Shown piece after piece: positions 1 to 64,000 of a DNA stretch of 64,000 nt. The notes under the pieces were generated by a model, which searched no databases, was not told the DNA's origin, and was given only the letters and a program-made list of their open reading frames with translations. The translations under genes were made by a program, and so were the position numbers. The stretch's first letter is position 1, and each line of letters begins with the position of its first letter. The stretch is from Alphaproteobacteria bacterium (lineage in GTDB: Bacteria; Pseudomonadota; Alphaproteobacteria; UBA7985; JAUIBT01), in assembly GCA_030428565.1 (NCBI GenBank), contig JAUIDR010000004.1, positions 1-64,000 on the forward strand, given 5' to 3'.

Positions 1-806
1 AATACGCCGCGCTGCAGAAGGCCACCGCCGACACGCGGGCCGCTGGTGAACAAGCGGTGCGCCGCTATGGCGAGTTAGAGCGCATCCTAGAACGCGCCTT
101 GACCGATTTGGAGACCATGAAGAACGAGCGCAACGATTTGCTGATTCGCGTCGATGCGCTTGAGCTGCGTGAAATTGAGGCTGCTAAGACCAGCCAACGC
201 CTGGCAGAGACCTTGGTCGAGACCGACGAATTGCGCGTGGACAAGGCCAAGCTGCAACAGTCCCTGGTCGCGCGTCAAAGTGAAAAGTCGCGACTGCAAG
301 CTGATTTCAATGCACTTTCCACCCGCTCCGCCGCCTTAGAAGCGCAAAATAAGCGATTGGCCCAGCAGATTTTAGATACCCAAGGCCAACTGCGCGAATC
401 AGAAGAGGCTTTGACAGCCGCCAACGCCCAAATCGCGCAAAGCGAGCAGGCCTTGCAAGCTGAACGCGCGCGCAGTGAGCAGCTAAGCGAAGAACTGGCG
501 TCGCTCAATCGTGAGTACCAAACCGCGCGCGAGAGCCTACGACAAATGCGCCAGCGCGAACGATCGGCCCTGGCGAAGTTGGGAGCCCAAGATCAACGGA
601 TTGCGACGCTTGAGCTGCTGTTGAGCCGCTCTGAAGCTGAACGGCGAACCAGCCGCCAGCGCAATCAGTCCTTGCAGCAAAACCAAGCGGCCTTGTCGCT
701 GGTGCTGGACGACGTAGCCGCGCAAATGCAGAGCCTGGAAAGCACCTTGGCGTGCCCGCAAGTTGGACGCAAGGATGGGCGGGTTGTCTGCTTGAGCGAA
801 CAGTAA
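1..806 (+). CDS. Coiled-coil protein, C-terminal part (cut by left edge)
   Basis: The frame is open from the first bases and ends with TAA at 804-806, so the real start lies left of the window; a GTG at 57 exists but the frame continues upstream in the same style. The visible ~268 residues are almost entirely heptad-like, rich in Glu, Gln, Ala, Leu, Arg and Lys, which indicates a long parallel coiled coil. The last ~25 residues (around CPQVGRKDGRVVC) break the pattern and hold two cysteines. There is no membrane segment or enzyme motif in the visible part. It could be the coiled-coil stalk of a cell-envelope or chromosome-organising protein, but the sequence does not decide this, so no function is assigned. 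Confidence 0.75.
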   Translation, partial: YAALQKATADTRAAGEQAVRRYGELERILERALTDLETMKNERNDLLIRVDALELREIEAAKTSQRLAETLVETDELRVDKAKLQQSLVARQSEKSRLQADFNALSTRSAALEAQNKRLAQQILDTQGQLRESEEALTAANAQIAQSEQALQAERARSEQLSEELASLNREYQTARESLRQMRQRERSALAKLGAQDQRIATLELLLSRSEAERRTSRQRNQSLQQNQAALSLVLDDVAAQMQSLESTLACPQVGRKDGRVVCLSEQ

Positions 807-1126
807 GCAAGCGTGTCGCGTCATACACCATCTAAAAGGCGCGGCGCGGCGGATGGCTTCATCACCCCAAGGAAAGGCGATCCGTTAGCCAGGGCGCGTG
901 ACGAGTGTAAAGGCGCGCTGGCCGCTAACGGTCGTTGAATGCAATAAGTCTCTAGCTAGCAGCGTTTTCCATAATATCCCTTATGCGACCGGTAATAAGG
1001 CCGCAAGCGGCTTATGTCGGTTCCAGACCGTGACCGGCGGCGGCCCCCGGCCATGCGAATTCAAGCCATTTATCTCAGCGGCAGCCCTGACAGTCCAATC
1101 AGCCCGGCCAATCAGCTGGCTCGGCC
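807..1126. other. Intergenic region between convergent genes
   Basis: About 320 bases separate the coiled-coil gene from the convergent kinase gene. It holds an imperfect hairpin around 995-1015 (ATAAGGCCGC/GCGGCTTAT, one bulged base) without a clear U-tract, and a 13-bp direct repeat at 1095-1120 next to the kinase stop codon. The open frame crossing it on the plus strand has no recognisable protein character. No RNA gene was seen. Confidence 0.5.
1095..1120. repeat. 13-bp direct repeat, two copies
   Basis: CCAATCAGC occurs at 1095-1103 and again at 1108-1116, a period of 13. The pair lies directly downstream of the kinase stop codon (1127-1129 on the minus strand). Confidence 0.6.
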
Positions 1127-2335
1127 CTAGACCTGCTCAGCCAATTTCAAGGCATCCTTTAGGACTTGCACCGGGTGTTGCTGGGGCTGAGCAGCGTACA
1201 GCTGATCTAACGCCCGTCCAGTGCGCCGTGATTGCAACAAGGCGATCGACAGCCAGCGCATTTGCGCCTTCAATTTGGCTCTCCGCAGCGCCGCCGAGCT
1301 GACGGAGCATCCGCCCAGTTGCTGATAGCGCTCCAACAACCAGGCTTCGCTTAGCGCTTGATCTTGCGCGGGGCCCGCCGACCAACAGGGCGCAGACAAC
1401 CAGCCAAGATCTTCGGCGGGCAGGCCTAGGCCACTGAAATCAAAATCAACGAGATAGACGCCAGATTTGTCGGGCTCAGCGCCGTTTTGCAGCGGCCCGC
1501 AAGACAACAGGTTCGCTAGTCGAAAATCGCCATGCAGCGCGGTTGGACCGCTCTGACCTTCCTGCCGCCCATAAAGCTCTTGGATGTTGCGCTGTGCTTG
1601 CTCTGCGAGTGCCAGGCCGCCCGCAAATCCGATCACGGTCCTTAGGGGGCGCCAATCCTGTTCGCAAAAATCGGGGATGGCGGGCTGCTGCAAACTGGCT
1701 TGATCCAGCGATCGAGACGACGCTGGCCTGCGGTGAAACGCGATCAGTTCTGCCAATGCTTGGCTTATAGCCGCTCGCAAACCGGGCCCATTATCGAGTG
1801 CCAGGCCGACCAGCGGGCGTAGCGCTGGCCCCTGCCCGCCAGCGTAAGCGCGGGCTGCTAGATCCTCCAAAATGAGGCAAGGCCCAAAGGCTTCATCTTC
1901 AAACCAGCCAAAGCTGTTGGCGGTCGCCGCGCCCGCCGCTCGGGCATGTTCGTGCCATTCGTGTTGTTGAGCCATGGAGTTTAAGAACCGCGCAGGAAAG
2001 GCTGCGTTTTGATCCGTTGACGGCTCACCGTCATCGTCTAGTGGCTGGCGACAGCGCAAAATCAGGCTCGAACCTGGCCCGCAATCCACCAAGGAGATCC
2101 CCTTGTCGTCCGGCGAAAATTTCAGCGCCAAGCGCCAATGCCCATTGACGGCCCCTTGGCTGGCCAGCGGTCGCATAGCCTCGACTTGCAGTGATTGCCG
2201 CAAGAGGCCCGATAGGTGATATGAGATGCGCGCTAGGCGTTCAGCATCGCTCGCTTGATCATGCATGGTCGCGCCCGCTTGGAGTCTCTTGAAATCGCCC
2301 ACAAAGACGCTGTTGACCGCGTGAAATTGGCTCAC
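1127..2335 (-). CDS. APH/choline-kinase fold phosphotransferase
   Basis: A 402-residue protein with the hallmarks of the aminoglycoside phosphotransferase-like kinase superfamily: the catalytic HGDFRLANL motif at about 268-276 (His-Gly-Asp with the Asn four residues on) and the metal-binding LVDFDFSGLG at about 295-304. Family members phosphorylate small hydroxylated or aminated substrates with ATP in the cytoplasm; the substrate here cannot be read from sequence. The N-terminal ~90 residues are poorly recognisable. The chosen start is GTG at 2335; an ATG at 2266 is a possible alternative giving 379 residues. It is transcribed alone, divergent from the acyltransferase. I see no resistance-gene context, so calling it an antibiotic kinase is not justified. 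Confidence 0.8.
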   Translation of the reverse strand: MSQFHAVNSVFVGDFKRLQAGATMHDQASDAERLARISYHLSGLLRQSLQVEAMRPLASQGAVNGHWRLALKFSPDDKGISLVDCGPGSSLILRCRQPLDDDGEPSTDQNAAFPARFLNSMAQQHEWHEHARAAGAATANSFGWFEDEAFGPCLILEDLAARAYAGGQGPALRPLVGLALDNGPGLRAAISQALAELIAFHRRPASSRSLDQASLQQPAIPDFCEQDWRPLRTVIGFAGGLALAEQAQRNIQELYGRQEGQSGPTALHGDFRLANLLSCGPLQNGAEPDKSGVYLVDFDFSGLGLPAEDLGWLSAPCWSAGPAQDQALSEAWLLERYQQLGGCSVSSAALRRAKLKAQMRWLSIALLQSRRTGRALDQLYAAQPQQHPVQVLKDALKLAEQV

Positions 2336-2452
2336 TCTGGCACCCTATCAACAGTTTTCCCGAACACGATCTTGCCAGGGCCATGTTTTTTCGACAGATA
2401 GAAAGATCGGTCCTAGTTGGACCATGACTGCCACAGTTGAACTGTATGAGCC

Positions 2453-3319
2453 TTGCAAGACCAATCAAGCCCTTCCGTTGACCTCGACGACGACGCACGA
2501 TCAATCGTAGACGATTTGATCGAGGAGCGCGCGCGTCAATTGCGTGAGCGGCCCATTTTGTGGCGAATCATTCGCGCCTTTATGTATCCGATTTTGCAGT
2601 ACCGGCAAGCGGTGAAACTGGCACGCAAGATTAAGCACGCCGACGGGCGCAAGGTCATGGCCTATGCGTCGCGTATTTTGGCTGTGCAGTTGAAAGTGAC
2701 GGGCATTGAAAATATTCCGACCAGCGGGCGGGCCATTTTGATTTCCAACCACCCGACGGGGCTGGCTGATGGCATCGTTGTTCGCGATCTGTTGATTAAA
2801 CGCCGCCAGGACTTCATGATTTACGCCAATTCTGACGCCTTCCGGGTCGTTAAAGGCTTTGGTGATATCCTGATCCCCGTTGATCTGGGCCAGCACATTG
2901 GCAAGATGAGTCGCAGCTCGCGGCGCGCCTTTGTCATGACCGATCAAGCCTTTCGCGAAGAAAAGCTGGTCGTGGTCTTTCCGTCTGGCCGCCTGTCCTA
3001 TCTGACCTGGCGCGGGCTGACCGAGCGGCCTTGGCAGTCATCGTTTCTGAAATTTGTGCGCAAATATGAAACGCCCGTCATACCGGTGACGATGCGTGCT
3101 CGTAACTCTATTTTGTTCTATATTTTTTCTATGATTAACAATGAGTTACGAGACATTTCTCTTTTCTATGAGCTGCTCAATAAAAAAGGTACCAGCTTTG
3201 AGGTCAAGGTCGGTAAGCCGATCATGCCTAGCGAGTTGCCAGACGAAGACATTGAGGAAATGGCGGTCAAGTTGAAGCGCTATATTGAGAGCGGGCAGAC
3301 CGGCCAACCATTCGACTAG
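2453..3319 (+). CDS. PlsC-like glycerolipid acyltransferase
   Basis: This 288-residue protein belongs to the 1-acyl-sn-glycerol-3-phosphate acyltransferase (PlsC) superfamily. The acyltransferase motif I appears as SNHPTGLADG at about 98-107 (His100, Asp106, spaced by five residues as in the NHPTG subgroup), and FPSGRLS at about 175-181 corresponds to the FPEGTRS motif. Family members transfer an acyl chain to a lysolipid at the inner membrane. The start is uncertain: the first start in frame after the upstream stop is TTG 2453 without a Shine-Dalgarno, and an ATG at 2446 in another frame would encode only 11 codons before stopping within this gene. The next in-frame ATG (2581) would delete 42 residues. 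Its exact acceptor lipid is unknown. Confidence 0.8.
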   Translation: MQDQSSPSVDLDDDARSIVDDLIEERARQLRERPILWRIIRAFMYPILQYRQAVKLARKIKHADGRKVMAYASRILAVQLKVTGIENIPTSGRAILISNHPTGLADGIVVRDLLIKRRQDFMIYANSDAFRVVKGFGDILIPVDLGQHIGKMSRSSRRAFVMTDQAFREEKLVVVFPSGRLSYLTWRGLTERPWQSSFLKFVRKYETPVIPVTMRARNSILFYIFSMINNELRDISLFYELLNKKGTSFEVKVGKPIMPSELPDEDIEEMAVKLKRYIESGQTGQPFD

Positions 3320-3368
3320 TGGGGGGCTGGTCCACGGCATTTAGTTGCCAAGATATGCCTCACCCTGC

Positions 3369-3413
3369 TCAGGCTTATCAATTCTGGCCTATCAAAACCT
3401 GGCCTATCAAACC
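3369..3413. repeat. 15-bp tandem repeat, about three copies
   Basis: CTGGCCTATCAAAAC at 3384-3398 is followed by CTGGCCTATCAAACC at 3399-3413 and preceded by a degenerate copy (TCAGGCTTATCAATT) at 3369-3383. The array lies 50 bp after the acyltransferase stop and directly before the pxpA ribosome-binding site. Confidence 0.75.
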
Positions 3414-3428
3414 GCTGGAGCCGCCGAC

Positions 3429-4232
3429 ATGACGAGTCAAGATCGCGAACACACGCCGCCGCTCAAAGCCATCGCTCTGAATGCAGACCTGGGCGAGAGC
3501 TTTGGAGCCTATCGCATTGGCAACGACGAAGCTCTCATGCCGATTATTCAGTCGGCGAACGTGGCTTGCGGATTTCACGGTGGCGATCCCATGGTGATGC
3601 AGCGGACATTGGAGTTGGCCAAAGAGCACGGCGTCAGCGTCGGCGCGCATCCGGGCTATCAAGATCTGCAAGGATTTGGTCGGCGCGCTATGTCTGTCGC
3701 GCTACCGGAGATGGAGGCTATGGTCGCCTATCAAATCGGGGCGCTGATGGGGCTGGCAGCCAAGGTTGGTTGGCCTGTCACCCACGTAAAGCCGCACGGC
3801 GCACTCAATAACTTTGCTTGTGAGAATCGCCCGGCCGCAGCTGCGATTGTTCGGGCCATTCGTGCGGTCGATCCGGGGCTCATTCTCGTCGCACCGGTCT
3901 TGTCAGACCTGGAACGTGAAGGCCTGGGACAAGGCCTGCCGACCGCGGGAGAGATCTTCGCTGATCGCGCCTACACCGCTAAGGGCACTTTGGTCGCCCG
4001 CGGGCAAGATGGCGCGATGATACACGAACCCCATGCCGCCCTGCAGCACGTTATGCGCATGCTGGACGGCCAGGCACTGCACCCCTTGGATGGGTCGCCG
4101 GCCCTTGCATGCAGCCCAAAAACCATTTGTGTTCACGGCGACGGCAACCAGGCTCTGGCTACGGCAAAATTGCTTTCGGAGAGCATGCACCAGGCCGGTT
4201 TTGCACTAAGCCCCCTTCCCCAACTGATTTAG
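3429..4232 (+). CDS. pxpA: 5-oxoprolinase subunit PxpA (LamB/YcsF family)
   Basis: A 267-residue protein of the LamB/YcsF family. PxpA works with PxpB and PxpC in ATP-dependent opening of 5-oxoproline to glutamate. Signature stretches are LNADLGESFG near the N-terminus, ANVACGFHGGDP at about 49-60, SVGAHPGYQDLQGFGRR at about 75-91, and HVKPHGALNN at about 119-128. ATG 3429 was preferred over an upstream in-frame start at 3345 because GGAG sits 8 bases before it and the family homology begins just after; the longer frame would translate the 15-bp repeats. The pxpB and pxpC partners that often neighbour it are not in the window. Confidence 0.9.
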   Translation: MTSQDREHTPPLKAIALNADLGESFGAYRIGNDEALMPIIQSANVACGFHGGDPMVMQRTLELAKEHGVSVGAHPGYQDLQGFGRRAMSVALPEMEAMVAYQIGALMGLAAKVGWPVTHVKPHGALNNFACENRPAAAAIVRAIRAVDPGLILVAPVLSDLEREGLGQGLPTAGEIFADRAYTAKGTLVARGQDGAMIHEPHAALQHVMRMLDGQALHPLDGSPALACSPKTICVHGDGNQALATAKLLSESMHQAGFALSPLPQLI

Positions 4233-4381
4233 AGACCGATTTAACTAAGCGTTTTCAACGTCTTGGTTGAATATGCTAATTTTTTGGCTGTAGATGCAAT
4301 CTTAAGTAGTGACAACGCGGTCAAAATATGTCATCTAAGAGACATTGAATTTACGCTGCTCTATTTTGCGTGGGAAATATT

Positions 4382-4738
4382 ATGAAAACCAAATTGATTT
4401 GCTCCGTCTTGATCTGCGCCAGTGTTCTGACTGTCGCGAGTTGCTCGCGCCGCAACCAAGCTGATAATGCCGTCAACGATGATGACATTTTGGCGCCGCT
4501 GCCTGCCCCTGTTGCCCAAACCAACGTACCGGCTATTCCGGTCGCTGAACCCAATGTTCCGCCCAGCGTTCCCGTTGGCGTGCCGCAGCAAGTCGTGCAA
4601 GCGCCGACCCCGGCACCCATCAACCAAACCGTCGTCAGCCAGCCTCAACTGGCTCCCCTGCCCGCGCCCAGCGGCAACTGTGACGTAGTTCCGACGTCCA
4701 AGTCCGGCTTGGTGCAATTCCGCCGTAACTGCCTCTAA
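4382..4738 (+). CDS. Small proline-rich lipoprotein, paralogue 1
   Basis: A 118-residue predicted lipoprotein. MKTK is followed by a hydrophobic stretch and a lipobox (LTVASC), so the mature protein should begin at Cys22 and be lipid-anchored. The body is low in complexity and rich in Pro, Val, Ala and Gln, suggesting an extended periplasmic stalk. The C-terminus ends NCDVVPTSKSGLVQFRRNCL, with two cysteines that could pair. The same architecture and terminal motif recur in the next gene (5091-5486), so the two are paralogues. The start is ATG 4382; a start at 4370 is possible. I recognise no described family, and no function is assigned. Confidence 0.8.
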   Translation: MKTKLICSVLICASVLTVASCSRRNQADNAVNDDDILAPLPAPVAQTNVPAIPVAEPNVPPSVPVGVPQQVVQAPTPAPINQTVVSQPQLAPLPAPSGNCDVVPTSKSGLVQFRRNCL

Positions 4739-5090
4739 ACGGCAGACTTTGCAAAATAGAGCTTTGGTGCCGCTCGCGCCCCTTACTTAACTGGGGCCGA
4801 GCCGTGCCTTTTGTGGCGCCTCGACTGGGAGTTGATGTCTCCTGCTCGAGGTTTTGCGCGTCTGGGTTCTTGGCTGTCTGAGATCTGCCCTTAACAGTGA
4901 TGCCTCTACCACCTGGCAGATGCCTTCACCTCAGCCCAGCACCTTCCAATGCCAGATTCAAAACAAAGTTCCAGCTTCATAACAAAGTTAAGGTGTTGCC
5001 AACTTTAGGTCGTGTTTCCTTGCGTAAACTCTCCCTATTGCGGGCATGGAGTTTTCTAACCTGCCTTTTAAGATATTTGAGATGGACATT
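4739..5090. other. Intergenic region between the two lipoprotein genes
   Basis: About 350 bases with no convincing gene. AACAAAGTT occurs twice (around 4963-4989), and AAAGTT/AACTTT at about 4984-5006 forms an inverted repeat with an 11-base spacer. No clear promoter hexamer pair or terminator was identified, so whether the two lipoproteins are co-transcribed remains open. Confidence 0.45.
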
Positions 5091-5486
5091 ATGACCAAGA
5101 AATTAACGGTGGGCGGACTGGTTACTGTCGCTTTGTTCGCTGGCATTGCAGGTTGTTCGCGGACGCCGACACAGACCAACAGCAATGATATTTTCGCACC
5201 AACTGCGGTTCCCGCCGGCCCCGTCAGCGAGCCAATCGTCGCGGCGATTCCCGTCGCTGAAGCTAACACGGTGTCATATGCGCCTCAGCCGGTTGTTCAA
5301 GACGTGTACCAGCCCGTTCCGCTGGCACCGCCGGTCCAGCAGGCACAGGTTGCTCCGCTGGCTCCCGTGCCGACCATCGTAGCCCCACCGCTCAACGAGG
5401 CCCCACTGGCACCGCCAACCTTCGACTGTGACAACATCCCGACCTCCAAATCCGGCCTCACGCGCTACCGCGAGAGCTGTCTTTAA
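5091..5486 (+). CDS. Small proline-rich lipoprotein, paralogue 2
   Basis: A 131-residue predicted lipoprotein with the same plan as the gene upstream. MTKKLTVGG begins a signal peptide ending in the lipobox GIAGC. The mature region is rich in Pro, Val, Ala and Gln and contains a PVAEAN segment that resembles PVAEPN in paralogue 1. The C-terminus DCDNIPTSKSGLTRYRESCL shares the CDxxPTSKSGLxxxRxxCL pattern. ATG 5091 places the basic region directly before the hydrophobic core; ATG 5082 is a near alternative. A 15-bp-stem terminator follows at 5559. The function is unknown; the shared C-terminal motif is the part under selection and could bind another envelope component. Confidence 0.8.
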   Translation: MTKKLTVGGLVTVALFAGIAGCSRTPTQTNSNDIFAPTAVPAGPVSEPIVAAIPVAEANTVSYAPQPVVQDVYQPVPLAPPVQQAQVAPLAPVPTIVAPPLNEAPLAPPTFDCDNIPTSKSGLTRYRESCL

Positions 5487-5489
5487 TAT

Positions 5490-5533
5490 TTAGGCCCTGA
5501 TTAGGCTCTAGTTGGGCTCCTGCTGGGCCCTCT
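5490..5533. repeat. 11-bp degenerate tandem repeat, four copies
   Basis: Four units with period 11 follow the lipoprotein stop codon: TTAGGCCCTGA, TTAGGCTCTAG, TTGGGCTCCTG, CTGGGCCCTCT. They lie between the stop (5484-5486) and the terminator. Confidence 0.6.
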
Positions 5534-5558
5534 GTGGCGGACGAGCCGCAACGGCATG

Positions 5559-5593
5559 AAACCCTCAATCAAGTGCGCTTGGTTGAGGGTTTT
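5559..5593 (+). terminator. Rho-independent terminator after lipoprotein 2
   Basis: A 15-bp stem (5559-5573 with 5578-5592, one G-U pair) closes on the tetraloop TGCG and ends in TTTT before TGC. It lies 70 bp after the lipoprotein stop codon. Confidence 0.8.
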
Positions 5594-5859
5594 GCATTTG
5601 GCGCCCGCGCTAGGCCGCGTTGATGTAGAGCCCTAGGCCGCCCACGATATAGAATACAAGCCAAGAACGGCAAGTTTCAGCGACTTGAGAGCAGGAAAAC
5701 GCTTGCCAGATCGATCAAATTCGCACTGAACTGGCACTTCACGACGACGTGAGCTCGCTTTGCTGCGCGAAAAGTAAAATTGGGACGTAGCGAAGTTTAA
5801 CAAAAATGCCAGGACTCACGTTCGATGAGGTGAGCAATGGCAGCGACAGGGAGAGACAA
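5594..5859. other. Leader region upstream of the NCS2 permease
   Basis: About 265 bases between the terminator and the permease start. An in-frame ATG at 5806 exists but has no Shine-Dalgarno. Possible promoter elements (TTGATG at 5620, TATAGA at 5648) are spaced 22 bases apart, too far for a confident call. The length would allow a structured leader, but I cannot recognise one. Confidence 0.35.
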
Positions 5860-7278
5860 ATGTCAAATTTAGCGCAGGATCTGCGCGATCCAAACTTCAC
5901 GCCCGGATTACACAAGCTTGTGCCACTGGGTATCCAACATGTCATGGCTATGTTCGTAGCGAACGTAACGCCGGCCATTATCATCGCAAATGTTGCCGGA
6001 TTCGGTTTTGGTTCTAGCGCGGGCCAGCAGGGCTTTCCAGACATGACATACATGATCCAGATGTCCATGTTATTTGCAGGAATCGCGACTCTGTTCCAGA
6101 CGATTGGTATGGGTCCGATCGGCGCTCGCTTGCCTATCGTACAGGGTACCAGCTTTGCTTTCGTTCCGATTATGATTCCAGTGGTGGCTGGCCAAGGCGT
6201 TGAAGCGCTGCCGACCCTATTCACCGCCGTCTTGGTGGGCGGGTTGTTCCATACCTGTATCGGCTTCTTCATCGGTAAAATTCGATTTGCATTGCCGCCA
6301 TTGGTGACGGGCCTCGTGGTCTTGATGATCGGTCTTGCGCTTGTAAAGGTCGGCATTCAATACGCCGCCGGTGGCGTCCCATTGATCGGCAAACCTGAGT
6401 ATGGATCCTTGGCGAAGTGGTCGCCTGCACTGGTCGTTATTGTCGTTACTCTGGGGGTTAAGTTCTACGCACGCGGGATTATAGCAATTTCAGCGGTACT
6501 GATCGGCTTGATTGCTGGCTACGTTTTCTCTTTGCTCATGCCATCTGGCCTGTCAGTAGGCTACATCGCCTCGCAATGGAGCAAGGCCTCTAGCTTCGCC
6601 GCGCCCGAGTTCATGAAGTATGGCTTTGACTTTTCAACTGCCGCTTGGGGTGCCATTACCGGCATGTGCTTGATGGCGTTCGTCTCGGCGGTAGAAACCG
6701 TTGGTGACGTTTCCGGTATCACCAAGGGCGGCGCCAATCGGGAAGCCACAGACACCGAAATTCGCGGCGCGACATTTGCCGATGGTCTGGGGACCGCAGT
6801 TTCCGGCCTATTTGGGGGCTTGCCGAATACATCTTTCAGTCAGAATGTTGGCCTTGTTGCGTTGACCGGGGTTATGAGCCGTCACGTGGTAACTGTTGGC
6901 GGACTTTTCTTGATCTTGTGTGGCCTGGTGCCAAAGGTTGGTGCTCTCATTCGCACCGTGCCAATTGAAGTGCTGGGCGGTGGCGTTATCGTCATGTTCG
7001 GCATGGTTGTAGCCGCAGGCGTCTCCATCTTGGCGGATGTTAATTGGAACCGCCGCAACATGGTGATTTTTGCAATTTCCTTGTCTGTCGGCCTAGGGCT
7101 TCAGTTGGAGCCAGGCGCCTTGCAGCACGTACCAACCTTGCTCAAGAATCTGCTGACTACCGGTCTCTTGCCCGCCGCGGCCTTAGCGATCGCTTTGAAC
7201 TTGATCTTGCCAGAAGAGCTGGCGGGCGAAGCGACCGAGGAAGTGTCTGGCGGCATGGCGGGACACAAGGACGACTAA
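5860..7278 (+). CDS. NCS2 family nucleobase:cation symporter
   Basis: A 472-residue integral membrane protein of the nucleobase-cation symporter-2 family (xanthine/uracil permeases), importing a purine or pyrimidine base with protons across the inner membrane. At least ten hydrophobic segments are visible. The family signature QNVGLVALTG lies at about 327-336, and GVEALPTLFTAVLVGGLFH at about 112-130 is a typical early helix. ATG 5860 was chosen because AGGGAG lies 7 bases upstream; the frame could start at 5806, adding 18 residues, but that start has no ribosome-binding site. Which base is transported cannot be read, although the conserved segments look closer to the xanthine/urate side than to UraA. 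No purine catabolic genes are adjacent. Confidence 0.88.
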   Translation: MSNLAQDLRDPNFTPGLHKLVPLGIQHVMAMFVANVTPAIIIANVAGFGFGSSAGQQGFPDMTYMIQMSMLFAGIATLFQTIGMGPIGARLPIVQGTSFAFVPIMIPVVAGQGVEALPTLFTAVLVGGLFHTCIGFFIGKIRFALPPLVTGLVVLMIGLALVKVGIQYAAGGVPLIGKPEYGSLAKWSPALVVIVVTLGVKFYARGIIAISAVLIGLIAGYVFSLLMPSGLSVGYIASQWSKASSFAAPEFMKYGFDFSTAAWGAITGMCLMAFVSAVETVGDVSGITKGGANREATDTEIRGATFADGLGTAVSGLFGGLPNTSFSQNVGLVALTGVMSRHVVTVGGLFLILCGLVPKVGALIRTVPIEVLGGGVIVMFGMVVAAGVSILADVNWNRRNMVIFAISLSVGLGLQLEPGALQHVPTLLKNLLTTGLLPAAALAIALNLILPEELAGEATEEVSGGMAGHKDD

Positions 7279-7338
7279 GGAACGACGCGCTTTGCATTTG
7301 GGCGTCGCCGCCTTAACAAGGGGACGCCCATATCCGAG

Positions 7339-7373
7339 AAAAGGCCTTGGCGCTTGCGACGAGGCCTTTTTTC
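7339..7373 (+). terminator. Rho-independent terminator after the permease
   Basis: AAAAGGCCT at 7339-7347 pairs with AGGCCTTTT at 7362-7370, followed by more T (TTTTTTCTTA). It is downstream of the permease and 40 bp before the convergent MBL gene, and may work in both directions. A second 7-bp stem (GGGCGTC/GACGCCC, 7300-7329) lies just before it. Confidence 0.8.
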
Positions 7374-7417
7374 TTATGTGGCCGCGTTTGGTTGTTTCCG
7401 CTCAGATCTTATGGCTC

Positions 7418-8182
7418 TCACAGCTCCAAAATCAATCCATCGTGGGCCGGACGAATGTGGTCGGGCAGCATGGCGCAAAGTTCGCCGTAATCCATTTGAT
7501 TGCTCATATGGGTCAAGTAGGTCTGCTTGGGCCTCAAGCGCTCAACCCATTCTAGCACCATTTCAAGATGCGCATGAGCGGGGTGCGGTTTGTGGCGCAC
7601 CGCATCGACCATCAAGACATCCAAGCCTTCAAGGCGCGTAAAGTGGCTCTCGTCTAGATCGACGCAATCTGTACAGTAAGCGAAATTTCCAAGGCGGAGG
7701 CCTAAAGATTCGATCCGCCCGTGCGGCTGTCGAAAAAAGTCGATCCGCTGGCCCGCCAGTTCGAAAAAGCCTTTAGCTTCATCCAAGGGCTTGGCGACCA
7801 TGAAAGGGTCGTACATACCAAAACCGCGGAACACGTGGATAAAGCTGCTATCGATCGAGTCCAGCACGTCGGCGGTGGAATAGACCGGCAGCGGGCCACT
7901 ACCTTGCGCCATGGGAATGAGGCGTAGCTCGTCTATGCCCATGATGTGGTCAGCGTGGGTGTGGGTATACAGCACGCCGTCGATCCGCTGCCAATCGGCG
8001 TCTAACAATTGCAGGCGGATATCAGGACCGGAATCGACCAACAGCGTATAGCCGTTGAACTCAAGCAAGATGGAAGAGCGGCGGCGCTCGTTCCGCGGTT
8101 CGTTGGGGTCACAACGCCCCCAGCCACCAAGTAGCGTCGGCACGCCCGTGGAGCCGCCGCAGCCTAAGACCTGTACCTTCAT
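7418..8182 (-). CDS. MBL-fold metallohydrolase (PhnP-like)
   Basis: A 254-residue metallo-beta-lactamase fold hydrolase. The zinc-binding HTHADH motif is at 74-79, preceded by the usual LVDSGPD at about 48-54; later metal ligands fit with TDCVDLDE and the C-terminal LTHMSNQMD histidine. The N-terminal GCGGSTGVP is typical of the subgroup related to PhnP phosphoribosyl cyclic phosphodiesterase. The biological substrate is unknown. Its start codon overlaps the tatD stop by 4 bases (ATGA), so it is translated as the last gene of the metG-tatD operon, a conserved position in alphaproteobacteria. A terminator lies just downstream. Confidence 0.88.
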   Translation of the reverse strand: MKVQVLGCGGSTGVPTLLGGWGRCDPNEPRNERRRSSILLEFNGYTLLVDSGPDIRLQLLDADWQRIDGVLYTHTHADHIMGIDELRLIPMAQGSGPLPVYSTADVLDSIDSSFIHVFRGFGMYDPFMVAKPLDEAKGFFELAGQRIDFFRQPHGRIESLGLRLGNFAYCTDCVDLDESHFTRLEGLDVLMVDAVRHKPHPAHAHLEMVLEWVERLRPKQTYLTHMSNQMDYGELCAMLPDHIRPAHDGLILEL

Positions 8183-8994
8183 GCGGCCACCGAGGCCGCG
8201 GCCACCTCATCGCCTGACGGGCGTGTTACTTTGCTGAATAGTCGAAAGAAGTTCTCGCTGGTAAGGCGGCTAAAAGCTTCGAATTCATAGCCCAGATAGT
8301 CGGCCATATAACGCGCGGTGTGCGCAACGAGCGAAGGCTCGTTCCGCTTGCCCCGGTGCGGCGCTGGCGCCAGATAGGGCGCGTCTGTCTCAACCAACAA
8401 GCGTTCGGGCGGGACTTTGGCGAAGATCTGTCTCAGCTCTTCCGACTTTTTAAAGGTGGCGATGCCGGACATGGAAATGTAATGCCCCAGGTCGACGCAA
8501 CCTTGCATCAGTTCAAGGCCACCCGTGAAACAGTGGATGACGCAAGGAAAAGCGCCTTCTTGTTGCCCTTCTCGCAGCAAGCCCAGCGTGTCCTCGTCGG
8601 CGTCGCGACTGTGGACGACCAGCGGCAGTTGGGTCAGGCGCGCCGCTGCGATGTGCGCGCGAAATGAGCGTTGCTGATCCTCTCGGGGCGCGTGTTGATA
8701 GAAGTAGTCCAAGCCCGACTCGCCGATCGCCACCACTTTGTCGCGCTTGGCGTATTCGACCAGAACATCCGGCGCGCTGAGCCCTTCCTTGCCCGCTTCG
8801 TGCGGGTGAACCCCGACCGCTGCGAAGACCTCTTTGTAGGCCTGGGTCAGTGCATAGACCCGCTCAAACTGGCTCAGGCGCACACCGATCGAGACCATGC
8901 GCACGATTCCGGCCTGACGGGCGCGCGCCACCAAGGCATCCCGCTCGCTATCGAAGTCCGGGTAGTCAAGGTGGCAATGGCTATCAACCAGCAT
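8179..8994 (-). CDS. TatD family metal-dependent hydrolase
   Basis: A 271-residue TatD/YcfH-type hydrolase. It opens with MLVDSHCHLD, where the HxH pair of the amidohydrolase-like TIM barrel coordinates metal. GESGLDYFY (about 92-100), VIHCFTG (about 151-157) and the C-terminal LVETDAPYLAP (about 199-209) complete the family pattern. TatD proteins are metal-dependent 3'-5' DNA/RNA exonucleases or deoxyribonuclease-like enzymes acting in the cytoplasm. The gene starts 2 bases after the metG stop and overlaps the MBL gene by 4 bases, so the three are almost certainly co-transcribed. The C-terminus carries a short Ala-rich extension (VAAASVAA) of no known meaning. Confidence 0.93.
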   Translation of the reverse strand: MLVDSHCHLDYPDFDSERDALVARARQAGIVRMVSIGVRLSQFERVYALTQAYKEVFAAVGVHPHEAGKEGLSAPDVLVEYAKRDKVVAIGESGLDYFYQHAPREDQQRSFRAHIAAARLTQLPLVVHSRDADEDTLGLLREGQQEGAFPCVIHCFTGGLELMQGCVDLGHYISMSGIATFKKSEELRQIFAKVPPERLLVETDAPYLAPAPHRGKRNEPSLVAHTARYMADYLGYEFEAFSRLTSENFFRLFSKVTRPSGDEVAAASVAA

Positions 8995-8996
8995 GC

Positions 8997-10562
8997 TTAG
9001 GCCTCTTCTTGCGGGGCGACGTAACGCGGGAAAACGCCGCTAGGCTTGTCAATCGCAAGGCCCGGCGCGATCAGCTCGGCGAACCCATCAAAGCCGTAGC
9101 CTTGGCTCTCTTCGCGCTTGGTCTCGCCAAGAAAGGTCAACAGCTTGTCGGTGCTTGTCGGCATGAAAGCATGCGCCAACAGCGTAATACGTCGTATGAC
9201 ATTGGCCATGACATAAAGCACGGTCTTCATGCGCTCGGGGTCTGTCTTCTTCAGCGTCCAAGGCGCCTGATCGTCGACGTAGACGTTAGCCTCACTGACA
9301 AGCCCCCAGACTGCCTCCAGGGCGCGATGAAAGGCTTGGCGCTCCATATGGTCAGAGACGGTTTGAAGGCAAGCCAAGCTGCTGGCCAGAATGGTCTCGT
9401 CAGCGGCAGAGAGCGCACCGGGCGTTGGCATCTGGCCATCGCAATTCTTGAAGATCATAGACAAGACCCGCTGTGCCAAGTTGCCATAAGCGTTGGCCAG
9501 ATCGGCATTCATGCGCGTTTCCATCGCCTTAGCAGAAAAATCACCGTCATTGCCAAACGGGACTTCGCGCATCAGGAAATAGCGCGTCTGGTCCAAGCCG
9601 TATTTTTCGACCAAGGCATAGGGGTCGATAACGTTGCCAAGTGATTTGGATATCTTCTGGCCTTCATTCGTCCACCAACCATGCGCAAAGACACGCTTTG
9701 GCAGCGGCAGATCAGCGGCCATCAAGAATGCGGGCCAATAAATCGCATGGAAGCGCAGAATGTCTTTACCCACCATGTGCAGATCAGCGGGCCAATACCG
9801 ATTATAGGCGCCGCCTTCGTCTTGGTTTGGAAATCCCAGAGCCGTGATGTAGTTGGTTAGCGCGTCCAGCCAAACGTACATGACGTGCTTGTCATCGCCC
9901 GGTACCGGGATGCCCCAGCTGAAAGTGGTGCGCGAAATGGACAAATCCCGTAGGCCGCTCTTTACGAAGCTAATGACCTCGTTGCGACGGCTGGCGGGCA
10001 AAATGAAGTCGGGCTGGCTCTCATAGAGTTCAAGTAGCCGATCTTCAAACGCGGAGAGCTTGAAGAAGTACGACGGCTCGACCACCCACTCCACTTCTTT
10101 ACCAGAGGCAACGGCATATCGTTTTCCGTCCTCACGCACCTCTGTTTCATCTTCGTTGTAGAAAGCCTCGTCTGAGACCGCATACCAGCCTTCATAACCA
10201 CCTTCATAAATGGTGCCCGCGTCGGCCAATCGCTGCCACAAGGCTTGCACGCCCTTCTTGTGGCGCTCTTCGGTGGTGCGGATAAAGTCGTTGTGCGAGT
10301 AGCCCATATCGTCGGCCAGCGCGCGGAAAGACTGCGAGACCTCATCAGTAAAGGCTTGCGGTTCGATCCCCGCTTTGTTGGCGGCCTGTTCGATCTTCTG
10401 GCCGTGTTCATCGGTGCCGGTGAGAAAATGCACGTCAAAACCCTGCATACGCTTAAAGCGAGCCATGACATCGCAGGCCAGGCTGGTATAGGCGTGGCCG
10501 ATGTGGGGCTTATCGTTCACATAGTAGATCGGCGTCGTAATGTAATAGGTCGGACGGCTCAC
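8997..10562 (-). CDS. metG: Methionyl-tRNA synthetase
   Basis: A 521-residue class I aminoacyl-tRNA synthetase charging tRNA-Met. The HIGH signature (HIGH at 20-23, in YYVNDKPHIGHAY) and the KMSKS loop as KISKS at about 302-306 are both present. TGTDEHGQKIEQAA at about 48-61 is typical of MetRS. The protein ends soon after the anticodon-binding helical domain and lacks a C-terminal EMAP/Trbp111-like dimerisation domain, in line with the shorter alphaproteobacterial form. The only sensible start is GTG 10562, directly before the Rossmann domain. It sits in the order holB-metG-tatD-MBL; 83 bases separate it from holB. Confidence 0.97.
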   Translation of the reverse strand: MSRPTYYITTPIYYVNDKPHIGHAYTSLACDVMARFKRMQGFDVHFLTGTDEHGQKIEQAANKAGIEPQAFTDEVSQSFRALADDMGYSHNDFIRTTEERHKKGVQALWQRLADAGTIYEGGYEGWYAVSDEAFYNEDETEVREDGKRYAVASGKEVEWVVEPSYFFKLSAFEDRLLELYESQPDFILPASRRNEVISFVKSGLRDLSISRTTFSWGIPVPGDDKHVMYVWLDALTNYITALGFPNQDEGGAYNRYWPADLHMVGKDILRFHAIYWPAFLMAADLPLPKRVFAHGWWTNEGQKISKSLGNVIDPYALVEKYGLDQTRYFLMREVPFGNDGDFSAKAMETRMNADLANAYGNLAQRVLSMIFKNCDGQMPTPGALSAADETILASSLACLQTVSDHMERQAFHRALEAVWGLVSEANVYVDDQAPWTLKKTDPERMKTVLYVMANVIRRITLLAHAFMPTSTDKLLTFLGETKREESQGYGFDGFAELIAPGLAIDKPSGVFPRYVAPQEEA

Positions 10563-10645
10563 AAGCGGGGTCTTTTCGTATTGGAGTGTGGGGAAGCCAG
10601 CGCTTCAAACAAGTCGCCTTCTTTTAGGCCCGCCGCCCCGGAACT

Positions 10646-11605
10646 TCAACGCCCCGCCGCGGATTTTGCGCATTTCTTGAATATGGCAAATATCTCCAGC
10701 CAGGTCGCGTTCGCATCTAAGTTATAGCTTTGGCGGCGCTGGTCTAGGGCCAGGACTTGAAAATAGGCATCGGCCAGCGCCTTGTCTTGGCGGCCTCGTG
10801 CCGCTTGGCTCAAAGCCTGCAAGACCTGCCCCATGGCTAGGTCCGAATTGGCGGCGCACCAGGCGAGCAAACCATGTAGTTTGTCGTCGGGCAAGCGGCC
10901 CGATACGCCAGCTTGCAGTTGCCCGACAAACTCGCTGGCTTTTGGGTCGGCGAGCTGTTGAGCGATGGCCAGCGAGCCGTTGCAGGCCTTCAGCGCGGAT
11001 GGGGACAGGTTGAGGCCTTGGGCATCGGAAATAGCCGCCATATCCTGTTCTGACAGGCGCATGAAGGGAACGGCTGCAACGCGCGAGCGAATGGTCGCCA
11101 ACACCTGTTCAAGGTCGCTTATCAGTAAAATGATGGTCGCGTTGACGGGCGGCTCCTCTAGCACCTTCAAGATGCCGTTGGCGGCCTGTCGGTTGAACTT
11201 TTCTGCCTGCTCGACCAGCGCAACACGCCAAGGCGATCGCGACGGGGTTTGCTGCATAAAGCTCACCAGCTTTCGCGCCGCTTCGACTTTGATTTCTGGC
11301 TTGGTCATGGACTCGTCGGGCCCCAGGGCCAAAAAGTCGGGATGCGCCTGATCTTCCATGAGCTTGAGCTCGGCTTGCCAGGGCATGGGGCTGTCGCTTT
11401 TCGGGCCATTGGCGAGCAGGAATGCAGCAAGACGCCGGGCCATGGTGCCGCGCCCCACACCGGCGGGACCGACAAATGCCAAGGCGTGGGACAGGCGCCC
11501 GCCTGCTAGGGCGCCAGATAGCTGCATGACCGCCGGCTCCTGCCCCAAGATTCCCGCAAACAGCGGGTCCGGCTTTGGTGCAAAGGAGGGTTCAGTAGCG
11601 GCCAC
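10646..11605 (-). CDS. holB: DNA polymerase III subunit delta'
   Basis: A 319-residue clamp-loader subunit delta', part of the gamma complex that opens the beta clamp on primed DNA. FAGILGQEPAVMQLSGAL followed by GRLSHALAFVGPAGVGRGT (about 37-55) is the typical HolB start; the P-loop lysine is replaced by Arg, which fits the non-hydrolysing role of delta'. The sensor-like LKVLEEPP (about 145-152) is also present, in NGILKVLEEPPVN. It lies 19 bases after the D-Ala-D-Ala carboxypeptidase. In most alphaproteobacteria a thymidylate kinase gene (tmk) lies between those two; here there is no room for it. Confidence 0.92.
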   Translation of the reverse strand: MAATEPSFAPKPDPLFAGILGQEPAVMQLSGALAGGRLSHALAFVGPAGVGRGTMARRLAAFLLANGPKSDSPMPWQAELKLMEDQAHPDFLALGPDESMTKPEIKVEAARKLVSFMQQTPSRSPWRVALVEQAEKFNRQAANGILKVLEEPPVNATIILLISDLEQVLATIRSRVAAVPFMRLSEQDMAAISDAQGLNLSPSALKACNGSLAIAQQLADPKASEFVGQLQAGVSGRLPDDKLHGLLAWCAANSDLAMGQVLQALSQAARGRQDKALADAYFQVLALDQRRQSYNLDANATWLEIFAIFKKCAKSAAGR

Positions 11606-11624
11606 TTAAACGACTGCGACCCGG

Positions 11625-12833
11625 CTAGCGGATCACGCCCTCTGGTTCGCCATAGGGATCGCCCCAAAGGCTGTCTCGCAGTCCACGGGTGACTGCAACG
11701 AAGCGATTAACGCGCGGAATATCATAGGCCGCTTGCAGACTAATCCTCTGCGTATCCAACCCCGGTCCGGAAATCACCAATTCGCCAACGACGTCGCCCG
11801 CCTGCACCGGGGCTTCAATCGGCCCATCATACATGACCTTGGCCGACAGTTTGTGTTCGTCGGCCTTGCGCATGGTCAGCGTTAAGCCTGTCGATACCCG
11901 CAGAGGAACGTAAGGGCGAGTGCCCAGCCAGACGCGCGCGTGTTCGACGATTTGGTCATCGTGAACCAGGGCAAAGGTCGAAAAGGTACGCAAAGCCCAG
12001 TCCATGACCCGCCGCCCCTCTTTGGCGCGCTCAGCTTTCGAGTCCATGCCGTTTAGAACGACGACCACACGCCGGTTGCCTTGTTTGGCAGAGCCCGCCA
12101 GGCCGTAGCCTCCGGCCTGTGTGTGGCCAGTCTTAAGGCCATCGGCTCCAAGATTGGCTCCCAACAGAGGGTTCCGGTTGGCCTGCTCCACGCCGCCCCA
12201 TTTGAAATCCCTGCGTTGGAACATCTTGTATTCTTCGGGGAATTCTTGGATCAGTGCGGCGCTCAACAGGGCGATGTCGCGGGCGGTCGAATGATGCCCA
12301 GGGTCTGGCCAACCACTGGCGTTGACGAAATGGGTGTTGCGCATGCCCAGCTGCTCGGCGGCTTGGTTCATGAGTACGGCAAATGCCTCCTCAGAACCTG
12401 CGATGCCCTCGGCAATGGCGATAGCCGCGTCGTTACCAGACACGATCATGAGGCCAATCAATAGATTGCGGTAGGAGACGGACTCGCCCTCGACCAGGAA
12501 CATGGTCGAGCCGGGTTTATCGGCTGATTTCTTGCTGATTTTGACCTTATCATCCAGGCTAATTTGCCCCATGGCGGCCAAGCGATAGGTGACATAGGCG
12601 GTCATGATCTTTGTCAGCGATGAGGGAGCCATAACCTCATCCGCGTTGCGCTCGTACAAGATGGTGTTGGTCGATAGGTCGACGACAATGGCCTGTTGCG
12701 CAGCCGAACTAAAGGCCAAGGCCCCCTTCGACAAGGGGAGCAACAATGCCAGAGCCAAAACAACCGCACTGACTAGGGCCCGAAAGCTGAGCGCCGAACG
12801 GTAAAAGGAAAGGACGGTTCGCGGTGTCATCAT
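11625..12833 (-). CDS. D-alanyl-D-alanine carboxypeptidase (PBP5/6 type)
   Basis: A 402-residue low-molecular-weight penicillin-binding protein trimming the terminal D-Ala of peptidoglycan pentapeptides in the periplasm. A signal peptide (basic MMTPRTVLSFYRSALSFR, then a hydrophobic core ending near ALAF) is followed by the three active-site motifs: SxxK as SLTK at 72-75, SGN at 132-134 and KTG at 234-236. The C-terminal ~100 residues form the PBP5-associated beta domain. The open frame extends to a GTG at 12902, but ATG 12833 places the signal peptide at the N-terminus as expected. A clear amphipathic membrane anchor at the C-terminus is not obvious. It heads the holB-metG gene run. Confidence 0.93.
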   Translation of the reverse strand: MMTPRTVLSFYRSALSFRALVSAVVLALALLLPLSKGALAFSSAAQQAIVVDLSTNTILYERNADEVMAPSSLTKIMTAYVTYRLAAMGQISLDDKVKISKKSADKPGSTMFLVEGESVSYRNLLIGLMIVSGNDAAIAIAEGIAGSEEAFAVLMNQAAEQLGMRNTHFVNASGWPDPGHHSTARDIALLSAALIQEFPEEYKMFQRRDFKWGGVEQANRNPLLGANLGADGLKTGHTQAGGYGLAGSAKQGNRRVVVVLNGMDSKAERAKEGRRVMDWALRTFSTFALVHDDQIVEHARVWLGTRPYVPLRVSTGLTLTMRKADEHKLSAKVMYDGPIEAPVQAGDVVGELVISGPGLDTQRISLQAAYDIPRVNRFVAVTRGLRDSLWGDPYGEPEGVIR

Positions 12834-12995
12834 AGAAGCAAAATGAATGGGTCTGTCTTGTGCAATCATAGTTTGGCAAGCGCTGGGATCAGAGCGCCGC
12901 ACTGGGTGATGATCTGCTTACTGCTTCATGCCTGTGGCAGCAATTTGTTATTCTGGGCTATCCACCGTTCGCTGTGACCGCGCCCCCTTGCTGCT

Positions 12996-13649
12996 CTAGT
13001 CTTTGGACGTGGTTTCGGGGGCTAAGCCCTCCTGGCGCAACTGAGCCTCTAGCACATCGATTTGAACATTGAGTGCGTGGGCCGCACGATCAGATTTGCG
13101 CTTGCGAAACACCGCAAAGAGCTCGGCCAATCGCTGCAGCGTGGCTTGCAGGCGCTTTTGGGGTGGGGCCTTGCCCGCATCGTTCAAGCGGCCTTCTTGA
13201 TACAGGCGAATCAGAGCCACAACTTGGGGCAGGAAATGAAGCAAGGCCCGACGGTCATAGCGAAAATCTTCTGGCCTGCTGTTGGCCTCGTCGAGCATGG
13301 CTTGGCTCGCGGTCAAAATGTTCTCTATCGGCTCCAAAATTGTCAATGGAGTCGCCGCGGTCAGCAGCGCTGCATGCAGTGCTTCCAATTCTAGGCAGGT
13401 GCGCTGCGCGGTATTGAGGTCGCCAGCGTTGGGATGGCCTTCGTTGGTTGCCTCGGCAGTCTGGTCATCTTGGTCCGCCCGCTCGCCTTTGTCGGCGGGT
13501 GCAAGCGCCATCCAAACGCCCAGCCAGACCGCTGCGGCGATCACAATCGCGTAGAGCGGATGCAGGCGCAGCCCGAATTCCATGAACAATAACAAGGCGC
13601 CCGCCAGGGCCAAAGCGATCAGGTCTCGATTGCGGTTATGCCAGGACAT
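12996..13649 (-). CDS. XpaC-like membrane protein
   Basis: A 217-residue protein with two N-terminal hydrophobic segments (around 9-26 and 31-49) followed by an acidic linker and a helical cytoplasmic domain. The C-terminal part resembles the XpaC / 5-bromo-4-chloroindolyl phosphate hydrolysis family, whose molecular function is not established. In many bacteria XpaC partners TelA, a toxic-anion resistance protein; no telA is in this window. ATG 13649 is chosen; a GTG at 13661 would add four residues. It lies 90 bases after btaB on the same strand, so it may be read through from the betaine-lipid operon, but no functional link is known. Confidence 0.65.
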   Translation of the reverse strand: MSWHNRNRDLIALALAGALLLFMEFGLRLHPLYAIVIAAAVWLGVWMALAPADKGERADQDDQTAEATNEGHPNAGDLNTAQRTCLELEALHAALLTAATPLTILEPIENILTASQAMLDEANSRPEDFRYDRRALLHFLPQVVALIRLYQEGRLNDAGKAPPQKRLQATLQRLAELFAVFRKRKSDRAAHALNVQIDVLEAQLRQEGLAPETTSKD

Positions 13650-13739
13650 GGCCCATCTCACTCGATTGCAAAGGTAGCCCGGGTTTCAGCGGGGCTTTGT
13701 TTCGGGCCCGGCTCTGCGGCCCTGCTTAGGGTGCTGGGT

Positions 13740-14429
13740 CTACTCAGGGGTATGGTTCAGCTTTTTAACGCGCGTCATGATGGAATAACCGCCCCAAATG
13801 CGCACTTGCTGCACCGCCGCGCTGCCCGCTGGCAAACCGTTGGCCCAGTCGTGAATATCAATCGAAGGGCGCACGTGAAACGCCGCAAGGAAGGCGAAGA
13901 ATGCCCGTCGCGCAAAGTGCGGCCAGCCCTGCAAATCACCAAAATCCACCAAAGACATGGTGCCGCCTTCGGGCAGTAGCTGCCAAGCATGCTCCAACGC
14001 GGCGCGCCAATCGGGAATCATGGTCAAACAGAAAGAAAACACAAAGTGGTCGATCCGGTCGTAGCCCTGGGGAAGGTCGGTCTTGGGTTCGAAATCTTCG
14101 GCATAGGCTTGCACCAGTGGCAAGTCGGTCAATCCAGCGCGGGTTAGGTTGGCTTCGGCGGTCTCCAGCATGGCGCTTGAGGCATCAAAGCCGCAGAGCC
14201 GCGCCCCGGGATAGCGCTTTGCAATCTGTACCAGGTTGCGCGCGGTCCCACAGCCGACCTCGCACAGGCTCTCGCCGTCTTGCAGTTCCAACTCGCGGAT
14301 GAGGCGGTCACGACCGAACAGGAAGAATTTGCGGCTAGCATCGTAAACGTGACGGGTGCGCCGATAAACCTTGTCCATCAAGGCTGCGTGTTCATCGACG
14401 CCTGGACGTATGCTGCGGCTGTCGCTCAC
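13740..14429 (-). CDS. btaB: BtaB-type SAM N-methyltransferase, betaine lipid synthesis
   Basis: A 229-residue class I SAM methyltransferase. Motif I is LCEVGCGTARNL (about 55-66), and CGFDASSAML holds the acidic residue for the SAM ribose. The N-terminal AALMDKVYRRTRHVYDASRKFFLFGRD is characteristic of BtaB, which methylates diacylglyceryl-homoserine three times to give DGTS in the membrane. The frame stays open upstream, but GTG 14429 overlaps the btaA stop by 4 bases (GTGA), the expected translational coupling, and the conserved region begins just after. Together with btaA it forms a complete two-gene route to a phosphorus-free lipid. Confidence 0.88.
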   Translation of the reverse strand: MSDSRSIRPGVDEHAALMDKVYRRTRHVYDASRKFFLFGRDRLIRELELQDGESLCEVGCGTARNLVQIAKRYPGARLCGFDASSAMLETAEANLTRAGLTDLPLVQAYAEDFEPKTDLPQGYDRIDHFVFSFCLTMIPDWRAALEHAWQLLPEGGTMSLVDFGDLQGWPHFARRAFFAFLAAFHVRPSIDIHDWANGLPAGSAAVQQVRIWGGYSIMTRVKKLNHTPE

Positions 14430-15670
14430 GCTGTTTGATCCTGCTTTTCGTAGGCATGGAAGCCGCCGTAGATCGACGAGCGATCCCGCGCATGCCAGCC
14501 CGGTGAGCGTCCCTCCAAATAGCGCCATTGGCCCAGAATGGCGTCCGGAACGCGGCCGGGCAGAATGCTTTCCTTGCCAGCTGTGCGGAAAATGACCCGC
14601 GCACCCGGCTTAGCGGTGCGGTGGATTTGTTGCCACAGCTCGCTTAGCTGCGCATCGCTCATCCAGTCTTGAGCGTCCAGCAAGACGAAGCCATCCAAGC
14701 TAGCGTCATCGCGCGAGGCTAGGTGTTGGCCAAAGTTGGCATGCTGGATGCTGACATTATCGGCGCGCTGCTTAAGGCGCTCGTAGTGACGTTGTTCAAG
14801 ATAGCGCGGAATGGCTTGGCGGTTTTTCGTGTCATAGCGGCGGCCAAAGGCCTGCCAAGCAAAGTAATTGGTTTGGATTTCATAATCGCAAGCCAGGTGC
14901 TTGAGGCGCTCGTCTAGCACGTCAGCCATGTGGCCAGTTTGGCTCGACTGTCGCAAGGCTTCGAATTGCGCGGGCGGAATTCCCAAGCCATAGAGCGAGA
15001 CCGGCAAATTGCAGAGCCAACGGACAATCGGCGATTTGAACACCGTGCCCAGCGTGTTTTCGTACAGCCAAAGCTGTTCGGCGCTGGTCTGCGCTTCCAG
15101 CAAGCGCTTGGGGTTCTTACCGTGCAGAAATGCGATTAGGTGCACCAATCCAATATAGCGCCCCAGCAGGCCAAAACGGTAGAAATTGCGCTGAAACATA
15201 CTGATGCGGCGATTGCCGACCAGAGTGCGCCCTTCCCAGTAATTCCGCGATTGCTCGTCTAGATTGGGCTTGATGTAAGTCTTATAGGCTTCGGCATTGG
15301 CCTTTTCGTCCGCGCAGCCAAAGTAGCGGAAAAAGGCTTCGTGGCTCGGCAGGTTCTTCAGCGCGGCCAACTTAAGCCTGTTCAGAGCGACGTGGGTCTC
15401 ATTGATATCGACCGCAGAGATTTTGATGTCCTCGGCTGTCAGATAGTTGAGGATGTTGCAGCCGCCCGAAGCGATCGTGACGATCTCAGCGCCAGGCTTG
15501 AGCGCCAGCGCCTCAATATCGACCTCCGGGTCTTCCCAAATTTGCGGATAGACCAGGTTCTTAAAGAAATGCGCGAACAAGCCATCCAACAGGCTCTTTT
15601 TCGAACGGACGAGCGACCCTGCGTTCAATTCGGGGTCGAGGGCGTCGGTAACAAGACTGGCGTCAGCCAT
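14426..15670 (-). CDS. btaA: BtaA: SAM:diacylglycerol 3-amino-3-carboxypropyltransferase
   Basis: A 414-residue DUF3419 family protein, the length of characterised BtaA. BtaA moves the 3-amino-3-carboxypropyl group of SAM to diacylglycerol, giving diacylglyceryl-homoserine. Diagnostic stretches are FKNLVYPQIWEDPEVD at about 36-51, VTIASGGCNILNYLT (SAM binding) at about 65-79 and SAVDINETHVALNRLKLAAL at about 86-105. AAGG lies 7 bases before ATG 15670. The gene overlaps btaB. I looked for a PhoB box upstream because phosphate starvation commonly induces the pathway, and found no convincing one. Confidence 0.92.
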   Translation of the reverse strand: MADASLVTDALDPELNAGSLVRSKKSLLDGLFAHFFKNLVYPQIWEDPEVDIEALALKPGAEIVTIASGGCNILNYLTAEDIKISAVDINETHVALNRLKLAALKNLPSHEAFFRYFGCADEKANAEAYKTYIKPNLDEQSRNYWEGRTLVGNRRISMFQRNFYRFGLLGRYIGLVHLIAFLHGKNPKRLLEAQTSAEQLWLYENTLGTVFKSPIVRWLCNLPVSLYGLGIPPAQFEALRQSSQTGHMADVLDERLKHLACDYEIQTNYFAWQAFGRRYDTKNRQAIPRYLEQRHYERLKQRADNVSIQHANFGQHLASRDDASLDGFVLLDAQDWMSDAQLSELWQQIHRTAKPGARVIFRTAGKESILPGRVPDAILGQWRYLEGRSPGWHARDRSSIYGGFHAYEKQDQTA

Positions 15671-15793
15671 GGTGAATCCTTAGCTAGTTTGACCCTATAT
15701 CTAGGAAAATTCGCAAAAATAGCAACGACTTCCCATATGCTGCGGCAGCTTTGTCGGGCAGGACTAGATCGAAGAGGGCTCGGTTCCTGACGG

Positions 15794-18700
15794 TCAGGCT
15801 GCCAGAGCGGCCATGTTCTTAACCAGCATTTTCACCGATTTCACGCGCTCTTGTTCGCTGTCCAGACGGCGCTTGTAGACCAAGCGCATGTCAGAACGCA
15901 CGGTGATGAGCTTTTTGTTCTTTTCAACCCATTGGAGCAGTTTGTCCGGGTTGTTGAACTTGTTGTTGCGGAACTGCAATACGATGCCTTTCGGGCCAAC
16001 GTCCAACTTTTCTATCCCTGCCCGCTTGCACATCAGCTTGATCGACATGACGCTCATGAGATTTTCCACCTCGTCAGGCAGCGAGCCAAAGCGGTCGATC
16101 AGCTCCGAGGCAAAGCTCTCCAACTCTTTGGCGTTTGCTAGGTCGGACAAGCGACGATAGAGCGACATGCGCACGTTGAGATCTTCAACGTAGTTATCGG
16201 GGATCAAGACGGCTGTACCCAAGTTGATTTGGGGCGACCAGTTCTCCTCGCTCTCGGTCTCGGCCTTGCTGTTGACCTGGGTGACGGCTTCTTCCAGCAT
16301 TTGCTGATAGAGCTCGACGCCGACTTCTTTGATGTGGCCGGACTGCTCCTCGCCGACCAGGTTGCCCGCCCCTCTGATATCCATATCGTGCGAGGCGAGT
16401 TGGAAGCCCGCGCCCAGATTGTCCAAAGTCTGTAGTACCTCCAAGCGCTTTGTCGCCTGCGCGGTCAAAGGGCGGTCGGTGGCGTAGGTCAGATAGGCAT
16501 AGCCGCGCTGTTTGCCCCGCCCGACGCGCCCGCGCAATTGATACAGCGAGGCCAGGCCAAAGCGGTCGGCACGATGGACGATCAGGGTGTTGACGTTGGG
16601 GATATCCAAACCCGCCTCAACGATATTGGTGGCCAGCAGAACATCGAACTTGTGATCGTAGAAATCGTTCATGGTCTGCTCCAACTCGCTGGCCGCGATT
16701 TGGCCCGTGGCGCTGCGCACTTTCAGCTCTGGCGCGATCTTTTCCAGGCGCTCAAGCATCTTTTCGATATCGCGGACCTGGGGGCAGACGACAAAGGACT
16801 GACCGCCGCGGAAATGCTCACGCATTAGCGCCTCGCGTACGATCATCGAATCCCAAGGCGAGACGAAGGTGCGGACCGCCAGACGATCCACCGGCGGCGT
16901 GGTGATGAGCGACAACTCTTTCACGCCTGACATGGCCATAGACAGCGTGCGCGGAATGGGCGTGGCAGACAGCGTCAGCACGTGGACATCGGACTTTAAT
17001 TCCTTCAGCCGCTCCTTTTGCTTCACACCGAATTTTTGCTCTTCGTCGACGATCAATAGCCCCAATTGCTTGAATTTAATCGACTGAGCCAACAGCGCAT
17101 GCGTGCCAATGACGACATCGGCCTTGCCGGCGGCTAACTCCTCCTTCACGAGGCTCGCCTCTTTGCCCATTACCAGGCGCGAGAGCTGGTGAACGCGGAT
17201 AGGCCAGCCCTCAAAGCGTTGCTTGAAATTGTTGTAGTGCTGGCGCGCCAATAGGGTTGTGGGGCAGACAAGCGCCACTTGAGCACCCGACATGGCCGCA
17301 ACAAAGGCCGCGCGGATCGCAACTTCGGTTTTGCCGAAGCCCACGTCACCACAGACCAAGCGATCCATAGGCCGCCCAGACTGCAGGTCTTCGATGGCAT
17401 CATCAATCGCAACCAGTTGATCTTCTGTTTCCGTATAGGGAAAACGCGCAGCAAATTCGTTGTAGAGCGGCTCGGGCTGTTCCAGGACGACCGCCTTTTT
17501 CATCATGCGCTGCGCCGCGATTTTGATAAGCTGGGCCGCTATGTCCTTCAGGCGCTTTTTGACCTTAGCGCGGCGGAGCTGCCAGGCGGCCCCACCAAGC
17601 TTGTCCAGGGCCACACCGGCATCCTCGCCACCGAAGCGCGACAAAATCTCGATATTTTCAACGGGAATATAAAGCTTGTCGTCACCGGAATACTTGAGCT
17701 GCAAGACATCGTGCGGCGCACCGCCAATCTCGATCGTCTCTAGCCCTAGATATTGCCCGATCCCGTGCTCTAGATGGACCACCAGATCGCCGGTGGATAG
17801 AGCCGAGACCTCGGACAGGAAATTTTCAGCACGCTTTTTGCGTCGTCCGGCACGTGCGATCTTTTCGCCCAGCAGGTCTTGTTCGCTAATTATGGCGATG
17901 TCGGGCGAGACAAAACCGCGCTCGATGGGTAGCACTGCCAGGCCCAGCGACTTCTTGGGCATAGCCTTGATATCGGCCAAGCTGGCGACCGACTGGCGGA
18001 TAAGGATATCATTTTCGCCCAAAAGGCTCGCCAGCCGTGTCTTAGAGCCCTCGCTCAATCCAGCCAACACGACCCGCCTGCCCTCGCCTTGCAGGCTGCG
18101 CATATGATCGCGAAAGGCCCTGTACAGATCAACGTCGGGGTCTTTGCGCTGGCTCTCAAAGTTTAGGCCTGGTTGGCCTTGAGCCGATATTTGAACCAAG
18201 CCCGGGCTGTCGGGCGCGGCGAAGGGCGAAAGCTGCCAGACCGCGCGATTCAGCGCCAGGCCCTCCCACTCGCCGTCGCTCATATAAAGCTGTTCCGGGG
18301 GCAAGGGCTTATAGAGGCTCTCGCCTTGAGCCTCGGCTTCTAACATGCTGCGCCGCGCTTCATAGAAGTCGCGTACATTTTCCATGCGGGTTCCGCGCAC
18401 TTCTTGACACTGATGCTCCAGCACCAAGCCTGCGCCGGGCATATAGTCTAAGACCGTATCCAATTGGTCATAGAACAGCGGCAGCCAGTGCTCCATGCCC
18501 GGAAAACGGCGCCCTTCGGAAATACTGGTATAGAGCGGGTCGGCATCCGAAACCGAGCCAAACGTCGCGCGATAGCCCGAACGAAAACGCGCAATGGCAT
18601 CGGGTGACAGCATGACTTCAGAAACAGGCAGCAGGGAAATACTGGCAATTTCCTTGATGGTGCGCTGGCTCAGTGCATCGAAGCGGCGCAGCTTTTCAAC

Positions 18701-19279
18701 CTCATCGCCGAACAGGTCGATACGAACCGGGTTGGGCGAACCCATAGGAAAGACATCAATCAGACCGCCACGCACGGCGTATTCACCGGGATCGTTGACC
18801 GTACCAACGCGCGCATAGCCGTTGTTGACCAGATAACGGTTCAGCGCTTCTTCGTCCAAACTCTCACCGGCAACGATGCGAAAGCTCGATTGCCCCAGGG
18901 CCTCGCGCGACGGCAAGCGTTGCAACAGTGCATTAACAGTGGTGAACAATACGCGCGGTCCCTTGGCAGGGCGCAGCAAACGCACCAAGGAACGCAGGCG
19001 CTTACCTAAAACCTCGGCGTTGGGCGAGACGCGATCGTAGGGTAGACAGTCCCAAGCAGGCAGAACAATGCGTTCGGCGTCGGGCTGGCAAAACCGGAAT
19101 ACCTGTTCGGTGGTCGCAAGCTCGCTGTCATTCCGCGCAACGAAAATGAGCTGCTTGGTGGGATGACTGGCCAGCAAATCGGACAGAACCCATCCTTCCA
19201 TGCCCTGTGGCACGCGCTCAACCAGGACCAGGCCGCTGTCGGTCTTGTTCTCATCGGATCCAGTAGTGTCTTTTGTCAC
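15794..19279 (-). CDS. mfd: Transcription-repair coupling factor Mfd
   Basis: A 1161-residue SF2 translocase of normal length, which removes RNA polymerase stalled at DNA lesions and recruits UvrA. The order is a UvrB-like N-terminal region, the RNA polymerase-interacting domain (GDLVVHLEHGIGQYLGLE, about 495-512), the helicase core with Walker A GDVGFGKT (about 645-652) and Walker B VDEEQKFG (about 743), the RecG-like translocation motif and a C-terminal autoinhibitory domain. The C-terminal part ends in a Lys/Arg-rich tail. It lies downstream of the convergent-side sdhE/recG group, a common alphaproteobacterial neighbourhood. Confidence 0.97.
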   Translation of the reverse strand: MTKDTTGSDENKTDSGLVLVERVPQGMEGWVLSDLLASHPTKQLIFVARNDSELATTEQVFRFCQPDAERIVLPAWDCLPYDRVSPNAEVLGKRLRSLVRLLRPAKGPRVLFTTVNALLQRLPSREALGQSSFRIVAGESLDEEALNRYLVNNGYARVGTVNDPGEYAVRGGLIDVFPMGSPNPVRIDLFGDEVEKLRRFDALSQRTIKEIASISLLPVSEVMLSPDAIARFRSGYRATFGSVSDADPLYTSISEGRRFPGMEHWLPLFYDQLDTVLDYMPGAGLVLEHQCQEVRGTRMENVRDFYEARRSMLEAEAQGESLYKPLPPEQLYMSDGEWEGLALNRAVWQLSPFAAPDSPGLVQISAQGQPGLNFESQRKDPDVDLYRAFRDHMRSLQGEGRRVVLAGLSEGSKTRLASLLGENDILIRQSVASLADIKAMPKKSLGLAVLPIERGFVSPDIAIISEQDLLGEKIARAGRRKKRAENFLSEVSALSTGDLVVHLEHGIGQYLGLETIEIGGAPHDVLQLKYSGDDKLYIPVENIEILSRFGGEDAGVALDKLGGAAWQLRRAKVKKRLKDIAAQLIKIAAQRMMKKAVVLEQPEPLYNEFAARFPYTETEDQLVAIDDAIEDLQSGRPMDRLVCGDVGFGKTEVAIRAAFVAAMSGAQVALVCPTTLLARQHYNNFKQRFEGWPIRVHQLSRLVMGKEASLVKEELAAGKADVVIGTHALLAQSIKFKQLGLLIVDEEQKFGVKQKERLKELKSDVHVLTLSATPIPRTLSMAMSGVKELSLITTPPVDRLAVRTFVSPWDSMIVREALMREHFRGGQSFVVCPQVRDIEKMLERLEKIAPELKVRSATGQIAASELEQTMNDFYDHKFDVLLATNIVEAGLDIPNVNTLIVHRADRFGLASLYQLRGRVGRGKQRGYAYLTYATDRPLTAQATKRLEVLQTLDNLGAGFQLASHDMDIRGAGNLVGEEQSGHIKEVGVELYQQMLEEAVTQVNSKAETESEENWSPQINLGTAVLIPDNYVEDLNVRMSLYRRLSDLANAKELESFASELIDRFGSLPDEVENLMSVMSIKLMCKRAGIEKLDVGPKGIVLQFRNNKFNNPDKLLQWVEKNKKLITVRSDMRLVYKRRLDSEQERVKSVKMLVKNMAALAA

Positions 19280-19417
19280 CCAAACCGGCCTTTCGCGCTA
19301 TGCAGAGGAAGGCAAGCAGGTAATAGCGGAGCGGGCCCCTAGGTCAAGCGCCTTTGCCCATGATGGAAAGCGATGGCCTGGTATGGCCGCTGTGTTCCGC
19401 CTGCACCAGGGCGCGCC

Positions 19418-19774
19418 TTAAGCCTTGCCTTGCCGTTCGGCCAGGAAATCGTACTGAGCAAATAGGCCCGCCAGGGTCTCTGGCAAGTCGCTGGGAAAAG
19501 GCTTGTCGCCCTGTAGCCAGGACTGAATCTCAGGGTCTTCGGCCAGCATAAAGAATTCGAAATCTTGAAGCGTCTGTAGATCCATCTCAGCCAAGAAGCG
19601 ATCCGCAAAGGTACCCAGCATGAGGTCAAGCTCTTGGGTGCCGCGATGCCAGGCACGCCAGCGTAATTTCTTGCGCAACAGCTCTTCGGGGGCAAAATCG
19701 TCGGCAGCCGTCTGTGAGGTGCTGCTTGGCATTGTCTGCGCGCTGTTCTTGTCCATAGTCTCAATTTTGTCCAT
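19418..19774 (-). CDS. sdhE: FAD assembly factor SdhE
   Basis: A 118-residue protein with the SdhE/SDHAF2 signature RGTQELDLMLGTF (RGxxExD) at about 49-61, used to bind the flavoprotein SdhA and promote covalent FAD attachment to succinate dehydrogenase. The N-terminal ~35 residues are Ser/Thr/Asp-rich and probably disordered, and the C-terminal segment (WLQGDKPFP) matches the family. ATG 19774 is chosen; ATG 19756 would also leave the domain whole, and a TTG at 19804 opens a longer frame. The gene sits head-to-head with recG, 71 bases apart. Confidence 0.88.
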   Translation of the reverse strand: MDKIETMDKNSAQTMPSSTSQTAADDFAPEELLRKKLRWRAWHRGTQELDLMLGTFADRFLAEMDLQTLQDFEFFMLAEDPEIQSWLQGDKPFPSDLPETLAGLFAQYDFLAERQGKA

Positions 19775-19845
19775 AACTAGGGCTCGCGGGATACGCCTGC
19801 CCAACGACCTGGAACTATAGTGCGCCTTGCGCCCAAGCCAACCGG

Positions 19846-21942
19846 ATGAATGACCGCATGTCAGCGCGCAGACCTACTTTGCTTGATCCTGTTTTTCGCT
19901 CGGTCGAGAGCCTGCCGGGCATTGGCCCAAAGATCGCAGCGGCCCTGGTCAAGCTGACTGGTCCTTATGTGCTCAACCTTTTGTTCCATGCCCCTAGCCA
20001 CATTCAAGAGCGCCATGCACTGGATGAGCCCGATGATTTACATGTCGGCAAGCTCGTCATCCTGCCCTTCGAGGCTGAAGAACACCGCCCCCCGGCATCA
20101 AAGCGCATGCCCTATCGCATCGTTGGGCGCAGCGGCAGCCAGAGCCTGGAAGTTAGCTTCTTTCACGCTTCGCGCGACTACCTGCACCGCCAATTGCCAA
20201 CCGCCATCCCGCGTTGGCTCTCTGGGGAACTGGGCATCTACAACAATCGCTACCGCATGTTGCACCCCGACTACATGGTGCCGCACGACGCCAAGGCCAG
20301 CATTCCCCGCTTTGAGCCGCGATACGCCTTGACCCAGGGGCTCAGCATGCAGCGCCTGCATAAGGCCATCGCCGCGGGCCTAGAGTTGCTGCCACATGTG
20401 CCCGAATGGATCGAACCCAGCTTGCTCAAGCAAAAAGGCTGGCCGGGCTTTAACGCGGCTCTTACCTTGTTGCACGCGCCCGACGGCAAGGATGCCAGCA
20501 AGGCGCGCGAACGCTTGGCCTATGACGAGTTGTTGGCCAATGCCTTGGCCTTGTCGCTGGTGCGCCAGAGCGCGCGAAAGCGCCCAGCTCCGCCCTTGAT
20601 CGGCGATGGTCATCTACAATCGCAACTGCGCGCGCTCTTGCCTTACCAGCTCACGGGCGATCAGGAACAGGCCCTATCGGACATCAGCCGTGACCTGGCC
20701 CAGCCCGAGCGCATGATGCGTCTGGTACAAGGGGATGTCGGCGCGGGTAAAACCGTCGTTGCTCTGTTGGCCATGTTGCAAGCGGTCGAGGCGGGACGCC
20801 AGGCAGCGATTATGGCGCCAACCGCTATCCTCGCCCAGCAGCACTTCGATTTCATCGCGCCCTTAGCGCTCAAGCTGGGGCTGAAAACGGTTCTATTGGT
20901 CGGTAAAGACAGCGCCGCGGCGCAGCGCCAAGCCCGGCAAGCGGTCACGGAAGGCAGCGCGGTCTTGGCGGTCGGCACCCATGCTCTGTTTCAAGATGGC
21001 TTAGATTTTCGCGATCTGGGGCTAGCCGTCATTGACGAGCAGCACCGTTTTGGCGTCGCACAACGCCTGCGACTGTCCGACAAAGGCCAAGGCACACACA
21101 TCCTTTTGATGACCGCAACGCCCATTCCGCGCACTCTATTGCTGGCCGAGCAAGGCGATCTTGACAGCTCAATTTTGCGCGAAAAGCCGCCGGGGCGACT
21201 GCCCATCACCACCATTGCCAAGCCCATCGACCAACGCGGCGCGGTCGTTGATGCCTTGAAACGGGCCATGGCGCAGGGAGCCAGAGCCTATTGGGTCTGT
21301 CCACTGGTGGAAGAATCAGAGGTTTCCGACCTAGCCAACGCCGAAGAGCGCCACGCCAGCCTGCAAAAGGTTTTCGGTGAGCAGGTCGTGCTTGTCCATG
21401 GTCGCATGACGGGCTCCGAAAAAGACGAAGCGATGCTTGCCTTTGCCTCGGGCCGGGCCAAAATCCTGGTCGCCACCACCGTGATTGAAGTGGGCGTTAA
21501 CGTGCCTGAGGCGACGATCATGGTCATCGAACAAGCCGAACGCTTCGGTCTGTCACAGCTTCACCAGTTACGCGGTCGCATTGGTCGTGGCTCAGGTAAA
21601 TCCACCTGCATCTTGCTCTATCAGCCGCCGCTGGGCGAGACCAGCACCAAACGCTTGAACACCCTACGCGATAGTGACGATGGGTTTGAAATCGCTGAAA
21701 TGGACTTGGAAATTCGTGGCGCCGGTGAGCTGCTTGGCACGCGCCAATCCGGATTGCCCAAATTCCGATTTGGCGGCCTTGAGGGCGCGCCCGACTTGGT
21801 ACCCGTAAGCCACAAGGACGCACGTTTGCTCATGGCCCAAGATCCCAGCCTTCGGGCTACCCAGCGCGGCCAAGCCGCGCGGCTATTGCTCTATTTATTC
21901 GAACGCGACGAGGCCGCGCGCTACTTGGTAACGGCGGCCTAG
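19846..21942 (+). CDS. recG: ATP-dependent DNA helicase RecG
   Basis: A 698-residue SF2 helicase that remodels stalled replication forks and branched DNA. After a wedge/OB domain (LPGIGPKIAAALVKL near the start, then the region to about 250), the helicase core shows Walker A GDVGAGKT at about 296-303 and the RecG form of Walker B, IDEQHRFGVAQRL, at about 395-407. Motif VI lies in QLRGRIGRGSGKS at about 573-585. Translation is assumed from ATG 19846; ATG 19858 is an alternative. The gene is divergent from sdhE and converges on a small secreted-protein gene 28 bases beyond its stop. Confidence 0.97.
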   Translation: MNDRMSARRPTLLDPVFRSVESLPGIGPKIAAALVKLTGPYVLNLLFHAPSHIQERHALDEPDDLHVGKLVILPFEAEEHRPPASKRMPYRIVGRSGSQSLEVSFFHASRDYLHRQLPTAIPRWLSGELGIYNNRYRMLHPDYMVPHDAKASIPRFEPRYALTQGLSMQRLHKAIAAGLELLPHVPEWIEPSLLKQKGWPGFNAALTLLHAPDGKDASKARERLAYDELLANALALSLVRQSARKRPAPPLIGDGHLQSQLRALLPYQLTGDQEQALSDISRDLAQPERMMRLVQGDVGAGKTVVALLAMLQAVEAGRQAAIMAPTAILAQQHFDFIAPLALKLGLKTVLLVGKDSAAAQRQARQAVTEGSAVLAVGTHALFQDGLDFRDLGLAVIDEQHRFGVAQRLRLSDKGQGTHILLMTATPIPRTLLLAEQGDLDSSILREKPPGRLPITTIAKPIDQRGAVVDALKRAMAQGARAYWVCPLVEESEVSDLANAEERHASLQKVFGEQVVLVHGRMTGSEKDEAMLAFASGRAKILVATTVIEVGVNVPEATIMVIEQAERFGLSQLHQLRGRIGRGSGKSTCILLYQPPLGETSTKRLNTLRDSDDGFEIAEMDLEIRGAGELLGTRQSGLPKFRFGGLEGAPDLVPVSHKDARLLMAQDPSLRATQRGQAARLLLYLFERDEAARYLVTAA

Positions 21943-21970
21943 TGCGCAAGCGAGATTGCTATCTGTCGGC

Positions 21971-22372
21971 TTATCGTGCCTGCAAAGGATAGGCGGGCGC
22001 CGCACCATAAGGCATGTTGTAAGCCGAGGCGGTATTGGTCCAGTGTTGGCCGTATGCGCCCGGAGTCACCGGCAAATAAACGGGAACCTGGCCCAGGTGG
22101 GTAAAGATGCCTGCTGTCGGCGTCTGCTGCGCACCAGACCACAAGCGTTGGGCCAAAAGCGGGTATTCAGAAGCAAAGAGTTGCGGATTGGCTGCGTGTT
22201 CTGGCTTCAGCTCGAAGCGGTCGCCTGGAATATAGCCGTAGTCAACCACACCATCAGCGGTCAGTGAAAAATCGGGGGTATCGTATTCTTGTGCAGACTG
22301 GGCGTGAGCCGTGCCGAACAGTGCGCAGGACGCCACAGCTAGGGACGCCACGGCAGTAACAATGGCCTTCAT
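21971..22372 (-). CDS. Small secreted protein of unknown function
   Basis: A 133-residue protein with a Sec signal peptide (MKAIVTAVASLAVASCALFGTAHA, cleavage expected after AHA). GGAG lies 6 bases before ATG 22372, which rules out the longer TTG-start frame. The mature part has 109 residues and no cysteine, and is rich in Pro, Tyr and Ala, particularly in the last 30 residues. I recognise no family. The signal peptide region holds a Cys, but the surrounding VASCALF is not positioned as a clean lipobox because an AHA site follows. It stands alone between recG and ilvD. Confidence 0.7.
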   Translation of the reverse strand: MKAIVTAVASLAVASCALFGTAHAQSAQEYDTPDFSLTADGVVDYGYIPGDRFELKPEHAANPQLFASEYPLLAQRLWSGAQQTPTAGIFTHLGQVPVYLPVTPGAYGQHWTNTASAYNMPYGAAPAYPLQAR

Positions 22373-22557
22373 GAAAATCTCCAAATCTATGGGCTTTTGA
22401 GCCAGGTCTTCAAATGGGTCGGGATCAAAATTCCTCGCAGCTTACGAGCGTCCCTCACTGTCTTACCTGGCATGGCTTTATGCCCACTAGCCGATCAAAT
22501 TGTGGAGATTTCGCCATCAAACCGCAGGGTGCACAACCTAAGAGCGATTAAGGGCAC

Positions 22558-22586
22558 AAAAAAAGAGCCGGGACAATCCCGGCTCT
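22558..22586 (-). terminator. Rho-independent terminator after ilvD
   Basis: AGAGCCGGGA (22564-22573) and TCCCGGCTCT (22577-22586) form a perfect 10-bp stem with a 3-base loop. On the minus strand it is followed by seven T (AAAAAAA at 22558-22564 on the plus strand). It lies 30 bases after the ilvD stop. Confidence 0.9.
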
Positions 22587-22615
22587 CTTTCTGCAAGGCC
22601 TTAGCAGGGCACCGA

Positions 22616-24337
22616 TTAGATATCGGCAAAGACCTTCTTTTCTTTCTTCCCGCCCGGGTGCGTGACCGCACCAAATTCGGCAGACGAGACGGTTTGTGCA
22701 TATTTCCAAATCGCGCCGGACTGGAAGTCGCTCTCGCGGGGTTGCCATTCCTTGCGGCGCGCCTCCAGCTCATCATCGCTCAGTTTAACTTCAAGCGTGC
22801 CCTTGTCGGCGTCAATCGAAATGATATCTCCGTCTTTCAACAAGCCAATCGGGCCGCCGACTGCGGCTTCGGGGCCAACGTGGCCGATACAAAAACCGCG
22901 TGTTGCGCCCGAGAAGCGACCATCGGTAATCAAGGCAACCTTGTCGCCGCGACCTTGGCCGTAGATGGCTGCTGTTGTTGCCAACATCTCGCGCATGCCG
23001 GGGCCGCCTTTGGGGCCTTCGTAGCGAATGACCAGCACTTCGCCATCTTCGTAATTGCCTGCAACCACCGCATCGAAGCAATCTTCTTCGGTGTCAAAGC
23101 AACGCGCGGGGCCTTCAAAGTTCAGCTTTTCTAAGCCCGCAACTTTAACGATGGCCCCTTCTGGAGCCAGATTGCCTTTCAAGCCGACCACACCGCCGGT
23201 GGGCGAGATCGGGGTCTTGACCCGGAACACCACGTCCTGGTTGTCTGGGAAGCGCACAGCCTCGTGGTTTTCGCCAATGGTCTTGCCGGTTACGGTGATA
23301 CAGTCATCGTGCAAAACGCCGTTATCCAACAGCTCTTTGATCACGATCGGAATACCGCCGATTTCGTACAAGTCCTTGGCAACATAGGCGCCGCCTGGCT
23401 TCAGATTGCCGATATAGGGCGTATCTTTAAAGATGTCGGCGACGTCATGGATGGAAAAATCAATGCCACATTCGTGGGCGATGGCTGGCAGGTGCAGCGC
23501 CGCGTTGGTCGAGCCTCCGGTTGCCGCGACAACACGCGCTGCGTTCTCCAGTGACTTGCGGGTCACGATATCACGCGGACGCAGCCCGGTGCGCAGCAAT
23601 TCCATCACCGCTTCGCCCGATTTGAAGGCAAAGGTATCGCGCAGTTCATAGGGGGCAGGCGCACCAGCCGAACCGGGCAATGCAAGGCCAATGCCTTCAG
23701 AAACAGACGCCATGGTGTTCGCCGTGAATTGCGCGCCGCAAGAGCCCGCTGAAGGGCAGGCAACGCATTCCAACTCATGAAGCTCGGCATCGTCGATTTC
23801 GCCGGTCGCGTGCTTGCCCACGGCTTCGAACAAGTCCTGTACGGTCACGTCGCGATCCTTATAGCGACCCGGCAGAATTGAACCGCCATACATGAAGACA
23901 GAGGGGACGTTCAGGCGCACCATGGCCATCATGATTCCGGGCAGCGACTTATCGCAGCCAGCCAGGCCGACTAGGGCGTCATAACAGTGCCCGCGCATGG
24001 TCAGTTCAACAGAATCAGCGATGACCTCACGCGAGACCAGAGAGGACTTCATCCCTTCGTGACCCATGGCAATACCGTCGGTCACGGTGATGGTCGTAAA
24101 TTCGCGCGGTGTACCACCCGCAGCGGCGACGCCCTTCTTGGCGACCTGCGCTTGGCGGGCCAACGAGATGTTACACGGTGCGGCCTCGTTCCAAGTCGTT
24201 GCAACACCGACCAGCGGTGCCGCGATCTCTTCGTCCGACAGACCCATAGCGTGCAGGTAGGAGCGATGTGGAGCGCGCGCGGGCCCCATGGTAGTGTAGC
24301 GGCTAGGCAGCTTTGACTTGTCAAAGGGCTTATTCAT
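22616..24337 (-). CDS. ilvD: Dihydroxy-acid dehydratase
   Basis: A 573-residue IlvD/Edd family protein that dehydrates 2,3-dihydroxy-isovalerate and its methyl homologue in valine and isoleucine synthesis. Cluster ligands are visible in GCDKSLPG (about 128-135) and [16 protein letters not shown] (about 199-214), with a third Cys in APCNIS (about 52-57). [14 protein letters not shown] is the family's substrate-region signature. The enzyme needs an Fe-S cluster, so it is a plausible client of the suf operon nearby. It is a single-gene unit with its own terminator. Confidence 0.97.
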
Positions 24338-24806
24338 CGGTCTTGGTTCCTCAAATCATTGTGCCAAGGGGCTTGGCAGCGTCGGGCTCTGGAGTTGACA
24401 GCATTGTTCAGGCACGCGAACATGCCCGCGTACCAGCACCGTCTTATTAAAAGGGTCTGGTCTTTGACAAGCATAGGGGCTGCAACAAATCAAGGCACAA
24501 AACGCGCGGGTTCTTCGCCAGGGTCTGCCTTCTGCGGCCGAAAGTTTGCTTCAATCTAGAAAACATCGCCCTGACGCGGGGCGCTCAGTCTGTAAGGGTA
24601 GGCATCGCCAGGTGACACAAGTTGACGCGACATCGTCCAAATTAGCGGGAGACCAAATATCGGACTCAAAGAAAACAGCTGCGCGTGAACAAGCCGATGT
24701 CGAACCCCAAGCCCAGCTAAGCTGCGAAGAGAACGGTACGAGTGCTCGCCAGACCAGCGTATCTACTAAGGCCGCCTGTCCGCCCCCGGGCGATCCCTCC
24801 AGCATT
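24338..24806. other. Region between divergent ilvD and bpt
   Basis: About 470 bases. The bpt frame is open leftward to a TTG at 24546, 87 codons before the chosen ATG, but the extra residues resemble no domain and are Gln/Ser/Lys-rich. A GTG at 24612 with an AGGG about 12 bases upstream is another possible start. Left of 24546 I see nothing I can support beyond the ilvD promoter area. Confidence 0.4.
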
Positions 24807-25559
24807 ATGACCAATGCCGCCTTTCACCCGCTGAGTTGGCGACGGGTCGGCGTCACCTTTATCGCAACGCGAAATCAGGTCTGTCCCTATTTGGAAGGTC
24901 GCATGGAGCGCAAATTGATCGCGCCCATCACCCGCAGCGCTCGTTCAAGCTTCACCGCGATGAACGCAGCCGGATTTCGCCGCTCCAACGCTTTCGTCTA
25001 TCGACCGATTTGCTCAAATTGCCAGGCCTGCATGGCCGCAAGGGTGCTGGTGGCGGACTTCAAACCAAGCCGCACCCAACGTCGCATTGCGCGGAAAAAC
25101 GCTGAATTGCGCCTGGACATGGCCCCGGCGATGGCGACCGAAGAGCACTACGATCTTTTCCGGCGCTATTTGGACCAGAGGCACTTTGACGGTGACATGG
25201 CCCTGATGGACGAGGACGATTTTGCCGCCATGATCGAGGAGACCTCGGTCCGCACCAATCTGTTTGAATGGCGAGAGCCGCAGAATGACCGCCTGGTCGC
25301 CGCCTGCTTGGTGGATCACCTGGATGATGGCCTGTCGATGGTCTATTCTTACTACGATCCAGACTACCTAGAGCGCAGCCTTGGAGTTGCCATGATTCTA
25401 TCGCTCATAGCCCTCTCGCAGAAGTCAGAGCTGGAGCATCTCTATCTGGGGTATTGGGTCAAGGGTTCGCGAAAGATGAGCTATAAGCAGAACTTTCAAC
25501 CGCTTGAGGTCTATACTGAAGGGCGCTGGCAAGCCCTTGGCAGTTTGGATAGAGGCTGA
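24807..25559 (+). CDS. bpt: Aspartate/glutamate leucyltransferase (Bpt)
   Basis: A 250-residue leucyl-tRNA-protein transferase of the Bpt/Ate1 type. Bpt adds leucine from Leu-tRNA to N-terminal Asp or Glu, marking proteins for ClpAP through the N-degron pathway. Family motifs are CPYLEGRMERK at about 26-36, the cysteine-rich YRPICSNCQACMAARV at about 66-81, and the C-terminal LYLGYWVKGSRKMSYKQNFQPLE. ATG 24807 gives the family's usual length, although it has no clear Shine-Dalgarno; an 87-codon open extension exists upstream. The gene is divergent from ilvD. Confidence 0.88.
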   Translation: MTNAAFHPLSWRRVGVTFIATRNQVCPYLEGRMERKLIAPITRSARSSFTAMNAAGFRRSNAFVYRPICSNCQACMAARVLVADFKPSRTQRRIARKNAELRLDMAPAMATEEHYDLFRRYLDQRHFDGDMALMDEDDFAAMIEETSVRTNLFEWREPQNDRLVAACLVDHLDDGLSMVYSYYDPDYLERSLGVAMILSLIALSQKSELEHLYLGYWVKGSRKMSYKQNFQPLEVYTEGRWQALGSLDRG

Positions 25560-25632
25560 TAGATCAGCGCTGACTCCAATGCATCCGTGCCACCTGCCCC
25601 GCGTGACACCCTAGCCCTTCAAGAGAGACCAT

Positions 25633-26832
25633 ATGGCAAAGGCCCCTGGTTCCACATCGAAGACCGCTTCGCGAACAGCCCGAAAAGCGCGCCGCGCCGT
25701 CCTAGCGGCCGCGGGGGGCGCTGCCCTGCTGGCGCCCTTGACCAAGGCACGCGGGCAGACTGTCGGCCAAGCCACCAATCCCGCCAGCGTTGAACAGACC
25801 GTTGCGGCTTGCCAATCGCTCATTCGCCGCGCCAAGGTCTTGACCATGGTCACAGCATGGCCGCGCGAGCGCGCTGGCCTACAAACCGCCGCCGACCTGC
25901 TGGCGCAACGGGTTGAAGCCATGTCGGGCGGCAAACTGCGCATTAAGCTCTACGCTGCCGGCGAGCTGTTGCCGGTCGCACAGAACTATGACGCCGCCCG
26001 CGATGGCGATGTGGACCTGGTGCACAGCTTCGAATCCTATCGCGCCGAGACGCGTCCGGGCTTGCACCTGTTCTCTAGCGTGCCGTTTGGCATGACCAGC
26101 CTAGAGACCCAGTCTTGGCTGATTGCCGAAGGCCAGCGCTTTTGGGATACACTGAGCCAGCCGACGGGGTTAAAGCCCTTATGGGCGGGTGATCTCGGGC
26201 TGGGGTCGGGCTTGTGGACCAACAAGCCTCTGCCCGAAGGCCCGCGCTTGTCGGGCTGGGTCATACGCGCTGGTGGCCTAGCGCAAAAAATGTACGAGCG
26301 CTTGGGTAGTGAAGCGGTGCGCTTGGACGATAAGTCAACGCTCAGCGAACTGCGTTCCAACAATTTGCAGGGCGTCGAGTGGTTCGGCCCCTGGCTCGAT
26401 CAGCAGCTTGGCCTCGATGAGGCTCTCAAATATTGCTATGGGCCTGCGCTGTCCCAACCCAGCCAAATCATTAGCCTGCTGGTCAACCAAAACACTTGGG
26501 ACAAACTAGATTCCGATCACCGCAGCATCCTGACCGCCGCTTGCCAAGCCGCTGGGCATGAAAGCTGGCTGGTGTTCGAGACGCAAAATCGCATCGCGGC
26601 GGCTCGCATGGCCCGTGAAGGCCTGGAAAAGCAGACCGTTGGCCGCGATTTGGCAAACGCCATGGGCACAGCAGCGGCAGAAGTTCTGCAGCAGACCTTT
26701 GCAAGCGATAGCCAAGCCCAAGAGGCCTTCGCTTCTTACGCGCGCTTTCGTCAGGCCTCCCTGGCCATGGCTGAGACCAGCAGTGCCGCCTTCCAGCGCG
26801 CGCGCTTGCTGCCGTTCCAGTTCGTGATTTAA
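25633..26832 (+). CDS. TRAP-type (DctP) solute-binding protein
   Basis: A 399-residue exported binding protein resembling the DctP family of TRAP transporters. The N-terminus has TARKARRAVLAAAGGAALLAP, a twin-arginine-like signal without the classical phenylalanine. The mature part carries SGGKLRIKLYAAGELLPVAQNYDAARDGDVDLVHSF (quoted in part: GGKLRIKLYAAGEL), the typical first-lobe pattern, and ELRSNNLQGVEWFGPW at about 237-252, where GVEWxGPW is a ligand-site signature of the keto-acid/taurine subgroup. No DctQ or DctM membrane genes are adjacent, so the transporter must be elsewhere or the protein has another role. It converges on the S41 peptidase. Confidence 0.85.
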   Translation: MAKAPGSTSKTASRTARKARRAVLAAAGGAALLAPLTKARGQTVGQATNPASVEQTVAACQSLIRRAKVLTMVTAWPRERAGLQTAADLLAQRVEAMSGGKLRIKLYAAGELLPVAQNYDAARDGDVDLVHSFESYRAETRPGLHLFSSVPFGMTSLETQSWLIAEGQRFWDTLSQPTGLKPLWAGDLGLGSGLWTNKPLPEGPRLSGWVIRAGGLAQKMYERLGSEAVRLDDKSTLSELRSNNLQGVEWFGPWLDQQLGLDEALKYCYGPALSQPSQIISLLVNQNTWDKLDSDHRSILTAACQAAGHESWLVFETQNRIAAARMAREGLEKQTVGRDLANAMGTAAAEVLQQTFASDSQAQEAFASYARFRQASLAMAETSSAAFQRARLLPFQFVI

Positions 26833-26943
26833 GCCCTGGCTCGCGCAAGCCGCGAATGAGTGGCAACACGAGTGAGCATGGGCTTGCGTTCAAAATCAGC
26901 CAGCTAGAGCCGAGGATCTGTTGCAACAGCGGCGCCCGACGCT

Positions 26944-26991
26944 CTAGGGCCTGGCCGCCAAAACTGGTTAGGGCTTGACCGCCAAAAACGG
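26944..26991. repeat. 24-bp tandem duplication covering the S41 gene's 3' end
   Basis: Two adjacent 24-bp units, 26944-26967 and 26968-26991, match at 19 of 24 positions. The inner one encodes PFLAVKP-stop, the end of the S41 peptidase; the outer one reads in the same frame as PVLAARP-stop beyond the real stop. Confidence 0.85.
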
Positions 26992-28590
26992 GGCTGGCTT
27001 CGGTAGCGGGATGGGTGGCAAGGAAGCCGCTTCGCTTCGCGTGCCGGGCGCGGCGTTGAGACGGATCATCGCCACCACATCTTCCAGCACCGTATCGCGC
27101 GCGGCGAAGAAGTCCTTGGCGGTCAGTTCATCTTCAACGTCCGGCAAAAAGTGGCGCGCGTCGGCTTGCAGATCTTGGACGTGGCACATGACGGGCACGC
27201 TCAACAGCAGCTTTGAATTTGGCAACACGAAATCAACCGGATTGCGCATGCAGCCGCGATTGTCCAGGCCGCCGGTGCGCTGTCCATAGAAGACCGCACT
27301 CGGGCGGTTCTTGCGCAACTCGCCCACAAACAGGCTGGCAGCAGAATAGGTCTTGCCCGAAATCAGAATGTGCAATTGACCTTGGAAGTGGTGCTTGCCC
27401 CAGGTCACGCTTTGCGTCTCAACCGCCGTGCCCCTGGGCGCAATGTCATAGCGCGTCGGGTAATTGCGATAACGAAGTTGCAAACGATTGCTGTCCTTGC
27501 GCAGATTGTCGAGCTGCCCCTTTGAATGGCCGGGTAAAAACAAAGGAGTTTTGCGCCCAATGCGTTCGCCGGTGACATGAATGTAGCGCGGAAAATGATG
27601 GCTGCGGTCTAGCAAATAGGCCAGCAGAAGCGAGGCATTCCCGATTTGCCCTCCGGTATTTTCGCGCAGATCAATGACCAGATCACGCACGTTTTGACGA
27701 TCTAGCGTCTCAAACACTTCATCAAAAAAGGCCTCAAATTCATATTTGCTGCCCAAGAAGGTGTTGACGAGAAGCACCGCTACGCCGTCTTGGACACGAA
27801 AATCAAAGCGCTTGCGGTTTTGCTGCATGGGCCGCGCATATTGCTGCAGGGGCGATTGACCAGAAAAGCGGAACCGCTTCTTGTTGCCATTGGGCAAGAC
27901 CAAGTCGTAGGTGAACGTCGAAGCGCTGGGATCGACCAACCAGAAATAAAACGGCAAGGTGTCCCCTGCCGGATCGAAAGCGGTCAAATCGCTGGTCTTA
28001 TCCAGGCAAAAATATTCGTTGGCCTCGGCGATCCATTGGCGAACAGGCTTGCCGTTAATGGCCAGCACCTGGGAACCGGCCTTGGCACCGCTGCGCCCCT
28101 TTTCAACATAGAGTTTGCCTTCAAGAGCGACCAAATCCAGCGGTTGGGCCTGCATGCGCGCCATCTGGTCGCCCAGCTGGTCGGGACTAAAGGTCAGGCA
28201 GGTATGGCCATCGCGCACAGACGCCACCGCCGGCAATAAGTGACGCAAGGCTTCGCGGATCGTTGCCTGTTCCGGCAAGCCGCGGGCAATCGCATCAAAA
28301 GTGGCGTTGATCTCTTCTGGTGATCTATGCAGTCCGAAATTCGGTTGGTGGCGCTGGAGCAAAGCGCGCGCCATCTCCAAGTCCTCCAGGAGTTCGGACC
28401 GATCAAACATAGCGTCATTGCCGGGCTCTATGGCAGCGGCGCTCTTGGTCTCTAAGCTGGCGGATTGCGCCCCAACATCGCCTCCGGTGCATAGGAAGGC
28501 GCCCAAAGCCGCAGCCGCGATCAGGCCCGAGACGCCGAAGCGTCGCATCGCAGAAGTGACCCTAATTTTGCAGCGGGCTGAAGCACGCAT
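26968..28590 (-). CDS. S41 family (tail-specific) peptidase
   Basis: A 540-residue exported serine peptidase of the S41/CtpA class. A signal segment (MRRFGVSGLIAAAALGAFLCTGG) is near the N-terminus. The catalytic domain shows VRDLVIDLRENTGGQIGNAS and ISGKTYSAASLFVGEL, where Ser in TYSAAS is the likely nucleophile, and FYGQRTGGLDN. A PDZ-like stretch precedes it (GSQVLAINGKPVRQWI). ATG 28590 is preceded by GAGGG about 9 bases upstream; a TTG at 28605 is less likely. The substrate is unknown, with envelope proteins or host or detrital peptides possible. The gene stands alone downstream of the suf operon on the same strand. Confidence 0.85.
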   Translation of the reverse strand: MRASARCKIRVTSAMRRFGVSGLIAAAALGAFLCTGGDVGAQSASLETKSAAAIEPGNDAMFDRSELLEDLEMARALLQRHQPNFGLHRSPEEINATFDAIARGLPEQATIREALRHLLPAVASVRDGHTCLTFSPDQLGDQMARMQAQPLDLVALEGKLYVEKGRSGAKAGSQVLAINGKPVRQWIAEANEYFCLDKTSDLTAFDPAGDTLPFYFWLVDPSASTFTYDLVLPNGNKKRFRFSGQSPLQQYARPMQQNRKRFDFRVQDGVAVLLVNTFLGSKYEFEAFFDEVFETLDRQNVRDLVIDLRENTGGQIGNASLLLAYLLDRSHHFPRYIHVTGERIGRKTPLFLPGHSKGQLDNLRKDSNRLQLRYRNYPTRYDIAPRGTAVETQSVTWGKHHFQGQLHILISGKTYSAASLFVGELRKNRPSAVFYGQRTGGLDNRGCMRNPVDFVLPNSKLLLSVPVMCHVQDLQADARHFLPDVEDELTAKDFFAARDTVLEDVVAMIRLNAAPGTRSEAASLPPIPLPKPAPFLAVKP

Positions 28591-28879
28591 CGCTATTTCC
28601 CTCAAAACCCAAAGGACTTATGTGGTCTTGTGAACCCACTTGGCTGCCTTTGAACGATTTTCACGCTCGCGTCTGATGTCCAACAAACGGCCATGCATCG
28701 AAACGCACAAAGGCCTGAACCAGGCTAGCATTCGGCCTTTGCACAAATTATGGCGGGCCGACGGCGAAAGACAAGCCACAAAACCGTTGGCCAAAATAAG
28801 CTTGGCCGCCTTGTTGATTCTTGATTGCCTTTGGCTTGCTCCTGCCCAAGTTCTGGCGAAGCCTCTGCTTTGCCGCAGG

Positions 28880-29305
28880 CTAAAGATCCAATAACAAGCG
28901 CGCATCGTCTGACATGCGCTCCTTGGTCCAGCCGGGTTCCCAAACCAATTGCACCGCCACTTTGCCAACCCCGGCAACCTTGGCCACCGCATCCGCGACC
29001 ATGGCAGGCATTTGTCCCGCCACCGGGCATCCAGGCGCGGTCAAGGTCATGTCGATATCCACATTGCCTTGCGCAGAGACATCACAGCGATAAATCAACC
29101 CCAAGTCCCACAAATTAATTGGAATTTCAGGGTCGTAGACCGTTTGAATGGCCGCAATAACCTCGTCGTAGGTGGCCGGATTGGCGCCCTGGGCCAGGGG
29201 CTCGCCGCGCTCAGCGCGATAGTCTGCGCCCTCACCCGTTCCGCCATTGCCCAGCGTTCCCGGCATGAAGTCCGCTAGCGTCAGATTGTCGTCGCGCGCG
29301 TTCAT
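28880..29305 (-). CDS. sufT: SUF system Fe-S assembly protein SufT (DUF59)
   Basis: A 141-residue protein. After a disordered start it has the DUF59/MIP18 domain: IQTVYDPEIPINLWDLGLIY at about 51-70, then LTAPGCPVAGQMPA with the conserved cysteine, and VWEPGWTKERMSDDARLLL at the C-terminus. SufT proteins help mature Fe-S proteins after the Suf scaffold. It follows sufS by 9 bases and ends the operon; no sufA or sufE follows. Confidence 0.92.
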   Translation of the reverse strand: MNARDDNLTLADFMPGTLGNGGTGEGADYRAERGEPLAQGANPATYDEVIAAIQTVYDPEIPINLWDLGLIYRCDVSAQGNVDIDMTLTAPGCPVAGQMPAMVADAVAKVAGVGKVAVQLVWEPGWTKERMSDDARLLLDL

Positions 29306-29314
29306 ATTAGCGCC

Positions 29315-30547
29315 TCAGCCCAACATATCGCGCGCCAGTGCGAGCGCATCAAACAGCTGATCCACCTCCTCGAAGGTCGAATAAGCGGCGAAGGAGGCCC
29401 GCGCCGTTGCTGTAACGCCATAGCGCTCCATCAAAGGCTGCGCGCAATGGTGGCCCGCACGTACCGCCACGCCGAATTGATCCAAGATTGTGGACAAGTC
29501 GTGCGCGTGCATGTCGTCGAAATGGAAACTCAGTACCGAGACCTTGTTCGGCGCTTGGCCGATGATTTGCATGCCCTGGAAGGCTTCGGCCTTGTGGGTG
29601 GCGTAAGCCAACAGCGCCGCTTCGTGTTCGGCGATCTTATCCATGCCGACCTGATCGACCCAATCGAGCGCTGCGGTCAGTCCGACCGTCTCGATTATGG
29701 CGGGCGTGCCCGCTTCAAAGCGCAGCGGTGGTTCGGCATAGGTCGTGCCTTCAAAGCGCACTTGGTCGATCATATCGCCCCCGCCTTGATAGGGCGGCAT
29801 GGCATTCAGCCATTTGCTTTTGCCATACAAAATACCCAGCCCCGTCGGGCCGTAGAGCTTGTGGGCAGAGAAGGCCAAGAAATCCACGTCTAGCGCCTTC
29901 ACATCGACCGAAAAATGGGTCACGGACTGGCAGGCGTCCAGCAGAACCGGAACATCGTGTTCGTGCGCGCGCTCAATCATGGCTTTGACGGGATTGACGG
30001 TGCCCAGAACGTTAGAAACGTGAGCCACCGCGACCAAGCCCACGTCCTTTTCCGACAGCATACGGGCGTACCAATCTTGATCCAGCACACCCGCGTCATC
30101 ATGGGGAATGACCAGCAGCTCGAAGCCCCGCTCTTGGGCCAACATCTGCCAGGGAACAATATTGGCGTGATGCTCAAACGCCGAGATCATGACCGCCTTG
30201 CCTGGTGCCATAACGTGCCGACCAAAGGTGGCGGCAACCAAATTGATGGCGTCGGTTGCTCCCTTGGTGAAAACAATCTCTCGCTCACCGGCGTTCAAGA
30301 AGCGCGCCACCCGCGCCCGGGCGGCTTCATAGGCATCGGTCGATCGCATCGATAGAGTGTGCAGGCCGCGGTGAACGTTGGCGTAGTCATGGCGCATGAA
30401 ATCGCTCATGGCCTCGATCACCTGGCGCGGTTTTTGTGCCGAAGCCGCACTATCCAAATACGCCAAGGGTTTGCCATTGATGCTTTGCTCGAAGACCGGA
30501 AAGTCGGCTCGGACCGCTTGAACATCGTAGGGCGCGTTGTGGCTCAT
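29315..30547 (-). CDS. sufS: Cysteine desulfurase SufS
   Basis: A 410-residue PLP-dependent group II cysteine desulfurase supplying sulfur from cysteine to the Suf scaffold. The PLP lysine lies in SAHKLYGPTGLGIL, and the persulfide cysteine in RAGHHCAQPLMERYG near residue 366. RVARFLNAGEREIVFTKGATDAINL is the typical N-terminal domain. SufS enzymes depend on a partner such as SufE or SufU for activation; neither is in this operon. It lies 22 bases after sufD. Confidence 0.97.
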   Translation of the reverse strand: MSHNAPYDVQAVRADFPVFEQSINGKPLAYLDSAASAQKPRQVIEAMSDFMRHDYANVHRGLHTLSMRSTDAYEAARARVARFLNAGEREIVFTKGATDAINLVAATFGRHVMAPGKAVMISAFEHHANIVPWQMLAQERGFELLVIPHDDAGVLDQDWYARMLSEKDVGLVAVAHVSNVLGTVNPVKAMIERAHEHDVPVLLDACQSVTHFSVDVKALDVDFLAFSAHKLYGPTGLGILYGKSKWLNAMPPYQGGGDMIDQVRFEGTTYAEPPLRFEAGTPAIIETVGLTAALDWVDQVGMDKIAEHEAALLAYATHKAEAFQGMQIIGQAPNKVSVLSFHFDDMHAHDLSTILDQFGVAVRAGHHCAQPLMERYGVTATARASFAAYSTFEEVDQLFDALALARDMLG

Positions 30548-30569
30548 GCGTTTGATCTCGTGCTGCGGG

Positions 30570-31724
30570 TTAGGCGTCTGGCGCGCTCGAAAAAACGGAA
30601 CTCAGATAAGCGTCGATTAGTGGCTTCCAGTGCGTTTCCAATTCGCTGACACCGTCAAGATCTTCTAGCACTTCTTTGATGAAAGCCTCCACCATGAGCT
30701 GTTTGGCTTTGGCCGCCGGAATGCCGCGGGCCCGCAAATAAAACAGCGCAGATTCGTCCAAGGCTCCGACGGTCGATCCGTGCGAACAAATGACATCATC
30801 GGCGTAAATCTCAAGCTCGGGCTTGTTATTGACGCGCGCGCGCGGTCCTAGGAGTAAGCCGCGTGACATCTGGTTGCCTTCGATCTTCTGACTGTCTTTA
30901 GCGACGTAGATCTTGCCTTGAAAGATCGAGTTGGCCGCGTCAGCGACGACGGACTTGTAGACTTCGTTTGAGGTCGTGTGCGGTGCGGCGTGCTTTATGA
31001 AAGTGTGGCTATCGCAGCTTTGCTTGCCTTGCAGCAAATGCAGACCAAGCAAGTCAACGTGGGCGCCAGATCCGGCCAGAGTGACGCGAATGTTATGGCG
31101 TGCCAAAGCGGCACCATGGTTAAGCGCGACGTGGCGATAGCTTGCGTCGCGGTCGAGTTCAGTGGCGGTCCAACCCAAGTGGGTCGTCGCGCTGCCCTCG
31201 CTCAAGGCCCGATAGTGCTTTAAGTGCGCACCCGCAGCCACGAAGACTTCAACAACTGGGCTTGTCAGGCCTTCGCTGTCCCCCGCGTAGCGCTCGACCA
31301 AGTCGGCCTCCGCGCCGCGCTCTAAAATTACCAGGTAGCGCGGAAAGCTCGCATTCTTGCCGCTGCGGTGGTGATCCAAGATCAAGGGTTGTTCAATTTT
31401 TGTATTGGCCGCCACATGCAAAACGGTCACCTCGTCCATGTGGGCGGTGCTGTAGGCGGCAACCGCATCGCTCAGCGGCAACAGGCTTCCGACCTTGGCT
31501 TGAACCTCGGCATCCGCTTGGCTGGCCGTGGTCAGCGTCAGACCTTCAATCCCATTCAGAGCGTTGAGATCGTGGGCCTTATTGGCGACAACGGCGCCGA
31601 AATCAGCTTGTTTGAGCGCTGATAAATCGGTATATTTGTATGCTTCTACGCGCCGATTGGGCCAGCCGAGCGAGGCAAAACGGGTATCGGCGTCTTGGCG
31701 TAGGTTTGCGAGAACGGAAGTCAT
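30570..31724 (-). CDS. sufD: Fe-S cluster assembly protein SufD
   Basis: A 384-residue SufB/SufD family protein, part of the SufBC2D scaffold. The C-terminal beta-helical domain (HTTSNEVYKSVVADAANSIFQGKIYV, RVNNKPELEIYADDVICSHGSTVG) matches SufD, including the His in CSHGSTVG that pairs with SufB in cluster assembly. The N-terminal helical domain is less conserved. sufC precedes it by 2 bases, implying tight co-translation. Confidence 0.95.
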   Translation of the reverse strand: MTSVLANLRQDADTRFASLGWPNRRVEAYKYTDLSALKQADFGAVVANKAHDLNALNGIEGLTLTTASQADAEVQAKVGSLLPLSDAVAAYSTAHMDEVTVLHVAANTKIEQPLILDHHRSGKNASFPRYLVILERGAEADLVERYAGDSEGLTSPVVEVFVAAGAHLKHYRALSEGSATTHLGWTATELDRDASYRHVALNHGAALARHNIRVTLAGSGAHVDLLGLHLLQGKQSCDSHTFIKHAAPHTTSNEVYKSVVADAANSIFQGKIYVAKDSQKIEGNQMSRGLLLGPRARVNNKPELEIYADDVICSHGSTVGALDESALFYLRARGIPAAKAKQLMVEAFIKEVLEDLDGVSELETHWKPLIDAYLSSVFSSAPDA

Positions 31725-31726
31725 GT

Positions 31727-32479
31727 TTAGGCCGCCTTCTCGTAGTGCACATAGCCGCGCTCTTCTAATTCAAGCGCCAATTCAGGGCCGCCAGAACGCA
31801 CAATTTGGCCATCGGCCAGAACGTGCACGTGGTCGGGCTTGATGTGGTCTAGCAGACGCTGATAGTGGGTAATGACCAAGAAGGAACGCTTGGCATCGCG
31901 CAGCGCATTCACGCCTTCAGAAACGATGCGCAGAGCATCAATATCCAGGCCTGAATCGGTCTCGTCCAAAATGGCAAACTGGGGTTCCAAAAGCGCCATC
32001 TGCAAGATCTCTGCGCGCTTCTTTTCACCACCCGAAAAGCCGGAGTTGACCGAACGCTTGAGCATATCCGGGTTGATTTTCAGTTCAGCTGCCTTGGCGC
32101 GCGCCAGCTTTAAGAACTCCATGCCGTTCAGTTCGGGCAGACCGCGAGCAATGCGGGTCTCATTGGTGCAGGTGCGCAAGAAATTGAGCATCTGCACACC
32201 GGGGATTTCAACCGGATACTGGAAAGCCAAGAACAGGCCGGCGTGGGCGCGCTCCTCCACTTCGAGCGACAAGAGATCTTCGCCCTTAAAGAAGACCGAA
32301 CCTTCGGTGACTTCGTAGCCGTCTTTGCCCGCAAGGACGTTGCCCAGTGTGGACTTACCCGCTCCGTTGGGGCCCATGATGGCGTGAACTTCGCCCGGGT
32401 TGATTTCTAAATTCAGGCCCTTGAGGATCATCTTTTGATCGTCTTCGATTTGGGCGTGTAGATTTTGAATGCTGAGCAT
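31727..32479 (-). CDS. sufC: Fe-S cluster assembly ATPase SufC
   Basis: A 250-residue ABC ATPase. Walker A GPNGAGKST at about 36-44, signature SGGEKKRAEILQM around 148-160, and Walker B FAILDETDSGLD are all intact; the DETDSGLD form is specific to SufC. It energises the SufBC2D scaffold. The start ATG 32479 is 90 bases downstream of sufB, with a hairpin between them. Confidence 0.97.
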   Translation of the reverse strand: MLSIQNLHAQIEDDQKMILKGLNLEINPGEVHAIMGPNGAGKSTLGNVLAGKDGYEVTEGSVFFKGEDLLSLEVEERAHAGLFLAFQYPVEIPGVQMLNFLRTCTNETRIARGLPELNGMEFLKLARAKAAELKINPDMLKRSVNSGFSGGEKKRAEILQMALLEPQFAILDETDSGLDIDALRIVSEGVNALRDAKRSFLVITHYQRLLDHIKPDHVHVLADGQIVRSGGPELALELEERGYVHYEKAA

Positions 32480-32507
32480 TGCTGCGTCCTTCGCTACATC
32501 GGGTGGC

Positions 32508-32525
32508 GCGCTGAAGGTTCAGCGC
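32508..32525 (-). promoter_or_regulatory. Hairpin between sufB and sufC
   Basis: GCGCTGAA and TTCAGCGC around GG form a perfect 8-bp inverted repeat in the 90-base sufB-sufC spacer. No U-tract follows. It may slow decay or set stoichiometry; this is inference only. Confidence 0.4.
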
Positions 32526-32569
32526 CGCGCACTATCTTAACATTTGGGGTTCAATCGGTGGCGATGGCC

Positions 32570-34027
32570 TTAGCCGACCGAGCCTTCCAAACTAATTTCA
32601 ACCAGGGCTTGAGCCTCGACGGCGAACTCCATCGGCAGCTCCTGCAAGACTTCCTTTACGAAGCCGTTAACGATCAAAGCCAGGGCCTTTTCTTCGTCCA
32701 TGCCACGCTGGCGGCAATAGAACAGCTGATCGTCAGACACCTTAGAGGTGGTGGCCTCGTGTTCGACGGCAGCGCTGGGATTAGCCGCTTCAATATAGGG
32801 CACGGTGTGGGCACCGCATCGATCGCCGATCAAAAGGGAATCACACTGCGTGAAGTTGCGCGCGCCCTCGGCTTTGGGCAGCATTTTCACCAGGCCGCGA
32901 TAGGTCTGATCAGAACGGCCAGCAGAGATGCCTTTGGAAATGATCCGCGAGCGGGTGTTTTTGCCGACGTGGATCATCTTGGTGCCGGTATCGGCTTGCT
33001 GTAGATTGTTGGTGATGGCGATGGAGTAGAATTCGCCCTGAGAGCCATCGCCTTGCAGGACGCAAGACGGATATTTCCAAGTCACGGCCGAACCGGTCTC
33101 TACCTGGGTCCAGGATACCTTAGAGTTAACGCCCCGGCACTGCGCGCGCTTGGTCACGAAGTTATAGATACCGCCCTTGCCGTTCTCATCGCCGGGATAC
33201 CAGTTCTGAACGGTCGAATATTTGATTTCCGAATTATCCATGGCGACCAACTCAACCACCGCTGCGTGCAGTTGGTTCTCGTCGCGCATAGGCGCGGTGC
33301 AGCCTTCCAGATAGGACACGTAGGCATCATCATCGCAAACGATTAAGGTGCGTTCAAACTGCCCGGTCTCTTGCGCGTTGATCCGGAAGTAAGTGGACAG
33401 CTCCATGGGGCAGCGCACGCCCTTTGGCACGTAGACAAAAGAGCCATCGGTGAAGACCGCAGAGTTGAGTGCGGCAAAATAATTGTCGGTCGTCGGCACC
33501 ACGGTGCCAAGGTACTTACGGACCAACTCGGGGTGCTTTTCTACCGCCTCAGAGATCGGCATAAAAATCACGCTGACTTCTTCTAACTTATGCTTGAAGG
33601 TTGTGGCGACCGAGACCGAGTCGAACACGGCGTCCACCGCAACACCAGCCAGACGCTCTTGCTCGTCCAACGGGATACCCAGGCGCTTGTAGGTCTCCAA
33701 CAGCTTGGGGTCGACCTCATCCAAAGATTTGGGCTTATCCGCTACGCTTTTGGGCGCTGCGTAATAGTAATAGTCGTTATAGTCGATTTTCGGAAACGAC
33801 ACCTTGGCCCAGTCCGGTTCTTCCATCTGGGTCCATCGGCGATAAGCCTCCAACCGCCACTCCAGCAGCCATTCCGGCTCATTCTTTTTAGCCGAGATCA
33901 TGCGCACGATGTCTTCGTTCAGCCCCTTGGGGATGCGATCCATCTCAATATCGGTCTCGAAGCCGTATTTGTATGTCTCAGCCGATATCTTTTTGACGCG
34001 CTCAACAGTATCTGCAGTTGCTGCCAT
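32570..34027 (-). CDS. sufB: Fe-S cluster assembly protein SufB
   Basis: A 485-residue scaffold protein. [35 protein letters not shown] (in part: [12 protein letters not shown]) and [30 protein letters not shown] (in part: [12 protein letters not shown]) are SufB hallmarks with the cysteines used in cluster assembly. [21 protein letters not shown] near the C-terminus resembles the corresponding SufD end. AAGG lies 8 bases before ATG 34027. It is the first structural gene after the Rrf2 regulator, 100 bases downstream. Confidence 0.97.
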
Positions 34028-34127
34028 GGTGTTTACCTTATTGGTCTAGCTGGGTTGGTTTATCGGGGTCTTTTGTGTGTCCGTCCGCGAGTTGTCCTCG
34101 CTTGGACTAAATTGGCGAATTCGGTTT

Positions 34128-34625
34128 TTAGGGCGTTGCCTTGCTGACCTCGCCTACCGCGCTAGCCAGCGACAAGCCGGATAAAAAATCAGCGGGCTTG
34201 GGCGACATTTCGGTCAAGTCAATGCTTTCAAGCACGGCTAATACCTTGCGATTAACGCGATCCCAATTGCCCGACATGCCGCAAATGGCGGTGTGCTCGC
34301 AGACGGTCTCGCCATCATCCACGCAAGCGGTGAGCGATAAAGGCCCCTCAATGGCGCCGATAATGTCTGCAACAGAGATGTCCTTGGGCGCTCGGGCCAG
34401 CGAATAACCGCCGTTCACTCCGCGCGAAGAGAGCAAAATGCCCGCGCGTGACAGCAACTTGAGGACTTTTGAGACCGTTGGCAAAGGCACAACGGTCTCA
34501 TCAGCCAGAGCTGGGGCGGCAAGCATGCGTGCTCCATTTTTGTCAGTGGCTTCACCGCTTGTTGGTGCTTGGCTCAGCCGCCACAGGACCAGAACGGCGT
34601 AATCTGTAAGGCGATTGAGCTTCAT
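34128..34625 (-). CDS. Rrf2 family Fe-S-type regulator of the suf operon
   Basis: A 165-residue Rrf2/IscR-type transcription regulator. The winged helix spans MKLNRLTDYAVLVLWRL to about residue 80, and three cysteines (about 101, 109 and 115, pattern C-x7-C-x5-C) are placed to hold a 2Fe-2S cluster, as in IscR relatives. ATG 34625 was chosen over ATG 34703 because the promoter's predicted transcription start lies downstream of 34703 and because the family begins at MKLN. It leads the suf genes, so it probably senses Fe-S status and represses its own operon. Whether it is orthologous to IscR, SufR or RirA was not decided. Confidence 0.9.
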   Translation of the reverse strand: MKLNRLTDYAVLVLWRLSQAPTSGEATDKNGARMLAAPALADETVVPLPTVSKVLKLLSRAGILLSSRGVNGGYSLARAPKDISVADIIGAIEGPLSLTACVDDGETVCEHTAICGMSGNWDRVNRKVLAVLESIDLTEMSPKPADFLSGLSLASAVGEVSKATP

Positions 34626-34690
34626 TTTTGCGGTGCTATTCCAAAGACAACTTGACGGGTGGCGGGCACCAATCGCGGTGCCCTTTTTCT

Positions 34691-34719
34691 TATTTAGAAC
34701 CATTCTAAAACGGCGTCAA
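34691..34719 (-). promoter_or_regulatory. rrf2-suf promoter with operator-like inverted repeat
   Basis: On the minus strand TTGACG (34719-34714) and TAAATA (34696-34691) are 17 bases apart, a good sigma-70 promoter. The inverted repeat TTTAGAA-N3-TTCTAAA (34693-34709) lies between the hexamers and overlaps the -10. A repressor bound there would block RNA polymerase, fitting autoregulation by the Rrf2 protein. Confidence 0.75.
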
Positions 34720-35118
34720 TCTTGAAATGGGAAAATTTCGGTCCTTTTTCAAGAAGTCCACATGGCCGCACGCGAGCCAAGGCGTTGCTTCTGGCATCAA
34801 AATACCCAAAAAGCCGTGGATTTTCGGACAAATAGCCAGCCCGCGTCCTCCCGATCATATTGTATCGGAAGATTTTACTAGGCACCTGGTAAACCCAAGC
34901 AAAAATCCGTTTGACAGGCTTGAAATTCTGGCTCTTTCAGTGCGAATTTGGCGTGACACTCGACAGGCGGCGTTTTATACCCGTGGCGTCGTCTAGTCGC
35001 GGCATAAGATAAGTTAGGCGCGACATACAATTCGCGGCACATGGACAGAAGCGTAAATTTAGACCACTAACGAAGGGCACGGGCGTCAAATTTCATAAGT
35101 CGCTCGCGAAACCATGGC
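34720..35118. other. Divergent region between rrf2 and sucA
   Basis: About 400 bases upstream of sucA beyond the suf promoter. A plus-strand frame of 89 codons from 34727 resembles no protein. I could not choose a sucA promoter with confidence, and no RNA gene or terminator was seen. Confidence 0.4.
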
Positions 35119-38031
35119 ATGACACAGCCGGCAGCCGACCAGCGCGACCCGCTCGCTTTCCTTAATGCGGGAAACATCACTTTTATTTCAGAGCTTTACC
35201 GAAAATTCCTGGAAGCGCCGAGCCAAATCGATACGGATTGGCAGGCCTTCTTTGCCGAGCTGGGCGAAGATGAGCGCAGCCTACTTGCCGACATTGACGG
35301 CCCCAACTGGGCGGCAAGGCAAACGCGGGTCATTGGCGCCAAAGATCCCGACGCGCCCAAAGCAAATGGTAAGGCCGCCTCCGCCGAACAAATCGCGGTG
35401 GACAGTAAAGCCCACACCGATGCCACAGAGCGTACCATCAAGGTCATCGGACTTGTGCGCGCTTTTCGTGTTCTGGGACACCACTTCGCCAAACTGGACC
35501 CCTTGGGGCTCAAAAAACACGAGCCGATCAAAGAGCTGGACCCCGCCTTTCACGGTTTAACCGAAGAAGACTATGGGCGTCCGATCTACGTTGGCGGCGT
35601 GCTAGGATTTGGCGACTACGACCCCACCTTGGAAGAAGTACTGGAGCGATTGACGGCCACCTATTGCGGCAGTGTCGGCGTCGAATACATGCACATCCAA
35701 GAGCCAGCGCAGAAGAGCTGGATCCAAGAGCGTATCGAAAAGATCTCAAATCACACCGACTTTACGCTGCAAGGCAAGACCGCGATTTTCGAACGTATTG
35801 TGGATGCTGAGAGCTTTGAAGTCTACCTGGACAAGAAGTTCAAGGGCACCAAACGCTTTGGCCTGGACGGCGGTGAAGCTCTGATGCCCGCCATGGAGCA
35901 AATTCTTAAGCGCGGCGGCCAGTTGGGAATCGACGAGGTCGTAATCGGCATGCCGCACCGTGGCCGACTGAACGTGCTGGCCAACGTGATGAACAAGGCC
36001 TACGCCACTATCTTCGCCGAGTTCAAAGGCCACCAATTCAACGTGCCTGACGATGTGGTCGGCTCGGGCGACGTCAAATATCACCTGGGCGCATCGGATG
36101 ACCGTGAATTCGATGAAAACAAAGTCCACCTGTCATTGACAGCCAACCCCTCACACCTTGAAGCCGTCAACCCGGTGGTTGCGGGTAAGGTGCGCGCCAA
36201 GCAACAGCAAAAGGGTGACGAAGATCGTACCCGCGTTATGCCGATACTGCTGCACGGGGACGCTGCGTTCGCCGGTCAGGGCGTTGTCGCTGAGACTTTG
36301 GAAATGTCGGAGCTGAAAGGCTATCGTGTCGGTGGAACGATCCACCTGGTTGTCAACAACCAGATTGGCTTCACCACCAACCCCGGCAACGCGCGATCTG
36401 GCCCTTACTGTACAGATATCGCCAAAATGATCGCTGCGCCCATCTTGCACGTTAATGGCGACGACCCCGAAGCGGTTGTCCACGTTGCCCGTATCGCTAC
36501 CGAGTTCCGCCAGCAGTTCAAAAAAGACATCGTTATCGATCTGTTCTGCTATCGACGCTTTGGTCACAACGAAGGCGACGAGCCGCGTTTCAGTCAGCCG
36601 CTGATGTACAAAGCGATCGAAAAGCATCCCAAGGTCTCGGAAATCTACGAAGCCAAGCTGATTGGCGAAGGCACCTTGGACAAGGCAGGCGCGGACAAGA
36701 TCCGCTCAGACAAAGAGCGAGAGCTGGACGAGTCTTTCGAGCTGTCAGATACCTTCCGCACCAACGAACCCGACATGTTGCGCGGGATGTGGGAAGACTT
36801 TGAACGCGGCAATCCCGATGATGGCCCGCGCCGCGGTGAGACAGGTATCAAAGAAGAAGCCTATGATCGTGTTGGCAAAGCGCTGACCCGCGTGCCCGAC
36901 ACCTTCAATTTGAACTCGAAGCTGACGCGCCTTCTTAAGGCCAAGCAGGACATGTTTGAAAAGGGCGAAGGCTTTGATTGGGGAACCGGTGAGGCCTTGG
37001 CCTTTGGCACCCTGCTCGACGAAGGCCATCCGATCCGCTTTTCCGGCCAAGACGTGCGCCGCGGTACTTTCTCCCACCGCCACGCGGCCTTGATCGACCA
37101 AGTGAGCGAAGAGCCTTACTTGCCGCTCAATCACTTGCGTGACGACCAGAAAGCCTTCTTGGAGATCCACAATTCGCACTTGTCGGAATATGCAGTACTG
37201 GGCTTCGAGTACGGCTACTCAACCGCCGAACCCAATGGTCTGACCCTGTGGGAAGCCCAATTCGGCGACTTTGCCAACGGCGCGCAGATCATGATTGACC
37301 AGTTCATCGCCTCGGCAGAGAGCAAGTGGCTGCGCTTTTCAGGCTTGGTCATGCTTCTGCCGCACGGCTTTGAAGGCCAAGGCCCAGAGCACTCGTCGGC
37401 GCGTATCGAGCGCTTTTTGCAAATGAGTGCTGAAGACAACTGGCAGATCGTCAATGTGACGACACCGGCCAACTACTTCCACGTTCTGCGCCGCCAGATC
37501 CACCGCCGCTTCCGTAAGCCGCTGGTGGTGTTCTCGCCAAAATCGCTGCTGCGCCACAAGCAGGCCCAGTCGCGCAAAGAAGAGTTCCTAGGCAACACGA
37601 CCTTCCACCGCCTGTTGTGGGATGACTCGCCCGGCTGTGAGCCGCACGAGACCCGTCGTGTCGTCTTGTGTAGTGGCAAAGTCTACTATGACATTAAGGC
37701 GGCTGCGGAAGAACAAGGCATCAAGGATGTCTATGTGATGCGTGTCGAACAGCTCTATCCCTTCCCCAAGGACGCCCTGCTGGAAGAACTGAAGGTCTTT
37801 AAGCACGCGGAATTCGTCTGGTGCCAAGAGGAGCCCAAGAACATGGGCGCTTGGAGCTTTATCGATCCGCGTTTGGAAGAGACTTTCTTGGAATTGGGTG
37901 CCGAGCACACACGCGCGGGTTACGCGGGCCGTCTTGAGGCTGCCTCACCCGCTACGGGTTCGGCAAGCAAACACGCCGCTCAGCAAGCTGCCTTGGTCAA
38001 CGCCGCGCTTACCGGCCCCATCAGCCGTTAG
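35119..38031 (+). CDS. sucA: 2-oxoglutarate dehydrogenase E1 component
   Basis: A 970-residue thiamine-diphosphate decarboxylase, the E1 part of the 2-oxoglutarate dehydrogenase complex of the TCA cycle. The N-terminal SELYRKFLEAPSQIDTDWQAFF segment anchors E1 to E2. MPHRGRLNVLANV (about 278-290) and HLSLTANPSHLEAVNPVVAGK are E1 signatures; the TPP site runs through HGDAAFAGQGVVAETL, and YRRFGHNEGDEPRFSQP carries active-site histidines. ATG 35119 is the only suitable start; an ATG at 35114 stops after two codons. It is followed 61 bases later by sucB. Confidence 0.97.
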   Translation: MTQPAADQRDPLAFLNAGNITFISELYRKFLEAPSQIDTDWQAFFAELGEDERSLLADIDGPNWAARQTRVIGAKDPDAPKANGKAASAEQIAVDSKAHTDATERTIKVIGLVRAFRVLGHHFAKLDPLGLKKHEPIKELDPAFHGLTEEDYGRPIYVGGVLGFGDYDPTLEEVLERLTATYCGSVGVEYMHIQEPAQKSWIQERIEKISNHTDFTLQGKTAIFERIVDAESFEVYLDKKFKGTKRFGLDGGEALMPAMEQILKRGGQLGIDEVVIGMPHRGRLNVLANVMNKAYATIFAEFKGHQFNVPDDVVGSGDVKYHLGASDDREFDENKVHLSLTANPSHLEAVNPVVAGKVRAKQQQKGDEDRTRVMPILLHGDAAFAGQGVVAETLEMSELKGYRVGGTIHLVVNNQIGFTTNPGNARSGPYCTDIAKMIAAPILHVNGDDPEAVVHVARIATEFRQQFKKDIVIDLFCYRRFGHNEGDEPRFSQPLMYKAIEKHPKVSEIYEAKLIGEGTLDKAGADKIRSDKERELDESFELSDTFRTNEPDMLRGMWEDFERGNPDDGPRRGETGIKEEAYDRVGKALTRVPDTFNLNSKLTRLLKAKQDMFEKGEGFDWGTGEALAFGTLLDEGHPIRFSGQDVRRGTFSHRHAALIDQVSEEPYLPLNHLRDDQKAFLEIHNSHLSEYAVLGFEYGYSTAEPNGLTLWEAQFGDFANGAQIMIDQFIASAESKWLRFSGLVMLLPHGFEGQGPEHSSARIERFLQMSAEDNWQIVNVTTPANYFHVLRRQIHRRFRKPLVVFSPKSLLRHKQAQSRKEEFLGNTTFHRLLWDDSPGCEPHETRRVVLCSGKVYYDIKAAAEEQGIKDVYVMRVEQLYPFPKDALLEELKVFKHAEFVWCQEEPKNMGAWSFIDPRLEETFLELGAEHTRAGYAGRLEAASPATGSASKHAAQQAALVNAALTGPISR

Positions 38032-38092
38032 CGCGCCGGCGGCTGACACCAATCGCCACCCCATCAAATGCCCCCCGTAAATAGGAAACGTC

Positions 38093-39304
38093 ATGGCAAG
38101 CGAAATTTTGGTCCCAACCCTGGGCGAATCTGTAACCGAGGCCACCGTCTCAAACTGGCTTAAGAAGCCAGGCGATGCGGTTGCATTGGACGAAGCCCTC
38201 GTTGAACTCGAGACCGATAAAGTCACCCTAGAAGTGAATGCCACCGCGGCCGGTGTGCTGAACCAAATCACCGTCGAAGAAGGGGCGACCGTTGAGGTTG
38301 GCGCCGTGTTGGGCATGATCGAAGAAGGGGCGACCGCCGCGGCTTCGACGTCCGCCCCTACGCCGGCGGCTACGCCATCCGAACCCACCGCGAGCCCTGC
38401 ACCGGCAGCAATCCCCGATCTGCCAAGCTCGGATGCAAAATCGCCTGCGGTTGCTAAGCTGTTGGCTGAAAACCAGCAAGTAGACCCGGCGAATATCGCT
38501 GGCAGCGGCAAAGACGGTCGCTTGACCAAGGGCGATGTGCTGGCCGCCGTCGCTGCGCCCGCGCCTGCTCCCGCCGCCGCTCCTGCAGCTCCGCGCGAGA
38601 CCGGGCCACGCGAAGAACGCGTTCGCATGACCCGCCTGCGCCAGACAATCGCGCGCCGCTTGAAAGAAGCACAAAACACCGCTGCCATGCTGACGACCTT
38701 TAACGAGGTGGACATGTCGGCAGTCATGGCGACCCGTAAGCGCCTGCAAGACGACTTTGTGGCTAAGCACGGAGTCAAGCTCGGTTTTATGTCCTTCTTC
38801 GTTAAAGCCTGCGTCAACGCTCTGCAGGATCTGCCAGCGGTCAATGCCGAAATCGACGGCACCGATATCATTTATAAGAACTACTTCAATATTGGCGTTG
38901 CCGTCGGCACGCCCAGCGGTCTGGTGGTGCCCGTGCTGCGTGACGCCGACGCTATGGGCTTTGCTGATATTGAGAAGACAATCGCTGACTTCGGCAGCCG
39001 CGCGCGCGACGGCAAACTGTCGATGGCCGAGATGCAAGGCGGTACCTTCACCATCTCAAATGGGGGCATCTACGGCTCGCTCAATTCGACGCCGATTTTG
39101 AACACGCCGCAGTCAGGTATCCTGGGCATGCACAAAATCCAAGAGCGCCCCGTCGTTGAAAACGGCCAAGTCGTAGTCCGTCCGATGATGTATCTGGCCA
39201 TGTCCTATGACCACCGCATCATTGACGGGCGCGAAGCTGTGACCTTCTTGGTCAAAGTCAAAGAAGCGCTTGAGGCGCCTGAACGCCTGTTGTTCGGACT
39301 GTAA
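38093..39304 (+). CDS. sucB: Dihydrolipoyl succinyltransferase (E2)
   Basis: A 403-residue E2 core enzyme that transfers the succinyl group to CoA. The lipoyl domain carries the modified lysine in ETDKVTLEV (Lys43). An Ala/Pro-rich linker is followed by the peripheral subunit-binding domain ([23 protein letters not shown], about 120-142), another linker, and the catalytic domain with [13 protein letters not shown] (His374, Asp378). Only one lipoyl domain is present, as usual for this E2. The lpdA (E3) gene often found next is absent; yciB follows instead. Confidence 0.97.
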
Positions 39305-39378
39305 AGTCCAACGCTCGACCAAACCTGGCTGCACCACTTGCGAGGAGCCGGGCTTGTCTTTGCACCGCCCTTTACGTT

Positions 39379-39409
39379 AGGAGATGGTTGGCCCAGCCGA
39401 CCGTCTCCT
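39379..39409 (+). terminator. Hairpin after sucB
   Basis: AGGAGATGGTTGG (39379-39391) pairs with CCGACCGTCTCCT (39397-39409), 13 bp with two G-U pairs and a 5-base loop. It is followed only by TAATCAT, so it is either a weak intrinsic terminator or an mRNA-stabilising end. Confidence 0.55.
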
Positions 39410-39430
39410 TAATCATATGAAGCAGAGCCC

Positions 39431-40042
39431 ATGACAACAGAACGCAAGCCCCTGTCACCTGGCATCAAGATCGCTCTCGATCTTGGCCCGCTGGTGGTCT
39501 TTTTCGTGCTTTTACTGCGCGTTGATATCATGGCGGCCACGCTGTCCTATGTGGTCTTGGCACCCATAGTGGTGGCCATCTATTGGTTCGTCGAGCGCAA
39601 GATCCCGCCCATGTTGCTAGTCTCGACCGTCCTTATCTTGGTCATGGGTGGACTGACGCTTTGGCTGAAGGACGAGACCTTTATCAAGATGAAGCCAACG
39701 CTCATCTATTGCCTGTTTGCCGCTGTTTTGGCGGGCGGTCTCTTGGCCAAGCGACTGATAATTAAACAGCTTATGGGCGGCGGCCTGCAGTTGACCGATC
39801 GCGGCTGGCTGCAAATTACCTACAGCACTATTGCGATGTTCCTGGCGCTCGCGGTGGCCAATGAAATCGTATGGCGCAATTTTTCAAGCGGTATTTGGGC
39901 CGGCTTTAAAATCGCGGTCGTTCCGATCACACTCGTGTGCTTCGCCCTTATGTTCTATTCGGTGCGCAACCACATGCTTGAGGCACTCGAGGGCTCGCAA
40001 GCCAAAAACGATAGCGATTCCTCAAACGATTCAGAAGCCTAA
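39431..40042 (+). CDS. yciB: Inner-membrane septation protein A family (YciB/IspZ)
   Basis: A 203-residue membrane protein with about five hydrophobic helices. ALDLGPLVVFFVL near the N-terminus, LTLWLKDETFIKMKPTLIYCLFA (about 75-97), and NEIVWRNFSSGIWAGFK (about 145-161) are conserved in YciB/IspZ, proteins linked to cell envelope integrity and division at the inner membrane. The C-terminus ends in an acidic Ser/Asp tail. It is 20 bases before the FrnE-like gene on the same strand. In alphaproteobacteria yciB often lies near ftsY; that gene is not present here. Confidence 0.9.
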   Translation: MTTERKPLSPGIKIALDLGPLVVFFVLLLRVDIMAATLSYVVLAPIVVAIYWFVERKIPPMLLVSTVLILVMGGLTLWLKDETFIKMKPTLIYCLFAAVLAGGLLAKRLIIKQLMGGGLQLTDRGWLQITYSTIAMFLALAVANEIVWRNFSSGIWAGFKIAVVPITLVCFALMFYSVRNHMLEALEGSQAKNDSDSSNDSEA

Positions 40043-40061
40043 CAACGCGAAAGCCAGCCCA

Positions 40062-40718
40062 ATGAGCGCAGCAATCATTAACGTTGATGTTTTTTCTGAC
40101 CCCATCTGTCCTTGGTGTTTCATTGGTAATCGGCGTTTAGAACAAGCGGTCGCCAGTTATGAGCAGCCAATCAATCTGGCGACGACCTGGCGTTGTTTTC
40201 AGCTCAATCCCAGCATGCCCGCAGACGGCATGGATCGGCTCACCTATTTGGCGGCCAAGTTCGGTGGGCCAGAACGCGCGAAAGCCACCTATGAGCATAT
40301 TCATCTCAAAGGTTTGGAGAGCGGCATCGAGTTCAATTTTTCAGCGATCCAGCGCACGCCAAATACTCTGAACGCCCACCGATTGCTGCGCTGGGCACAG
40401 GTCCACGGCCAAGACGCCAACGCCTTGATGAAAGAGTTGTTTGAAGCCTATTTCTTAAAGGGCCGCGATATCGGAAACAGTGAGGCGTTGTTGGACTGTG
40501 CGGCCAATGCGGGCTTGGATGAAGCTGGCGCGACTCTATTGCTGCAAGGCGACGACTACCGTCAGGAAATTGAAGAAGAAGAAGGCACCGCTCGCGCTAT
40601 GGGGCTGTCAGGAGTGCCGTTGTTTGTCTTCGACCAGCAATATGCCTTGTCCGGGGCTCAAGAACCGCAAGCCTATCACCGAATTTTTGACTTGCTGTTG
40701 ACGGCCGAGGCCGCTTAG
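40062..40718 (+). CDS. DsbA family oxidoreductase, FrnE-like
   Basis: A 218-residue thioredoxin-fold protein with the CPWC redox centre at 16-19 in DVFSDPICPWCFIGNRRLE. The insertion of helices and the later GVPLFVFDQQYALSGAQEP (about 181-199) with cis-Pro in GVP mark the FrnE subgroup of 2-hydroxychromene isomerase/DsbA-like proteins. No signal peptide is seen, so it is cytoplasmic. ATG 40062 was chosen because the long upstream frame overlaps yciB and would add 77 residues in the wrong frame for that gene. The redox partner is unknown. Confidence 0.92.
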   Translation: MSAAIINVDVFSDPICPWCFIGNRRLEQAVASYEQPINLATTWRCFQLNPSMPADGMDRLTYLAAKFGGPERAKATYEHIHLKGLESGIEFNFSAIQRTPNTLNAHRLLRWAQVHGQDANALMKELFEAYFLKGRDIGNSEALLDCAANAGLDEAGATLLLQGDDYRQEIEEEEGTARAMGLSGVPLFVFDQQYALSGAQEPQAYHRIFDLLLTAEAA

Positions 40719-40741
40719 TCGGCCAGCCAAGCGCCCGGCAA

Positions 40742-41047
40742 TCAGTGTGTCCAGCGTAGCAGGCGTTTGTTGTCGAAGTTATCCGCGTAAGCCTTAGGTT
40801 CGATCTTGCGATCCTTGCGCTCTTCCAGCGAATAGATGTAGCCCTTAGATTGCGCGTAGGCGATGGCCGCCTCTTTGCTATCAAATTGCAGGCGCGTCTG
40901 GCTCAACGTATCCGACGACGAGACCCAGCCCATCAACGGCTCAACTTGGCGCGGTGCCTGGGGTTCAAACTCCAAGACCCACTGATCATATTTTGCGCGA
41001 CCAGACTGCATAGTGTTTTTTGCGGGGCTGTAGATGCGAACCTGCAT
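40742..41047 (-). CDS. NDUFS4-like NADH dehydrogenase (complex I) subunit
   Basis: A 101-residue protein of the ETC complex I subunit conserved region family, the bacterial counterpart of mitochondrial NDUFS4. MQVRIYSPAKNTMQSGRA at the start, PLMGWVSSSDTLSQTRLQF (about 38-56), AIAYAQSKGY and KAYADNF near the end are the recognised elements. It docks on the peripheral arm of complex I in alphaproteobacteria and is normally encoded apart from the nuo operon, as here. It converges on the FrnE-like gene. Confidence 0.92.
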   Translation of the reverse strand: MQVRIYSPAKNTMQSGRAKYDQWVLEFEPQAPRQVEPLMGWVSSSDTLSQTRLQFDSKEAAIAYAQSKGYIYSLEERKDRKIEPKAYADNFDNKRLLRWTH

Positions 41048-41309
41048 GGGGACTCTTTCGGCCGGTTGAACTGCTGAGAAACGAACGCGCTTGCTTGTCG
41101 CAAAGCACGGGATTGCTGCTTGGCAACGCCTGACCCTTTCATACCGCGTTGGCCCCTGGCCCGCAAGTCGCCAAGACCGACGAGGATGCCGAAATATGGC
41201 CGCAGGCCTTGCTCTGTGGCGGCCACCGCTAGCGGTCTCACGTCGGCTTGCGCGCCCGAGCGGAGCGTCTTATCACCAAGGCCCTAGCCACGTCATGTTG
41301 GGAGCACGC

Positions 41310-42074
41310 ATGTCCGATTTCGAACCGCCACGCTATGCGCTCTATTACGCCCCTGCGCCGAGCAGCGCGCTGTGGCAGCGCGCGTCGGCATTGCTTGGCT
41401 ACGATGCGGCACGCGGCCAAGAGATCGGAACCGCTGCCTTGCCAGGAATCTCGGGTAACGCCTTAAAGATGGTGACAGAACGGCCCCGGCGCTACGGCTT
41501 CCACGCCACCCTAAAACAGCCGATCTATCTGCGCGACGGGCTAAACGAAGACGACCTACGGGCGGCGCTGCGGCGGTTCTGCGAACGCGAAACCAGCTTT
41601 GTCGGTCCCAATCTGACGGTTGGCAATCTGCGCGGATTTTTAGTGCTGGTGCCAGACGGTCCTTGCCCGTCGCTCAATCAACTCGCAGGGCGGGTCGTGG
41701 CCTATTTCGACGCCTTTCGTGCGCCCTTAACAGTAGCGGATCGCGAGCGCCGTCTTGCAAGCCCATTGACCGCGCGCATGCGCCGCTCGCTCGACAGCTG
41801 GGGTTATCCTTATGTCTTTGCGGACCTTGCCTTTCACATGACGCTCACCGGCCCGATAGAGCCCCTAGCCAAGGTTGATGCCGCTGACGAAGCAGCGGCG
41901 GTCTCTGGCGACGACCTGCACAAGGCCATCGCTGCCTATTTGGCCCCTGCATTGCGGGAGCCTCTGGCGATCGACCGGCTTAGCTTGTTCAGACAACAAG
42001 GACGCGATCAGCGCTTTGTTATGATCGACCAGGTAGCATTCGGAGCCAACATACACGCGAATCTTGGACTGTAA
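41310..42074 (+). CDS. DUF1045 family, predicted 2H phosphoesterase
   Basis: A 254-residue protein with two H-x-T motifs, HAT at about 65-67 (RYGFHATLKQP) and HMT at about 176-178 (AFHMTLTGP), spaced as in 2H phosphoesterases. The first 60 residues (YALYYAPAPSSALWQRASALLGYD) match DUF1045, a family seen with phosphonate metabolism genes in other bacteria. GGAG lies 5 bases before ATG 41310; ATG 41295 and a frame from 41091 are less supported. No phosphonate genes are in the window, so that role is not implied. It converges on pta, 8 bases away. Confidence 0.88.
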   Translation: MSDFEPPRYALYYAPAPSSALWQRASALLGYDAARGQEIGTAALPGISGNALKMVTERPRRYGFHATLKQPIYLRDGLNEDDLRAALRRFCERETSFVGPNLTVGNLRGFLVLVPDGPCPSLNQLAGRVVAYFDAFRAPLTVADRERRLASPLTARMRRSLDSWGYPYVFADLAFHMTLTGPIEPLAKVDAADEAAAVSGDDLHKAIAAYLAPALREPLAIDRLSLFRQQGRDQRFVMIDQVAFGANIHANLGL

Positions 42075-42082
42075 GGCCGGGC

Positions 42083-42970
42083 TCAGCGCGCCGCCATGGC
42101 GATCGTTACCGCGGTGGAGTCGACGATATCTTGAGCGGTAGCACCGCGCGAAAGATCACAAATGGGCTTGGCAAAACCTTGCAAGAAGGGCCCGATGGCT
42201 TGCGCGCCTGCCAACTCTTGGCAGAGCTTATAGGCGATATTGCCCGCATCCAACGATGGGAAGACCAACACGTTGGAATGCCCGCCGCCGTGGATACCTT
42301 TGCGGGTTGCGATGATAGGATTGAGCGCCGCGTCGGCTTGGCAAGGCCCCGCCAAGTTTATGCCGTCGTCCTTCATCAAGGCCACGGCCTCGCGCACGAT
42401 ATCAACACTAGGCCCCGCCCCCGACTCCAGCGTCGAATAGGACAAGAGCGCGACCCGTGCTTCGCCCAGCAGAGCCCTAGCGCTGGCGGCCGAGGCACGC
42501 GCGATAGCGGCCAAGGTCTCAGCGTCTGGAGCCAAATTGACCGCGCAGTCGGCGAAGACGAAATAGCGGTCATCGGGAAAGCGCAGCAGGAAAAAGCTGG
42601 AGGCGCGCGACACACCTGGCGCCATACCTACGGTATAGAGGGCCGAGCGGATGACCCGCGAAGTGGCGGTTGCAGCGCCGGCAACCATGGCATCGACTTC
42701 GCCCTTTGCCACCATAGCCGCTGCGCGCATCATGGGCTCGGTGGTCAGCAGCCCCATAGCTTCATCAAGGCTCAACTTAGGCTTGGCCTTCAATACGACA
42801 TCGACATATTTTTCAGGTGATTGCGCAGCCGCCAACGTCACGGGCTCGGCCAGTCCTTCGCGCGCGAGCGTCTCGGCAGCCTCTTGCACACGGGCGTCGT
42901 CCATTTCTGGCAGGACAACGCGCGCTTTTCGCGCGCGCGCGGTGGCATAGGCTTGTTCAAGGACTGACAT
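42083..42970 (-). CDS. pta: Phosphate acetyltransferase, PTA domain only
   Basis: A 295-residue protein consisting of the phosphate acetyl/butyryltransferase catalytic domain. VVLPEMDDARVQEAA, VDAMVAGAATATSRVIRSAL (about 93-112) and VFADCAVNLAPDAETLA (about 137-153) are characteristic. It interconverts acetyl-CoA and acetyl phosphate. It is slightly shorter than usual single-domain forms (about 320-330), with no obvious break. GGGAG lies 6 bases before ATG 42970. The ackA gene that often neighbours pta is not present. A phosphate butyryltransferase specificity cannot be ruled out. Confidence 0.85.
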   Translation of the reverse strand: MSVLEQAYATARARKARVVLPEMDDARVQEAAETLAREGLAEPVTLAAAQSPEKYVDVVLKAKPKLSLDEAMGLLTTEPMMRAAAMVAKGEVDAMVAGAATATSRVIRSALYTVGMAPGVSRASSFFLLRFPDDRYFVFADCAVNLAPDAETLAAIARASAASARALLGEARVALLSYSTLESGAGPSVDIVREAVALMKDDGINLAGPCQADAALNPIIATRKGIHGGGHSNVLVFPSLDAGNIAYKLCQELAGAQAIGPFLQGFAKPICDLSRGATAQDIVDSTAVTIAMAAR

Positions 42971-43164
42971 AAGGACTCCCTAGGGTTGGGTACAGGCAGC
43001 TCAGTTTCATCGGGGGCTGAGCGCCGCATTCTAGTTCGTTAAAGGCTAGCAAGGTCGGGACTAGTTTGCTGCAAATCAGCACGGAAAGGCCGCAGCTTTG
43101 TCAACTTAGTAAAGCCGAATTGGCCTGCCAAGCGCCCACATCAATAGCCAAGTATGGGAGGCTC

Positions 43165-43815
43165 GTGCCTTTGCTCGTCTCACGTCTCGTTCGTTCGCTT
43201 CTTCTTTTCGTTTTGCCCGCCTGCGCTAGTTTGATCGTGCAACCTTCCGGGGCCAAAGCAAGCGATCCCCTTCCTTTGGCGGCGCTTTTTTGGGCACAAG
43301 TCCAGGCGGATTGGAATGACGACGGCCACAATGACGCGGCGGTCATTACCGCTCCCGGACTCAATGAGAGCGACGCAGCGCTGCTTATTTATATGGCCGA
43401 TCCGCAAGGTGGCCCCGCGCATCTGGACGCCGAACGCCGCGATTTTCTTTGGGGAACGCGCGCCCTGTTTGGCCAAGAGCCAGAGCTTGCGCTTGGCGAG
43501 GCGGGCGCCTTAGAGGTCTCGACCAAGAACAGCGCCATTGGCCGTGGGCGCTGGTTCCAGACCTTGGTGCTAGAGCGCCATGCAACATGGAAGGTCGTTG
43601 GCTATCGTTATGAACATTACGATACGCTCGAACCGGCTGAACAAGGGCTTTGCTACCTGAACCTGAGCGCGGCCACGCGCCAACGCACAGAGGGGCCGAA
43701 GCTCGCGCCTTTGGCAGCCATCAAGCCGGAGCGTATCGCGGCTTTGAGGCCAGTGGCGCTCGCCAAATGGCAAGACGGCATCGGATTGCGCGCTTGCGGC
43801 ATTATTGACGATTGA
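43165..43815 (+). CDS. Secreted FG-GAP-like protein of unknown function
   Basis: A 216-residue exported protein. GTG 43165 has GGGAGG just upstream (spacing short, about 3-4) and opens a signal peptide VPLLVSRLVRSLLLFVLPACASLIV; an open frame exists from 43066. The mature region begins with QADWNDDGHNDAAVI, a D-x-N-x-D-G calcium-loop pattern seen in FG-GAP/VCBS repeats, but only one such repeat is clear. The rest includes several cysteines (LCYLN, ACGIIDD) and no enzyme motif. The end of the gene overlaps the convergent CueR-like gene by 14 bases. The function is unknown. Confidence 0.65.
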   Translation: MPLLVSRLVRSLLLFVLPACASLIVQPSGAKASDPLPLAALFWAQVQADWNDDGHNDAAVITAPGLNESDAALLIYMADPQGGPAHLDAERRDFLWGTRALFGQEPELALGEAGALEVSTKNSAIGRGRWFQTLVLERHATWKVVGYRYEHYDTLEPAEQGLCYLNLSAATRQRTEGPKLAPLAAIKPERIAALRPVALAKWQDGIGLRACGIIDD

Positions 43816-44242
43816 GCGAATCGCCGTCCTCAAGCTCGCTCAATATGGGGCAGTCGGGACCGTGACCGGAACGGCACTCGTCGATCAGCCCCTCAAGTTG
43901 GCGCTTGAGCCCCATGAGCGCTGCGAGCTTTTCCTCGATCTCGTCGAGGTGGCGTTCAGCGATGTTGCGAACTTCCTTGCGGTCGCGTTGGCCTGATTGC
44001 TGCAGCGAAAGCAGATCGCGGCAGGCATCAATACCGAAACCAAAACTGCGGGCGCGTTGAATGAATGCCAGCTTGCGCACGTCAGCCGGGCTATAGAGCC
44101 GATAGCCCGCGGCGCTACGGTGCTTGGGACGCAGCAGACCGATATCATCGTAGTATCGCAGGGTCTTGACCGGCAGGCCGCTTGCCTTTGCTGCCTTGGC
44201 AATGGTCAATTCTTCCAGATCAAAGCTGCCTTCGTTTTTCAT
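43802..44242 (-). CDS. MerR family regulator, CueR/HmrR-like
   Basis: A 146-residue MerR protein. The N-terminal winged helix (LTIAKAAKASGLPVKTLRYYDDIGLL, in part KTLRYYDDIGLL at about 26-37) is followed by a long dimerisation helix and the metal-binding loop C-x7-C (Cys123 and Cys131, CRSGHGPDCPIL), as in copper(I)/silver/gold sensors CueR and HmrR. It begins 3 bases after the beta-glucosidase stop, so it is probably co-transcribed with it. No copper ATPase or chaperone gene is adjacent; the target genes must be elsewhere or on the other side of the replicon. Confidence 0.88.
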   Translation of the reverse strand: MKNEGSFDLEELTIAKAAKASGLPVKTLRYYDDIGLLRPKHRSAAGYRLYSPADVRKLAFIQRARSFGFGIDACRDLLSLQQSGQRDRKEVRNIAERHLDEIEEKLAALMGLKRQLEGLIDECRSGHGPDCPILSELEDGDSLNRQ

Positions 44243-44245
44243 GCC

Positions 44246-45595
44246 TCAGGTCTCGGCCTTGCGCTGTGACAGGGCTGTCTGCCAGGCAAAATAGGACTTC
44301 TTAGGCGTTCGCGTTTGGCTCTCATAGTCGACATGGACAATGCCGAAACGCTTCGAATAGCCTTCAGCCCACTCATAGTTGTCCAATAGAGACCAGGCAT
44401 AGTAGCCTTTGAGCGGCACGCCCGCTTGCATGGCCTCCAGACAGGCGTTCAGATGCTGGCGGAAGTAGTCGCATCGCAGATCATCGTTGACCTGCCCGTC
44501 GATGGCGTGGTCGTCCCAAGACATGCCATTTTCGGTCACGTAAATGGGCAACTTGCTGTAGTCGTTATGAATACGAACTAAGGTATTCCTTAGGCCCTTG
44601 GGAAAAATCTCCCATCCCATTTGGGTCTTGGGTAAGGGCCCGCCAGCAGCAACCACGTCGCCCAAATCTGGGTCCGCCAGGTGGCGATCTTGATACCAGC
44701 GCCCGCGCGTATAGTAGTTGACGCCGAGCCAATCCAGCGGTTCAGACACGATGCTCATATCGTCTTGGTAGGCCTGCGGCAGGTAGCCTTCCAGGGCCTG
44801 GCAGACGTCATCCGGGTATCGGCCTTGTGTCACACCGCCCACGTACCAGCGGTTATAAAGCCCGTCCCAAAGTTGGGCGGCTCGTTGGCTTTGCGGGCTA
44901 TCGTCGCCGGCCTCAGCCGGTTCGAAATTCATCACCAGACCCAGATTACCCAGCCCCGCCGCGCGCAGAGCCTGAACGGCGGTACCATGGGCCAGCAGCG
45001 TGTGGTGCATGGCACGTGCGGCGGCGCGCAAATCACGATATCCGGGCGCATGAATGCCCAAACGGTGAGACAGGAAAGCCACGCACCAAGGCTCGTTAAT
45101 AGTGGCTATCTGAGCCAGCCGGTCGCCAAAGTGCTGTGCCACGAGCTGGGCGTAGTCGGCAAACCAGCTTGCGATGTCGCGGTTCATCCAACCGCCCTGG
45201 TCTTGCAACGCGCTGGGCAGATCCCAGTGATAGAGCGTGGCGTTTGGCTTGATGCCGCGCTCTAACATGCCGTCAATTAGCCGATCATAAAACGCGATCC
45301 CCTTTGCATTGACCGCGCCGCGCCCTTCGGGGATCAAACGCGGCCAAGCAAAGGAAAAACGATAGGAATTAAAACCACCGTCGCGGATCAAATCCAGATC
45401 CTGAGGCCACAGGTGATAGTGATCGCAAGCCTGGCGGCCGTCTTCTTTGCCGATGACATTGCGCCCGGTCGCGGCAAAGCTGTCCCAAATGCAGGGCCCG
45501 CGCCCATCGGTTTGGCCGCCCTCGATTTGGTACGCCGCCGTGGCGACGCCAAAGTCAAAGCCCTTGGGGAAGCGCTGCAAAATGGACGACAACAC
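44246..45595 (-). CDS. GH1 beta-glucosidase
   Basis: A 449-residue glycoside hydrolase family 1 enzyme, cytoplasmic (no signal peptide). FPKGFDFGVATAAYQIEGG near the start, acid/base glutamate in TINEPWCVAF (Glu168) and nucleophile in YVTENGMSW (Glu355) are all intact; WSLLDNYEWAEGYSKRFGIVHVDY is typical of the C-terminal region. It should hydrolyse beta-glucosides or related disaccharides. The start is GTG 45595; GAGG lies 7 bases upstream, inside the end of the aminotransferase gene, only 3 bases before. No sugar transporter is adjacent. Confidence 0.95.
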   Translation of the reverse strand: MLSSILQRFPKGFDFGVATAAYQIEGGQTDGRGPCIWDSFAATGRNVIGKEDGRQACDHYHLWPQDLDLIRDGGFNSYRFSFAWPRLIPEGRGAVNAKGIAFYDRLIDGMLERGIKPNATLYHWDLPSALQDQGGWMNRDIASWFADYAQLVAQHFGDRLAQIATINEPWCVAFLSHRLGIHAPGYRDLRAAARAMHHTLLAHGTAVQALRAAGLGNLGLVMNFEPAEAGDDSPQSQRAAQLWDGLYNRWYVGGVTQGRYPDDVCQALEGYLPQAYQDDMSIVSEPLDWLGVNYYTRGRWYQDRHLADPDLGDVVAAGGPLPKTQMGWEIFPKGLRNTLVRIHNDYSKLPIYVTENGMSWDDHAIDGQVNDDLRCDYFRQHLNACLEAMQAGVPLKGYYAWSLLDNYEWAEGYSKRFGIVHVDYESQTRTPKKSYFAWQTALSQRKAET

Positions 45596-45598
45596 GCT

Positions 45599-46927
45599 CT
45601 ATCCTCGAAGCTGAGCGCTTATCAAGTCCCCGATTTGTTCGATGGTCTCGCGGTCGATGACCAGCGGCGGCGACATGCAAAGCGAGTCTCCCACCGGCCG
45701 AACGACCAGCCCCTTTTCCCAAAGGCCTTCAAAAGCCGCGCGCCCCGCAACCCCCATACCGTCGGCGTGCTGGTCAAGCTGGATAGCCCCCATCAGACCA
45801 ATGTTGCGCACATCTATGACGCCTGGCGCATCGGCCAAGCTGTGCAACATGTCTTCAAAGATGGGTGCCATGAGCGCGGCGTTTTCAAACACGCCTTCGG
45901 ACTGATACACATCCAAGGTCGCCAAGGCGGCAGCACAAGCGAGCGGATGGCCCGAGTAGGTATAACCGTGGAACAGATCAACCATGGTCTTGGGACCGTT
46001 CAAGAAAGCTTGGCGGATCTTGTCGGTGGCGAACACGCCGCCCAAGGGAACGGTGGCGTTGGTAATGCCCTTGGCGACCGTCACCAGGTCCGGTTTAACA
46101 TCGAAGTACTGATGGGCAAAGCCCTGGCCCAGGCGGCCAAAGCCCGTAATGACTTCATCCAAAATCATCAAGATGCCGTGCGCATCACAAATAGCGCGCA
46201 GGCGTTCCAAATACCCCTTTGGCGGCGGCAGAACGCCACCAGCACCGGCCACCGCCTCAACGATAACCGCCGCCACGTTGTGGCCGCCGTGGGTCTCACA
46301 GATCTGCTGCAAATCGTCCGCCAGGTCTGCGCCTTGGTCGGGCAGGCCTTTGCTGAAAGCGTTGTCCAGCAACCAGGTGTGGCGCATCTGCATCGCGCTG
46401 GGGTAGAGCGTGCCGAACTGCCCCTTGTTGAGACCGATACCACCCACCGACAAACCGCCAAAGTTGATGCCGTGGTAGGCCTTTTGGCGACCGACCAGAA
46501 TGCGCCGCTGCCCCTCGCCGTTGGCTGAGTGATAAGCCAGAGCAATCTTGAGCGCCGTATCAACCGCTTCAGAGCCGGAATTGGTAAAGAAGATGTGGTC
46601 AAAATCCTCCACCATATCCACCAAGCGACTGGCGGTGTGAAATGCGATGGCATGGCCCTGATTGAAAGAATGCGCGAAGTCCAAACGCGCCGCCTGATCC
46701 TGGATAGCCTTGACGATGTGCGGGTGATTGTGCCCGGCGTTGCAGCACCACAGGCCAGCCGTTCCGTCGATCAACGCGTGGCCTTCCGGTGTGAAATAGC
46801 GTGTCCCCTCGGCTCGGGCGATCAGGCGCGGATTTTCCTTAAACCAGCGCGAGGCGGTAAAGGGCATCCAATAGGAATCGAGATCATTGGGGACATGATC
46901 GCTGGGATTAGTGTTCTGATGGTTCAT
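45599..46927 (-). CDS. Class III omega-amino acid:pyruvate aminotransferase
   Basis: A 442-residue PLP aminotransferase of class III. The PLP lysine is Lys286 in VTVAKGITNATVPLGGVFAT; AGTAGLWCCNAGHNHP-like sequence (IDGTAGLWCCNAGHNHPHI, about 55-73) and SYWMPFTASRWFKENPRLI are typical of beta-alanine/omega-amino acid:pyruvate transaminases. Substrates are probably beta-alanine, GABA or other omega-amino acids. ATG 46927 has GGGAGA 7 bases upstream. It lies between the acyl-CoA ligase (51 bases) and the beta-glucosidase (3 bases), so the three share transcription. Confidence 0.92.
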   Translation of the reverse strand: MNHQNTNPSDHVPNDLDSYWMPFTASRWFKENPRLIARAEGTRYFTPEGHALIDGTAGLWCCNAGHNHPHIVKAIQDQAARLDFAHSFNQGHAIAFHTASRLVDMVEDFDHIFFTNSGSEAVDTALKIALAYHSANGEGQRRILVGRQKAYHGINFGGLSVGGIGLNKGQFGTLYPSAMQMRHTWLLDNAFSKGLPDQGADLADDLQQICETHGGHNVAAVIVEAVAGAGGVLPPPKGYLERLRAICDAHGILMILDEVITGFGRLGQGFAHQYFDVKPDLVTVAKGITNATVPLGGVFATDKIRQAFLNGPKTMVDLFHGYTYSGHPLACAAALATLDVYQSEGVFENAALMAPIFEDMLHSLADAPGVIDVRNIGLMGAIQLDQHADGMGVAGRAAFEGLWEKGLVVRPVGDSLCMSPPLVIDRETIEQIGDLISAQLRG

Positions 46928-46978
46928 GACGGTCTCCCAAACCAGAGGGCGCAAAACGAGGACTGCCTCGCGGAGCGG

Positions 46979-48667
46979 TTACTTGTTGTTTTTGTAGTGG
47001 TGTTCAAATTCTTGGCGCAGGGTCAACTTAGACACCTTACCCGTTGCGGTCAGCGGCAAGGCCTCGACGCTCACCACGTCGTCCGGCAATTGCCACTTAG
47101 CAAAGCTCTTTGCCAACAGCTCAAGTACAGAGTTCTTGTCGACGGTTTCGCCAGGCTCTGGAACGACGACCAACAAGGGGCGTTCATCCCACTTTTCATG
47201 CGCGATCGCGATGACCGCGCAGTTGGCAATTTGCGGGTGCGCGAGCGCAGCGCTCTCCATGTCGATTGAGGAAATCCACTCGCCGCCGGATTTAATCAAA
47301 TCCTTGGCACGGTCGGTAATCTGCAAAAAGCCCATCGGATCAATGGTAGCCACGTCTCCGGTGCGGAACCAGCCTTCGTCGTCGAAGTTCTCTGCCGTGG
47401 CTTCGGCGTTGTTGTAATATTCCTTAATGACCGAATTACCGCGCACATAAAGCTCACCCATGGCCTGGCCGTCGTGAGGCTGGCGCGCGCCGTTTTCATC
47501 AACAATCTTCATTTCAACGCCAAAGGTGCGCCGCCCCTGCTTGGTCTTGAGGTCAAAGCGCTCTTCCTTGGGCAGGTCGCTCAGCGGCGGCATCAGGTTG
47601 GCTTGGGTGCCGATAGGGCTCATTTCGGTCATGCCCCAAGCATGGCAGAGGCTAACGCCCCAATCGTCAAACTGCTCAATCATAGTGCGCGGCGCGGCAG
47701 AGCCACCAACGACGACATCCTTAAAGCTCATAGGCGGGCGGCCCGCGGCTTTAATGGCCTCCAGCAGCCCCAGCCAAACGGTCGGCACACCCCAGGCCGA
47801 ATAGACGCCAACTTCATCCATCAACTTGAACAGGCTCTCGCCGTCCAGGTTTGGTCCGGGCATGACCAGATTGGAGCCTGTCAGCGGTGCCGTATAGGGC
47901 GAGCCCCAAGCGTTGACGTGGAACATGGGCACGACAGGCATGACTGAGCTGCCAGGGAACAGTGCGTTTTGAAAGGCAATGGCGCACATCATGGCGTGCA
48001 ACAGGGTCGAACGGTGCGAATAGAGCGCGCCTTTGGGATTGCCGGTTGTGCCCGAGGTATAGCAGAGGCTAGAGGCCGTGTTTTCATTGAAACGGGGCCA
48101 GGCCAAACCGGGATCTTGAGCCGCCAGCAGCTCTTCATAGCAAAGCGCGCCCTCGATGCTGGTCTCCGGCATGTGTTCGCGCCCACACATAATGACGACC
48201 TTCAAGCCCTTGGGCAGGCGATCGATCACCTTTTCGATCAACGGCACAAAGGTTAGGTCTACGAACAAGGCCTTGTCGTCGGCGTGGGCTACGATGAATT
48301 CAATTTGCTCGGCGGACAGGCGTGGGTTGATAGTGTGGCAGACGGAGCCGATGCCCGAGACCGCGTAATAAAGCTCAACGTGGCGATAGCCGTTCCAGGC
48401 CATGGTTGCCACCCGCTCGCCGGGCTGAATGCCAAGGTCTTTTAGCGCTTTTGCAAGCTGTTCGGTGCGCTGGCGCGTCTCGGCATATGTCGTGGTGTGC
48501 AGGTCGCCCTCGACGCGGCGCGAGGTAATGGTGCTGTCCCCATAGACATCGGAGGCAAAGACCAGGATATCAGCAATCATGAGAGGCCGATCCATCATGC
48601 CACCCGCCAACAGGCCTTGCGCCAGTGATTGACCGCTTGCTTGATCGTTCCGAACGCTTGGGCTCAT
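46979..48667 (-). CDS. AMP-forming fatty acid-CoA ligase
   Basis: A 562-residue adenylate-forming ligase. The nucleotide motif TSGTTGNPKGALYSHRS (about 193-209), GMTEMSPIGT (about 338-347), YVRGNSVIKEYYNN and GWFRTGDVATID (about 426-437), and the C-terminal catalytic lysine region TATGKVSK are present. The sequence style resembles medium/long-chain acyl-CoA synthetases of the AlkK type. It activates a carboxylic acid to the acyl-CoA at the cytoplasmic membrane face. ATG 48667 is preceded by GGGAG at 8 bases; the longer frame to 48793 is not supported. It leads a tight run with the aminotransferase. Confidence 0.92.
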   Translation of the reverse strand: MSPSVRNDQASGQSLAQGLLAGGMMDRPLMIADILVFASDVYGDSTITSRRVEGDLHTTTYAETRQRTEQLAKALKDLGIQPGERVATMAWNGYRHVELYYAVSGIGSVCHTINPRLSAEQIEFIVAHADDKALFVDLTFVPLIEKVIDRLPKGLKVVIMCGREHMPETSIEGALCYEELLAAQDPGLAWPRFNENTASSLCYTSGTTGNPKGALYSHRSTLLHAMMCAIAFQNALFPGSSVMPVVPMFHVNAWGSPYTAPLTGSNLVMPGPNLDGESLFKLMDEVGVYSAWGVPTVWLGLLEAIKAAGRPPMSFKDVVVGGSAAPRTMIEQFDDWGVSLCHAWGMTEMSPIGTQANLMPPLSDLPKEERFDLKTKQGRRTFGVEMKIVDENGARQPHDGQAMGELYVRGNSVIKEYYNNAEATAENFDDEGWFRTGDVATIDPMGFLQITDRAKDLIKSGGEWISSIDMESAALAHPQIANCAVIAIAHEKWDERPLLVVVPEPGETVDKNSVLELLAKSFAKWQLPDDVVSVEALPLTATGKVSKLTLRQEFEHHYKNNK

Positions 48668-48882
48668 ATTGGTTTCTCCCGCCTGCATATGTTGGCTTGT
48701 CTTTATGACCTTCCATAGAAGCTGCTGGGAGTTTCGATCAAGGTTCATCCTTGTTGTTCCTTCCCTTTTTGTCTGCCTATTGGCGCTGGCCATGTCCCTA
48801 TCGTCGCGATAGCTTAGGAGCGCGGCCAGGTGGTGACAAGCGTTCCAATGCCTGGCCGTTCATTTGTCAGGGAGAATGTGGA

Positions 48883-49491
48883 ATGACCACCGGTGCCAGG
48901 GTTCAATTTTTCTATGATTACGTGAGCCCGAACGCTCATTTGGCCCGCGAGCGGCTGAAGGTTTTGTCTCAAAAGCACGGCTTTGAAGTCGACTCGGTTC
49001 CGATCGTTCTAGGCGGCTTGTTTCGCGCGATCGGCAATACGCCGCCCCTGGAAGCGATCGGCGATCTGAAGGCCAAGCGGGACTATTTCCTGGATGAGTT
49101 CAAGCGCTATGCCGCGCGCTATGACATCCCGATTGGCGATAACCCGCATTTCCCCTTTTCGACCATTCGCGCGCTGAGAATGCGTTTGGCCGCCGAGCCC
49201 TTGGGACTGGCCGAAGCCTGCGATGAAGCCCTGTTTCAGGCCGCTTGGGTTGGCGGGAGCAATTTGGCTGATCCGAACGTGTTGGAAACAGCTCTGACAG
49301 AGGCCGGTTTACCCTTTGCCGACTTGATGGAAGCCAGCCGCGAAGAGAGCGTTAAAGATGCTTTGCACGCCAATACCCAAGAAGCCGAGCGCCTGGGTGT
49401 TTTCGGCGTGCCCAGCTTTATCGCCGGCGGTCAGCTCTATTTCGGCAAGGACAACATACACGAACTCATGGTTGATTTGGGTTTCGCCTGA
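48883..49491 (+). CDS. 2-hydroxychromene-2-carboxylate isomerase family (DsbA/kappa-GST-like)
   Basis: A 202-residue thioredoxin-fold protein of the HCCA isomerase/kappa-class GST type. FFYDYVSPNAHLARERL has the catalytic serine (Ser14), and GVFGVPSFIAGGQLYFGKDNI at about 172-192 is the family's C-terminal signature with the cis-Pro. It lacks a CxxC pair. In naphthalene degradation such enzymes isomerise 2-hydroxychromene-2-carboxylate; here the context is a divergent fatty-acid CoA ligase, so a glutathione-dependent role on another substrate is more plausible. ATG 48883 has GGGAG about 10 bases upstream. Confidence 0.88.
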   Translation: MTTGARVQFFYDYVSPNAHLARERLKVLSQKHGFEVDSVPIVLGGLFRAIGNTPPLEAIGDLKAKRDYFLDEFKRYAARYDIPIGDNPHFPFSTIRALRMRLAAEPLGLAEACDEALFQAAWVGGSNLADPNVLETALTEAGLPFADLMEASREESVKDALHANTQEAERLGVFGVPSFIAGGQLYFGKDNIHELMVDLGFA

Positions 49492-49553
49492 TTTTCACGC
49501 ATAAATAGTGAATTCTTGCGATCTAGGTCGCAGTCTTTGATAGACAAAATGGC

Positions 49554-49575
49554 AATGTTCTCATAAGAGAACATT
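49554..49575 (+). promoter_or_regulatory. Palindromic operator abutting the imuA start
   Basis: AATGTTCTC and GAGAACATT are perfect 9-bp inverted arms around ATAA, and the right arm ends at the base before ATG 49576. TTGATA at 49537-49542 could be a -35, with a -10 within the palindrome (CATAAG). The expected alphaproteobacterial SOS box GTTC-N7-GTTC is not present as a direct repeat here. It is the likely site of LexA or another repressor. Confidence 0.7.
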
Positions 49576-50130
49576 ATGTCCAACGATCTGCCCACTGCCT
49601 TTCCTATCAAGCGCGGGCGCGTCCACGAGGCCCAGGGCCCTGGCGCGCTCAGCTTTGCGGCTATTGCTGCGGGATTTGCCGATGGCGAGGCGCTGTGGTG
49701 TCAAGAATCCTGGCGCTCAGAACAACTCAATCCGCAGGGGTTGCGTTGCTTTGCCGATCCCGATCGGGTCTTATTGGCCAAAGCCCAAGATCAAACTGAA
49801 CTCCTTGCTATTGCTGAAGAAACGCTTCGTGATGGCGCAGTTTCCTTGGTCATTATGGAGCTCAGCAAGCCGCTCAATCTTACCGCAGGTCGACGCTTGC
49901 AGTTGGCTGCCAAGACCGGCCGTTCGACGGGGCTTTGCTTGATTGCAGAGGGCGCGGGCAGCAGCGCAGCCGAGACACGCTGGCACTGCCAACCGACTTT
50001 TGACACGCAAGACTGGACAGGGCATCGCTGGTCACTTATAAAGAACAAATCGGGAATATTAGGAGCCTGGTATGTTCGATGGGATTGGGCAGCGCGTCGT
50101 TTGCGCGTGGTTTCCTCGGCTAGCGAGTGA
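49576..50130 (+). CDS. imuA: ImuA, SOS mutagenesis accessory protein
   Basis: A 184-residue protein in the position and style of alphaproteobacterial ImuA, a RecA-like helper of the ImuB-DnaE2 mutasome. It has no clean Walker A. The first third (VHEAQGPGALSFAAIAAGFADGEALWC) resembles the RecA-fold start in ImuA, where the short alphaproteobacterial form differs from ImuA of pseudomonads. The assignment rests mainly on synteny: imuB overlaps its 3' end by 59 bases and dnaE2 follows. No obvious Shine-Dalgarno precedes the start, and a palindrome ends at its first base. Confidence 0.85.
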   Translation: MSNDLPTAFPIKRGRVHEAQGPGALSFAAIAAGFADGEALWCQESWRSEQLNPQGLRCFADPDRVLLAKAQDQTELLAIAEETLRDGAVSLVIMELSKPLNLTAGRRLQLAAKTGRSTGLCLIAEGAGSSAAETRWHCQPTFDTQDWTGHRWSLIKNKSGILGAWYVRWDWAARRLRVVSSASE

Positions 50131-51682
50131 CCGCGCCCTTAGGTTGCGTCCTGTTGAAGGGCCCTTCGCCCTCACCTTAAAGCAAAACAACGCCAATCGG
50201 CTCTATTGCTTGAACAGCGCAGCCGAGCAGCAGGGCTTGCATCGCGGCATGGCTTATTCAGATGCCAGAGCCTTTTGCCCCGATTTGCAGAGCCGCCCCG
50301 CCGACCTGGCTGGCGATCAAGCTTTTTTGCAGGTCTTGCACCGCTGGGCGCTGCGCTATTGCCCTTGGGTCGGCTTTGATGAACCGGATGGCGGGCGGCC
50401 TAGCGCGCCCGCTCCCCCAACAAGCACCCCAGCAGCCCCTCCAGCAAACGGCTTGATCCTCAGCATCACGGGTTCTGCACACCTTCTGGGCGGGGAAGCG
50501 GCCTTGCTTGAAGATATGCAACAGAGCCTGGCCGCGGCGGGATTTCGCCTGCAGCTGGGCTTGGCCGATACGCGGGGCGCGGCTTGGGCGCTGGCGCACT
50601 ACCGCCCTTACACGGACCCGGGCCGACCGAATGGCATGGCCGAACCGGGCCAAAACCTGCGCGCGCTGGAGGCCTTGTCCGTCGCCGCGCTGCGCTTGGA
50701 TGAAAAAACCGTTGTGGCTTTGCAGCGTTTAGGTCTGCGCACAATCGGCAGTCTCGCTGCAGCGCCCCGCGCTCCCTTAGCGCGCCGCTTTGGCCCTGGC
50801 TTGCATTTGCAGCTTGATCGTGCGCTGGGGGACATGCCCGAGCCCGTTAATGCCAAACCCGAACCGCCGCACTACGGCGTGCGCTTGACCCTGCCCGAGC
50901 CCATCGGGCTCAGCGATGATGTCAAAGCGGGCACGCTGCGCTTGTTGGAGCGTCTTTGCGAGAAACTCAAGGCGCAAGAAGTGGGGGCTCGCCGTCTTAG
51001 TCTGACCTTGCGTCGGGTCGATCAAGCCAACCAGCAAGTTGATCTGAAGCTGGCCCGCCCCATGCGCGAGCCACAAGCGATTTTGACCTTGTTTGAGCGC
51101 GGTATTGAGGCGGTTGACGCGGGCTATGGCATTGATCAGCTGCGCCTAGAGGCGGTCGCGGTCGAAACGCTGCCTAACCAGCAGAGCAGCTATTTTGTCG
51201 GCGGACGCAAAAAGGAACAGCTCGACGACCTTATTTCGCGGCTCGGCACGCGCATCGGCTTAGAGAACATCCAGCGCTTTGTACCAAGCGATACCCACAT
51301 CCCAGAGCGAAGCTTTCGCTTGGCTCCGGCAGCGCTGACGCCCTCTGCCGCCCCTGCCCAGAATCAGAATCAGGCCCAATCCTGGCAAAGCGCAACGCTT
51401 AGCCCGCTTGACCATCCACGTCCTTTGCGACTGTTCCCCGCCGAGCCCATCGAAGCCCAAGGCAATCGCCCGCCCGCGCGCTTTCGCTGGCGGCGCATGG
51501 CGCTGACCACCGCCCGAGCCGTCGGCCCTGAACGCATCGCGCCCGAATGGTGGCACGACGACGCGAATTGGCAGAGCGGCCTGCGCGATTATTGGCGCGT
51601 AGAGACCCAACAGGGCCGCCGCCTCTGGCTCTATTACACCCCACAAAATCCGGGTTGGTTCGTGCAGGGGGAGTTCGCATGA
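50072..51682 (+). CDS. imuB: ImuB, inactive Y-family polymerase homologue
   Basis: A 536-residue Y-family polymerase-like protein. VCAWFPRLASDRALR opens the palm, and the C-terminal little-finger and beta-clamp tail regions follow. Where active Y-family polymerases have catalytic acidic residues, this protein reads LILSITGSAHLLGGE (about 128-142) with no Asp or Glu, consistent with ImuB being a non-catalytic bridge between the beta clamp and DnaE2. AGGAG lies 6 bases before ATG 50072. It overlaps imuA, and its stop overlaps the dnaE2 start (ATGA). Confidence 0.95.
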   Translation: MFDGIGQRVVCAWFPRLASDRALRLRPVEGPFALTLKQNNANRLYCLNSAAEQQGLHRGMAYSDARAFCPDLQSRPADLAGDQAFLQVLHRWALRYCPWVGFDEPDGGRPSAPAPPTSTPAAPPANGLILSITGSAHLLGGEAALLEDMQQSLAAAGFRLQLGLADTRGAAWALAHYRPYTDPGRPNGMAEPGQNLRALEALSVAALRLDEKTVVALQRLGLRTIGSLAAAPRAPLARRFGPGLHLQLDRALGDMPEPVNAKPEPPHYGVRLTLPEPIGLSDDVKAGTLRLLERLCEKLKAQEVGARRLSLTLRRVDQANQQVDLKLARPMREPQAILTLFERGIEAVDAGYGIDQLRLEAVAVETLPNQQSSYFVGGRKKEQLDDLISRLGTRIGLENIQRFVPSDTHIPERSFRLAPAALTPSAAPAQNQNQAQSWQSATLSPLDHPRPLRLFPAEPIEAQGNRPPARFRWRRMALTTARAVGPERIAPEWWHDDANWQSGLRDYWRVETQQGRRLWLYYTPQNPGWFVQGEFA

Positions 51683-54600
51683 GCCAATCTGCGTCTGGTG
51701 AGCAAAAAGTGCCGCAAGGGCTCGTACAAGACGGATCGGAAGCAAAGGGGTTAGAGCCTTATTTTCGCCAGCCGGAGCCCATGGCCAAACCGCCCGAGGC
51801 TCCTAGCTATGCTGAGCTATGCACGACCTCTAACTTCAGTTTTTTGATCGGGGCCTCTCACCCTGAGGAGCTAGTCACGCGCGCCGCTGAATTGGGGCTT
51901 GCCGCGATCGCCATTACCGACCGTAATTCACTGGCGGGCGTGGTGCGCGCCTATGCGGCTTTGAAGGAGTTGCGACGCGAGCGCGAAGAGCAGGCCGCCA
52001 AGATTGCCCCCCTGGTCGCTCCTCCCCAATCCACTCCGGGCATCATCACCACTCGAGCAGTCAGCGAGGCGACCCCGCCTCTACCCAAACTGATCGTAGG
52101 CGCGCGCTTGGTGCTGCGCGATAGCCCGCTGGACTGGCTGGCCCTACCTTACGACCGTGCAGGCTATCAGCGCCTCACCCGCCTTTTGACGCTGGGCAAG
52201 CGGCGCAGTGAAAAAGGGCAGTGCCACTTGGATCTGCAAGACTTGCTGGATAAGCAGACCAACGCCGGGCTGGGCATGGCCTTGGTCGGGCTGCCGCAAG
52301 CCGCCCTAGCTGGCCCGCAAGCAAGCGACATGACGCGCGATCTACACCGCCTGCACCGACACTATCCGGGGCACGTCTTTTTGGGCGCCGCGCCGCGCTA
52401 TGATGGTAGCGATCAGGCCTATTTTGCCGCCTGTGCCCGGCTAGCGCTCAAGACCTCGACCCCCATGGTGGCGGTCGGCGATGTCTTGATGCACCGCGCC
52501 AGTCGCCGCCAATTGGCCGACGTTCTGACCTGCATGCGTGAGCACATCACCATCGACCAAATCGGCACCCGCGCCTTGCCCAATGCCGAGCGCCGCTTGA
52601 AGGGCGGCGGTGATATGGCTCGCCTGTTTCGTGACCATCCCGCTGCACTGCGCCGCACGCTGGAAATTGCCGCGCGCTGTGCCTTTTGCCTAAGCGAATT
52701 GAGTTACGAATATCCCGACGAAATCGCCGAGGCCGAAGCGCCGCAAGCGCGCCTAGAACGCCTGGTGCGGGCCGGTCTTGAAAGACGCTATCCAGCGAGC
52801 CGCTACCCCGAAGGGCCAGGCAAGCGCGTACTGGGCATGATGGAAAAGGAGCTGCGCCTGGTCGCAGAACTGGGTTTCCCGGCCTATTTTCTGACCGTCT
52901 ACGATATCGTGCAATACGCCCGCTCACAGGGGATTTTGTGCCAAGGGCGCGGATCGGCGGCCAATTCGATCCTCTGCTACCTTCTGGGAATCACCGATGT
53001 CAGCCCCGATAAAATCGCCATGGTGTTTGAGCGCTTCGTCTCCAAGCACCGCGGCGAGCCACCCGATATCGACGTGGATTTCGAACACGAGCGGCGCGAG
53101 GAGGTGATCCAATGGATCTATCAGAAATATGGCCGCCATCGCGCTGGGCTCTGTGCCACCGTCACGCATTTTCGCTCGCGCGCGGCCATTCGCGAGGTCG
53201 GCAAGGTCATGGGGCTGTCGCAAGATGTGACCGCCAGCCTATCCGGGCAGATGTGGGGCTCTTCGCGCGAAGGCGCAGACCTAGATCGCGTGCGTGAAGT
53301 CGGTCTGAACCCCGATGATCACCGCCTGGCGCAGACCTTGCGCTTGATCGGTGAGATTATCGGCTTCCCGCGCCATCTGGGCCAACACGTCGGCGGCTTT
53401 ATCATCACCAAGGGGCGCCTGGACGAACTCTGCCCCATCGAAAACGCCGCCATGGAAGACCGTACCATCATTGAGTGGGACAAGGACGACATCGACACCT
53501 TGGGCATTCTAAAAGTCGATGTGCTGGGGCTGGGGATGCTGACCTGCATCCGCAAGGCCTTTGCTTTACTAGAGCAGCACGAGCGCCAGAGCTTGACCCT
53601 GGCCACGATTCCACAAGAAGACAAAGCGACCTATGACATGCTCTGCGTGGCTGATGCGGTGGGGGTGTTTCAGGTCGAGAGCCGTGCGCAGATGAACTTC
53701 CTGCCACGCATGCGCCCGCGCACCTTCTATGACCTGGTGATCGAAGTTGCCATTGTGCGCCCCGGCCCCATCCAAGGTGGTATGGTGCAGCCCTATGTGC
53801 GCCGCCGCCAGGGGCTCGAAGCAGTCTCCTACCCCTCTGAGGACTTGAAGAACGTCATGGCCAAGACCCTGGGCGTGCCTCTGTTCCAAGAACAAGCCAT
53901 GCAAATCGCGGTGGTCGGCGCGGGCTTTAGCCCCGAAGAGGCCGACCGCTTGCGCCGTTCGTTGGCGACCTTCCGCCGTTTGGGTACCATCAGCGTTTTC
54001 CGTGATCGCTTCATCCAGGGCATGCTGGATCGCGGCTATACTCCCGACTTCGCTGCGAGCTGTTTTTCTCAGATCGAAGGCTTTGCCGACTATGGCTTTC
54101 CAGAGAGCCACGCCGCCGCCTTTGCCATGTTGGTTTACGTCTCGGCCTGGCTAAAGCGACACCATCCAGCAGTCTTTGCCTGCGCCTTATTGAACGCTCA
54201 GCCTATGGGGTTTTATGCCCCCGCGCAGATCGTGCGCGATGCTCGCGACCATCAGATCGAGGTGCGGCCAGTCTGCGTGAACACCAGCGCCTGGGATAAC
54301 CAGCTAGAGCGCCGCACCGACGGCGCGCTGGCGCTACGGCTGGGCTTTCGCCAGATCAAAGGCTTTAAGAAGGAAGATGCCGAGTGGATCGAGGCCGCAC
54401 GCGGCAACGGCTATCAAGACCCGGAGTCGGTTTGGTTGCGTGCGGGCGTGGCCCCTGGCGTGCTGGAACGCCTGGCCGAAGCGGACGCGTTTCTGGGCGT
54501 GGGGCTGACCCGCCGCGATGCCTTGTGGCAGGTCAAAGCCATTCGCGCGCCTGCCCCTTTGCCGCTGTTCAACGACCCCATCGACGGCGAGTGCATCCGC

Positions 54601-55149
54601 GAGCCGGGGGTTGCCCTGCCCGCCATGCACTTAGGCGAGGAAGTGGTCGAGGACTATATCTCTACCCGCCTCACCTTGCGTGCGCACCCCATGGAGCTGC
54701 TGCGGCCCTCGATCCCAGGCCTAACGGCACACGACCAACTCGCCGTTGCGCCCGACAAGCGCACGACCGTTTGCGGGCTGGTCATTACCCGCCAGCGCCC
54801 CGGCACGGCGTCGGGTGTGATCTTCTTGACCCTGGAAGATGAGACCGGGGTCTCAAACATTGTGGTCTGGCCCAAGGTCTATGAGCGATTCCGGCGGATT
54901 GTATTGGGCGGGCGCCTGTTGAAAGTCACGGGCCATTTAGAGCGCGAAGGCATCGTCGTGCATCTGATTGCTCAAAAAATCGAGGACCTATCAGGACGGC
55001 TCAGCGACTTGGGCCACCCTCTGGATGAGGCCATTCACATGCCCCAAGCTCACAGCGACGAGGTGCCAAAGCGGCTGCAAAAGACCGCCAGCGCCCGCCA
55101 CCCGCGTGAACAAGCCAAGCGCCTGTTCCCTAGTCGCGATTTTCACTGA
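51679..55149 (+). CDS. dnaE2: Error-prone DNA polymerase DnaE2 (ImuC)
   Basis: A 1156-residue C-family polymerase carrying out damage-induced mutagenesis with ImuA and ImuB. The PHP domain starts at YAELCTTSNFSFLIGASHPEEL (about 38-59). The polymerase acidic pair is in PPDIDVDFEHERREEV (Asp463, Asp465), and GRGSAANSILCYLLGITDVSP is the preceding palm signature. An OB-fold region follows late in the protein (TVCGLVITRQRPGTASGVIFLTLEDETG). ATG 51679 overlaps the imuB stop; a longer frame inside imuB was rejected. The ~60-residue insertion of Pro/Lys-rich sequence near 120-150 makes it a little longer than typical. Confidence 0.96.
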   Translation: MSQSASGEQKVPQGLVQDGSEAKGLEPYFRQPEPMAKPPEAPSYAELCTTSNFSFLIGASHPEELVTRAAELGLAAIAITDRNSLAGVVRAYAALKELRREREEQAAKIAPLVAPPQSTPGIITTRAVSEATPPLPKLIVGARLVLRDSPLDWLALPYDRAGYQRLTRLLTLGKRRSEKGQCHLDLQDLLDKQTNAGLGMALVGLPQAALAGPQASDMTRDLHRLHRHYPGHVFLGAAPRYDGSDQAYFAACARLALKTSTPMVAVGDVLMHRASRRQLADVLTCMREHITIDQIGTRALPNAERRLKGGGDMARLFRDHPAALRRTLEIAARCAFCLSELSYEYPDEIAEAEAPQARLERLVRAGLERRYPASRYPEGPGKRVLGMMEKELRLVAELGFPAYFLTVYDIVQYARSQGILCQGRGSAANSILCYLLGITDVSPDKIAMVFERFVSKHRGEPPDIDVDFEHERREEVIQWIYQKYGRHRAGLCATVTHFRSRAAIREVGKVMGLSQDVTASLSGQMWGSSREGADLDRVREVGLNPDDHRLAQTLRLIGEIIGFPRHLGQHVGGFIITKGRLDELCPIENAAMEDRTIIEWDKDDIDTLGILKVDVLGLGMLTCIRKAFALLEQHERQSLTLATIPQEDKATYDMLCVADAVGVFQVESRAQMNFLPRMRPRTFYDLVIEVAIVRPGPIQGGMVQPYVRRRQGLEAVSYPSEDLKNVMAKTLGVPLFQEQAMQIAVVGAGFSPEEADRLRRSLATFRRLGTISVFRDRFIQGMLDRGYTPDFAASCFSQIEGFADYGFPESHAAAFAMLVYVSAWLKRHHPAVFACALLNAQPMGFYAPAQIVRDARDHQIEVRPVCVNTSAWDNQLERRTDGALALRLGFRQIKGFKKEDAEWIEAARGNGYQDPESVWLRAGVAPGVLERLAEADAFLGVGLTRRDALWQVKAIRAPAPLPLFNDPIDGECIREPGVALPAMHLGEEVVEDYISTRLTLRAHPMELLRPSIPGLTAHDQLAVAPDKRTTVCGLVITRQRPGTASGVIFLTLEDETGVSNIVVWPKVYERFRRIVLGGRLLKVTGHLEREGIVVHLIAQKIEDLSGRLSDLGHPLDEAIHMPQAHSDEVPKRLQKTASARHPREQAKRLFPSRDFH

Positions 55150-55187
55150 CTCCGCGCCCCACGGGCTTACGCAAGGGCACAAAGCGT

Positions 55188-55970
55188 CTAGTAATCGAAC
55201 TGCTCTTGGAAAATTCGCTCTTCAAGCTGATGGTCGGGATCAAACAAAAGCGTAAAGCTAGTCTCCAGATCGGCGCGGATCGTCACCTTGCGCACGTCAC
55301 GCACCTCGATACTGTCAGCCACCGCCGAGACCGGGCGCTTGACCGGCTGCAAGACCTCGATACTGACCTCGACGCTGTCGGGCAACAACGCCCCGCGCCA
55401 GCGCCGTGGCCGAAACGCCGATATGGGCGTCAGCGCCAGCAAGCGCGCACGCATGGGCACAATGGGGCCATGCGCCGACAGGTTATAGGCCGTCGAGCCC
55501 GCAGGCGTCGCCAATATGATACCGTCGCAAATCAGCTCCTGCATACGCACCACCCCATCAACCGAAATCCGCAAGTGGGCGGCTTGGCGTGTTTCGCGCA
55601 ACAAGGAGACCTCATTGATTGCCTCGGCGGTCAGAATTTGCCCCTGGTAGGTCTCGGCCTCCATGATAAGCGGGTGCAAATTAACGTGTACCGCCGCCAT
55701 CAGCCGCTCAAACAAAGCATCCTCGCGGTAACTGTTGAGCAGAAACCCAACGGTGCCTTGGTTCATGCCATAGATAGGCCGACGATCTTCACCCAAGCTG
55801 TGCAAGGTCTCCAACAAGAAGCCATCGCCGCCCAACACAACAAAGACCTCGGCCTCCTCAGGCGACACCTGCGGGTAGAGCGCCGTTATCTGCGCCAAGG
55901 CATCTTGCGCCTTATCGGAATTGCTCGCCAGGAAAGCGACCTTGGGCGGCGTCTGAAAAGCTCTAGGCAC
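55188..55970 (-). CDS. nadK: NAD kinase
   Basis: A 260-residue NAD kinase that phosphorylates NAD to NADP. The GGDG motif is at about 47-50 ([11 protein letters not shown]), and [17 protein letters not shown] (about 134-150) and [23 protein letters not shown] (about 164-186) are the NAD-binding and catalytic loops. GTG 55970 is taken because the CinA-like gene's stop codon is 6 bases upstream; frames extending further would run into that gene. It is thus probably co-transcribed with the CinA-like gene. Confidence 0.95.
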
Positions 55971-55975
55971 AGTCT

Positions 55976-56752
55976 TTACATCTCCGCCGAAGACAACTCG
56001 CCGCCGTCTAAGCCTTGTTCTTCGGGCGTATCGCCCAAGGCGACCAACATAGCCCAAATCGCTGCAAACGCTTGATCCAGACGCTGCTTATCCGAACAGC
56101 GCAAAACAATATTGACCCCGAAATTGCCCATTCGCATGAAGGGGTAGGATCCCATATCGACGTCGGGAAAGCGCTGTTGCTCGACGCCCAGCGGTTGCGC
56201 GATCTCGCCCTCGCCGCGATGGGTCACAACGCTGCGCGACAGCACCGGCGGCCCGCCCTGTAAACGCGGGCGCAGGCCATCAACCATCGCTTGGAAGATC
56301 TTCGGAACGCCCGCCATGACAAATACGTTGCCGATCTGAAAACCGGGCGCTGTTGAGACCGGATTGTCGATGTGACTGGCACCAACCGGCAAGTGCGCCA
56401 TTTTGAGCCGCGCCTCATTCAACTCAAGCCCCGACTTATCATAGTGATGCTTCAGCAGCTCGTGTGCTTTTGGCTCCAAATGAAGTTCGACACCCATGGC
56501 CTTAGCGACATTTTCAGCCGTGATATCGTCGTGGGTCGGGCCGATCCCACCCGATGTGAACAAATAGTCAAAGCGGGATGCCAAGTGCTGAACAGCGGTA
56601 ACAATCGCCTCGCTATCGTCCGCTACGACCCGGACCTCGCGCAACGCGATCCCCCAGTCAGTCAATTTGGCCGCCAAATAGGCCAAATTGGCATCTTTGG
56701 TTCTGCCGGACAGAATCTCATTGCCGATGATAAGAAATGCAGCGGTGGACAT
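55976..56752 (-). CDS. CinA-type molybdopterin-binding domain protein
   Basis: A 258-residue protein of the CinA N-terminal (MoaB/MogA-like) family. [24 protein letters not shown] at 5-28 and [23 protein letters not shown] at about 85-107 are the fold's signatures. Members include a nicotinamide-nucleotide or ADP-ribose pyrophosphatase activity, which would fit the adjacent NAD kinase gene, but activity cannot be assigned from sequence. The C-terminal CinA amidase domain is absent. It runs on into nadK, 6 bases apart. Confidence 0.92.
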
Positions 56753-56996
56753 GCGCGCGAGCCTCTTGGTGTGAACCTAATGCACTATGGCGCTTTGCAG
56801 CCTTCTGACAAGGGACAAGATCCCGCGCCAAGGCCGCACTGATGCAAAATCGCCCCTGCGAGCGCGCGCGGAATGCAAACAACTATCCCAACGGCTACCA
56901 AAAACATTGAGACTTGCGCCATAGGGCGATAAGTCTGGGCCTCAGCCACCGAATGGCGCCAAAAACCGGCGCAAACGCCAAAACACGAAGAGTTCC

Positions 56997-57812
56997 ATGA
57001 TACGAAACCGCGAAACCGTGCCCATCCATGACGAAAAGGGCTTTGAAGGCATGCGCAAAGCCGGCGCCCTTGCTGCTGAGGTTTTGGACTTCCTGACCCC
57101 CCACGTCAAACCGGGGGTGACGACAGACCAGCTCGACAAGCTGTGCCACAACTATATCGTCGAGCACGGCGCGGTTCCGGCGACCCTCAATTATCGCGGC
57201 TATCCCAAGTCTTGCTGTATTTCGATCAACGAAGTGGTGTGCCACGGCATCCCGAGCAAGAAGGTCAAGCTTTCCCGTGGCGATATCCTGAACATCGATG
57301 TGACGGTCATCCTAGACGGCTGGTTCGGCGATACCAGCCGCATGTACGTGGCCGGAGACTGGGACAGTCTGTCTGCCAAAAAACGTAAGCTGATCAACGT
57401 CACCTATGACTGCCTTATGCTGGGGATCGAAGCCGTCGCGCCTGGCAAGACCCTGGGCGATATCGGCCATGCCATTGCCAGCCATGCCCACGCCAACGGT
57501 TTTTCTGTTGTCGAAGACTTCTGCGGCCACGGCCTGGGTCAAGTCTTCCACGCGCCGCCGTCAGTGATCCACACCGGCCGCCCCGGTGAAGGCCAGGTCT
57601 TGATGCCGGGCATGTTTTTTACGATCGAGCCCATGATCAACATTGGCGTCAAAGATACTTGGACTGACCCCAAAGACGGTTGGACCGCTCGAACGACCGA
57701 CGGCAAGCCCTCGGCACAGTTTGAACATTCTTTGGCTGTGACCGAGACCGGCTATGAAATCTTCACCAATTCACCCGAGGGCCTGACCAAACCACCTTAC
57801 GCCAAAGGCTAG
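56997..57812 (+). CDS. map: Methionine aminopeptidase, type I
   Basis: A 271-residue type I methionine aminopeptidase removing the initiator Met from nascent proteins. It has the usual metal ligands: Asp in DVTVILDGWFGDTSRMY (about 99-115), His in GHGLGQVFHAPPSV, Glu in MFFTIEPMIN and the C-terminal QFEHSLAVTETG Glu. There is no N-terminal zinc-finger extension. The gene ends 4 bases before radC and is transcribed with it. ATG 56997 follows an AGAG-type site. Confidence 0.97.
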   Translation: MIRNRETVPIHDEKGFEGMRKAGALAAEVLDFLTPHVKPGVTTDQLDKLCHNYIVEHGAVPATLNYRGYPKSCCISINEVVCHGIPSKKVKLSRGDILNIDVTVILDGWFGDTSRMYVAGDWDSLSAKKRKLINVTYDCLMLGIEAVAPGKTLGDIGHAIASHAHANGFSVVEDFCGHGLGQVFHAPPSVIHTGRPGEGQVLMPGMFFTIEPMINIGVKDTWTDPKDGWTARTTDGKPSAQFEHSLAVTETGYEIFTNSPEGLTKPPYAKG

Positions 57813-57816
57813 CACC

Positions 57817-58563
57817 ATGGCGGACGAACAAAGCCGCCTCTTCGTTGAGGAGGCAGCTCAGCCTCAAACAAGCAAATCCAAAGGCTCCAGCAAGCCCGAT
57901 GCGCTCGGCCATCGTGAGCGCCTGAGAGCGCGCTTGATTGAAGGGGGCACCGATGCCCTACACGATTATGAGCTGTTAGAATTTGTTCTGTTTGGAGCCC
58001 GCCCGCGCGGCGATACCAAGCCGCTTGCTAAGGCTCTGATTCGCGCCTTTGGTGGCTTTTCGGAAGTTATCACAGCCGAGCCCGAGCGCCTGCGCCAAGT
58101 CGAAGGTGTCAGCGAAGCCGTGGTCGGGGCCATCAAGGTCGTGGCGGCCGCCAGCGAGCTCCTCGCGCGCGAGAGCGTTATCAACAAACCCGTGCTCTCG
58201 TCTTGGACCGCCGTGATCAAGTTTTGCCATACCAAGCTGGCGCACAAAAACCGCGAAGAATTCCACCTGCTGTTTTTGGATCGCAAGAACCGCTTGATCC
58301 AGCATGAACCGCACGGGCTTGGCACCGTCGATCAAGCGCAAGTCTATGTGCGTGAGATCGTCAAGCGGGCTCTGGAGCTAAACGCCTCGGCTCTGATTTT
58401 GGTCCACAACCACCCCTCCGGCGATCCGCAACCATCGAAAGCCGATGTCGCGGTAACCAGGGAGATTCAAAAGGCCTTGGCCATGGTGGGGATTGATACG
58501 CACGATCACTTGATTATTGGCCGCAAGGGTCATGCAAGCTTTAAGGCCATGGGGCTTCTCTAG
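57817..58563 (+). CDS. radC: RadC/JAB domain protein
   Basis: A 248-residue RadC (UPF0758) family protein with the JAMM metalloprotease-like motif: HNHPSGDPQPSKAD (about 191-204) plus a distal Glu. A helix-hairpin-helix region around LRQVEGVSEAVVGAIKVVAAASEL (about 90-113) precedes it. The biochemical role of RadC is not settled despite its name. The first ~30 residues are disordered. It is translated 4 bases after map, and its stop codon overlaps the stop of the convergent MFS gene. Confidence 0.94.
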   Translation: MADEQSRLFVEEAAQPQTSKSKGSSKPDALGHRERLRARLIEGGTDALHDYELLEFVLFGARPRGDTKPLAKALIRAFGGFSEVITAEPERLRQVEGVSEAVVGAIKVVAAASELLARESVINKPVLSSWTAVIKFCHTKLAHKNREEFHLLFLDRKNRLIQHEPHGLGTVDQAQVYVREIVKRALELNASALILVHNHPSGDPQPSKADVAVTREIQKALAMVGIDTHDHLIIGRKGHASFKAMGLL

Positions 58564-59753
58564 GCGCTTGCGAGCGCGGGTCGCTGCGTTATCCGCAAAA
58601 TCAGCACACCAATTCCCGACAAGATCGAACATGCGAGCATGACCGAGACAAGCGTTACCGCGTTGGGTTGCATGCTCAACAGCCAGGCGGTCAAGCTTGC
58701 AAGCGAGGCGCCGGTCATGGTGGACAGCGCTCCCATCAGCCCAGCCGCAGAACCAGCAAGCCGAGGATTGATCGAGACCGCACCGGCAGTTGATGGGGCC
58801 ATGGTCAAACCGTTTGAAGTTCCCGCCAAGATCAGCGGCGCAAAGACCAGCCAGGGGCTAGAAGCGCCCCAAAGCGCGAAGGCCAGGCTTGCAGAGATAG
58901 CGATAATACCAAGCGCCCGTCCGCGCCGCATGATGGCGATCACATCCATATTTCGCGTGGCTCGGGTGGTGTAAAAATTACCCAAGAAATAGCCAACCGG
59001 CGGCAGCCCCAACAAAATGCCAACGTGTGAAGGCGACAGACCGTAAACATCGCGCCCAACCAAGGGCATGCCGGCCAGGAAGGTGAAAAACATTCCCAGA
59101 GCAAAGGCCTGCGCGATTGCAAAGCCCCAAAATCGCGGCGTTCCAAAGAGTTGGCGATAGCCGATCATGCGATCGGACATAGATAACCCATGCCCGCTCC
59201 GTGTCTCGCCCATGTCGAAATAGCAGACCACGGCGACCAAAAATCCGAGAAAGCTGAAAAAGGCAAAGATTGATCGCCATCCGAATTCGTTATCCAAAAA
59301 GCCACCGATCATGGGCGCGATCATGGGCCCTACCGCCATGACCATTGATACCATTGCGATTCGGCTAGCCGCTTGTTCTTGATGGTCTGTCGTATCGCGG
59401 ATTACGGCCTGGCTAAGCGCAAAGCCGCTGGCCGCAACGCCTTGCAAAAGGCGAAAGACCAAAAAGACCTCAAAGTTGGTCGCAAACACCGCGCCCAAGC
59501 TGGCCAAAAAGTAGACAAAAGCGGTCGCCAGGACGGTTCGCCGCCGACCGAAGGCATCCGAAATAGGGCCAATGACCAGCATCAACACCGCGGTCAAGTA
59601 CATATAGCCAGAGACAGACAGCGAGATCGTGGCATAACTGACCTCAAAATCCTGTGCCATGCTCGGCAGAGCTGGCAGGAACATATTGAGGGTCAAGACG
59701 CCCCAAATTGGCAGCAGCACTAGGGTCGCAAGTCTGGGGGGCGTCTTAGCCAT
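58560..59753 (-). CDS. Bcr/CflA family MFS exporter
   Basis: A 397-residue major facilitator with twelve hydrophobic helices. The motif A region is GPISDAFGRRRTVLATAF between helices 2 and 3 (about 62-79), followed by RLLQGVAASGFALSQAVIRD with motif C style proline-less helices typical of 12-TM Bcr/CflA drug exporters. It would extrude small molecules using proton motive force. ATG 59753 is selected; a TTG at 59780 would add nine residues. It converges on radC with overlapping stop codons. Confidence 0.92.
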   Translation of the reverse strand: MAKTPPRLATLVLLPIWGVLTLNMFLPALPSMAQDFEVSYATISLSVSGYMYLTAVLMLVIGPISDAFGRRRTVLATAFVYFLASLGAVFATNFEVFLVFRLLQGVAASGFALSQAVIRDTTDHQEQAASRIAMVSMVMAVGPMIAPMIGGFLDNEFGWRSIFAFFSFLGFLVAVVCYFDMGETRSGHGLSMSDRMIGYRQLFGTPRFWGFAIAQAFALGMFFTFLAGMPLVGRDVYGLSPSHVGILLGLPPVGYFLGNFYTTRATRNMDVIAIMRRGRALGIIAISASLAFALWGASSPWLVFAPLILAGTSNGLTMAPSTAGAVSINPRLAGSAAGLMGALSTMTGASLASLTAWLLSMQPNAVTLVSVMLACSILSGIGVLILRITQRPALASA

Positions 59754-59961
59754 AAGTCGCGGTCTCGTTGCTTGTTGCAAGGGGTGTTTGATCTAAGTGC
59801 CCCAAGTTGCGGCCCCAGCAAGGCGCGCACCGGCTTGGGCGACCTGCCTTATACGGTCAGCAATGAACAGCCAGTGTGTGGCGGCGAAGACTCTGATCAA
59901 TCGGTCAAACTATTCACCCTTTCAGAGGTCAGGTAAACCTTGTTTTCCGCTTTTTCCGCGA

Positions 59962-61353
59962 TCAATCGCAAAGATACTTTGCAAAGGCCCAGGCTTCTTG
60001 CCCATCGGGCAAGCGAATAAGCCGCCAACCTTTCTGCTGGTCCAAAATCTGTACATAGGTTCCCGCGTGCAGGCGGGCCAACTCTTTGCCGCGCGATGTG
60101 GGTTTATCGCGCGCTGACAAGCTATTGTCTGCGAACACATTCAATTTGCAAACATAAGCGGGCGCCGCATCGGCATCAGGCGTCCAGTGGAGCGTTTGGC
60201 TCTGCAAGGCCAGCTCGATGGCGCGATCATCCTGGAATTTCCAATGCGGTAGGATATCGACCAAGTCGATTTCAAGCTCACGGGTCGGCGTGAAGTTCTT
60301 GACCTCATAGCTCACCTGGCCGGGGGCGAAGCTGGGCATGCCAAAATCTTCCTCACAGAACACATAGCGGACATTCGGTCCTGCTTTTATGATCAGCTTA
60401 AAGTCCTCAATGGTGCCGGCCCAAGTGTTGGCTGTTGTCAGGATATATGACAGGTTCTTGGTGCCCCAAAACCCCAACGCACGCGGGAAGATATTCACAT
60501 CGCTGGGCCGCGAACGCTTATACCCCATGACCTGCAGCACCTGCTCGTGGTTGCGTGGAGCGTCTAGGCAGCGCTCGCGGCGGTGCGCTCCGTACCATTC
60601 TTCTTGTTCTTCTGCGCTGACTGGCTGGGCGTTCGGGTCTTCCCAGGTGTATTGCATGGGATCAAGCACGGCTTCAACGAAGCCTCCCAAGACCGGCGTG
60701 TAGCTATGCTCAACGTTGATCGGCAGGGCGTCTTCATAGGCGGTTGAATAGAAAGTATAGTCCCACAAATAGGTCAGCCTGAGGCCTGTCATGTTAGGCT
60801 TGGTAATGCTCAACCAGGGATCGCTGCCATCGGCCACCGGCGCGCTGTCGGCATAGAGCTGCTTGGCCGCCGTGCCGTAGGCTTCACCCGGTTTCAAAGC
60901 ATGCGTGGCAACGATCTCTCCATTCCACAGCAACTCAAGCACGCGCTGGGTCGGATGGTCCTGTTCGTTGATGGTGGTGCGAAAATCGACGTAGGGCTCG
61001 ACATCTAAATCCTCAATCATGACCTGGCTGTCGCCATAGCCCAAAAAAGCTTCGATTGGGATGAGTGGCAAAGGAAAAGCCACGGTGAGCGTTTGAGGGT
61101 CGGGACTGGGGTTGGTAAAGGCGTAGCGCAAATGGATACGCGGTTCGTTCAGATCAATCGTCAGGGTCTCGGACTGCATGCGCACAACGTCTGACTTGCC
61201 GAACACCAACCCGCCACCGGCCATGGACGCGACGCCATCGTTAGCCAGGCCTTGCGCGGCGAACAGCGCGGATAAGCCCAAGACCATGACCGCTGCCTGC
61301 GCAGGCTTAATAAGAAAGGAAGGCAAGGGAGGAGATGCGGCCCAGCTAGACAT
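59962..61353 (-). CDS. DUF4424 protein with C-terminal SH3 domain
   Basis: A 463-residue exported protein. After a signal peptide (LIKPAQAAVMVLGLSALFAAQGLAN), the DUF4424 domain begins at NDGVASMAGGGLVFGKSDVVRMQSETL (in part GGGLVFGKSDVVRMQSE) and runs to about residue 390, an immunoglobulin-like beta-rich region. The last ~65 residues (LNVFADNSLSARDKPTSRG... GWRLIRLPDGQEAWAFAKYLC) form an SH3b domain, a common cell-wall-binding module. AAAGGA lies 7 bases before ATG 61353. The role is unknown, but peptidoglycan contact is plausible. A 9-bp direct repeat (TTTTCCGC twice) lies just past its stop. Confidence 0.8.
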   Translation of the reverse strand: MSSWAASPPLPSFLIKPAQAAVMVLGLSALFAAQGLANDGVASMAGGGLVFGKSDVVRMQSETLTIDLNEPRIHLRYAFTNPSPDPQTLTVAFPLPLIPIEAFLGYGDSQVMIEDLDVEPYVDFRTTINEQDHPTQRVLELLWNGEIVATHALKPGEAYGTAAKQLYADSAPVADGSDPWLSITKPNMTGLRLTYLWDYTFYSTAYEDALPINVEHSYTPVLGGFVEAVLDPMQYTWEDPNAQPVSAEEQEEWYGAHRRERCLDAPRNHEQVLQVMGYKRSRPSDVNIFPRALGFWGTKNLSYILTTANTWAGTIEDFKLIIKAGPNVRYVFCEEDFGMPSFAPGQVSYEVKNFTPTRELEIDLVDILPHWKFQDDRAIELALQSQTLHWTPDADAAPAYVCKLNVFADNSLSARDKPTSRGKELARLHAGTYVQILDQQKGWRLIRLPDGQEAWAFAKYLCD

Positions 61354-61434
61354 GTGAATTCCTTTCAAGACCAAGTTGCGCGCCACGCCGCCGCTGCGTT
61401 CGCTCTAGGGTGGCCAACTTGTTCAAGCGGGCAC

Positions 61435-61464
61435 AAAAAAGGGGTCGCGCGACGGCGCAACCCC
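61435..61464 (-). terminator. Rho-independent terminator after leuC
   Basis: GGGGTCGCGC (61441-61450) pairs with GCGCAACCCC (61455-61464), 10 bp with one mismatch and loop GACG. On the minus strand it is followed by six T (61435-61440). It lies about 90 bases past the leuC stop. Confidence 0.85.
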
Positions 61465-61489
61465 TAATTGGAAAGCTCAAGGCTAGAAC

Positions 61490-61534
61490 TGTTTCACGTC
61501 TGGCCTCTTCACGCCTGGCCTCTTCACCTCTGGC
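61490..61534. repeat. 15-bp tandem repeat, three copies, after leuC
   Basis: Plus-strand units TGTTTCACGTCTGGC (61490), CTCTTCACGCCTGGC (61505) and CTCTTCACCTCTGGC (61520) follow each other without gap, between the leuC stop (61556) and its terminator. Confidence 0.85.
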
Positions 61535-61555
61535 CTGGCCTATATGGTGCCTGGC

Positions 61556-62959
61556 TTAGTCCATGTGGCGAACATCGGTCAGGTGACCGGTGATGGCCGC
61601 CGCCGCCGCCATAGCTGGCGACAACAGGTGCGTGCGACCGCCCTTACCTTGGCGGCCCTCGAAGTTACGGTTTGAAGTTGAAGCGGCCCGTTCTTGCGGC
61701 TTCAAGCGATCTTGGTTCATCGCCAAGCACATAGAACAGCCGGGCTCACGAACGTCAAATCCGGCTTCGCGCAGCTTGGCTGTGATGCCCTCTTCTTCGG
61801 CTTGCTGGGCGACCAGGCCGGAGCCCGGAACCACCATTGCACGGACACCGTCGGCAACCTTGCGGCCCTCCGCGACCTTCGCTACTTCGCGCAGGTCTTC
61901 GATACGACCATTGGTACAAGAGCCGATGAACACCGTATCCACGCCCACATCTTCCATGCGTGTACCGGCCTTCAAGCCCATGTATTCTAAGCTACGTTCC
62001 ATGGCGACAGCGCGGTTCTCGTCATAGTCGGCCGGGTTCGGCACAACGCCGGTAATCGGCACCACGTCTTGCGGTGACGTGCCCCAAGAGACCTGCGGAG
62101 CGATGTCCGAGCCGTTCAGGGTTACGATGCGATCATAGTGGGCACCCGGGTCGCTAGGCAGGGTCTTCCAATAGGCAACAGCGCGCTCCCAATCGTCACC
62201 TTTCGGAGCCATGGGGCGGCCCTTTAAGTATTCGAAGGTCTTGTTGTCGGGCGCAATCAGGCCCGCGCGCGCACCGCCTTCGATCGACATGTTACAGATG
62301 GTCATACGACCTTCCATCGACAGGTCTTCAATGGCCTGGCCGCAATATTCCATCACGTAGCCCGTACCGCCCGCGGTGCCAATTTCAGCGATAATCGCCA
62401 AAATGATGTCTTTGGCTGAACAACCCAAGCCCAAGCTGCCGTTGACCTCGATCTTCATATTCTTGGCGGGCTTTTGAATCAGTGTCTGAGTCGCCAAGAC
62501 GTGCTCGACTTCTGATGTGCCGATACCAAACGCCAAAGAGCCAAAGGCGCCGTGTGTTGAGGTGTGGCTATCGCCGCAAACGATGGTCATGCCCGGCAAA
62601 GTAAAGCCCTGCTCTGGGCCGATGATGTGAACGATGCCTTGGCGCATGTCCAACATATCGAACAATTGGACGCCGAACTCGTTGGCATTCTTGCGCAGCG
62701 TATCGACTTGGATGCGGGACATTTCTTCGTCGATGCCGTCCGCGCGGCCCTTGGTCGGTACGTTGTGATCGGGCACAGCCAAAGTCAACTCAGGACGGCG
62801 CACCTTGCGGTCGGTCATGCGCAGGCCCTCAAAAGCCTGCGGAGACGTCACTTCGTGGACCAAGTGGCGGTCGATATAGATCAAGCAGGTTCCGTCATCG
62901 TTAGTCTTAACGACGTGGCTGTCCCAGATTTTGTCAAACAGGGTCTTAGGGGCTGACAT
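61556..62959 (-). CDS. leuC: 3-isopropylmalate dehydratase large subunit
   Basis: A 467-residue aconitase-family protein of normal LeuC length; with LeuD it isomerises 2- to 3-isopropylmalate in leucine synthesis. The Fe-S cluster ligands are visible in [13 protein letters not shown] (about 344-356) and in the [11 protein letters not shown] pair (about 404-414). [32 protein letters not shown] is the substrate/cofactor signature. It is monocistronic, with its own terminator and repeats downstream, and is divergent from leuD by 169 bases, whereas leuC and leuD usually share a strand. Confidence 0.97.
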
Positions 62960-63128
62960 GCGTTCGCGGGCCTTAGAATTGAGTAGAAACGTTGGAGAAT
63001 TAGGCTGCGCACATTAGAGAGGCAAGCGCTTTCCTGCAAGAGGTCGATTTGTAGCCTTGCAGTCTTGCGCAAGGCCTGGCACCTATGGCGGTCAAATCCC
63101 TATATTCTCGTACGGAGTCTTGTTCCAG

Positions 63129-63746
63129 ATGGAAAAATTCACCACCCACACGGGCACCAGCGCGCCCTTGGATCTGCAAAACGTCGATACCGACATGGTT
63201 ATCCCTGCCGATTACCTGAAGACCATTAAGCGTACCGGCTTGGGCGAGGGCCTGTTTAACCGTCTGCGTTACCGCGAAGACGGCTCTGAAGTTGAAAACT
63301 TCTTCATGAATCAGGAACAGTTCGACGGCGCTTCCGTCTTGGTGACCCGCGATAACTTTGGTTGTGGTTCTTCACGTGAACACGCGCCTTGGGCTCTGTT
63401 GGACTATGGCATCAAGGTCGTCTTGGCCCCCAGCTTTGCCGACATTTTCTATAACAACTGCTTTAAGAACGGCATTTTGCCGATCAAGCTGCCCAAAGCC
63501 ATCGTTGACGAGCTGATGAAGGACGCCAACCAGGCAAGCCGCTTGGTCGTTGACTTGGAAGCACGGACAATTACCCGTGCCAATGGCGACGTTATTCCGT
63601 TTGAGCTGGAAGATTTCCGTCGTCACAATCTGCTAAACGGCCTGGATGATATCGGCATTACGCTCAACAGCGCCGACGAAATCGGCAGCTTTGAAACAAA
63701 CGACGCGGCGGCGCGTCCTTGGCTGGCCCCGGCCGAAGCGGCTTAA
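63129..63746 (+). CDS. leuD: 3-isopropylmalate dehydratase small subunit
   Basis: A 205-residue LeuD of usual size. [16 protein letters not shown] (about 74-89) is the swivel-domain signature, and [22 protein letters not shown] (about 18-39) the substrate loop. A frame from 63057 is open, but ATG 63129 starts the conserved [18 protein letters not shown] possible -10 (TATATT, 63102-63107) lies just upstream. It faces leuC, so the two subunits must be co-expressed from divergent promoters. Confidence 0.97.
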
Positions 63747-63962
63747 GACTGCGGTGGAGGGCGGTCTTGCTATGGCCTTCAAAACCGCCCGAGCCTTCTA
63801 ATCGGTATGGACAGCGCCACCGCCACCGCAAGGAATGCCAAACAAGCGAGCTGGCTTTGGGCGTTGATCCGTCGCGAACGCCAGCGGCTCGCGGGATCGA
63901 ATTCGTACGCGATCCCTGCAAGCTCAACGAAGCCCCAGCCCCAGCATCAAAAGGAGCCTGCT

Positions 63963-64000
63963 ATGCGCGCTTGGATTCTACGCAAATCAGAAGACGGCGA
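63963..64000 (+). CDS. Start of an unidentified gene (cut by right edge)
   Basis: AAGGAG at 63951-63956 lies 6 bases before ATG 63963, and the reading frame MRAWILRKSEDG runs off the window. Twelve residues do not allow an assignment. It begins 216 bases after leuD on the same strand; a leuB start would look different, so the usual leuD-leuB order is not supported. Confidence 0.45.
   Translation, partial: MRAWILRKSEDG

Follow-up and report, generated by a model that had tools for sequence, protein, structure and literature searches.

The analyzed window, a 64,000-nucleotide stretch of DNA from contig 68 of an alphaproteobacterial genome (G000 below), carries on its forward strand two adjacent genes encoding small lipoproteins, A and B, whose coordinates are given as window positions. 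Gene A (4382..4738) starts with the ATG at 4382, its stop codon ends at 4738, and its product has 118 aa. The sequence of A contains the lipobox cysteine Cys21 in the context VAS-C-S (4442..4444), with Ser as the +2 residue; the alignment places an N-terminal box D-I-L-A-P at 4484..4498, and pattern and profile searches identify one tip module, GNCDVVPTSKSGLVQFRRNCL, at the C-terminus (4673..4735). Gene B (5091..5486; ATG at 5091, stop codon ending at 5486, 131 aa) is organized in the same way: the lipobox cysteine Cys22 in IAG-C-S (5154..5156), the box D-I-F-A-P (5187..5201), which is the counterpart of D-I-L-A-P and is found in family f3 as well, and one tip module, FDCDNIPTSKSGLTRYRESCL (5421..5483). 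The ORF of B is open from 5046, so that the ATG at 5091 lies 45 bases inside a longer ORF. Each mature protein has a single lysine, and in both cases it lies inside the tip module (codons 4700-4702 in A and 5448-5450 in B). The spacer comprises 78 residues in A and 90 residues in B, 61-62% of them being P, V, A or Q.

The genes are preceded by a LamB/YcsF-family gene and followed by a purine/uracil permease-like gene, which is what we take the flanking genes to be from reading their sequences, and the same order is found in a second genome of the order, G002. Orthologues of A are present in G001 and G002; for B there is an orthologue in G002, and G004 and G006 contain relatives. MetG, also encoded in the window, has its best matches in Shinella and Sinorhizobium replicons (56-57% identity), which is consistent with an assignment to Alphaproteobacteria. 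The window has no match in Rfam and tRNA scans, and a scan for promoters and terminators around A and B gave nothing above shuffled sequences. At the contig start the window also contains, on the same strand (3-803), the end of a gene for a VWA-domain protein, which has a C-terminal Cys loop with a Lys and the terminal sequence ACPQVGRKDGRVVCLS; this protein is present at full length in G002 (L016:1299-3755), and the VWA domain was detected in the G002 copy.

The preliminary description of this locus had reported two adjacent lipoprotein genes with a common tail including both cysteines, and this holds: the genes lie where they had been placed, and the tails GNCDVVPTSKSGLVQFRRNCL and FDCDNIPTSKSGLTRYRESCL have the same residue at 12 of their 21 positions. 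The stalks are of low complexity, and a chance resemblance or a misreading of low-complexity sequence could be considered as the source of the shared tip. However, none of 200,000 shuffles reached 12 identities, the shuffle maximum being 9, the tails have orthologues, and the codon changes between these are mostly synonymous. In A compared between G000 and G002, the tail codons comprise seven unchanged, 14 synonymously changed and no non-synonymously changed ones, against 25, 21 and nine, respectively, in the stalk; the corresponding numbers for B are six, 14 and one in the tail, and 18, 30 and 18 in the stalk. The A tail of G001 differs by one amino acid from each of G000 and G002. The predominance of synonymous changes indicates purifying selection on the tail, and the shuffle and codon tests together refute coincidence, the residual probability of which is negligible.

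The same comparisons qualify the claim that conservation is confined to the tip. The tip is indeed kept better than the stalk in orthologues, the opposite of what would be seen if the tip were lost from conserved stalks, but the region after the lipidated Cys is also related between A and B (z 4.4; 2 of 2000 shuffles), and so, less strongly, is the stalk (z 3.3; 8 of 2000 shuffles). In all seven aligned proteins, C-S-R after the lipobox and D-I-x-A-P are invariant.

We examined 11 genomes of the order (G000 to G010). The module, about 20 residues long, occurs in 16 copies in 12 proteins, one to three per protein, in seven of these genomes (G000, G001, G002, G003, G004, G006 and G009 by the module profile), while G005, G007, G008 and G010 are module-free. 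The module consensus is [FYG][DN]C-x3-P-[TRS]-[ST]-[KR]-x-[GEQ]-[LI]-x2-[YF]-[RQ]-x2-C. Both cysteines and an aromatic residue at position 16 are present in 16 of 16 copies and the proline in 15; position 10 is Lys in 13 copies, Arg in two and Gln in one, and position 17 is Arg in 13 and Gln in three. A signal peptide with a lipobox ending in Cys can be read in all 12 proteins, which are therefore predicted lipoproteins. The preliminary description had proposed to ask whether other exported proteins of the own genome have the motif. One further such protein, C on contig 19 (G000:C19), was found by profile and pattern searches; a stricter pattern retrieves A and B only. More than two exported proteins thereby combine a constrained tip module with a low-complexity stalk anchored to the membrane. 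Lipoproteins with three modules are found in G003 (288 aa) and G009 (about 319 aa); the G003 protein (L042:9081-10013) has an acidic DDPFADDPFADDPFADDPFAN repeat ahead of its modules.

A disulfide between the two module cysteines is plausible, because both are present in all 16 modules and the mature proteins contain no further Cys except the lipidated one. In the predicted fold of the last 44 residues, a helix begins at the conserved Lys and reaches as far as the second Cys (mean pLDDT 76, pTM 0.35, 2 sequences); the fold of full-length B is of low confidence (mean pLDDT 57) except for the same terminal helix. The module probably forms a short helix, which would start at the conserved Ser-Lys and be closed by one disulfide.

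The preliminary description knew no family with this ending, and our searches agree: the module had no convincing match among Pfam, NCBIfam and PDB sequences, and the model of the 44-residue tail had no PDB match in Foldseek. Six module proteins scanned against Pfam and NCBIfam did not match Lpp or any other tether family, the peptidoglycan-binding domains OmpA, LysM and SPOR had no Pfam match in the module proteins, and no CAP domain was found in A, B, C and the f2 and f3 proteins with E up to 10 or 1. The matches of f2 proteins to LptM (E 0.0094 and 0.02) were rejected, their scores being 16 and 15 bits against an NCBIfam cut-off of 27.7.

Outside the order we found no convincing homologs. 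In a sample of the class, a relaxed pattern matched three of 385 genomes, all within the order, and was absent from the 381 others; its reversed version, used as a control, gave no matches. The full-length profile matched five of 385 genomes, of which G273 and G382, both outside the order, were discarded as having in-frame stops. In a phylum sample of 398 genomes, the module profile found the own genome and three of 397 others (E 0.0016-0.006). These three were judged to be chance matches: a 38-aa frame, a partial match of 12 residues and a frame with a TGA. The sole strict exact-pattern match in the genome contigs, L032, was rejected, as it is antisense to a 308-aa ORF and has no lipoprotein frame; this pattern demands Gly at module position 12 and would therefore overlook variants such as protein C. 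The named-genome scan, which was queried with B and detects only close relatives, yielded no relative, and neither did plasmids (query, the G006 protein) or viral contigs; a literature text search for PTSKSGL gave no match. Within the collections searched, the module family looks restricted to the order.

Five genomes contain a different small lipoprotein (MKRFA...CVPSEEVVL...), encoded downstream of another L,D-transpeptidase (LDT) gene on the same strand, at G003:C12, G005:C6, G007:C45, G008:C27 and G010:C134 (L100, L085, L095, L083 and L086, respectively). It has the C-terminus C-x2-IAYSKTGEYCAD, that is, a Cys-closed loop with SKTG, and ends in SKTGGDCAD in G005. As a wider family this second lipoprotein with a Cys-closed SKTG loop (in g2) was rejected: its pattern matched three of 286 genomes outside the order, whereas the reversed control pattern gave four matches, and for this reason it was not merged with the module.

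The preliminary description had proposed to look for co-occurring partners of the motif. In all seven module genomes, one module lipoprotein gene is convergent with a gene for a YcbB/LdtD-type LDT: this is protein C in G000, G001 and G002, and further pairs are found in G003, G004, G006 and G009. The ORF ends are within about 0.5 kb of each other, with gaps of a few bases in G003, the smallest, and about 460 bases in G004, the largest. The three LDTs that were scanned (G003, G006 and G000) have Scaffold and YkuD domains above the Pfam cut-offs, and the neighbor LDT matches NCBIfam PRK10594 below the equivalog cut-off. The pair is convergent in three families, the LDTs having 36-51% identity to the G003 enzyme by TBLASTN. 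When the 11 genomes were searched with the LDT of G003, 37 matches were obtained; the 30 with loci were used for a tree, seven being left out. In this tree a split with support 98/97 sets the module-adjacent LDTs, together with one f1 paralogue, apart from the rest; some long branches meet in the tree. None of the four module-free genomes has an LDT on the module side. Three of these four are 72-82% complete; moreover, the module and LDT genes are neighbors, so that both might have been lost in a single deletion, and counts of presence and absence are not independent, given the relatedness of the 11 genomes. A and B have no LDT gene beside them: the LDT matches of the own genome are on contigs 10, 19, 88 and 101 and none is on contig 68. 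The LDTs of five genomes from other orders (G105, G137, G145, G174 and G191) have no module neighbor.

On its other side, in G000, G001 and G002 (genus g1), the gene for C adjoins a divergent gene for a CAP/SCP-domain lipoprotein. The gene divergent from the LDT gene beside C encodes a putative aminopeptidase (PF10023, E 1.2e-118; G000:C19 4595-5794, L041). The f1 LDT paralogue that groups with the module-adjacent LDTs in the tree (G000:C101, G001:C182 and G002:C42; L078, L079 and L080) lacks a module neighbor; it is adjoined by a divergent lipoprotein gene, which contains an OmpA domain in the G000 copy, the one scanned.

In summary, the module is real, undescribed and order-restricted, and has a conserved link to an LDT. 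We propose that A and B belong to the peptidoglycan/LDT system as outer-membrane lipoproteins with the tip as the contact end, and assign this reading a probability of roughly 0.55. The lipid would hold the N-terminus in a membrane. As the residue after the lipidated Cys in the module proteins is Ser, Leu or Gly and not Asp, this would presumably be the outer rather than the inner membrane, the +2 sorting rule (Asp) being known from E. coli. The Pro/Val/Ala/Gln-rich spacer would cross the periplasm, and its length should be enough to reach peptidoglycan; the disulfide may strap the preceding loop to the end of the helix, and the C-terminal module would contact peptidoglycan and/or an LDT. Such a target is suggested by the architecture together with the linkage to one LDT clade and, in one genus, to a CAP-domain lipoprotein. 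The conserved neighborhood points to the periplasm and peptidoglycan rather than to display on the cell surface. Contact of the tip with the cell wall is probable and may serve to link the wall to the outer membrane, and we infer that A and B, which lack an adjacent LDT gene, share the job of their LDT-linked relatives.

The linkage could also be read otherwise, as a gene order inherited without functional meaning, the module serving in the binding of a metal or another ligand or as a surface epitope. This would agree with the position of A and B elsewhere in the genome and with the confinement of the family to one order, where gene order may simply persist; on the other hand, the pair has stayed convergent in three families despite the divergence of its LDTs, and module and LDT are jointly missing from four genomes. 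We regard this explanation as rather improbable. If the module does act on the cell wall, two special cases may be distinguished. In one of them, an LDT would join the module Lys to diaminopimelate, so that the outer membrane would be tied to peptidoglycan in the manner of Braun lipoprotein (Lpp). The convergent LDT gene is consistent with this, and so is the distribution of lysines: none of the 12 proteins is without a module Lys, and the mature chain of seven contains no other, compared with a Lys content of 3.9% in 41 long ORFs of the window. There is also a precedent, LimB of Coxiella, for which the cited parts of two reports give an internal Lys as the attachment point (PMC12274547; PMC11841132). 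However, Arg or Gln replaces the Lys in three of the 16 modules, and low-complexity stalks are Lys-poor anyway. Further lysines are found in C (three genomes; C has three of them besides that of the module), A of G002 and the G009 protein, and the module proteins end in Cys-Leu or Cys-Gly/Ser and not in Lys. Covalent attachment is conceivable, if rather unlikely.

In the other case, the module proteins would regulate or scaffold the LDT or other wall enzymes, like LpoB or DalA. This is in line with the gene linkage to the LDT and, in one genus, to the CAP-domain lipoprotein, and with the decrease of LDT-type (tri-tri) cross-links on loss of DalA reported in the cited part of PMC10470522, yet Pfam and NCBIfam scans revealed no sequence relation to LpoA/LpoB or the CAP domain, and for an activator 20 residues would be a small size. 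This role taken by itself appears unlikely. Covalent attachment would account for somewhat less than half of the probability given to the proposed peptidoglycan/LDT reading, and non-covalent binding or LDT regulation of the DalA/LpoB kind would make up the remainder. An unlikely and more far-reaching version is that the module is a new wall-attachment signal: an LDT would recognize the disulfide-held helix and link its Lys to diaminopimelate, and single- and triple-module lipoproteins would replace Braun lipoprotein in this order as the covalent tether between outer membrane and peptidoglycan.

In Lpp, the chain forms a helix and its last residue is Lys. The module proteins resemble Lpp and LimB in their N-terminal lipid, their likely reach through the periplasm, the candidate Lys and, in the case of C and the f2 and f3 proteins, an LDT gene nearby; they differ from Lpp in the low-complexity spacer, the Cys-closed tip and the internal position of the candidate Lys. 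LpoA and LpoB are outer-membrane lipoproteins that activate PBPs and have a flexible stalk and a contact end. The module proteins would share all three of the latter features, but they have no Pfam or NCBIfam match to these activators, and their tip comprises 20 residues compared to a large folded domain. The likeness to LptM is weak and limited to the signal peptide and lipobox region of the f2 proteins.

Alphaproteobacteria are said, in the cited part of PMC10470522, to lack both Lpp and LpoA/LpoB, and the same part states that the outer-membrane proteins joined to peptidoglycan in Rhodobacter sphaeroides are unknown. The module offers here a signature that is short enough to be searched for and tested, one particular clade of candidate LDT partners and proteins with a single candidate Lys. 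The DalA protein of R. sphaeroides (RSP_1200) is described in the same part as an outer-membrane lipoprotein that binds peptidoglycan non-covalently and co-precipitates LDTs, including RSP_1199 (PMC10470522), and the cited part of PMC9275681 annotates it with SCP/PR1 domains. DalA, compared here by its published description, is the nearest studied case, but the module proteins are not DalA: it is a protein of about 18 kDa with SCP/PR1 domains, whereas they have no CAP domain. What they have in common is that DalA, too, is an alphaproteobacterial lipoprotein acting with LDTs, and that in g1 the locus of protein C and its LDT also contains the gene for a CAP-domain lipoprotein. By locus number, RSP_1199 is the neighbor of DalA; among the module proteins, one in each of the seven genomes is encoded next to an LDT gene, and A and B are not.
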